38,332 bases of DNA from NCBI GenBank assembly GCA_013003065.1, contig JABDLI010000064.1, positions 1 through 38,332 of the forward strand, given 5' to 3'. The DNA comes from Phycisphaerales bacterium (GTDB lineage Bacteria; Planctomycetota; Phycisphaerae; Phycisphaerales; SM1A02). Under the pieces are notes generated by a model. It saw only the letters and a program-made list of their open reading frames with translations. It did no database searches and was not told the DNA's origin. Shown one piece after another: positions 1-38,332 of the stretch (positions are counted from its first letter, which is position 1; the number at the start of each line of letters is the position of its first letter). A program made the position numbers and the translations under genes.

Positions 1-17
1 CGGCCCCGGACGCTACC

Positions 18-1013
18 ATGCCCCCCATGCCCCAAACGCCGCCCACGCTCACCACGCGTCCGCGTGGCGTTCGGTCCTCTCGAATCTCCGGTCGCATCGG
101 CGCCGCAGTGGTTGCGCTCATGCTGCTCGTGTGCCTGGGCTCGCTGCCGTTCACGCTGGCGCGGGTCGGCGGCGCGGCGCCCGGCGAGGAAGCGACGATG
201 CCGCGTCGGTTCGAGGCGAGTGATCTCGATGCGGCGTTGCGCCCGCCCTTCTGGGCGGATGGCGTGTCGGATGACGGTGGTCGTCACGTCCTCGGGACGG
301 ATCGGCTCGGACGCGATCTCTTCGTGCGCGCGTTGGCGGGCGGAGGCATCAGCCTGAGCATCGGGATCGCCGCGGCGCTCGTCGCGGTCGTCATCGGGAC
401 GCTGTACGGGAGCATCGCGGGGTTCTGCGGCGGTCGCGTGGACGAGGCGATGATGCGGATCGTGGACATCCTCTACGGTCTGCCCAACATCCTGCTCGTC
501 GTCCTTCTGGCGGTGGCCGTCGACGGGCTCACGGCTCGATTCGGGGCCGATCTCGCCCCCGGCGTGCGGCAGATCATCAACGTGGTGACGTTGCTGGTGG
601 CGATCGGCGGAGTCACGTGGCTGACCATGGCCCGGGTCATCCGCGGCCAGGTGTTGAGCCTCAAGCAGCTCCCGTTCATGGAGGCCTGCCGGGCCATCGG
701 CGTGCCGGTGCGTCGCCAGTTCACGCGGCACCTGCTGCCGAACCTGATGGGACCGATCGTGGTCTACGCGACGCTGACGGTGCCGGCCGCGATCCTGTCC
801 GAGTCGTTCCTGAGCTTCCTCGGTATCGGGGTCAAGGAACCGCTGGCGAGCTGGGGCAGCCTCGCGGCGGACGGGCTGAACGAGCTGAACGTCGTGCACT
901 CACGCTGGTGGCTGTTGCTCTTCCCCTGTGTCCTGCTGGGCGTGACGCTGCTGGCCCTCAACTTCGTGGGGGAGGGGCTGCGAGCCTGGGCGGATCCGAA
1001 GCGACGGGCTTGA
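18..1013 (+). CDS. ABC transporter permease, DppC/OppC family (peptide/nickel type)
   Basis: ORF with N-terminal TM segment and BPD_transp_1-like core (HVLGTDRLGRDLFVRALAGGGISLSIG ... EACRAIGVPVRRQFTRHLLPNLMGPIVVYATLTVPAAILSESFLSFLGIG). Start not certain. Confidence 0.9.
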   Translation: MPPMPQTPPTLTTRPRGVRSSRISGRIGAAVVALMLLVCLGSLPFTLARVGGAAPGEEATMPRRFEASDLDAALRPPFWADGVSDDGGRHVLGTDRLGRDLFVRALAGGGISLSIGIAAALVAVVIGTLYGSIAGFCGGRVDEAMMRIVDILYGLPNILLVVLLAVAVDGLTARFGADLAPGVRQIINVVTLLVAIGGVTWLTMARVIRGQVLSLKQLPFMEACRAIGVPVRRQFTRHLLPNLMGPIVVYATLTVPAAILSESFLSFLGIGVKEPLASWGSLAADGLNELNVVHSRWWLLLFPCVLLGVTLLALNFVGEGLRAWADPKRRA

Positions 1014-1045
1014 CATGAATATGCATGGCGGGGTATATTCATGCA
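1010..1045 (+). promoter_or_regulatory. Predicted argR promoter/operator: TTGACA (1010-1015), 18 bp spacer, TATATT (1034-1039); inverted repeat CATGAATAT (1014-1022)/ATATTCATG (1035-1043) resembling ARG-box half-sites
   Basis: Direct sequence reading; -35 6/6 and -10 5/6 matches to sigma70 consensus; both half-sites match the start of the Bacillus ARG box consensus (CATGAATA...). Confidence 0.7.
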
Positions 1046-1504
1046 ATGCCCAGCCGCCACCAACGGCACCAGCGGATCGTGGAGCTCCTGGATCACCACC
1101 GGGTCCGGAGCCAGCAGGAGATGCAGGGTCTCCTCGCCCGCGACGGCATCGAGGCCACGCAGGCGACGCTCTCGCGTGACTTTCGCGAGCTGGGTGTCTC
1201 GAAGGGCCCCGAGGGCTATTCGATCCCGCCGATGGGCGGGGCGTCCAACGGCGTCCTCCGCACGCTCGAACGCACGGTCCGGCAGGAGCTCCTCGTCTTG
1301 GATGCGGCTGGTCACACCATCGTCATCCGCACTCGTCCCGGTCATGCGAACGCGCTCGCCTTCGAGCTCGACCGGGCCCAGTGGCCGGAGGTGCTCGGCA
1401 CCATCGCCGGCGATGACACGATCTTCGCGTTGGCCCCGTCGCCGCGACAGGCCCAGGCGGTCGTCACGAGGTTGTCCAGGATGGCCGAGCTGGCCGATGC
1501 ATGA
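1046..1504 (+). CDS. argR: Arginine repressor ArgR
   Basis: [20 protein letters not shown]...[16 protein letters not shown]...[13 protein letters not shown]; ArgR N-terminal winged helix and C-terminal hexamerisation motif; adjacent to argGH. ORF caller start 1025 is upstream; ATG 1046 preferred. Confidence 0.93.
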
Positions 1505-1548
1505 CCGCTCTCCGCTCCCTTCCCCCAAGCTCTCAAGGTAGACGACGA

Positions 1549-2754
1549 ATGAACAAGGTTGCCCTCGCGTATTCGGGCGGGCTCGACACGTCGGTCATCA
1601 TCCCCTGGCTCATCGAGGAGTACGACTGCGAGGTCATCGCGGTCGTCGGCGACGTCGGTCAGGGCGCCGGCGAGCTGGAGGGGATCGAAGCAAAGGCCAA
1701 ACGCACGGGCGCAAGCGCGTGCTATGTCGTCGATCTCCAGCACGCCTTCGTCGAGGACTACGTGTTCCCGACGCTGCTCGCCGGCGCCGAGTACGAACGC
1801 CGGTATCTGCTCGGAACCGCGATGGCCCGGCCCGTGCTTGCCCAAGCGCAGGTGCAGATCGCCCGGGAGTGCGGCGCCGACGCGCTCGCCCACGGATGTA
1901 CGGGCAAAGGCAACGACCAGGTCCGCTTCGAGACGGCCTACGCCGGGCTCGCCCCGGATCTTCCGGTCATCGCCCCGTGGCGCGAGTGGTCGATGCGTTC
2001 GCGGGAGGAGCTGCTGGCGTATCTCGAGGCCCGGAAGATCCCATGCTCCGCCAGCCGCGAAGCGATCTACAGCCGGGACGCCAACCTGTGGCACGTCTCC
2101 CACGAAGGCGGCGAGCTGGAGGATCCGTGGAAGGCCCCGCCGGAGGAGATCTGGCTGAAGACCGTGTCGCCGGCGGCCGCGCCGTCCGAGCCCGAAGACG
2201 TCGCGATCGGTTTCGAGTCCGGTCGCCCCCGCACCGTCAACGGCGCTCCGTTGCCGGCGCACGCACTGCTGGGCACGCTCAATGAGATCGCCGGCCGGCA
2301 CGGCGTGGGCCGGGTGGATCTCGTCGAGAATCGCCTCGTCGGCATGAAGTCCCGCGGGTGCTACGAAACGCCGGGGGGCACGGTGCTGATGGAAGCGCTC
2401 CGCACGCTCGAAGAGCTCGTCCTCGATCGCGAGACGCTGCACTACCGTCAGCACCTCGGCCTTACGTTCGCCGACATCGTCTACAACGGTCAGTGGTTCT
2501 CGCCGCTGCGGGAAGCGCTCTCCGCCTGCGCCGAGAAGATCGCCGAACCGCTCACGGGCGAGGTCGTCGTGCGTCTGCATGCGGGCAAGGCCGCGCCGGT
2601 TCAGCGTCGGTCGCCGGCGAGCCTGTACGACGAGGACTTCGCCACGTTCGGCGCCGACGAAGTGTTCGACCACCGGCACGCCGAGGGGTTCATCCGGCTC
2701 TTCTCGCTCCCCGGACGCATCGCGGCCCGGCGGGCGGCGGTGACGACGCAGTGA
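1549..2754 (+). CDS. argG: Argininosuccinate synthase
   Basis: [39 protein letters not shown]...[13 protein letters not shown]; canonical ArgG motifs. Start placed at ATG 1549. Confidence 0.97.
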
Positions 2755-4136
2755 GCGGGCTCTGGGGCGGGCGCTTCGAGGACGATCCGGATCCGCTCTT
2801 CCGGCGGCTGAACGACTCGTTGCCCTTCGATCGTCACCTGGTGGAGCACGACATCGCCGGTTCCCAGGCGTGGGCCCGCGCGTTGGGTGACGCGGGCGTG
2901 CTGGACGGCGAAGAGACCCGGCGTCTCGTTGCCGGTCTTCAGACGCTGGCCGATGAGGTGCGGGACGATCCCGCGGCGTTGCGGGAGGCGGGCGACGAGG
3001 ATGTCCACTCTTGGGTCGAGCGACGGCTGATCGAGTCGATCGGTGACCTGGGGCGGAAGCTGCACACGGGGCGGAGTCGCAACGACCAGGTCGCGACCGA
3101 CCTGCGACTGTGGGTGCGGGCCGCGATCGCCGAGCGGCGAAGGGAGTTGCGTGCCGCGCAAGCCGCGCTGGTCGCGCTCGGGCAACGATCGGCGGGCGTG
3201 GTCCTTCCCGGGTATACGCATCGGCAGCGTGCGCAGCCGGTCCTGTTCGGTCACTGGTGCCTCGCGTTCGTGGAGATGCTGCGCCGCGACGACACCCGTC
3301 TCATCGACGCCGCGCGTCGCGCCGACGAGTGCCCGCTGGGGTCGGCGGCGCTCGCGGGCACCAGCTTCCCCATCGATCGGATGCGGCTCGCCGCGGCGCT
3401 CGGGTTTCGCGCGCCGACGGCCAACAGCCTGGATGCGGTGTCGGATCGCGATTTCATCATCGAGACGATCGGGGTCGCCTCGCTGTGTGCATCGCACCTC
3501 AGCCGTCTCGCCGACGACCTGATCTTCTTCGCCAGCGGCGAAGCGGACTTCATCGAGCTCGACGACACGATGACCAGCGGCTCGTCGCTGATGCCACAGA
3601 AGAAGAACCCCGACGCGCTCGAGCTCGTGCGGGCCAAGGCCGGGGCGTTGCTCGGGCACCTGACGGCCGTCTCGTGCATCCAGAAGGGTCTGCCGCTCGC
3701 CTACAACAAGGACCTCCAGGAGCTCACGCCGCCCCTCTTCGCCGCCATGGACGATCTGGAGCTGTGTCTCAAGGCGGTGCCCCGCGTGCTCCAGGGCATT
3801 CGCGTCAAGAGCGAGCGGACCCGCCGCGCCGCCGAGGGCGGGTACGCGAACGCGACCGAGCTGGCCGATTACCTCGTCGGACGCGGCATCCCGTTTCGCA
3901 CGGCCCATGATCTCGTGGGACAGATCGTTCGCCACGCGATCGAGCGGGGCGAGCCGCTGGAAGCGTTGCCGCTCGAAGAGCTGCGAACGCTCGCTCCCGC
4001 GATCGAGGCGGACGTGAGCGAGCGGCTGACGCTGGAGACGTTGCTCGCGCGTCGCGATGTGCTCGGCGGCACCGCGCCCGCGCAGGTGGATCGGGCGATG
4101 ACGGCCGCGGCGGCGGAGTTCGCCGTCGGCGGCTGA
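2751..4136 (+). CDS. argH: Argininosuccinate lyase (GTG start overlapping argG stop: GTGA)
   Basis: [45 protein letters not shown]...[24 protein letters not shown]; fumarase/aspartase signature. Confidence 0.97.
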
Positions 4137-4154
4137 GCCGTATACTGCCGCCCC

Positions 4155-5255
4155 ATGACGCCAACCGCGGCCCCGTCGCGTGATCGATCCGAACCGGCTC
4201 CGGGGAGCGGGCCGCTGCTCGCGATTCGCGATCTGGCCATCTCGTTCGAAGGGGACCGGGGCGAGCGGGTGACCGCGGTCGACGGGTTGAGTCTGACCAT
4301 TCACGACGGCCAGACGCTCGCTCTCGTTGGCGAGTCCGGCTGTGGAAAATCCGTCACCGCCCTGAGCGTGCTCGGGCTGCTGGCCTGTCCGCCGGCCCGG
4401 ATCGACGGTGGCAGCATTCGCGCGAGCGGACGCGAGCTCCTCGGGCTCGGCGAAGCGGACCTGCTTGCCGTGCGTGGATCCGAGATCGGCATGATCTTCC
4501 AGGAACCCGTTTCGTCGTTGAACCCGGTGCTCTCGATCGGCGACCAGCTCGTCGAGGCGGTCCGGCGGCATCGACGCATCCCGCGGGCGGCGGCCCGCGA
4601 TCATGCTGTCGCCCTGCTCAAGCAGGTCGGGTTGCCCCGACCCGATGCCATGCTTGCGGCGTATCCCCACGAGCTTTCCGGTGGCATGTGTCAACGGGTG
4701 ATGATCGCGCTCGCCCTGACCGGAGGGCCGCGTCTGCTCATCGCCGACGAACCCACGACCGCGCTCGACGTGACGATCCAGGCGCAGATCCTCGACTTGC
4801 TCCTCGCGTTGCGGCAGCGGAACCGCATGGCCATTCTGCTGATCACCCATGACCTCGGCGTCGTGGCTCAGCACGCGGACGTGGTCTGCGTCATGTACGC
4901 CGGCCGCGTGGTCGAGTACGCGTCGGTGCGTGACCTGTTCGAGTCGCCGGCCCACCCGTACACCCGCGGGCTGTTCAGCGCGATTCCCCGGCTTGGAGCG
5001 CGACGTCCGCGGTTGCGCACCGTCGACGAGCTGATGACCGACCAGACCGAGTTCACGCGTCTGCCCGGCCATCAGTACGGTGTCGTGCCGTGGTGGCCCA
5101 CCATGCGGCCTCCCCCCGAGCTCACGGTGGATCCCGCCGATCGGCGGGCGTCCTGCCTGCATCAGATCGCGCCGATGCACTGGGTCGCGTGCTGGCGCAC
5201 CGCCTACGTGGCCGACCATCCCCAGCGTCCCCCCGACGTGCCGGCGCAACCGTGA
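4155..5255 (+). CDS. ABC transporter ATP-binding protein, OppD/DppD family
   Basis: Walker [24 protein letters not shown] signature, Walker [15 protein letters not shown], oligopeptide-type C-terminus ([12 protein letters not shown]). Confidence 0.94.
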
Positions 5256-5278
5256 CCCGCGCGGTATGCTCCCGTCGC

Positions 5279-5758
5279 ATGATCGAACCCGGTCAACCCG
5301 CTCCCGCGTTCCAGCTTCCCGACCAGGATGGCTGCACGCACCGGCTCGGCGACTACGCGGGCCGCCCGTTGGTCGTGTACTTCTATCCGAAGGACGACAC
5401 CTCCGGGTGCACCAAGGAGGCGTGCCAGTTTCGCGATCTGCTGCCGAAGTTCCGGCACTTCGGCGCGGGCATCCTGGGCATCAGCCCGGATTCGTCTGCG
5501 TCGCATGCCGCGTTCGCGGCGAAGCACGACCTGAACTTCACCCTGCTGGCCGACGAGCGGGACGCCGACGACACGCCACCGGTGTGCGCCGCCTACGGCG
5601 TGTGGCAGGAGAAGTCGATGTACGGGCGAACGTACATGGGCGTCGTGCGGACGACGTACCTTCTCGATGACGACGGTCTCGTCGTCGAGCGTTGGGACAA
5701 GGTGCGGGTGGCGGGACACGCGGACGCGGTGCTCGCGACGCTCAAGACGCAGGGGTGA
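5279..5758 (+). CDS. bcp: Thiol peroxidase / peroxiredoxin of the Bcp (PrxQ) family
   Basis: MIEPGQPAPAFQLPDQDG...VVYFYPKDDTSGCTKEACQFRD; Bcp active-site motif. Confidence 0.93.
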   Translation: MIEPGQPAPAFQLPDQDGCTHRLGDYAGRPLVVYFYPKDDTSGCTKEACQFRDLLPKFRHFGAGILGISPDSSASHAAFAAKHDLNFTLLADERDADDTPPVCAAYGVWQEKSMYGRTYMGVVRTTYLLDDDGLVVERWDKVRVAGHADAVLATLKTQG

Positions 5759-5779
5759 CCGTCGTCGCCGGCGGCCCGA

Positions 5780-6991
5780 TCAGCGTGGCTCCAGCACGTA
5801 CTCCCGTCCGCCCCAGGCGATCGGGCGGCGACGCTCCAGGTCATCCGCTGCTTCGCGCATGATTCCCGCGACCGCCCACGCCCCGAGCGGATAGCCGGCG
5901 ACCGCGGTGAGCGGTGCGCCGCAGAGTCGGTACATGTACAGCAGCGCGCCGAGCTGCGTGAGGAAGCCGGCCCCGGCGACGCCCATGAGGGCGACCCCGA
6001 GCGTGCGGGCGGATCCGGCCGCGAACGCGACGCCGACTCCGAAGGTCGCGATCTGCAGCAGGGGAATCCCCACGCCCACGACCATCGTGCGCCAGGCGTT
6101 CTTCCGCAGTCGATCCGGTCGGCGGTTGCACGCCTCGATGTAGATCCGCTTCCACCCCGTCCGGAACGCGGCGAACGTGTCGTACATCGAGCAGACCAGC
6201 ATGCCGTCGGCCACGAACACGCCCGTCCGGCCCCCGCTCGCATGGACGGCGCGAGCGAAGGCGATGTCCTCGAGAAGCGCCGATTTCACGGCCGCATGTC
6301 CCCCGAGCGTGTCGTAGTCCTGTCGGCGGAACAGCATGAACTGGCCATTGGCAAACGGGCGGGGGTTGCGGTCGGTGTTGACACGCTCGATGGGGTACAG
6401 CCGGATGAGGTTGATCGACGCCACCGGTTGCGCGATCCGCTCGTACCGGTGGTGCGTCGTCAGGGTGCTCAGGATGCTGAGGAGCGCGAGCGCGTGGGTC
6501 CGGGCGAGCGTGACAGCGGCGCGGATGAGGTCGGGAGCGAAGATGGTGTCCGCATCGGTAAAGAGCAGAAAATCGCCCGACGCCAGCTCGGCCCCGCAGC
6601 GAGCCGCGTTGCACTTGCCGGCCCAGTCATCGGGGCACGTCTCGTTCTCGACGAAGCGGACTCGGTCGTCCTCGGCCGCATGCCGCGAGAGGATGTTCCT
6701 GGTGTCGTCGGTGCAGCGATCGAGGACGAAGATGATCTCGAGGTTCGGATAGTCCTGATCCCGCAGCGACCGAACGCACGCGTCAACCACCCGCTCTTCG
6801 TTGTGCGCGGGAATGACCACGCTCACCGGCGGCCAGGCGGTGGTGTCGCCGATCGCGCCGCGCCCCTCACGCACGCTCGGGCGCAGCCGAGCGAGACGCA
6901 CGAGGCGTCCGGCCACGGTGAGCCAGAGCAGGAGGGCCAGCGTGGCGAGGACGAGGAGAAACCAGCCGGCGAAGATGGGGAGGGCGGGCAC
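5780..6991 (-). CDS. Family 2 glycosyltransferase, membrane-anchored (hopanoid/carotenoid-associated GT2-like)
   Basis: VSVVIPAHNEERVVDACVRSLRDQDYPNLEIIFVLDRCTDDT ... FLLFTDADT; N- and C-terminal TM segments; GTG start. Confidence 0.88.
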   Translation of the reverse strand: MPALPIFAGWFLLVLATLALLLWLTVAGRLVRLARLRPSVREGRGAIGDTTAWPPVSVVIPAHNEERVVDACVRSLRDQDYPNLEIIFVLDRCTDDTRNILSRHAAEDDRVRFVENETCPDDWAGKCNAARCGAELASGDFLLFTDADTIFAPDLIRAAVTLARTHALALLSILSTLTTHHRYERIAQPVASINLIRLYPIERVNTDRNPRPFANGQFMLFRRQDYDTLGGHAAVKSALLEDIAFARAVHASGGRTGVFVADGMLVCSMYDTFAAFRTGWKRIYIEACNRRPDRLRKNAWRTMVVGVGIPLLQIATFGVGVAFAAGSARTLGVALMGVAGAGFLTQLGALLYMYRLCGAPLTAVAGYPLGAWAVAGIMREAADDLERRRPIAWGGREYVLEPR

Positions 6992-7013
6992 GGGGGCGAG
7001 AGTGTAGCAGCAC

Positions 7014-7139
7014 GGGCGCGGACACGGACACGGACACGGACACGGACACGGCCGCGGACGCGGACACGGACACGGACGCGGTCGCGGTCGCGGACACGGA
7101 CGCGGGCGCGGGCACGGTCGCGGACGCGGTCGCGGGCAC
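7014..7139. repeat. Hexanucleotide tandem array, 21 consecutive GGNCRC units
   Basis: Read by hand: GGGCGC (GGACAC)5 GGCCGC GGACGC (GGACAC)2 GGACGC (GGTCGC)2 GGACAC GGACGC GGGCGC GGGCAC GGTCGC GGACGC GGTCGC GGGCAC. Confidence 0.95.
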
Positions 7140-7150
7140 CCCGGATCCGC

Positions 7151-10057
7151 TCACCCCGTCCAGCCGCTCAGCACCACCAGCAGGTCGACGAAGTCCACGA
7201 CCCCGTTTCCATCGAAGTCCGCCGGACACGGATCCGGCGGCGGAAGACACGGACCCCACGCCGCGAGGAGCGCGAGCAGATCGGTGAAGCCGACGGAGCC
7301 GTCGCCGTCAACGTCGCCGGGCACGTCGCCGACCGGGCCGAAGCGGACCGTCGCGAAGATCTGCGACGGGTCGACGGGCGCCGTCACGACGTTCTGACCG
7401 GAGCAGGGATCGAGATCGATGATCAGCAGCCCGCCCGCCACGGTCAGACCGCCTTCCGAGGTCGGGCCGGCGATCGGCGAACCCCGCAGGGCGTCGACGG
7501 AGGCGACGAGCCGGTAGTGCCGGTCGGGCTGCAGCAGGATGTTGGTGGGAACGCCGAGGCGGTGGTTGCGGTTGCTCGCAGGAAGCTCCATGCCGGCGAC
7601 GACGACCGGTTCGACCGGGTTGGTCACGTCCCAGAGCGCGAGGTTGCGTGGCGTGCCGTCACAGCTCGTGCCGGGACGGATGATGCCGTCGACGATGACC
7701 TCCCGGACCCGCAGCGGCGTGGTGGCGTCGCCGGTATCCAGGTCGACCCCCACCCACGCGCCGTTGCCGCCGGCGCCGGAGGGATCATCGAGACCGCCGC
7801 TGGGATCCGGAAGCGCGAGCCCGCCGGCCGCGGTGACGAGGAGGGCGGGATCACCGTCGGGCAGATGCTCTTCACCGTCGATCAGCACTCGGCCGGAGCG
7901 GAACACGATGATCTCACGCTCCGCGAGGTCGGCGAGGTTGACATCACCAAGCGCGGAGTTGACGTGCTTGTCCACTCGGCGGAAGCCTTCGGCCGGCAGG
8001 TTGGGGAAATCGATGATCGCATCGAAGTGGACATCCTCGCCGGGGTCACCCGGCGCCGGATCGGCGGGCAACGCGAAGTGCAGCGTGTATTCGTTCTGGT
8101 TGAGGTACCCGTGACCGCTGGCGACGAACTTCTTGCGTCGCATCGAGGCCGGATCGCCGGCGACGACGAGCTCGACGGACGTCGCATACTCGGTCTCGAG
8201 TCCGGCCGGCACGGTCTCGGAGTCGCGGAGCGTTCGAACCCGCACGTAACGCCGATCGTCCATCGGGGTGGAGCCGTCGTAGAGCGTGTTCTCGTAGAAG
8301 TGTCCGACGTCGAACCAGTTGCCGAGCGCGCAGTCGAGATCACCGTCGCGATCCCAGTCGCCCCACGCCGGCGTTGCCGACGTGATGTGGCCGGCCGGGA
8401 TCGACGTCGAGGCTACGGTGAAGTGACGGTCACCGCCGGTCTCCATGAACATGTTGCGGCGGAAGACCTGTCGCGTCGTGAAGTCGATGTCGCCGTCGTT
8501 GTCCCAGTCCTCGGCCGAGAGACCCAGATTCAAACCGGTGAACGCCGAGTCGATGATGTCCCCGGCGGCGAAGTAGGTGCCGTCACCGCGGGCTTCCCAG
8601 ATCTTCACGCCCGGTCCGGTGTAGACGATGGCGAGGTCGTAATCGCCGTCGAGGTCGTAATCGAACAACGCAGCGCCCTCGTCGAGCTGTGTCGACAAAC
8701 CGATGCCCGAGCCGTTCTCCGTCATGGGGTTGAAGAGCGGCGACCCGAGCGACGAGACGTTCTGGTAGAGCGTGCCGTTGCTGTAGAGATCCATGTCGCC
8801 GTCGAAGTCGACGTCGACGAACTGAGCGCCTTCGGGCCGGGCCGCGCCGGGCGGGTTGTCGAGGCCGACCTCGTCCACCCGTTCGGCGAATCGGTACTCG
8901 CCGCCGCTCTCGCCGAGGTTCTCCAGGAAGAAGTTGCCGGAGTTGTCCCCGATCGTGGGCGGGTAGACGGGAATGAACAAATCCAGGTCGCCGTCGCAGT
9001 CGACGTCGCCCCAGCAATTCGTCTCGGCGTCGGCATTACACAGCGGCGTGTCGACGATCGTCGGATCGACCGCCACGTTGAGAAAGACGCTGTCGCCCAG
9101 GTTCTTCAGGATGTGGCAGCACTGGTCCCCCGCGCAGCAGTTCCGCGACTCCGTGGCCATGTCGAGCAGGCCGTCGTTGTTGTAGTCGCCGAACGAGATG
9201 CTGTAGCGGAACTCGGTGGGGGGCAGCTTGTCGTCGAGGTTTGCGGCCAGCACCCAGTCCGTACCGCCGAGGTTCCGCCAGAGGTTCGCGGACTGAAGCG
9301 CAAAGATGTCGATCCACCCGTCCGCGTCGTAGTCGCCGAACACGATCCCGAACGTATCGCCGACCGGCAGACCCGATGGCCACGATCCGCTGGTCCAGAG
9401 CGACAGCGGGACGTCCACGCCATCACCCGCCGACGCGCCGCCGGACGGGCCGGCACCGGCGTCCCGGTAGGAGAGCGTGAGCGACGCCGAGGCGCCCGGC
9501 AGGAGATTGTCGAGCATCCAAAGCTGACGCGCCACGTCGTCGGGGGCCTTCGTCAGGTCGGGGAGATCCCTCGGGAACGTCCAGCCCGTCGTCGGCGGCA
9601 CCCGCCACTCGCGAGAGTAATACAGGTCGGTGACGGGGGCCGCCCCGCGATTCGTGAGCGTGACGGTGACGTGCAGCAAGGTGCCGGTCGCGTCGAACCG
9701 CATGAACGACTCCATCTCGATCGCCTCGTGCCGCACCACGGCAACGGCCGTGGCAGCGCCGGCCGAGAACGACACCGGCGTGACCACGGGCCGCTCATCC
9801 CACGCCGGCTCGCTGCCGGGCGCCACGGCCGCAAAGGTCGCGCCACCGGTCCGGAAGGAGACACCGTACCACTCACCACTCCCGGCTCCGACCGTCAACA
9901 GCGGACCGTCAACGTGCTGCAGCCCCGCCTCCGGTCGTTTCGTGATCACCCCAAACTCGTTGAGACCGACCCGAAAGTGATCGGACCCGATCTCGCTGGC
10001 GTCGGTGGGGACGGTCAGGGCGAGAACGAACGGAACGCAGCAGACGGTACGGATCAT
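7151..10057 (-). CDS. Secreted FG-GAP/VCBS-repeat protein with C-terminal GC-type dockerin-like pair
   Basis: Signal-like N-terminus; repeated FGDYDADGWIDIFAL, FGDYNNDGLLDMA, DVDFDGDMDLYSNG, DWDRDGDLDCALG; C-terminus GDVDGDGSVGFTDLLALLAAWGPCLPPPDPCPADFDGNGVVDFVDLLVVLSGWTG. SD-like GGAG 5' of ATG. Confidence 0.9.
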   Translation of the reverse strand: MIRTVCCVPFVLALTVPTDASEIGSDHFRVGLNEFGVITKRPEAGLQHVDGPLLTVGAGSGEWYGVSFRTGGATFAAVAPGSEPAWDERPVVTPVSFSAGAATAVAVVRHEAIEMESFMRFDATGTLLHVTVTLTNRGAAPVTDLYYSREWRVPPTTGWTFPRDLPDLTKAPDDVARQLWMLDNLLPGASASLTLSYRDAGAGPSGGASAGDGVDVPLSLWTSGSWPSGLPVGDTFGIVFGDYDADGWIDIFALQSANLWRNLGGTDWVLAANLDDKLPPTEFRYSISFGDYNNDGLLDMATESRNCCAGDQCCHILKNLGDSVFLNVAVDPTIVDTPLCNADAETNCWGDVDCDGDLDLFIPVYPPTIGDNSGNFFLENLGESGGEYRFAERVDEVGLDNPPGAARPEGAQFVDVDFDGDMDLYSNGTLYQNVSSLGSPLFNPMTENGSGIGLSTQLDEGAALFDYDLDGDYDLAIVYTGPGVKIWEARGDGTYFAAGDIIDSAFTGLNLGLSAEDWDNDGDIDFTTRQVFRRNMFMETGGDRHFTVASTSIPAGHITSATPAWGDWDRDGDLDCALGNWFDVGHFYENTLYDGSTPMDDRRYVRVRTLRDSETVPAGLETEYATSVELVVAGDPASMRRKKFVASGHGYLNQNEYTLHFALPADPAPGDPGEDVHFDAIIDFPNLPAEGFRRVDKHVNSALGDVNLADLAEREIIVFRSGRVLIDGEEHLPDGDPALLVTAAGGLALPDPSGGLDDPSGAGGNGAWVGVDLDTGDATTPLRVREVIVDGIIRPGTSCDGTPRNLALWDVTNPVEPVVVAGMELPASNRNHRLGVPTNILLQPDRHYRLVASVDALRGSPIAGPTSEGGLTVAGGLLIIDLDPCSGQNVVTAPVDPSQIFATVRFGPVGDVPGDVDGDGSVGFTDLLALLAAWGPCLPPPDPCPADFDGNGVVDFVDLLVVLSGWTG

Positions 10058-10184
10058 TTCTCGACTCCGGTGGGTTGCGTGTACGCGGCCGTTTCACGAT
10101 AGCGGACGTGCGGGATGGAGGGGGCGGAATCCAGGGGGAACGATCGGCCTGTTCGCCGGGCGTTCGTGTGCGAGGACCGAACGC

Positions 10185-10202
10185 GGACACGGACGCGGAC
10201 AC
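10185..10202. repeat. Short GGACRC hexamer array (3 units) of the same family as 7014-7139
   Basis: GGACAC GGACGC GGACAC, followed by degenerate GGGAGC. Confidence 0.7.
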
Positions 10203-10501
10203 GGGAGCGCTCGCTCGCGCTCGCGGTGCGTCAGCGCAAACGCGCCCATCGCGCAATCCCCCGACCCAACCTGCCCGAGGCGGCATGGACGCCGCCGGTC
10301 CCCACGCAGCCTGCACCCGCCGGAGGCGGTGCGAAAAATAGTCCGAACCCACGCTGAAACATCCAGACGCGAGCCCGCAGGATGCGGGCGGTGTATTTGG
10401 GCGTCGGGGCCGGTTTGTGCTTCGCCGCAGGATGCGGCGGATCGTGCGTGGGTCGGTTGAGCGCCGGACGACTCAGCGTACAACGTGCGGTTTCTGAGGC
10501 C

Positions 10502-10570
10502 GAGGGCGGCAGGACGCCGCCCGTGGATGCGCAGGGCGTCCGGAGGTCACCGGCGTGTTTGCGCGGTTGG
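10502..10570. repeat. Direct repeat copy 1 flanking the GGAATK array
   Basis: gagggcggcaggacgccgcccgtggatgcgcagggcgtccggaggtcaccggcgtgtttgcgcggttgg; aligns with 10701-10758 with small gaps. Confidence 0.85.
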
Positions 10571-10579
10571 AGGAGAATT

Positions 10580-10663
10580 GGATTTGGAATGGGAATGGGA
10601 ATGGGAAGGGGAAGTGGAATTGGAATGGGAATTGGAATGGGAAGGCGAAGTGGAATTGGACCC
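10580..10663. repeat. Purine-rich hexamer array (consensus GGAATK, 14 units)
   Basis: GGATTT (GGAATG)3 GGAAGG GGAAGT GGAATT GGAATG GGAATT GGAATG GGAAGG CGAAGT GGAATT GGACCC; the 24-bp block GGAATGGGAAGG[G/C]GAAGTGGAATT recurs at 36 bp spacing. Confidence 0.9.
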
Positions 10664-10700
10664 GGAGAACGGGGACCCGGGGAATCTGAATTGGAATTCG

Positions 10701-10758
10701 GAGGGCGGCAGGACGCCGTGGAAGCACAGGACGTCCGGAGGTCACCGTGCGCGGTTGG
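10701..10758. repeat. Direct repeat copy 2 flanking the GGAATK array
   Basis: gagggcggcaggacgccgtggaagcacaggacgtccggaggtcaccgtgcgcggttgg. Confidence 0.85.
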
Positions 10759-10775
10759 GGCATCCAGCCGGTCCG

Positions 10776-11114
10776 TCATCGACGTGTCCCCGATCCGTGG
10801 ATCACCCGCGGACGCCAACGGAATCGCTTCAGATCGATCCGCCCGTTCGCTTCGAATCGAACGCCTTCCGCGACCAGCCTCTCCTGCTGGCCGTGGTCGT
10901 CGCCGGTCTGCGTCCGCACGCTGACTGCTCCCTGCGCGTTGACGACCCGGTGCCACGGCACCCGATCGTCCTCGAGCGCGCTCAACGCGTACCCGACCTG
11001 GCGGGCGTGCGGGCCAAGGCCCGCGAGCTCGGCGATCTGGCCGTAGGTCGCCACGCGACCACGCGGGATGCGGCGAACGACGGCGTAGACACGAGCGTTG
11101 CGACCTGGCGGCAC
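10776..11114 (-). CDS. Alkyltransferase-like (ATL) protein of the MGMT C-terminal fold, PWHRV in place of PCHRV
   Basis: VYAVVRRIPRGRVATYGQIAELAGLGPHARQVGYALSALEDDRVPWHRVVNAQGAVS; GTG start. Confidence 0.9.
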   Translation of the reverse strand: MPPGRNARVYAVVRRIPRGRVATYGQIAELAGLGPHARQVGYALSALEDDRVPWHRVVNAQGAVSVRTQTGDDHGQQERLVAEGVRFEANGRIDLKRFRWRPRVIHGSGTRR

Positions 11115-11127
11115 GGTGAAGCGTCCT

Positions 11128-11146
11128 GGGTACGCTCAGCGTACCC
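11128..11146. promoter_or_regulatory. Perfect 8-bp inverted repeat GGGTACGC-TCA-GCGTACCC just upstream of the ATL gene
   Basis: Direct reading; lies between the stop of the pseudopilin gene (11168) and the ATL start (11114). Confidence 0.5.
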
Positions 11147-11167
11147 GACGCTCGCCGCGGGCGGGTC

Positions 11168-11647
11168 TCACTGGATCGTCGAACGGCCCGAATACGGATC
11201 GACCACGACGGTCTCCGTGATGCCTCCCGCCCGGATCACGATCGTGCCGGCGCTGTCCGGCACTCCGTAGGCGTCGAAGACGATGTCCGTCGCCGCATCA
11301 CTCGCGTCGATCGGATTGTCACAGACCGCCGAATCCAGTCCGGCGAGATACGGGGCATCGGCGAGCTTCACGGTCACGTTCTGGGCGACGGTGATTCCCT
11401 GCACAGTGTAAGCGTCCTTCGTCAGATCGAACGCGATCTGCTTGGCCACACCGGTCGCCCGCGCTCGTTTGCGGGTGGCCTCCAGATCACCGACAACCCG
11501 CCGAGCCGCGGACTCCGCGCGAAACCGCTCGAGGGATACCACGTACCGTGGCGCCGCAATCGCGAAGAGCGTCGATGCGATGAGAAGCGTGATGACGATC
11601 TCGAGCATCGAGAACGCGCGCCGGCCCGGCCGGACGGGGGTAGCCAT
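11168..11647 (-). CDS. Prepilin-type N-terminal methylation protein, GspH-like minor pseudopilin
   Basis: MATPVRPGRRAFSMLEIVITLLIASTLFAIAAPRYVVSLERFRAESAARRVVGDLEATRKRARATG; start at 11647 rather than 11761. Confidence 0.85.
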   Translation of the reverse strand: MATPVRPGRRAFSMLEIVITLLIASTLFAIAAPRYVVSLERFRAESAARRVVGDLEATRKRARATGVAKQIAFDLTKDAYTVQGITVAQNVTVKLADAPYLAGLDSAVCDNPIDASDAATDIVFDAYGVPDSAGTIVIRAGGITETVVVDPYSGRSTIQ

Positions 11648-11919
11648 GCGTCGGAGGGTTGCGCGCGCAAAGAGTCTCACGCGAAGGGAATCGGCTCGGC
11701 GGTTCCCCCGGCCCCGGTCGCGCTGATCCACGCGGACGGCAACGGGAACGGTGGTCCGCACAAGCGGCGCAGATGCATCGAACCAAGCCCGTTATCGGGC
11801 CGCGACCGGAGATCCCTTTCAATGGGGACGCCCCCATCGTCGATGAAGGCCCAGGACACCGCAGCAACGGTTCACAATTGTCACTTCAACTTCCATCGAT
11901 GGGTCGCTATCGCTGCGTC

Positions 11920-13473
11920 ATGAGAAACCGCACGCGTCATCGCGCATCGCGCGCTCGTCACGGGTTCACGCTCATCGAGCTGATCCTCGCGACCGGGATC
12001 ACGACGCTGCTCGTCGGTGGTCTGGCCTCAGCCATCCTGCTCGCGACCCGATCGATCGACACGGGCGTGTCACCGGTTGCCGACACCCGCTCGGCCAACG
12101 ACACGCTGGACTGGATCGAGACGGACCTCGCGTTCGCCACGACGGCCGAGACATCGCCGCACGAACTGGCGCTCACCGTCCCCGACCGCAATGACGCGGA
12201 CCTCCTTCCCGAGACGATCGTCTACCGGTGGTCGGGGATCCCGGGCGATCCCCTCCTCCGCCGGTACAACGCCGACCCGGAGGTCACGATCGCGTCGGCG
12301 GTGACCGACCTGGAGTTCTTCCCGCCCACCAGGACCACCGAGCCGTCGCAGGTACCGCCGGCGCTCGATCCCAGCTCCTGGGGATACTTCGGCGGCGACG
12401 ACGGCATTCTGAACGCCGCCGTGCTCATGGTGATCACCGACGCCGCCTCGCCCTCGCTGCAGTCGGTGCAGCGGCAATCGATGCTCGAGTCGTGGTCGGC
12501 GGTGGTCACGCTGATCTCCGCGAACGCCACCAAGGCGAGTTTCGATGCGGCGATCGCGGCGGCCGACGTCGTCTACATCACGCAGGAGTGCGACGAGCTG
12601 GAGATCGGCAACAAGCTCAGGGACGCACCGATCGGGGTCGTCAGCGAGCCGACGCGTTTGCACGACGAACAGGGCTTCGCCACGACGGCCGACACGCGAT
12701 CCCAGGCCGCCGTCTCGATCATCGACACGACGCACGATATCACCGCCGGGATGGCGACGGGCAACATGACGGTCCAGGACGCCGCCCGCAAGCTCACGCG
12801 GTTGCAGGACGATCTCGCCGTGTCGTTGGTGACCCTCGGCGAGGTCTCGGGCGACCCCGCGCTCGCGCTCCTCGAGAGCGGCGGAATTCGGGAGGATTCG
12901 ACGACAAGCCCGAGCCGGCGTGTGAACCTGCCGTTCGGCGGCAGCGACTTCGATTTCGATCTGCTGAACGCGAACGGGCTCGCGCTCGTGCGGCGGTCCC
13001 TGGAGTGGGCGTCGGAACGTGTCATCTCGAAGCAATTCGGCCACACCGACATCTACACGACCGCCGCGACCAACGTGGAGAAGACGCAAGTCGGAACGCT
13101 CGCCAATCTGCCCGAGGATGGGATCGTCTCGAGCATCAGCGCATACGTCGATCCCGCCGGCAAGAAGATGCGGCTCGCCGTCTACGACGACACCGGTGGC
13201 GAGCCGGGGACGCTGCTCGTCGAGAGCGAGGTCGTTCAGCTCAGCGGGCTCGGATGGAAGACGCTGCCGATCAAACCGACCCTTCTCCCCGCGGGCGACT
13301 ACTGGCTCGCTCTCGTCTTCGAGCGGAACAACCAGTTCTATTACCACGGTGCTCCCGGCGAGCTTCGCTACGCCGATCACAATGCTCTGGATGGATTCCG
13401 CGAGACCTGGGGCATGCCCAGCGACTCGTTCAACGTGAGCGCTTCGATCCATGCAACGTACACGCCCAACTGA
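11920..13473 (+). CDS. Prepilin-type N-terminal (GspJ-like) protein with large extra C-terminal domains
   Basis: ASRARHGFTLIELILATGITTLLVGGLASAILLA; followed by a Rossmann-like segment (AAVLMVITD...DVVYITQECDELEIGNKLRDAPIGVVSEPTRLHDEQGF) and a beta-rich C-terminal module (ISAYVDPAGKKMRLAVYDDTGGEPGTLLVESE...GDYWLALVF). Confidence 0.85.
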   Translation: MRNRTRHRASRARHGFTLIELILATGITTLLVGGLASAILLATRSIDTGVSPVADTRSANDTLDWIETDLAFATTAETSPHELALTVPDRNDADLLPETIVYRWSGIPGDPLLRRYNADPEVTIASAVTDLEFFPPTRTTEPSQVPPALDPSSWGYFGGDDGILNAAVLMVITDAASPSLQSVQRQSMLESWSAVVTLISANATKASFDAAIAAADVVYITQECDELEIGNKLRDAPIGVVSEPTRLHDEQGFATTADTRSQAAVSIIDTTHDITAGMATGNMTVQDAARKLTRLQDDLAVSLVTLGEVSGDPALALLESGGIREDSTTSPSRRVNLPFGGSDFDFDLLNANGLALVRRSLEWASERVISKQFGHTDIYTTAATNVEKTQVGTLANLPEDGIVSSISAYVDPAGKKMRLAVYDDTGGEPGTLLVESEVVQLSGLGWKTLPIKPTLLPAGDYWLALVFERNNQFYYHGAPGELRYADHNALDGFRETWGMPSDSFNVSASIHATYTPN

Positions 13474-14542
13474 TCGCCAACCCGCCACCGATCGCCGGGG
13501 CTTTACGCTGATCGAAGCGACGATCTCCATTGCGCTGGTCGGCCTGGTCATGGTCGGGGCGATGGAGCTGGCCGGCGCGAGCGTTCGGGTCCGGCACATC
13601 GGGAAGGAACGCCCCCGCGGGATCCACCTGGCCCGCGACCTGATGGAGGAGATCATCCAGACCGCCTACGCGGATCCGGACGCCCCCCCGAACTTCGGCC
13701 GCGAGGGAGAGCCCCCCGGCGATCGCTCGAAGTGGAACGACGTCGACGACTACGCCGGCGTGACGGACTCCCCGCCGACCGATCTCGCGGGCGACCCGAT
13801 CGACGGCTATGCGGGGTGGAGCCGGAGCGTGGTCGTCAATTGGGTCGCCACCGACAAGACGCACGAGACCCGCGGTACCGAGACGGGGCTGAAGAAGATC
13901 ACGGTGACCGCGACCGACCCGGCCGGGCATACCGTGTCGATCAGCACGCTGCGGGCCGAGCGTGGTGTCCTCGACACGCAACTCCCGTACGGACGCACGT
14001 TCGCCGGGCGGCTGGAGACGTCGATCCAGATCGGGGACACATCGACGCGGATGCGCTCCGCCACGACCCTGCTCAACCGTCCCGACGGTGAACACAATCT
14101 GCTCGTCAACTCGGGTTTCGAGTCGGGAACGGCCTCGTGGTTTCCCACCTCGTGTGTCCTGTCCGAAAGCGGTTCCGCCCACGGAGGACTCGCCAGCGGT
14201 CGCCTTCAGAGCCGGATGACGAGCGCCTCCGACGTCGGTCAGTCGATCCTCGGCAAGATCGAGCGGAACCAGACATACCGGGTGTCGGGCTGGGCGAAGA
14301 CGACGAGCGGCTCCGAAGGCGTCACCATCGCGATGCACGTGGACGCAACGGGAGACGCTTCCTCGAACGTCTTCGTCACTGATGCAACCACGATCGGCTC
14401 GAGCTGGACCTTCGTCTCGGGGACCTTGACGCCAAGCTGGAGCGGCACCATCACCGGCGCGTCGTTGCGGATCTCGACGTGGCCGGGCGGCGGCACGAAG
14501 GACCTCTTCCTCGACGACCTCCATTTGAGCGAGGAGCCGTGA
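13451..14542 (+). CDS. Prepilin-type N-terminal (GspI-like) protein fused to a CBM4/9-like carbohydrate-binding domain
   Basis: TDRRGFTLIEATISIALVGLVMVGAMELAGASV; C-terminus NLLVNSGFESGTASWFPTSCVLSESGSAHGGLASGRLQ...TYRVSGWAKT...LFLDDLHLSEEP. Overlaps the upstream gene by 23 bp. Confidence 0.83.
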   Translation: MQRTRPTDRQPATDRRGFTLIEATISIALVGLVMVGAMELAGASVRVRHIGKERPRGIHLARDLMEEIIQTAYADPDAPPNFGREGEPPGDRSKWNDVDDYAGVTDSPPTDLAGDPIDGYAGWSRSVVVNWVATDKTHETRGTETGLKKITVTATDPAGHTVSISTLRAERGVLDTQLPYGRTFAGRLETSIQIGDTSTRMRSATTLLNRPDGEHNLLVNSGFESGTASWFPTSCVLSESGSAHGGLASGRLQSRMTSASDVGQSILGKIERNQTYRVSGWAKTTSGSEGVTIAMHVDATGDASSNVFVTDATTIGSSWTFVSGTLTPSWSGTITGASLRISTWPGGGTKDLFLDDLHLSEEP

Positions 14543-15861
14543 TGACGAGACGACCTCCCCGCCATCGCGTGGGATCGACCTACGTCCTCGTGCTGCTCGT
14601 CTCGGCAATGGTGGTGACGATCGGCCTGTCGTCGATGACCGTCGCGCGTCTCGGGCACGAGGAAACGGTGGGCATGGGGGACGTCATCGCCGCCCATTCG
14701 GTCGCCATCGCCGGCATCGAGCATGCGCACCACGAGATCATGCTGGCGATCGACTCCGTGAGCAGTTCGCCAACAGACTGGCGAACCGTCGTCACCGACC
14801 TCCCGCACGGCCCCTTCACGGTCGGAGGCGGATCGTTCACGTGGGTCATCTCCGATCCCACCGACGACGACCTGACCGACGACACGCGTGACCCGGTCGC
14901 CGTCACCGTCACCGCCCAGTCGGGCACGTCGACGGAGATCGTTCGGTTCACGCTCGCGCCGGGTCCGGGCGCGGCCGGCCTCAGCTGCCTCCAATCGGCG
15001 TTGCACGCCGGCGGCCAGGTCAACTTCGACGGAGCGTTCCTCTCCAGCGACGGGGTCCTCAGCACCAACGCCGACTTCGTCGCCAACGCCGACATCTACG
15101 CGAGCGTGGAGGCGTCGGGGACGGTGACCGGATCGACCTATCACCAGCCGACCCTCGCCGGCGCCGCGTCTCGGGACCTGCCCGGAACCTCGGCGCTGGA
15201 GTACTACCTCGCGCACGGCACCTATCTGCCGATGTCGGCGATGGAGCACGTCGGCTCGACCGACCAGCACTCGGATCTTCAGGACCTCGTCCTCACCCCC
15301 ACCCTCAACCCCTTCGGCCCCCCGAATCCGGAGGGCATCTACATCGTCGACTGCGAAGGTCGCCACCTCAAGATCAAGAACAGCCGCATCATCGGGACGA
15401 TCATCGTTATCAACGCCGATCCCGCGAAGCCGACCAAGATCGAGAAGTCGCTGACCTGGCAGCCGGCATTCCCGAACTACCCGGCATTGCTGGTCGAAGG
15501 CGACCTGATCTTCAAGCTCGAAGACCCCCCGCTGAACGAGGCCGCCCGCTTCACCAACTTCAACCCTGTCGGTGCGCCGTTTCAGGGATTCACCAACGCG
15601 ACGCAGACCGACGACTTTCCCAACGTCATCAAGGGGCTCTTCTACGCGACCGGTCACGTGCAGTTTCAGGAAGACAATACCAACGGCGAGCAGTACATCG
15701 AGGGCGTCATCGTTGCCGGCGGCAACGTCACGTGCACCGACAACCCCGAAGCCCACATCCGCTACGAAGACACCTGGGCCCTCGACCCGCCCCCGGGTTT
15801 CGCCGAGCCGACCGGCCCCCACGCGCTGGTGCCGGGATCGTTCGTACGCATCGTGAACTGA
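14542..15861 (+). CDS. PilX/GspK-like pilus-assembly protein, no canonical GFTLIE
   Basis: HRVGSTYVLVLLVSAMVVTIGLSSMTVARLGHEETVGMGDVIAAHSVAIAGIEHAHHEI; TGATG overlap with the upstream gene. Confidence 0.7.
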   Translation: MTRRPPRHRVGSTYVLVLLVSAMVVTIGLSSMTVARLGHEETVGMGDVIAAHSVAIAGIEHAHHEIMLAIDSVSSSPTDWRTVVTDLPHGPFTVGGGSFTWVISDPTDDDLTDDTRDPVAVTVTAQSGTSTEIVRFTLAPGPGAAGLSCLQSALHAGGQVNFDGAFLSSDGVLSTNADFVANADIYASVEASGTVTGSTYHQPTLAGAASRDLPGTSALEYYLAHGTYLPMSAMEHVGSTDQHSDLQDLVLTPTLNPFGPPNPEGIYIVDCEGRHLKIKNSRIIGTIIVINADPAKPTKIEKSLTWQPAFPNYPALLVEGDLIFKLEDPPLNEAARFTNFNPVGAPFQGFTNATQTDDFPNVIKGLFYATGHVQFQEDNTNGEQYIEGVIVAGGNVTCTDNPEAHIRYEDTWALDPPPGFAEPTGPHALVPGSFVRIVN

Positions 15862-15868
15862 CGGAGCC

Positions 15869-16312
15869 TCACCGGGGAGACGCCGGCTCGTCCGGCATCC
15901 ACGTCTCGTGGACCGAGACCCATTCGATCACCTCGTTCGCCGCTCGCAACACGGCCGTGCTCCGGCGGCCCCTCGGACGATCGCCCTCGGATTGCCATTC
16001 CTCGTACCGCACGATCGCGAGCGGGGACGAAGCGGCAATCGCCTCGACGCGATCGACCCAAATCTTCATGGTGGGGCACGACCCGTGCATCGAACGCAAA
16101 CGCGTGAGGAGCGGCTCACGCTCGAGAATCGCGCCGGATGGCGTCACCATCGAGAAGCCCGACGCCAGCGCCCCCTCGATGCGGGCAAACCCGGCGTCAT
16201 CGGCTCGCTCCCGACCCGCGAACCACCGCTCGAACGCGTCGTGCAGTTCGACCACTTCCGTCTGCCAACGGCTCACATCGCTCCCCTCGACGAGGAGACG
16301 GTGTCTGGACAA
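15869..16312 (-). CDS. NTF2-like / DUF4440-type small protein
   Basis: VVELHDAFERWFAGRERADDAGFARIEGALASGFSMVTPSGAILEREPLLTRLRSMHG...VRYEEWQSEGDRPRGRRSTAVLRA...VSVHETWMP. Confidence 0.7.
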   Translation of the reverse strand: MSRHRLLVEGSDVSRWQTEVVELHDAFERWFAGRERADDAGFARIEGALASGFSMVTPSGAILEREPLLTRLRSMHGSCPTMKIWVDRVEAIAASSPLAIVRYEEWQSEGDRPRGRRSTAVLRAANEVIEWVSVHETWMPDEPASPR

Positions 16313-16378
16313 CTTGACAGAGAGCGGCGGAGGGCGTCTGGCCCGGTACGCTCATCTCCACCCCGACGGGAGACACGC

Positions 16379-16618
16379 ATGGTCCGGGCCTCCGCCGACA
16401 CCACCAACTCTTCGACTCGAGCCGGCTCGGCCGACCCGGCCACCGTCATCGTCGATGTCGTGGCCGACCCGTCGATTCCCCGCCGGCTCGCTGCGCACGA
16501 CCGAATGCTCCGGCTCATCCGGGCGATCGAGGACGAACTGTCGGACCCGTCGATCGACGACGAACAGCGTCTGCAGAACATCGGTGAGCGGGTGGCGAGC
16601 TTCACGGACGATCTCTGA
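16379..16618 (+). CDS. Hypothetical 79-aa protein
   Basis: MVRASADTTNSSTRAGSADPATVIVDVVADPSIPRRLAAHDRMLRLIRAIEDELSDPSIDDEQRLQNIGERVASFTDDL; sits in a gap between genes. Confidence 0.5.
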   Translation: MVRASADTTNSSTRAGSADPATVIVDVVADPSIPRRLAAHDRMLRLIRAIEDELSDPSIDDEQRLQNIGERVASFTDDL

Positions 16619-16772
16619 GCCGGGTCGCGCATCGGCCTCATCCTACTGCGCCACGTCCGGAACCATCCGCGGTTATCGGCTCGCGCCGCAGGACCGGCGT
16701 GACCCGAGCGCGGAACCCGCGCGGAACGGGTCTCCCGCTGGCCCCGCGTCCGGCTCGGGGCACGGTGGAGGC

Positions 16773-17108
16773 ATGATCAGCCCCTCCACCCGCCAGCGTC
16801 CGACGGACGATCCCCGCCGCACCGCCAACCGCGTCACGCCGGCCTCGCTGCGTTGCAACCTCGGATCGGTCCGCGACGTTTCACCGTGCGGTCTTCGCAT
16901 CACCGGCCGCAAAGTCGGGCGATCACGCGTCGACCTGCAGCTCTACGCGCTCGACAAGTCGGTGAACGTCCGTGGTCGCGTCGTCTGGTCGCGTTTCGTC
17001 GGCAACTTCGAGACCGAGACCGGCATCGCCTTCACGGAAGTCACGCGTCAGCAGGCAAAGGAGCTGACCCGGATCGCGTCGTCGGGCGGAGGACGCTGCT
17101 TCCTCTGA
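16773..17108 (+). CDS. PilZ-domain-like protein
   Basis: MISPSTRQRPTDDPRRTANRVTPASLRCNLGSVRDVSPCGLRITGRKV...VNVRGRVVWSRFVGNFETETGIAFTEVTRQQAKEL; SD-like GGTGGAG before ATG. Confidence 0.75.
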   Translation: MISPSTRQRPTDDPRRTANRVTPASLRCNLGSVRDVSPCGLRITGRKVGRSRVDLQLYALDKSVNVRGRVVWSRFVGNFETETGIAFTEVTRQQAKELTRIASSGGGRCFL

Positions 17109-17116
17109 GGTCGTGT

Positions 17117-18157
17117 TCATTCGTCGCTGGCCACGGCCGCGACGAGCGCCAGATCGCCCATCCGCACCGAGGACGTGTCGAATTTCTTTGCCGCGCTCGT
17201 CATGCGTGTGAGCGCCGCCGCGAGCGTCATCGGGGGCGTCGTGTCACCCTTCTTCGCCCGGTGGAACCGGACCGGGTTGAGTCGGGCCACGACGTACGAT
17301 CGCAAGTACGGCGACTTGAAGCCACGCTCACGCAGCTCCTCGATGATCTCCTTGACCATCGCGTCGATGTCCTCGAGCCGGGCGGCGTAGCCCTCCCGCT
17401 GGCGGAGGCTCGCCGGCAGCGTCTTGTCGGTGAAGCGGTCCAGCTTCTTCAGGAGCGGCCGGTACGCGCTGCCGGCGAAACGCCCGTTCTCCGCGTAGAC
17501 GATGCCGAGGGTGAGCAGCTCGGGCGCGTCGAACTCCGCCGCGTACGTCGACTCGCGGGTCCGGGGTCGCTGCTTGGCGAGCGCGCGGGCCATCCGGATG
17601 ACCTCCAGGCTCTGATCCTTGAGGTTGTGCGCCTTCTCCGTGTTGAGCGCGAGGATGCGGTAGGCGAGATCCTCATCGGGTGACACCAGGGCGGTGATCT
17701 GGCGGAGCCCGAGCACCTTCGCGGCGGCGAGGCGATGACGCCCGTTCGGCGTCCACAGCCGGCCGTCGGATCCGCGCACGACGATGAGCGGGTCGAGAAA
17801 CGAACCACTCTCCTCGATCTTCTGCGCCAGTCGCTTGGTGTGGGTCGGGGACAGATCGCGTTGGAACGGGGTGGGCGTCACCGACGCGAGCGGCAACGAC
17901 GCGAGCAGGATCGGACGACCCGACAGCGGCTCGCGGTAGGCTCCGATCGGCGCGCCGCCGGCCGACTCGACCTCACGCACGAGCGGCGCCACTTCCCGCG
18001 CCGTCAGGTCCAGACCGATCTCGCCGGCTTGCAGCCCCTGCTTTTCCTTTCGTGGCGTGAGACGCTTCCGCGAGTTGACCTTGCGGCTCTTCTTTTGGGT
18101 GGTCTTCTTGCGCGTGGTCTTCTTCTTGGTCGTCTTCTTCTTGGTCTTCGTCGGCAT
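17117..18157 (-). CDS. ParB/Srx-fold protein with Lys/Thr-rich N-terminal tail
   Basis: MPTKTKKKTTKKKTTRKKTTQKKSRK...; ASVTPTPFQRDLSPTHTKRLAQKIEESGSFLDPLIVVRGSDGRLWTPNGRHRLAAAKVLGLRQITALV. Confidence 0.85.
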   Translation of the reverse strand: MPTKTKKKTTKKKTTRKKTTQKKSRKVNSRKRLTPRKEKQGLQAGEIGLDLTAREVAPLVREVESAGGAPIGAYREPLSGRPILLASLPLASVTPTPFQRDLSPTHTKRLAQKIEESGSFLDPLIVVRGSDGRLWTPNGRHRLAAAKVLGLRQITALVSPDEDLAYRILALNTEKAHNLKDQSLEVIRMARALAKQRPRTRESTYAAEFDAPELLTLGIVYAENGRFAGSAYRPLLKKLDRFTDKTLPASLRQREGYAARLEDIDAMVKEIIEELRERGFKSPYLRSYVVARLNPVRFHRAKKGDTTPPMTLAAALTRMTSAAKKFDTSSVRMGDLALVAAVASDE

Positions 18158-18193
18158 CGCCGGATTGTACCGCCGTCAGCCGATTCCCTTTCG

Positions 18194-18556
18194 TCAGCCA
18201 CGCCGACCCCGGACGGCGATCAGGACGGCCACGCCGATGGCGAGCCCCAGGCCGCCGATCGCAGCCCCCAGCCCCGCGTCCGACAGCACGTGACCGACGA
18301 ACGCGTCCGGCTCGCCGACCCGATCCTCGACCACGTGCGACCGCACGTGCAATGCAACGCCGAACGCCCAACCGAGCGCCGCGCCGATCGTCAGCGTCAG
18401 CCACGGCGGTCGCGACGCGAACGCGAACAGGAGCACGCCGCCGCCAACCGTCGTGGCCGCCCCGATCGGCGGCGGCGACCAGATGAGCTGACTCGACGCG
18501 ACGACGCCGCTCCCGATGGCCGCGAGCAATCCGGTTTCGATCAGGCGTCGCCGCAT
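18194..18556 (-). CDS. Small predicted membrane protein
   Basis: 120 aa with several hydrophobic segments (TGLLAAIGSGVVASSQLIW, ATTVGGGVLLFAFA, GLGAAIGGLGLAIGVAVLIAV). Confidence 0.6.
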   Translation of the reverse strand: MRRRLIETGLLAAIGSGVVASSQLIWSPPPIGAATTVGGGVLLFAFASRPPWLTLTIGAALGWAFGVALHVRSHVVEDRVGEPDAFVGHVLSDAGLGAAIGGLGLAIGVAVLIAVRGRRG

Positions 18557-18578
18557 GGAAGGAGATTGTATGACAACG

Positions 18579-19703
18579 CTACGTCCGGCCCCCGTTCATC
18601 GTTGTCGCCGGCGTGCCCAAACGCTCGAGCAGTCGGCCCGTCAGCTCGCGCCAGCGTGGCCGGTAGGCGTAGAGACACGCGAGGCGAAGGCGGCTCGCGT
18701 CGAGGTACGCCGGCACGCGATCCACGACGGCGGCGTCGGGGTGGTACGTGTCGAGGAACGCATCGCTGGCCACGACCGCGAGCGATGACCGGCAGCGGCC
18801 CTGCATCACCCGCAACTCCAGATGAGCGAGCATGTTCCCGACATCGAGCGCCGCTTCCCCCCGGGCGAGCGTATCGAAATCGAGCAACCCGGGGCCGGTG
18901 CGTTCATCGAAGAAGACCTGCTTGTCGTAGAAATCGCGATGGATCAACACGCGCCGCCCCGGCGCATCGGCGAGCCGCGCTTCAACCGGTGGCAGGGCCG
19001 CCCGGCACGCGGCCGCCGCGGCCGGCGCGAAAGCGTCGAGCCGATCGATCTGTTCGGCGAGGAGGGCCCGCTCGGCCGCGGCGGCGTGGTCCGGCGCCGG
19101 AAGGTCGGCGTCGTGCAGGTGACGCAACGCGACCCCCGCCGCACGGGCGGCCGCGGGCGCGCGACCGGATTCGTCCAGCACGTCGTCCATCGAGCGCCCG
19201 GGCAACGCCGCGCACGTCACATGCCCGGCCGCCACGTCGACATCGGTCAGCGTCGGCACCCGGCATTGACCGCCGGCCAACGCGGTGGTCAACCGCTCGA
19301 GGCCGTCGACCATCGCCTCGGCCCGTCCCGGGCGCAGCACCTTGGTGAAGCGGCCCCCCGCTCGTTGCACGACCGCCCGACGCTCCGGGCGGTGCGACAG
19401 CAAGACTGTCCCGGGCTCGCGCAGAAGCGTCGGAATCCCCCGGAGCTTCCGGTCCGCGCCGCCCGGTTGCAGCAGCACGCCGGTGGATTCGATCCACTCC
19501 ACCCCCGCCTCGGGAGCGCGATCGCGGGTCGCCTCCACCCGTCGCTTCGTCTCCTCCGGATCCGCCATCCACTGGCCGGGGACGATCGCGCCCCGTTCGT
19601 CGAGGTACTCCAGGAGCAGGTGGGTCGCGCTCCGCGCCCACGCGCGTCGGAGCGTGAGCGCAATGCCCCCGGCCCGCTCCAGGTGATCGAGACGCTCAAT
19701 CAT
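18579..19703 (-). CDS. APH/choline-kinase-fold phosphotransferase-like protein (2 of 2)
   Basis: GRRVLIHRDFYDKQVFFDERTGPGLLDFDTLARGEAALDVGNMLAHLEL. Probable start MIERLDHL at 19703. Confidence 0.8.
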   Translation of the reverse strand: MIERLDHLERAGGIALTLRRAWARSATHLLLEYLDERGAIVPGQWMADPEETKRRVEATRDRAPEAGVEWIESTGVLLQPGGADRKLRGIPTLLREPGTVLLSHRPERRAVVQRAGGRFTKVLRPGRAEAMVDGLERLTTALAGGQCRVPTLTDVDVAAGHVTCAALPGRSMDDVLDESGRAPAAARAAGVALRHLHDADLPAPDHAAAAERALLAEQIDRLDAFAPAAAAACRAALPPVEARLADAPGRRVLIHRDFYDKQVFFDERTGPGLLDFDTLARGEAALDVGNMLAHLELRVMQGRCRSSLAVVASDAFLDTYHPDAAVVDRVPAYLDASRLRLACLYAYRPRWRELTGRLLERLGTPATTMNGGRT

Positions 19704-21003
19704 CGGACGCACCGGCACCCGCGGCGGCGGTCTGGGCCACGCGATCGATGATCGCCGCCGTCAGCGTCGGCCACTGGGGGTGACGCAAGCGGAACGGCTC
19801 GACCGCCGACAGCAGCAGGTGCGCCGCCTCGAAGCGATCCAGCTTGCGTGTGACATCCTTGTCGCACGCGTCCCGGTAGCCGGAGACGAAAGACGACGCC
19901 GCTTCGGCCCGCACGTCCGGGGTCAGCACGCCGAGGAGCTCGTCGAACGCGAGCCGCGCGCGGAACGCGCCGAGGTCGAGGCGCGGATCGCCGCGTCCGG
20001 CCCGGTCGAGATCGATGATCGCGATCGCATCATCCTGGACGATGACCTGATCGGCGCTGAGATCACCGTGAACGGAGCGGTTGCCTCTCCAGTGTCGTCG
20101 CCGAATGCGATCGGACATGCCGGCCGCGCAGCGGCGGGCATCGGCCGCGAGCGTGGGAAGCAGCTGTGCGACCGCCTCCGCCGCCCCGTCGATCTCGTCG
20201 GCAAATCGCTCGGCGGTCCGGTACACCTCGATCTTGGCTCGCTGGGCGTGGAACATCGCGACCGCTTCGCCGACCACGCGGCACACCGGCGGCGGCAGAC
20301 GCCCGTCCCGCAGCCCCGCTTCCAGGGGCGTACCGGTCATCCACTGGACGGCGGTGGCGCGCAGCTCCTTCGCGTGGCCGACCATCGTCGGCAAGCGAAG
20401 CGGCGGGCGACTCTCGTGCCGCTCGACGTGCTCGTAGACGATGCGGTAATCGCCCTTGGTGTAGAACTTCACCGCGATCGCCGGACCGGAGTCCGGCAAC
20501 TCGACGCGGGCGACGAACCGCCGCTCGGGTTTGTACCGCAGCGGGGTCAGGACCGGCTCGGGGCCGGCGGGACGGTCGGGCCACAGTGTCGCGATGGCCG
20601 CCTGCGTGCCCGCCTCCGTCGCCAGCGTGCGCAGGGCCGGGAGCCGCCGGTCGTTCGGAAACGGGCTGACGACGAGACCGCGGGCCGCATCGATCGCGAT
20701 CGGCCCCAGCGGGCTGACCGCACTTCGTCGCACGTCCGCGTCGTCGATCTTGAGACCGACCGACGGGTTGTGCGCCTTGACCGCGGCGGCGACGACCAGG
20801 CCACCGGCACACTCGACGCGGCACCGCACGAGACAGCTCGTGCCCCGCTTGTACCGCACGTACTCGGGTGTCGCCCTGGTCACCCCGGCGGCTGGGTACA
20901 GACGAACGAGACACTCGGTCAACGCGTCGCCGTCGAGCACGAGCCCGAGGGCCGGTATCTCCGGATCGCGGCGCGCGAGCTTGGCGTCAGCTTCCGACGG
21001 CAT
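19696..21003 (-). CDS. APH/choline-kinase-fold phosphotransferase-like protein (1 of 2)
   Basis: RSVHGDLSADQVIVQDDAIAIIDLDRAGRGDPRLDLGAFRARL; N-lobe YVRYKRGTSCLVRCRVE. Confidence 0.85.
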   Translation of the reverse strand: MPSEADAKLARRDPEIPALGLVLDGDALTECLVRLYPAAGVTRATPEYVRYKRGTSCLVRCRVECAGGLVVAAAVKAHNPSVGLKIDDADVRRSAVSPLGPIAIDAARGLVVSPFPNDRRLPALRTLATEAGTQAAIATLWPDRPAGPEPVLTPLRYKPERRFVARVELPDSGPAIAVKFYTKGDYRIVYEHVERHESRPPLRLPTMVGHAKELRATAVQWMTGTPLEAGLRDGRLPPPVCRVVGEAVAMFHAQRAKIEVYRTAERFADEIDGAAEAVAQLLPTLAADARRCAAGMSDRIRRRHWRGNRSVHGDLSADQVIVQDDAIAIIDLDRAGRGDPRLDLGAFRARLAFDELLGVLTPDVRAEAASSFVSGYRDACDKDVTRKLDRFEAAHLLLSAVEPFRLRHPQWPTLTAAIIDRVAQTAAAGAGASDD

Positions 21004-22864
21004 GCGGGTGGTCCGCCCCCGGACCGACTTCCTCCGGGCGTTGCAGCATGCACAACGCGGCGTACCGACCCCCTTGCCGGATGAGCGCCTCGTGCGTGCC
21101 TTCTTCCACGACGCGTCCCTGATCCAAATACAAGACGCGATTGTCGCGTGCGACCGTGGAAAGATCGTGCGCGATGATGAACGTGATGCGATCGGCGCTC
21201 AAGGCACGCAACGCGTCGCGGACGAGGCGATTGTTCTCGTTGTCGAGGCTCGCCGTCGGTTCGTCGAGCACGAGGATCGGGGCGCGGCGGATGGCCGCCC
21301 GCGCGATCGCGACGCGTTGCCGCTGGCCCTCCGAGAGCGTGCCCCCCCGCTCTCCGACGACGGTGTCGTAGCCTTCGGGCATGGCCGAGATGAAGTCGTG
21401 CGCCTGCGCGAGACGCGCGGCGGCGACGACGTCTTCGTCGGTCGCCCCCGGAGCGCCGTAGGCGATGTTGTCGCGGATGCTGACGGCAAAGAGGACGTTC
21501 TCCTGCGGCACGACGGCGATCTGCCGGCGGAGCGAATCGATCGTGAACTCCCGCGCGTCTCGCCCGTTGATCACGACCCGGCCAGCGCCGGGGTCGTAGA
21601 GGCGGAGCAGCAGGTTGAGAATCGTCGACTTGCCGGCGCCCGACGGGCCGGCCAGCACGACGACCTCGCCCCGGGCGGCGGTCAGCGAAAACGCGTCGAT
21701 GACGACCCGGTCGTCACGGTACCCGAACGTGACTTCTTCGAACGCGACGGTGTGAATGTCCTCGGGGGCCGGCACCGCGTCCGGGCGATCGACGATCGCC
21801 GGGGTCGTGTCGAGCACCTCGATGATCCGCTCGGCCGACGCCGACGCCTTGGCGAGCCGGCCCGAATACTTCGCGACGTTGCGAATCGGCCGGAGCGCCG
21901 CCTTCAGGTAGGACAGGAAGACGATGAGGTCGCCGGCGGACAGCTCCGCCCGCATCACCATCCGGCCGCCGAAATACAGGACCCCGGCGGTGCCGATCGC
22001 GATGAGGAGGTCGGTCGTGCTGATGAGCCGCGCCGAGAGACGCTTGGCCTTGACGCCTTCCTTCAGGTCGGACTTGTTGCGTGCGGTGAAGGTCTCGGCG
22101 TGCACGCTCTCGAGCGACAACGCCTGCACCGTCTTGATCGAGCCGATGGCCTCGGTCGCGGTGGCGCCCATCTCGCCCTTGCGTTCCCGTTGCGTGCGGG
22201 CAACTTTCCGAATGCGTTTGCCGAGGCGGCGGGTCGAGAGCGCGAACAGCGGGACGATGGCGACGGCGATCAACGCGAGCCGCCAGTCCATCCAGAACAT
22301 CACCGCCATCATGCCGACGAGCGTCACGAGGTGCGCGAGCATCGGCAGCCCGGCGGTGATCACGATCTCCTTGAGCCGGCCGATATCGCCGGTCACCCGC
22401 ATGATCAGGTCGCCGGTTCGCTTCTGATCGTGATAGGACAGCGACAGCCGCTGGAGGTGCGTGAACAGCTCGCCGCGGCACTCGGTGAGCACGCGGCTGC
22501 CCGCCAGCGCGAAGCCCACGCGGCGATAGTAGGAGCTCAACGCCCGAGCGCCGGCGAACACCGCAACGGCGATCGCGCAGAGCCCGAGCAACGTCATCGG
22601 CGACAATCCACCCCAGGTCGCCGGCGTCGCGGCCGCCGCCGTTTCCGGGAGATCATCGGCCCGCCCGACCGGCATGATGACCTGGTCGAAGACGACTTTC
22701 AGCGGCCAGGGCTCCAGCAGCCGCAGGAAAACTTCGCCAAAGAGTGCGAACGTGGACAGCGTGACGAGCTTGCGCTCCCGCCGGATCCACGGCCAGAACC
22801 GCACCAGCATCGAGTGGATCGACGGCACCGACTCCCGCATCGACTTCTTCTTCTTGCGTCCCAT
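20987..22864 (-). CDS. ABC exporter, fused TMD-NBD (MsbA/lipid A-type family)
   Basis: MGRKKKKSMRESVPSIHSMLVRFWPWIRRERKLVTLS...; Walker A VVLAGPSGAGKSTILNLLLRLYDPGAGRVVINGRDA; GGTLSEGQRQRVAIARAAIRRAPILVLDEPTASLD. Confidence 0.93.
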   Translation of the reverse strand: MGRKKKKSMRESVPSIHSMLVRFWPWIRRERKLVTLSTFALFGEVFLRLLEPWPLKVVFDQVIMPVGRADDLPETAAAATPATWGGLSPMTLLGLCAIAVAVFAGARALSSYYRRVGFALAGSRVLTECRGELFTHLQRLSLSYHDQKRTGDLIMRVTGDIGRLKEIVITAGLPMLAHLVTLVGMMAVMFWMDWRLALIAVAIVPLFALSTRRLGKRIRKVARTQRERKGEMGATATEAIGSIKTVQALSLESVHAETFTARNKSDLKEGVKAKRLSARLISTTDLLIAIGTAGVLYFGGRMVMRAELSAGDLIVFLSYLKAALRPIRNVAKYSGRLAKASASAERIIEVLDTTPAIVDRPDAVPAPEDIHTVAFEEVTFGYRDDRVVIDAFSLTAARGEVVVLAGPSGAGKSTILNLLLRLYDPGAGRVVINGRDAREFTIDSLRRQIAVVPQENVLFAVSIRDNIAYGAPGATDEDVVAAARLAQAHDFISAMPEGYDTVVGERGGTLSEGQRQRVAIARAAIRRAPILVLDEPTASLDNENNRLVRDALRALSADRITFIIAHDLSTVARDNRVLYLDQGRVVEEGTHEALIRQGGRYAALCMLQRPEEVGPGADHPHAVGS

Positions 22865-24045
22865 CAGCGCACCGGCTGCACCGGACCCCGGCGCCGGGCG
22901 TACGACTCGATGGCGTCGAGGATGCGTCGGGTCACCGCCTCCCACGTGTGCTCGCGGCTTGCCACCCGGCGGGCCGCCTCGCCCAGCCGGCGGCGGAGGG
23001 CCGCATCTTCGTGGAGGCGGTGGATGGCGTTGGTCATGGCGTCCAGATCTCCCGGGGGATGGAGCAGCGCCGTCACGCCGTCGGTCAGCAGTTGATCGAT
23101 CTGCCCGATGGCGGCGGCGACGATCGGTCGTCCCGCTGCCATGTATTCGAAGATCTTGAGCGGCGAGAAGTAGAAATCCGGCAACGAAGGATAGGGCGCG
23201 ACCGCGATGTCCATCGAGGCGAGGAGACCGGGGATCTCTGATGGGGCCACGGCCCCGGTGAATTCGGCGGCCTCGAGACCCCGCGTGCGAGCGAGCGTCT
23301 CCAAGTCGCCACGCATCGGACCATCGCCAACGACGAGCAGCCGGCTCGGCCTCTCCGACGGCGGGCGGGCGGCCATCGCGTCGATGAGCAGATCCACGCC
23401 GTGCCACGGCTTGAGCGTCCCGACAAACCCGGTCGTGATGGACCCCGGCGCGGCCCGGGAGGCCGGAGGCATCGGCTGGAATCGGGCGGGATCGACGCCG
23501 TTCGCGTTGACCCGGACCGGCGCCGCGTCCGGATACGCGCCCGCAATCGACGCGGCCACCTGATCGGAGACGGCGAGGATCACCGACGCCGCCGCGAAGA
23601 CCCGCTCCACCGCGGCGGCCGCCTCTGCGTCGTGGACGAGCGTGCGGTAGCGTCGCTGCTCCTCCAGCAAGGGCGCGTTGACCTCGAGCACGCCGGGTAT
23701 GCCGGCGTCTCGCGCGTACTCCATGGCCGCGAAGCTCCACAACGCGTGTCGCTCGTACACCGCATCGAACGGCCCCAGCTCGAGGAGCCGGGCTCGGACG
23801 TGTTCGTTCGCCACCAGGGCCGCACGCTCCTTCGCGGCGTCGTCATCACCCCGCCGACGCGGCAGCTCGTGCCAGCCGACCGCGCTCAAGCACGGGGGCG
23901 GGTCGCCCCCGCCCCGCGCGGCGATGATCTCGACGTCCACGCCGGCGCGGACGAGGTGGCGGATGACCTCCTGGGCGTGGATCGAACCGCCCTTGCGGCC
24001 GAAGATCGGCACGCCGCGATCGGTGCACACGTACGCGAGACGCAT
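22864..24045 (-). CDS. GT4-like glycosyltransferase
   Basis: MRLAYVCTDRGVPIFGRKGGSIHAQEVIRHLVRAGVDVEIIAARGGG...GFVGTLKPWHGVDLLIDAMAAR...YFSPLKIFEYMAAGRPIVAAAIGQIDQLLTDGVTALLHPPGDLDAMTNAI. Confidence 0.93.
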   Translation of the reverse strand: MRLAYVCTDRGVPIFGRKGGSIHAQEVIRHLVRAGVDVEIIAARGGGDPPPCLSAVGWHELPRRRGDDDAAKERAALVANEHVRARLLELGPFDAVYERHALWSFAAMEYARDAGIPGVLEVNAPLLEEQRRYRTLVHDAEAAAAVERVFAAASVILAVSDQVAASIAGAYPDAAPVRVNANGVDPARFQPMPPASRAAPGSITTGFVGTLKPWHGVDLLIDAMAARPPSERPSRLLVVGDGPMRGDLETLARTRGLEAAEFTGAVAPSEIPGLLASMDIAVAPYPSLPDFYFSPLKIFEYMAAGRPIVAAAIGQIDQLLTDGVTALLHPPGDLDAMTNAIHRLHEDAALRRRLGEAARRVASREHTWEAVTRRILDAIESYARRRGPVQPVR

Positions 24046-25280
24046 CAGCCGACCTCCAGCTCCACCGGCGGGGAGACGGCGGCGGAACCGAAAAGCGAAC
24101 GCAGGGCGGGGATCGTGCGGCGGATGTCGAACTCGGCCTCCATCAGCGACCGCGCGTTCTGCGCGAGACGGAGCCGCAGCGGCTCGTCGCCAAGCAGCGA
24201 CTCGAGCGTGTCGGCCAACGCGGCGGGGTCGTGCTGCGGCGCGATCAGACCCGTCTCGCCGTGACGAACGACCTCGGGAATGCCGGTGACGTCGGTCGAC
24301 ACGCACGGCGTCCCGAGCGCCATGGCTTCCAGGATCACGGTCGGCAGACCATCCCGGTTGCCGTTCTCGGAGATGACGCACGGAGCGGCGACGAGCGCCG
24401 CGCGACGCATCCACTCCGCCACTTCCTGGCGGGGGCGGGGGCCGAGCAGCTCCACCACGTGCCCGATGTCGAGGCGGTCGATGCGTCGTTGCAGATCGTT
24501 CCGCAACACGCCGCCGCCGACGATCGTGCACGAGAACTCGCATCCGCGATCGGCCAGCGTCACGCACGCGTCGATCAGATCGGCAAAGCCCTTCTTTTCG
24601 ACGAGCCGGCCCACGCCGAGGATGACCGGGGGCCGCCCGGACGGCGTTTCGTACGCGAAGCGATCGAGATCGAGCCCGTTGTAGATTCGCTCCACGCGGG
24701 CGGCATCGGCGCCGTAACGATCGGCGAGGTGCTTGAGGTTGAAGTCGCTGACGGTCACGACCGCGGACGCGTCACGCAGCTTGCGGCGGAGATCGTCGTC
24801 GACCACCGTCTCGTGGTAGATGTCCTTGGCGTGGGCCGTGAACGAATACGGCACGCCGGTGAGCACCGACGCCAGCCGCGCGACGGTCGTGGCCACCGTG
24901 GCGAAGTGCGCATGAAGATGCGTCACGCGATCCGCCCGGACGGCTTCGGCGAGCAGCATGGCCTGATAGACGTCGGTGGCCGACTCGCCGGCCGCGGCGT
25001 CGAGGAACGCCGGACCGCCGGGGAACGCCCGCGTCGCGGTCTGCAGGTGCGACCAGAAGACCTCGGCCTTCACCGAGGGCCCGCCGATGTAGGTCACCTC
25101 CGCCCGCACGCGGGCGAGGTCCGAGTGAAAACGCCCGTCGATCGGCGACCGCAACGAGTAGATCTGCATCGGGAGATCCGACGCCTCGTGGGCGAGGATC
25201 TCGTTGAGGATGAACGTCTCCGCGAGACGCGGGTACATCTTGAGGACGTATCCGACACGCGTGTGATCAGCCGGCGACAT
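24045..25280 (-). CDS. GT4-like glycosyltransferase
   Basis: MSPADHTRVGYVLKMYPRLAETFILNEILAHEASDLPMQIYSLRSP...VILGVGRLVEKKGFADLIDACVTL...ENGNRDGLPTVILEAMALGTPCVSTDVTGIPEVVRHGETGLIAPQHDPAAL. Confidence 0.93.
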   Translation of the reverse strand: MSPADHTRVGYVLKMYPRLAETFILNEILAHEASDLPMQIYSLRSPIDGRFHSDLARVRAEVTYIGGPSVKAEVFWSHLQTATRAFPGGPAFLDAAAGESATDVYQAMLLAEAVRADRVTHLHAHFATVATTVARLASVLTGVPYSFTAHAKDIYHETVVDDDLRRKLRDASAVVTVSDFNLKHLADRYGADAARVERIYNGLDLDRFAYETPSGRPPVILGVGRLVEKKGFADLIDACVTLADRGCEFSCTIVGGGVLRNDLQRRIDRLDIGHVVELLGPRPRQEVAEWMRRAALVAAPCVISENGNRDGLPTVILEAMALGTPCVSTDVTGIPEVVRHGETGLIAPQHDPAALADTLESLLGDEPLRLRLAQNARSLMEAEFDIRRTIPALRSLFGSAAVSPPVELEVG

Positions 25281-26553
25281 GCGTCGGCTCCTTCGGCTCC
25301 GGCCCCATCGGAGCCATGGTGACGACGCGGCCCGGGGCGCCGATCGCCTCGCGGAGCAGCTCCGGCAGTCGCTCGACGCCGGCGAAGTCGATCGCGTCCC
25401 GAGCGGCCGGCATCGGCCGAAGTTCGGCGTCGATCCAGGCGGTGAGCGCGGGCGCCGTGAGGTCGTCCGGGTGGAGCATGTCCACCAGACCCCGCTGCGC
25501 GAAACGCGTCGCGCGAATGAGCTGTTCCGTCCGCGGCTCGATCCGGGGAACGATGAGCGCCGGCTTGCGGTACGCAAGCACCTCGCACATCGTGTTGTAG
25601 CCGCCCATCGCGATCACCTTGCTCGCGCCGGCGATCAGGGGGCGTGGATCCGTGACGAACTCACGAACCTCGACGCCCGGACGCTGCGTCGCGAGCGTGT
25701 GCAATGCGGCGCGGTCGTCGTCGGCCATGAGCGGGCCCGTTACCAGGACGCCGCGTCCCGACCACCGACCCCGGAGGAAGGCCTCCGCCAGCGGCAACCC
25801 GTCGCGGCCGCCGCCGACCAGACACAGCGTCCCATCGGTGCCGGTGACTTCGGGCGTCGACTCGTCGCCCGCGTCCCGCGGGTTCAGGTAGCCGCTGTAC
25901 CGAACCAGGCTGGCGAGGTCCGGATCGAATGCGTATTCGTGAACGGGATCGAAGACCGCCCGGTCGCCGTACACCCAGATGCGGTCGTAGTACTGCCGGA
26001 TCGCGGCAGCGTAGTCACCGCGACGCCACTCCTCGGCGACCACGGACGGAGCGTCGAGAATCTCGCGGAGACCGAGGATGATGCGGGTTCGGCCGTTGCC
26101 GTGCAGCCACGCGAGGCTCGGCACCAGCTCGTCGTAGACACCGCGTGGCACCTTGTCGACGATGAGGACGTCGGGGACGAACGACTGGAGCGCCGCGGAG
26201 ATCGACCGGCTCCGCATGGTCATGAGGTCGTCCATCGGCACGCCCAGCGACCGCGGGTAGTAGACGCCGTCGGCGTCCTTTCCCAGCGAGGGAAGCGTGA
26301 GGCAATCGACGCCGGCCGGCATCGCGAAGGCCGATGCCTCACGCAGACCCGACAACAACAGAATGATGGGGCTCGCGCCGTCCCCGCACAAGGCGTGGCT
26401 GATCAGCAGGTTCCGCCGGATGTGACCCAGCCCCTGCGTGTCGTGCGAGTACAACGCGATCCGAGGGCCGCGCGGGGGGGTCGCACCGTTCGCACGACTG
26501 CCGCTCTGGGGCCGGGCGTCGCGGGCTGGCTTGGCGTGCTCGTTCAGGTACAT
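25267..26553 (-). CDS. GT28/COG4671-like predicted glycosyltransferase
   Basis: PRIALYSHDTQGLGHIRRNLLISHALCGDGASPIILLLSG...VLIVDKVPRGVYDELVPSLAWLHGNGRTRIILGLREILDAPSVVAEEW...KVIAMGGYNTMCEVLAYRKPALIVPRIEPRTEQLIRATRFAQRGL. Start at 26553 probable. Confidence 0.88.
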   Translation of the reverse strand: MYLNEHAKPARDARPQSGSRANGATPPRGPRIALYSHDTQGLGHIRRNLLISHALCGDGASPIILLLSGLREASAFAMPAGVDCLTLPSLGKDADGVYYPRSLGVPMDDLMTMRSRSISAALQSFVPDVLIVDKVPRGVYDELVPSLAWLHGNGRTRIILGLREILDAPSVVAEEWRRGDYAAAIRQYYDRIWVYGDRAVFDPVHEYAFDPDLASLVRYSGYLNPRDAGDESTPEVTGTDGTLCLVGGGRDGLPLAEAFLRGRWSGRGVLVTGPLMADDDRAALHTLATQRPGVEVREFVTDPRPLIAGASKVIAMGGYNTMCEVLAYRKPALIVPRIEPRTEQLIRATRFAQRGLVDMLHPDDLTAPALTAWIDAELRPMPAARDAIDFAGVERLPELLREAIGAPGRVVTMAPMGPEPKEPTHVAG

Positions 26554-26739
26554 AGCCGAGTGGACCTCATGGGCTCGGATCGGGCCCCTGAGCATGAGGG
26601 GGCCAAGAGGCGGGCTGATGCACCCGGGTGCGCTTTCCTCCAGAAAACTTCAGGGCAGGCTTGGACGGAGGGCATTCGGGGGGACGGACTTCGCGCGGAC
26701 CCGGTTGCGCGACGGGATCGATTCCAGCCGATGCGTCCT

Positions 26740-28029
26740 TCAGAAGAGGAGCTGGAGCTGGGACCGAACAACCACCTGCCCGTTCTGACCGGGCCGGTCC
26801 CGCTCCCACCCCGCTCCGGTGGAGCTGAAGAACCGATCGACCTCGTTGACGCCGTAGCCGACGTCGAACGTGAGCTTGGAGTCGTGGGCGTCGAAGTAGC
26901 AGTTGACGCCGACGGTCACCACGCTCAGATCCGGGATGACATCGTCGGCGTCGGCCCACTCGTAGCGGGCGAAGAGCTCCCACTGGTCGTTCACGAAGCG
27001 ACCGGCGTGCACCACGACGCCGTACTGGTCGACGCGTTCGCTCGTATCGCGATCCTCGTGGTTTCCGGCGATGGTGGCGAAGAGGTTCATCCCCGCGGCT
27101 CCGAGGGTCAGATCGGCCGACCACCGGAGGTTGGTCACGTCGGTTGCCGCGGGATCGGCGAAATCCGACGTCTGAAAGAGCACTGCGACGCCGATCATCG
27201 CCGCCGGCTCGTCATCCGGGAAGCTCGTGAAGTCCTCGAGCGCGTCCCAGTCGCCGGCCAGCAACCGCTCGACGCGACCGGAGAGACGCCACGACTGATC
27301 GTCGAAGTTGTCCGAGGCGTCCATGGCCCCAATCGAGACCTTCCACGGATCCGACCGGTACCGCAACGTCACACCGAGCGTGCGGGTCTGGCCGAACGCC
27401 TTGGAGACGAGCGACCGCTCGGCCAGAAGCTGGCGCTTGCTGGACACCTGCTCCTCCCGCAGCAACGGCGGTCGCGCGCGTCCAAGCAGCAGCCGCCACT
27501 CGTCGCTCAGCCGAAAACGCATGTTGTAGGATTGCAGCACGACGGCCCCGCCGTTGTCGTTCGCCGCCATCCCGATCGTGTACCCGATGTCGGGGCCGGC
27601 GATCGTGCCGTCGAGCTTGAGCTTGGTGCGTCGCAGCTCGAATCCATCTTCGGTGACGCTGCCGATGTTTCGAATCCGGCGGTTCCAGACGTGCCGGACC
27701 TGAATCTGACCCGACAGCGTCATCGAGAAGAGGCCGTCGGCGCCGGCAAGAAAGAACTCGTCGTCCCATCCGCCGGTCGCGTCACTCATCAGGTGGTGCG
27801 AGCGGCGATCGGCGTCGTCAAGGACCTCCACGACGAGCGACCGGAGCTCGGCCGCGCGGCGATCGTCGACCCACCGGGTTGCGGCTCGGTCCTGCAGCAG
27901 CCGGATCTCCGCCGCCAGCCGATCGAGCCGATCGTCATGGTCGCCTCCGGCGGCCGACACGACCCCGCCGGTGATCAGGCCGATCACGGCACCGAGGGTT
28001 GCGAGATGAGCGGCGCGGAGAACACACAT
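26740..28029 (-). CDS. Outer-membrane porin, OprO/OprP-like
   Basis: N-terminal signal and coiled-coil (DDRLDRLAAEIRLLQDRAATRW), GLFSMTLSGQIQVRHVWNRRIRNIG...FELRRTKLKLDGTIAGPDIGYTIGMAAND, C-terminal aromatic (QLQLLF). Confidence 0.85.
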   Translation of the reverse strand: MCVLRAAHLATLGAVIGLITGGVVSAAGGDHDDRLDRLAAEIRLLQDRAATRWVDDRRAAELRSLVVEVLDDADRRSHHLMSDATGGWDDEFFLAGADGLFSMTLSGQIQVRHVWNRRIRNIGSVTEDGFELRRTKLKLDGTIAGPDIGYTIGMAANDNGGAVVLQSYNMRFRLSDEWRLLLGRARPPLLREEQVSSKRQLLAERSLVSKAFGQTRTLGVTLRYRSDPWKVSIGAMDASDNFDDQSWRLSGRVERLLAGDWDALEDFTSFPDDEPAAMIGVAVLFQTSDFADPAATDVTNLRWSADLTLGAAGMNLFATIAGNHEDRDTSERVDQYGVVVHAGRFVNDQWELFARYEWADADDVIPDLSVVTVGVNCYFDAHDSKLTFDVGYGVNEVDRFFSSTGAGWERDRPGQNGQVVVRSQLQLLF

Positions 28030-28066
28030 CGTCAACGGGTGTATCGGCGAGGGCGGGCGGCGACCG

Positions 28067-30064
28067 TCACGATCGGCGGGGAGTCCAGTGCGCGGGCAAC
28101 GACCGCTCCTTGAAGTGCGGGTCCTTCTTGAACGCGTCTCGCATGGCGGCGGCGTGTTCGAGGCGGGAGGATGGAATGTCGGCCGCGGCTCGCGGCAAGT
28201 CCAGTTCGTCGAGCAGGTCGCCCACGATCGCCTCGAACGCCACCACGTCGTCGCTCGCCATGTCGGTGCGCCAGTCGCGAATGCCGGCCGTCACCGGTCG
28301 CCACGCCCGCTTCGCCGAGAGCGTCGGGTCGTCCTTGGTCTTCCCCACGTGGAACGAGACCATGGCGTCGTCGAACGGGATTCCCAGGAATCCGCACAGC
28401 GATCGCATCGCGGCCTCCGGGTCGGTGACGAGCGATTCGTACCGGACTTCGTGGTAGAGGTCCGGACCAAGACGCTCCCCCGCTTCCCGGCCGAGCCGAA
28501 CGAAACGCTCCCACCACAACGCGGCCGTCGAGACGCGGTCCCGTTCCCAGGTGCCGTACCGGCCCGCGGTCCGGTGCGCCCGATCCCAGTCGAGCACGGA
28601 AAGACACACGTCGCGGCCGTCGCGGATGAGATGAACGAACTTCGCCTGCGGCCACTGCTCGTTGAGCAGCGGCATGGACTGAACGTAGCCGGGTGTCTTG
28701 TCGCCGACGAGCGACTTCCCGTGGCGGCGGCCGAACCCGTCGAAGATCCGCGTGACGAATTCCGCGTACGGCATCGTCGCGCCGGCGGGAACGAGGGCCC
28801 GCACGTCTTCGGGCTCCAGCCGCAGATTGGCGAACTTGGGATACTCGAGCAGCCGTTCGGGCAGCTCGCTCGTCGCAAGCCCCTCCGGCGTGACCCCCAC
28901 CCGTTTGCGAAAGAACCGCGGGATCCAGTGCGTCTCCGGCGTGATCGCGAGATCCGGGTGCGCGTCGGCCATGCGTTTGAGGAGCGTCGTGCCCGAACGC
29001 GGACAGCCGACGATGAAGACGAACGGGTTGCGGCTCGTCCGCGTCGGGGACGGGGCGACGCGGGCGGCACGGCCGGTCGCCGGCGTTTCGTCGTCGTCGT
29101 CGCCGAGCGGGGTCGCCTCGACGTGCTCACGCCACCACTGGCGGCACGCTTCGGCCTCGACCGCGACCGACGAACAGTCGGCGACGCCCCGCGGGTAGCC
29201 GAACGCGTCGAGCGCATCCCCGGCCAGGGCATCGAAGAGGGCCAGATCGCGTTCCGACATCTGCGAGCGCCAGTCCCGCAGCCCTTGGGTCGGCGGCAGC
29301 CAGGCAGCCTTCGCGGAACGCCCCGGCTTGACGCGGGTCTTTCCTTCGTGGAAAGCGGCCATCTCGGGGGCGTCCGGCAGACCGAGGAACGCCGCCAGAT
29401 CCCGCATCGTCGCGACGGGGTCTTCCACCATCGTCTCGTACCGGACGACACGCGTGAGACCCGAGTCGATGCCCGCCGCCCCGTCCCGGCCGGCGAGCAC
29501 GTCGCGTCGCCACCAGAGCGCGCACACGGCCACGGGCTCGCGTTCGAAGAGCTCGAGCTTGGCCGCCCCCTTGCCCCAGTCCATGATGGACAACGCCACG
29601 TCCCGCCCGTCCCGAACGAGATGGATGATCCGCGCCCAGGGGAACAATGCGTTCAGATGCGGCAGATGCCGGCAGTACCCGGGACTCTTCTCTCCGGCAA
29701 ACGGCTTGCCGTGCTGCTGCGCGAACGCTTCGTACACGCCGCACACGAACTCGGCGTACGTCTCGGATCGATCCGCCGCCGCCCGGACCGCCGCCTCCGG
29801 CAACCCCAGCCGCGCGAAACGCGCGAATCCGACCACGCGATCGACGAGCCGCGGCGTCAAGGGCGGGTCGACACCGACCGCCAGCCGCTTGATCGGACGC
29901 GGAATGAACTGCGAGTCGTAGCCAACGGCAAGCTCGGGGTGATGGTCGAGCATGCGTTGCAGCAGCGTCGTGCCCGACCGCTGGCAGCCAACGACGAACA
30001 AGTACGGATTGCGGCGTCGCGTCTGCTCGTGACTCGGATTGATCTTGGTGTCGAGGGACGTCAT
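28067..30064 (-). CDS. Tandem-domain sulfotransferase-family protein
   Basis: Two PAPS-binding-like P-loops: NPYLFVVGCQRSGTTLLQRMLDHHPELAVG and NPFVFIVGCPRSGTTLLKRMADAHPDLAIT; two HLVRDGRDV/HLIRDGRDV motifs; parallel C-terminal segments in both halves. Confidence 0.93.
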   Translation of the reverse strand: MTSLDTKINPSHEQTRRRNPYLFVVGCQRSGTTLLQRMLDHHPELAVGYDSQFIPRPIKRLAVGVDPPLTPRLVDRVVGFARFARLGLPEAAVRAAADRSETYAEFVCGVYEAFAQQHGKPFAGEKSPGYCRHLPHLNALFPWARIIHLVRDGRDVALSIMDWGKGAAKLELFEREPVAVCALWWRRDVLAGRDGAAGIDSGLTRVVRYETMVEDPVATMRDLAAFLGLPDAPEMAAFHEGKTRVKPGRSAKAAWLPPTQGLRDWRSQMSERDLALFDALAGDALDAFGYPRGVADCSSVAVEAEACRQWWREHVEATPLGDDDDETPATGRAARVAPSPTRTSRNPFVFIVGCPRSGTTLLKRMADAHPDLAITPETHWIPRFFRKRVGVTPEGLATSELPERLLEYPKFANLRLEPEDVRALVPAGATMPYAEFVTRIFDGFGRRHGKSLVGDKTPGYVQSMPLLNEQWPQAKFVHLIRDGRDVCLSVLDWDRAHRTAGRYGTWERDRVSTAALWWERFVRLGREAGERLGPDLYHEVRYESLVTDPEAAMRSLCGFLGIPFDDAMVSFHVGKTKDDPTLSAKRAWRPVTAGIRDWRTDMASDDVVAFEAIVGDLLDELDLPRAAADIPSSRLEHAAAMRDAFKKDPHFKERSLPAHWTPRRS

Positions 30065-30135
30065 AGGGGGATCATCCGGCTTCCGAGAAACTCACCATCC
30101 GTCGGAGAAGCGGCGACCGAGTCGTTCAACGAGCG

Positions 30136-32121
30136 CTAGGGGCACCCGCCTCCGGTCCCACCCCAGTTGCTGATGAGCGACAGCAGATCGCTGAAGCCGA
30201 CCGTGCCATCGCCATTGATGTCGGCCGCGCACGGGCCCTTGGCGGGACAATCGCCCCACGCCGAAAGCAGAATGAGGAGGTCGTTGAAGCCGACCGATCC
30301 GTCGCCGTCGACGTCGCCGATGACGCTGCCTCCATCGCCGGTGATCATGAGGCGAACCGCTCCCGCCTCGTAGGTGACCTCGACGTTCTCGGGCGCGGTC
30401 ACCGTCGCAAACGTGCCGGCGACCGATGCCGCCGTCAGCACGAGGAACTCCTGCCCACAGGTCGGCTCCGATCCGGCGTCGAACGCGACATCGAGCGCGC
30501 CGTTCAGCGTCGCGGCACCGGTGACGGCGACGGCGTCCCCGCCCGTGCTGGCGAGCGTGACCTCGATCCGGCCGCCGGCGACTTGCGCGAATACGCCGTC
30601 GATCGACAGCACGCCGTCGGGTCGAAGGATGCCCCCGCTGGTCACGCTGCCCTGCAACGTGCCGTGCCCCGCGGCGACGCCCTGGGTACCGATCGTGATG
30701 AAGAGCGCCGACGCCGTCGCGCTGTCGATGAGCTGCAGCGTGCCGGCCCCGAGGTCGGCGACTGTGAGCTGCTGCGTGAAGTCGAACGACGATCCGGCGC
30801 CGCTCACCACCACAGTGCCATTCGCACCGGGATCGTCACCGATCGTGCCGAGCAGGCCGGCGACCGTGCCGCCGGCGGAGATGTTCAAGGTGCCGAGTCC
30901 GAAGTTGCCCACGAAGATCTCGACCGAGTCGGTCCAGCTCGCGGTGGGGCCGATCACGTCGACGGTACCGGTGGAGCCACGCTCGTCGGCGATCTTGACG
31001 CGGCTGGTCGTCAACGTCCCGCCGTTCGTCGCGGTGAGGGTGCCGACGCCGTTGTTCCCGACGAAGAGCTCCGCGTCCACGGTGAGGGAGGAGCCCGCCC
31101 CGTCGATCAACACGCTCCCGGTCGAGCCCAACTCGTCGCCGATGCGGCTGACCGACTCCCAGGTGACGCTGCCCCCGGAGCGAATCTCCAGGTCACCGTC
31201 GCCGAAGTTGCCGAGAAACGTCGTGCCGGTGTCGGTCCACGTCGCGCCCGCGCCCTCCACCACCAACGAACCGGAGGAACCGATGTCATCGGCCACGAAC
31301 GAGCCGCTTGTCGTGAGCGTGCCGCCGGCATCGACCGTCACCGTACCCGTGCCGCCGTTGCCGACCGACAGCGCTGCGTTCACGGTGAGCGCGCTGCCGG
31401 CCCCACTGACCGTGACCACGCCCGTGGAGCCGAAATCGTCGCCGAGCCGCACGGGCTGCTGGCACTCGGCGACGCCCGCGGCGGAAACCGCCAGCGTGCC
31501 GTCACCGGCGTTGCCGACGAACACGGCGTCCTGACTCGTCCAGGTCGAGCCCGCATCGCGGACCCGGACCAGACCGGTCGAACCGAGGTCGTCGGCGATA
31601 AAGACCCGAGCGGTCGTCGCATCGCCTCCGTTCTCGATCGTGAGCGTGCCGGCGCCGGCGTCGCCCGCGATAAGCGAGTCGGTGGCGGTCAGCGTCCCGC
31701 CGGCGTCGATCGTCAACTCCCCGATCGCGCCGAATTGCTTGCCGATCCGAGCGAACAGCGACGGCACGACCGCGAGAGCGCCACCGGAGATGATCAGCTC
31801 TGCGTCGTCCCCGTCCCCGTCGCCGACGGTGACTCCATTGACGGTGTAGGTCTGGCCGGCGAGCGTGAACGTCGTGACCTTGTCGACGACAACCGCCTGC
31901 TCGCTCGCGGCGACGCCGCCGAACGTGATGTCGAGGTCGACGCCCAGATCGAAGATTGCCGTGTCGAGGGTCCCGGGCACGCCAACGGGCGACCAGTTGC
32001 CGCTCGCGTGGAAGCTGCCGCCGCCATCCGTGATCCAGACGCGATCGACGCCGCCGGCGGAGACACTTCCGGCGAGAGCCGCAACCAGGACGAGCGCGTC
32101 GGGGAGGTGGCGATCGGGCAT
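30136..32121 (-). CDS. Secreted T5SS/PEP-CTERM-associated-repeat protein with C-terminal GC-type dockerin-like pair
   Basis: Repeated VGNxGxGTLTxxxGGTLTTSxxxIADxxGSTGTVxVxGxGxSW units; C-terminus GDVDGDGSVGFNDLLILLSAWGDCPAKGPCAADINGDGTVGFSDLLSLISNWGG; SD GAGGAG before ATG. Confidence 0.87.
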   Translation of the reverse strand: MPDRHLPDALVLVAALAGSVSAGGVDRVWITDGGGSFHASGNWSPVGVPGTLDTAIFDLGVDLDITFGGVAASEQAVVVDKVTTFTLAGQTYTVNGVTVGDGDGDDAELIISGGALAVVPSLFARIGKQFGAIGELTIDAGGTLTATDSLIAGDAGAGTLTIENGGDATTARVFIADDLGSTGLVRVRDAGSTWTSQDAVFVGNAGDGTLAVSAAGVAECQQPVRLGDDFGSTGVVTVSGAGSALTVNAALSVGNGGTGTVTVDAGGTLTTSGSFVADDIGSSGSLVVEGAGATWTDTGTTFLGNFGDGDLEIRSGGSVTWESVSRIGDELGSTGSVLIDGAGSSLTVDAELFVGNNGVGTLTATNGGTLTTSRVKIADERGSTGTVDVIGPTASWTDSVEIFVGNFGLGTLNISAGGTVAGLLGTIGDDPGANGTVVVSGAGSSFDFTQQLTVADLGAGTLQLIDSATASALFITIGTQGVAAGHGTLQGSVTSGGILRPDGVLSIDGVFAQVAGGRIEVTLASTGGDAVAVTGAATLNGALDVAFDAGSEPTCGQEFLVLTAASVAGTFATVTAPENVEVTYEAGAVRLMITGDGGSVIGDVDGDGSVGFNDLLILLSAWGDCPAKGPCAADINGDGTVGFSDLLSLISNWGGTGGGCP

Positions 32122-32256
32122 GTCTGTTCTCCTCGAGGTGACTTCAGAGACCGCGCGGCTGATGGGGCAGGCCCATCGACGAAGGGCGACCCGCCCCAGT
32201 AAGGGCAGTCAGACGGCGGGAAAATACAGGGAGCAGGCAAGATTCGGTCGAGAAGA

Positions 32257-32281
32257 GTCGGGGTCCCGACCCGAAATCGGG
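32257..32281 (+). promoter_or_regulatory. Two overlapping, mutually exclusive hairpins in the TpsB upstream region
   Basis: GTCGGG-GT-CCCGAC (32257-32270) and CCCG-AAAT-CGGG (32270-32281) share C32270; the loop of the first is only 2 nt. Confidence 0.3.
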
Positions 32282-32327
32282 CGATTGCCGGTATCCGGGC
32301 GGGAGCGGGTCACCTCGTTTGCATGGG

Positions 32328-34265
32328 ATGACGATGCCAGCGAACGCGATGCGAACGGCGGCTGCGGCCGCCGCGTGGCTCTTGATCGCCCTCGGATCGC
32401 CCGCCGCCACCGCGTCACAAGACGCCCTGCCCTCTCCCGCGATCCCGCCGGCGCACGCAGACGATGGCCCCGCCTACCCGGTCAGCGTCTTCAACCTCCG
32501 CTACCTGCACCAGGGGCACCCGGGGCACCCGAAGCGGCAGACGCTGCTCGACGTCGCCGTCACGCTCGGACGAACCTCCACCGGCTTCGTCACACCGCGG
32601 CCGGACACGCCGACCGTGACCTTCCGCCTCGCGGAGGTCGCCGACCGTCCGCTCGAACACTACCACGCGAGCGCGTTGCAGACGGTGCTCGCCCGCGTGC
32701 GTGACACGCTCGCCGCCGAGGGCCTCATCGGTCTCTACGTCGCGCCGGATCCCACGCAGATCACTCCCACGGGTCGGGATGAGCGTCCCGCCGGGCGGAC
32801 CGCGTTGCGTCTGATCATTACGACCGCGCTCGTCACCGACGTCCGCACGCTCGCGTCGGGCGAGCGGATCGACGCCGCGGATCGGCTCGATCACCCCCTC
32901 CACCGCCGACTCGCCGCGCGGTCACCGTTCGCGTCGTTCGACGAGGAGCGGGGAGATCGCCGCGACCGGGCTGACCTCCTGAACGGCGATCGGCTCGACG
33001 CTTTCTTGCGGCGTCAGAGCCGACACCCCGGCCGACGCGTGGACGCCGCGTTGTCGCCCGGCGCCGATCCGGGCACGGTCACGCTCGACTACCTGATCAC
33101 CGAGAACGATCCGCTCGTCCTCTACGCCCAGATCTCCAACACGGGGACCGCGAGCACCGGCCGGCTGCTCGAACGCTTCGGCCTCGTTCACAACCAGATC
33201 TCGAGCCGCGACGACATCCTGGCGATCGACTACGTGACGCACTCATTCGATGAGGTCAACGCCGTCACCGGGTCGTACGAGGCGCCGTTCCTCGGACTCG
33301 AGCGACTGCGGTGGCGGGTGGCGGGAAGCTGGAGCGAGTTCACGGCGTCCCAGCTCGGTTTCTTTCGGGACATCTTCACCGGCACGTCCTTCACGATCGG
33401 CGGCGAGCTGATCGCCAACGTCCACCAGGACGGCAACCTGTTCGTCGACCTCGTCGCGGGTCTCCGACGCGATCGCGAGCGGGTGGACAACGAGCTGCTC
33501 GGGCTGCGGGGCGAGCAGGACTTCGACATCGCCCACGTCGGCGTGCGTTTCGAACGGGAGGAGAAGTGGTACCAACTCGCCGGCGCGCTCACGGCGGAGT
33601 GGAACGACGGACAGGATCCGCAGCCCGACCCGACGCAGCTCAACCGGCTCGGGCGGCTGTTCCCCGATCCGAACTTCGGGATCATCCGGTGGGACTTCGG
33701 CGGCTCGGTCTATCTGGAGCCGCTCTTCGATCGCGTCGCGTGGGAGGACCCGAGCACGCCGGAGTCATCCACGCTGGCGCACGAGCTGGTGGTGGGCTTC
33801 CGCGGTCAATACGCTTTCGACAACCGGCTCGTCCCCCAGTTCGAGCAGGTCATCGGCGGTTTTCGATCGGTGCGGGGTTACCCCGAGTCCGCCGCGGCCG
33901 GCGACAGCGTGATCATCGGCAGCGTGGAGTACCGCTACCACCTGCCCCGCGCCCTCGCGATCGAGCCCACGCCCGCCGAGCTGTTCGGAAAGCCCTTTCG
34001 CGTCGCCCCGCAGAATGTCTACGGCCGGCCGGACTGGGATCTCATCCTGCGGGCTTTCTGTGATGTTGGACGGACGTTCATCAACGACGCGCTGCCGTTC
34101 GAGGCGGAAGAGACTTTCATCGGCGCCGGAATCGGCATCGAGCTCCTCGTACAACGCAATTTGAACCTGCGGGTGGACTGGGGGTTCGCCCTGAAGGACG
34201 GCAACGCGGCCGACGTCTCGGCGGGATCGAATCGGGCATCGTTCGTCGCGACGCTTTTCTTTTGA
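32328..34265 (+). CDS. ShlB/FhaC/HecB (TpsB, Omp85 superfamily)-like outer-membrane transporter
   Basis: Signal-like N-terminus; YPVSVFNLRYLHQGHPGHPKRQTLLDVAVTLGRT; barrel segments and RSVRGYPESAAAGDSVIIGSVEYRYHL; C-terminal FVATLFF. Start ATG 32328 (caller used TTG 32319). Confidence 0.85.
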   Translation: MTMPANAMRTAAAAAAWLLIALGSPAATASQDALPSPAIPPAHADDGPAYPVSVFNLRYLHQGHPGHPKRQTLLDVAVTLGRTSTGFVTPRPDTPTVTFRLAEVADRPLEHYHASALQTVLARVRDTLAAEGLIGLYVAPDPTQITPTGRDERPAGRTALRLIITTALVTDVRTLASGERIDAADRLDHPLHRRLAARSPFASFDEERGDRRDRADLLNGDRLDAFLRRQSRHPGRRVDAALSPGADPGTVTLDYLITENDPLVLYAQISNTGTASTGRLLERFGLVHNQISSRDDILAIDYVTHSFDEVNAVTGSYEAPFLGLERLRWRVAGSWSEFTASQLGFFRDIFTGTSFTIGGELIANVHQDGNLFVDLVAGLRRDRERVDNELLGLRGEQDFDIAHVGVRFEREEKWYQLAGALTAEWNDGQDPQPDPTQLNRLGRLFPDPNFGIIRWDFGGSVYLEPLFDRVAWEDPSTPESSTLAHELVVGFRGQYAFDNRLVPQFEQVIGGFRSVRGYPESAAAGDSVIIGSVEYRYHLPRALAIEPTPAELFGKPFRVAPQNVYGRPDWDLILRAFCDVGRTFINDALPFEAEETFIGAGIGIELLVQRNLNLRVDWGFALKDGNAADVSAGSNRASFVATLFF

Positions 34266-34315
34266 TCGCGGCCCGCCCCGCGTCATACTCGACGGAGTCC
34301 GGAGATCGACCCCCC

Positions 34316-37300
34316 ATGAAACCCCTGCTTCATCTCGCAGCGACGATCGCCGCCTCGGCCGCGGCATTACTCGGCCGACCGGCGTCCGGGCAATCGCTTC
34401 CGAGCGGCGCGGACACCGACTGCGCCGACGTGACGGTCGACGGCCACACGATGACGATCACGCAGCTCACGCCCGGGTGCATCATCGACTGGGCCGCCTT
34501 CGGTATCGGCGGTGGCTACGCGGTCGAGTTCATCCAGGGCGATGCGTGGCGGGTGCTCAACCGGGTCTCGGGGGCCGACGCATCGGAGATCGCCGGCGTC
34601 TTGAACGCGTCGGGCACGGTGTACTTGGTCAACCCCGCCGGCGTCGTCTTCACCGGCTCCGCCGTCGTCAACGTCGGCGGGCTCTACGCCGCGGCCGCGT
34701 CGCTCACCGACGACGATTTCGCCGCCGGCATCGATCGGTTCACGAACCCGACGGACAAAGTCGTCAACCAGGGCTCGATCACGGCGTCGGCCGTTCACCT
34801 GATCGGTGACCGGATCGCCAACTTCGGTGAGATCTCCGCCGGGGACGGCGTGGTCACGTTGCTCGCGGGCGAGAACGAGGTGTTCATCGGCGAGGCCGAC
34901 GGTCGGGTGCTCGTTCGCATCGACGGCGTCGAACTCCGGGACGACACGAGCGTCGCAACGGGACCGGCCGTCCCCACCACCGCCGGGCTGGCCGGCGTCG
35001 AGAACAGCGGTACGATCGACGCCGCGGGTGGAGAGGTCATTCTGGGTGTGGGCGACATGTACGCGCTGGCGATCCGCAGCGCGGGCACCATCAACGCGGC
35101 CGGCGGATCAACCCAGCTCGCCGCCCTCGGCGGCACCGTGCACCATCGGGGAGCACTGCAGACCGGCACGCTCAACGTCACGGGTGAAGCGATCTTTCTC
35201 GAGTCGGACATCCACGCCGACACTGCGCGTTTCAACGATCCCGTCATCATCGGCGCCGACGTCCGCATCGACGGGGAGGACGGGGATGCGGCCGACAGCG
35301 TGCACTTCGCGTCCACCGTCGACGACGCGGACGATGCCACGCACCGACTGGAGATCGACGCAACGCAGAGCACGTTCGACGGAGATGTCGGTGGCGAGCG
35401 CCGGCTTCACACGCTCGAGACAACGGGCGGGGCGACGATCGCCGGCGATGTCGACACGGCCGCGGGCATCGTCGTCGGCGGCTCCGCGCTGCTCACCGGG
35501 TCGGAGACGCAGACGCTGGATGCGGGCGCCGGGCATCTCCAGATCGGTGGCAACGCGAGCAAGGTCACCGGCGGCGACCTCGTTCTCCGCGCCAGCGACA
35601 CCGTGGCCGTCGGCGGAACCGTCAGCGTGACCTTCGGATCGGTGACCGTGGACGGCGATGCGGTGATCGGCGGCGACGTGACGGCCGGCACCGACGTCAT
35701 GGTGACCGGAGCGGCCGACATCGACGGCGACGCGTTGGCCGGCCGCGACGTGATCATCGACGGCGACGCGACGCTCGCCGGCGACGTGCTGGCGGGCCGC
35801 GACCTGACGCTCGGGGGCGACACGACGCTCGACGGCAGCAGCGCCCAGGCGATGCGGGCCAGCACCGGCCGCATCGACGCGAGCGGCGACATCCGGAAGA
35901 TCGGAGGCGGGACCCTGCTCGTGCAGGCCGCCGACGCGATCGACGTTGGCGGCGACGTCACCGTGGCCACCACGAGCGGCAGCGGCAACCTGAGCCTCGC
36001 CGCCCCGGTCATGGCGATCGGCGGAGACGTCAGCGCGACCGGCACCGTCCTCACCAGTGGCGCTCTCGACGTCGGCGGCAATCTCAGTGCCGGCGTCGAC
36101 GCACGTCTGAACGGCGATGCCATCGTGGGCGGCAGCGTCACGACGGGCGACGACGCGCTCTTTTTCGGTGCGGCGAACGTCGGCGGCGACGTCACGGCCA
36201 ACGGCGACGTGACGTTCGCGGGGTTGACCGCGGTCATCGGCAGCGTCGACGCCGGCTCCGATGCGAGCTTCTCCGGCACCACGACGGTCGCCGGCGACGT
36301 GAGCGCCGGCCGCGACGTCGAGTTCGCCGCGGACGCCACCATCGGCGGGAGCGTTCACGCCGGCGACGATGCCATCTTTTTCGGCGCCGCCGACGTGGGC
36401 GGCAACGTCACCGCCATCGCCGACGCCGAATTCTCGGGCGCTGCCGTCATCGGCGGCGACGTGACCACCGGCGAGGACCTGGACTTCCTGGGCGCGGCCG
36501 ACATCGGCGGCAACGTCGCGGCGGGCGAGGACGTGATCTTCTCGTCCGCGGCCGACGTCGGGGGCGATGTCGCGGCGGGCGATGACGCCACGTTCTTCGG
36601 CGCCGCCTCCATCGGCGGTTCGCTGAACACCATCGGCGACATCGAATTCCACCGTGTGGCGGAGGTGGGCGGGTCGGTCTCGGCGGGAGAGGACGTCGAT
36701 TTCTTCGACGATGCCGTCGTGGGCGGCGACATCGTCACGGGTGACGATGTCCTCTTCGCCGCCGGCGCCGACATCGGCGGCAGCATCACGGCGTTCGATG
36801 ACGTGGAGTTCTTCGACGACGCCACCGTGGGAGGGAGCATCACGGCCGGTGACGACATTCAGTTCTTCGGCGAAGCCGAGGTCGACGGCGATCTCGTCGC
36901 GGGTGACGACGTCGAGTTCGCCCAGCGGGCGTTGCTCGGTGGCAGCATCACCGCGTACGACGACGTGAAGTTCGACGGCCCGGCTGTCTTTCTCGGTACG
37001 GGCACCCAGCGCATCGAGGCGGTGACCGGCGTGCTCCGCGCCCGTGGCGTGATCCGGAAGACGACCGCCGGCACGCTGGAGCTGTTCGGCCCGAGGCTCA
37101 TCCTCAACGGCGGCGAGGTCACGGCGCTCGACGACGTGCTTCTCAATCCCGCCGGCCGCGTCGTCCCATCGCCGGTCGCCACGATCACCGCGCAGTCCAA
37201 CCTGATCATCCGTTCCGAGCTGGGCCACGTGCGAATGGGCGCCGGGGAGAAGCTCGCCGTCCAGGGCGACCTGACGATCGAGGCCGGCGGCACCGCCACG

Positions 37301-38191
37301 CTCGGCGATGTGAGCACGCGTGGCGACATGACGGTGCTCGCGCAGGAGATCGTCCTGCTCCGCCGCGCGGCGGCGAGCGTCCTCGATGCCGGTGGATCGC
37401 TCGTGCCCGACGACGGCGTGGACTACGTCGCCGGGGGCCGGTTCTTCTTCAGCGTGATCCCCTCCCTCGGCGGCGGCGGCCCCACGCCGGTCTTCGGTTC
37501 ACGACGCGTCGATGCGGACGCCCTGGGCACGCTCGGCGCTTTCCGGCTGCGGATCATCGTGCCGTTCGGCAACGACCTGTTCCGTTCCGGCGACACGCTC
37601 CTCGATCTGCGGGCCACCGGCCCGACCGTGAGCGATCTCGCCGTCGCGTACTCCGCCGGCGCTGGTGACCCGGCCGCCGGGCGACGCGTCCGCACGGCGG
37701 CCACGGATGCTGCGTCCGCGCAGGCCAGCCTCCAGCCGCTGGGCGTCGCGGTGCGTGCGCTCGACCCCGCCGCCCCGACATCGATCGTCGATGATCTGCC
37801 GGCCAGCGCCGAGTGGGCGACGGCATCACCGAGCCTCTCCGTTCTTCGGCTCGATGCGGACGCCGTGACCGCCGTGGTCGACGCGTACACCGCCCTGCTG
37901 GGAACGCCGGCGGAGGCGGCATCCGCCCGCGCGGCACTCGACGCGGCCTGGGCCGCCTACCGACGCACCGAGCCTTCGCCCGACGGGCCGGGCTTCCGCC
38001 GTTTCGTGACCAACCCCGCTCACGCCGACGCCGCGGCGACGCTCGACCGATTGGCGACGCTCTCGCGGGCCATGCTGGTGATGGGCGCGAACCAGACCGA
38101 GATGATCTCGGCCCGCCGCCGGCTGCTCCGGGTGTTGCGGCCCGAGGCGATACGCCGGCGTGATCTGGAGACCGCAATCGACGCCGGTTGA
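34316..38191 (+). CDS. Filamentous-haemagglutinin-like TpsA exoprotein with TPS domain
   Basis: Signal-like MKPLLHLAATIAASAAALLGRPASGQ; DVTVDGHTMTITQLTPGCIIDWAAFGIGGGYAVEFIQGDAWRVLNRVSGADASEIAGVLNASGTVYLVNPAGVVFTGSAVVNVGGLYAAAASL; long beta-helical repeat region; immediately downstream of tpsB-like gene. Confidence 0.9.
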   Translation: MKPLLHLAATIAASAAALLGRPASGQSLPSGADTDCADVTVDGHTMTITQLTPGCIIDWAAFGIGGGYAVEFIQGDAWRVLNRVSGADASEIAGVLNASGTVYLVNPAGVVFTGSAVVNVGGLYAAAASLTDDDFAAGIDRFTNPTDKVVNQGSITASAVHLIGDRIANFGEISAGDGVVTLLAGENEVFIGEADGRVLVRIDGVELRDDTSVATGPAVPTTAGLAGVENSGTIDAAGGEVILGVGDMYALAIRSAGTINAAGGSTQLAALGGTVHHRGALQTGTLNVTGEAIFLESDIHADTARFNDPVIIGADVRIDGEDGDAADSVHFASTVDDADDATHRLEIDATQSTFDGDVGGERRLHTLETTGGATIAGDVDTAAGIVVGGSALLTGSETQTLDAGAGHLQIGGNASKVTGGDLVLRASDTVAVGGTVSVTFGSVTVDGDAVIGGDVTAGTDVMVTGAADIDGDALAGRDVIIDGDATLAGDVLAGRDLTLGGDTTLDGSSAQAMRASTGRIDASGDIRKIGGGTLLVQAADAIDVGGDVTVATTSGSGNLSLAAPVMAIGGDVSATGTVLTSGALDVGGNLSAGVDARLNGDAIVGGSVTTGDDALFFGAANVGGDVTANGDVTFAGLTAVIGSVDAGSDASFSGTTTVAGDVSAGRDVEFAADATIGGSVHAGDDAIFFGAADVGGNVTAIADAEFSGAAVIGGDVTTGEDLDFLGAADIGGNVAAGEDVIFSSAADVGGDVAAGDDATFFGAASIGGSLNTIGDIEFHRVAEVGGSVSAGEDVDFFDDAVVGGDIVTGDDVLFAAGADIGGSITAFDDVEFFDDATVGGSITAGDDIQFFGEAEVDGDLVAGDDVEFAQRALLGGSITAYDDVKFDGPAVFLGTGTQRIEAVTGVLRARGVIRKTTAGTLELFGPRLILNGGEVTALDDVLLNPAGRVVPSPVATITAQSNLIIRSELGHVRMGAGEKLAVQGDLTIEAGGTATLGDVSTRGDMTVLAQEIVLLRRAAASVLDAGGSLVPDDGVDYVAGGRFFFSVIPSLGGGGPTPVFGSRRVDADALGTLGAFRLRIIVPFGNDLFRSGDTLLDLRATGPTVSDLAVAYSAGAGDPAAGRRVRTAATDAASAQASLQPLGVAVRALDPAAPTSIVDDLPASAEWATASPSLSVLRLDADAVTAVVDAYTALLGTPAEAASARAALDAAWAAYRRTEPSPDGPGFRRFVTNPAHADAAATLDRLATLSRAMLVMGANQTEMISARRRLLRVLRPEAIRRRDLETAIDAG
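36017..36988 (+). repeat. 18 consecutive 54-bp (18-aa) in-frame repeats within the TpsA-like gene
   Basis: Consensus [IV]GG[DSN]hxAGDDhxFFGAA[DE], counted from IGGDVSATGTVLTSGALD through LGGSITAYDDVKFDGPAV. Confidence 0.93.
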
Positions 38192-38221
38192 CGAGGTCCT
38201 GTCTGACGGCTCAGAATACGC

Positions 38222-38332
38222 ATGGGCACGATCACTTCCGCCGTGGACTTCGTCGTCGAATCCTCGCTGTATCGTCAAGTACGGCGTCGGTTCGACTCCT
38301 TGCCACGACGCAAAGCATCGCACTCATGCGAA
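38222..38332 (+). CDS. Possible truncated ORF running off the window
   Basis: ATG followed by open frame MGTITSAVDFVVESSLYRQVRRRFDSLPRRKASHSCE to the window end; no recognised domain. Confidence 0.25.
   Translation, partial: MGTITSAVDFVVESSLYRQVRRRFDSLPRRKASHSCE

Follow-up and report, generated by a model that had tools for sequence, protein, structure and literature searches.

The GTAG- and CGTC-tagged REPs are short intergenic palindromes present in many copies, which form tandem or inverted groups, expand in a lineage-specific way and prefer convergent and unidirectional gaps (PMC3733652). BIME and REPIN clusters combine palindromes, inverted at times, with intervening sequence. The hairpins associated with class 3 TnpA carry a CnGA foot and have been described in Planctomycetes and Acidobacteria, and Y---NP is the signature of the class 2 Y1 proteins (PMC6006769). 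Hairpins with GGA loops are also known from regulatory RNA. The loops of CsrB hairpins present CAGGA(U/A/C)G, the ANGGAN hexaloop has been described for RsmE, and the hairpins selected for CsrA by SELEX mostly have four or fewer contiguous pairs. CsrA is antagonised by the protein FliW, which is missing from Gammaproteobacteria, where CsrB-family RNAs are widespread (PMC7652899).

The locus described here comes from the genome of a Phycisphaerales bacterium and lies in a window of 38,332 nucleotides, the whole stretch of DNA that was analysed. It has the traits listed above for the tagged REPs and for the BIME/REPIN clusters. As with the class 3 TnpA hairpins, its units are high-copy, belong to the same part of the tree and often have a foot ending in GA, and several of its hairpins present the CAGGAYG or ANGGAN loops of the CsrB/RsmZ sRNAs. 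The first-pass annotation had proposed a CsrB/RsmZ-like decoy RNA or, alternatively, a REP-like family. We consider it quite probable that the region belongs, as one copy among many, to a family of non-coding intergenic repeats of the REP/BIME kind.

The repeat in the window and in its own genome

The features of the locus are displayed in Table 1. All six hairpins of the first-pass annotation are present, and their location is non-coding as it had claimed. The sixth is weak: it belongs to the partial second module, where the stem is reduced to 4 bp, CGGC(AGGAC)GCCG at 10706-10718. The CAGGACG motif and the GGA-rich purine array were also found as described, the latter being a real tandem array whose length differs from copy to copy. 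The leading module is common to only part of the copies and its left border is ragged, while the hairpin type of 10504..10522 is the most frequent unit in the fetched loci of this genome. According to the open reading frames and gene calls, the element is flanked by two minus-strand genes; its GGA strand is the + strand, thus antisense to both. The dockerin of one flanking protein points to an origin in Planctomycetota, Phycisphaerae.

Table 1. Features of the element and its surroundings in the window.
Feature	Position	Strand	Basis or context
CGGACR hexamer array	7011..7139	+	in intergenic gap 6992-7150
Gene: FG-GAP repeat protein with C-terminal dockerin	7151..10057	-	element upstream of its start
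Intergenic region with the element	10058..10775		open reading frames, gene calls, context
Leading module: short CGGACR hexamer array and GGGAGCGCTCGCTCGCGCTCGCGG	10171..10243	+	copy alignments
Hairpin GGCGGC(ATGGAC)GCCGCC, CCGA directly before	10279..10296	+	read from the sequence
Hairpin CCGCC(GGA)GGCGG	10317..10329	+	read from the sequence
Hairpin GCCCGC(AGGAT)GCGGGC	10373..10389	+	read from the sequence
Hairpin CGCCGC(AGGAT)GCGGCG	10423..10439	+	read from the sequence
Hairpin GGGCGGC(AGGAC)GCCGCCC, CCGA directly before	10504..10522	+	read from the sequence
Purine tandem array, GGAATG/GGAATT units	10575..10663	+	tandem-array reading
Partial second copy of the 10502-10570 module	10701..10758	+	sequence comparison
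CAGGACG motif	10727-10733	+	read from the sequence
Gene: DNA-binding domain, O6-methylguanine methyltransferase type	10776..11114	-	element beyond its 3' end

The hexamer array at 7011-7139 occupies the whole space between two genes of the minus strand, and many copies of the element elsewhere in the genome are preceded by such an array. At 34316-38191 the window also encodes a large protein whose N-terminal domain is of the filamentous-hemagglutinin type (TIGR01901) and which contains internal tandem repeats.

The hairpin cluster represents a dispersed repeat of which this genome carries copies at dozens of sites. At least 49 local matches to 10270-10770 were obtained, a minimum because 30 of the 225 candidate places were scored, and the best of them extend over almost all of the query, with 80-94% identity. 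A count of hundreds of scattered hairpins had been named beforehand as support for REP-like repeats over a decoy RNA, and this is what the genome holds: 187 matches to the hairpin GGCGGCAGGACGCCGCC with at most one mismatch (1 for the reversed control), 213 to CGCAGGAYGCG (16 for the control) and 243 to SGGCAGGAYGCCS (10 for the control). With this last pattern, the genome is an extreme outlier among 294 genomes of the phylum.

Concerning the build of the repeat, 68 stretches of the genome were fetched piecewise, and the statistics rest on loci selected for carrying it. Across 34 copies, the core can be aligned over approximately 340 nt, and the hairpins belong to its best-conserved parts. The family consists of mosaic blocks of approximately 0.3-0.6 kb, in which several short GC-rich palindromes are combined with purine-rich simple arrays; copies have ragged borders, their purine arrays vary, and a CGGACR hexamer array is frequently found in front. 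A second, related element type is made of tandem units of approximately 408 bp, and in one convergent gap (L059:310-2030) two forward and two reversed units are found together. Hence, in contrast to the tagged REPs, the units are parts of a longer mosaic that also includes simple arrays; in contrast to BIMEs and REPINs, they mostly run head-to-tail on one strand, with periods of approximately 0.4 kb in the tandem type, and present no defined paired-REP unit. Neither the sharp termini nor the target-site duplications of a classical transposon or MITE were seen in the copy alignments, where the borders are ragged, with no empty site for comparison. It should be noted that many contigs begin or finish within the repeat, that is, the assembly breaks at the repeats.

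Outside this genome, the core was absent from approximately 150 genomes of the same family, save for matches of 27-39 nt. Phages and plasmids gave no match to the core, and viral contigs no exact 24-mer match. The element also has a close copy on contig JABDJC010000111.1 (L039:1-700), which is labelled as part of an Acidimicrobiia MAG. Since the genome to which this contig is assigned has no more than six matches to the hairpin pattern, and the neighbouring genes on the contig have no close match in the genome under study, it is probably, although unproven, a misbinned contig from a relative.

Loops, stems and feet of the hairpins

The peculiarity of the family is a near-constant GGA loop (GC-AGGAY-GC) on stems that vary by paired substitutions, a constancy across differing stems which also distinguishes it from the tagged REPs. 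The loops found are AGGAC, AGGAT, ATGGAC, AAGGAC and ACGAC, closed by ...GC/GC..., and the outer stems are highly varied. Among the perfect 6-bp hairpins in 306 kb of loci from this genome, chosen for holding the repeat, AGGAC (120) and GGA (AGGAT) (116) were by far the most frequent loops; the density of hairpins is far above chance because of the repetition. Another frequent hairpin in the fetched loci of the genome is ACGGAC-GCTTCGCT-GTCCGT, with 22 copies.

The stems had been called covariation-like in the first-pass annotation, and this holds more strongly with the copies at hand. At the position of the 10373-10389 hairpin, the stems GCCCGC, GGCGGC and GCCGGC interchange with perfect pairing, the homologues showing GGCGGC/GCCGCC or GCCGGC/GCCGGC. 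In the 19 distinct sequences of this position, 100% of the cells are paired, two pairs are altered on both sides, and the covariation score was reached by no shuffle, with few independent events because the copies are related. At other positions the loop is not fully fixed. At the position of 10279..10296 (n = 49), ATGGAC was found in 28 copies, ACGAC in 11 and AGGAC in 7, and ACGAC replaces GGA at two hairpin positions (11/49 and 16/64, together 27/113). The asymmetry of wobble pairs, G:T versus A:C, was 4 versus 20 for AGGAC and 10 versus 16 for AGGAT; wobble cells are too scarce to settle the transcribed strand, and such as there are lean, if at all, against the GGA strand.

Regarding the feet, NCNA stands immediately 5' of 320 of the 417 hairpins (6% in the background), CGA was found in 211 and CnGA in 97 (CCGA 88, CGGA 9; 2% in the background), all drawn from related copies and therefore from non-independent events. 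GTAG or GTGG was found before none of the 417, and CGTC was not among the commonest feet listed. The NCNA foot resembles that of REPs, yet it is neither GTAG nor CGTC, being mostly NCGA or CCCA-like.

Other members of the phylum carry an amplified hairpin of another kind that shares this loop, mostly CACGGGC(AGGAT)GCCCGTG. Searching 392 genomes with ACGGGCAGGAYGCCCGT gave 25 copies in G201, 10 in G307, 5 in G177, no more than two in each of nine others and one in the genome under study, while the reversed control gave two in all. The surroundings of this hairpin are unrelated to the element of the window (L096, L099, L129, L131, L135 and others). The shared loop may reflect common descent of a hairpin unit or convergence on the loop. 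Genome G201 also has a hairpin, CACGGACG...CGTCCGTG, similar to the ACGGAC/GTCCGT one and located beside an AGGAT hairpin. Two other genomes considered as hosts of AGGAY hairpins (G017 and G170) were discarded, as their matches look like coding coincidences. In the open-licence literature, no publication was found on such a loop-defined hairpin family. It could be that unrelated intergenic repeats in several lineages of the phylum converge on GC-AGGAY-GC with free stems, because the loop is recognised by a single protein that promotes or takes advantage of their amplification, be it a nuclease that processes hairpins or an RNA-binding protein such as CsrA. We regard this explanation as rather doubtful.

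Placement relative to genes and possible functions

Genes were called with a simple codon-usage caller written for this analysis. Hairpins with AGGAN, ANGGAN or ACGAC loops are almost all intergenic (424 of 435). The survey of gaps comprised 34 gaps bounded by two called genes, each with at least two hairpins: 18 were convergent, 15 co-directional and only 1 divergent, versus 7, 14 and 20, respectively, for the remaining gaps of 150 bp or more (convergent versus divergent, Fisher test, p = 3e-6). This preference matches the one published for REPs. The GGA strand does not favour the mRNA strand: it is sense in 6 co-directional gaps and antisense in 9 (37 and 53 hairpins, respectively), and both strands carry hairpins in 6 of the 34 gaps.

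The proximity to gene 3' ends, with a median of 126 bp versus 212 bp to a 5' end, could suggest that the blocks are retained as terminators or mRNA 3'-end protectors, separating convergent genes or shielding transcripts. Palindromes function on both strands and the stems are conserved, which speaks for such a role. Nevertheless, the hairpins are not followed by T-runs, terminator-like sites do not exceed chance (1 versus 0.8 expected), the convergent gaps that lack it are short, with a median of 21 bp, and evidently do not need it, and relatives do not have it. A role of this kind is therefore unlikely.

The loops could also be read by CsrA. No csrA gene lies inside the window, as the first-pass annotation said, but the genome itself has two; one of them, which encodes the longer product with L4, R6 and R44 retained, adjoins fliW. 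One element copy (L079, contig C142, 1592-2031) is located approximately 2 kb from a csrA gene (3802-3957 of the same contig), which may well be chance because the copies are so numerous. Without any gene of their own, the hundreds of CsrA-type GGA loops could act as a distributed sponge in read-through mRNA 3' ends, titrating CsrA or another RNA-binding protein. In convergent gaps the GGA strand is read by one of the two flanking genes, and the loop is retained as the stems change. Sense hairpins are not in excess in the co-directional gaps, however, and ACGAC loops are frequent, which makes such a sponge decidedly unlikely.

The decoy RNA of the first-pass annotation, a dedicated + strand ncRNA whose GGA loops would sequester CsrA dimers, is highly improbable. 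Its loops do fit CsrA/RsmE sites (ATGGAC and AAGGAC match ANGGAN exactly), but unlike the CsrB/RsmZ sRNAs the element is dispersed in many copies and both orientations, its GGA strand is not biased towards mRNA sense, GGA gives way to ACGAC in the proportion given above, and the stems have 5-7 GC pairs instead of the four or fewer of most SELEX hairpins. A consensus sigma70 scan found no promoter in the element, terminators are no more frequent than by chance, and the + strand folds no better than its shuffles (z-score of -0.83 versus -2.37 for the - strand). Rfam 15, in gathering and E-value modes, gave no match to a Csr or Rsm family and nothing relevant; a match to a plant microRNA in L059 (E = 0.0009) was under the gathering cut-off of its family and was taken as chance on an inverted repeat. 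The presence of csrA does not rescue this reading because one csrA adjoins fliW, whereas CsrB-type RNAs have been described in Gammaproteobacteria, which lack fliW. Readings as attC sites of an integron or as CRISPR were dropped as no such pattern was seen, without a dedicated search.

Spread of the repeat and its meaning

The REP-like alternative of the first-pass annotation is the one borne out, by copy number, intergenic placement and its bias towards convergent and co-directional gaps, although outside the published GTAG and CGTC families. The repeat occupies dozens of loci, is restricted to this lineage and is arranged both in tandem and inverted; its stems stay paired while changing, it avoids divergent (promoter) gaps and it does not prefer the mRNA strand. 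Against classical REPs stand the lack of a GTAG/GTGG foot, the long composite element and the ragged borders; nor was a REPtron seen at the places described below.

If the region is a REP/BIME-like repeat, its copies would multiply as DNA, either by a single-strand-processing enzyme acting on the hairpins, for example an HUH/Y1 transposase, or by template switching together with recombination between copies. Two genes for Y1 transposases exist in the genome, and their products have an HMH or HLH motif together with the class 2 signature. No class 3 TnpA with the Y----Q signature was found in this genome, which is 93.7% complete. In contrast to the class 3 TnpA hairpins, only 97 of the 417 hairpins fit CnGA, and neither Y1 gene was found beside the repeat. 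No AGGAY hairpin was present within the 3 kb fetched around one of the genes, and neither Y1 contig was among the exact matches listed for the commonest hairpin, so that the spread of the repeat by a Y1 (HUH) transposase is only a guess. Likewise, a REPtron, that is, a RAYT gene flanked by the repeat, was not seen in the one Y1 neighbourhood and the listed exact matches, in an assembly that breaks at the repeats.

Copies of the repeat may persist at gene 3' ends because they are least harmful there, and any effects on mRNA 3' ends, such as exonuclease slowing or transcript termination, would come second. As for the near-constant loop, it is best taken as the mark of a processor of single-stranded hairpins, or as inherited from one ancestral hairpin whose stem drifts by paired changes.

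These results clear away a misleading candidate for a CsrB-type RNA outside Gammaproteobacteria and document REP-like repeats whose distinguishing mark is the loop instead of a known terminal tag. The repeat also helps to account for where the assembly breaks. Moreover, since the stems swap by paired changes while the loop stays mostly constant, the family offers natural material to find the protein that reads such hairpins.
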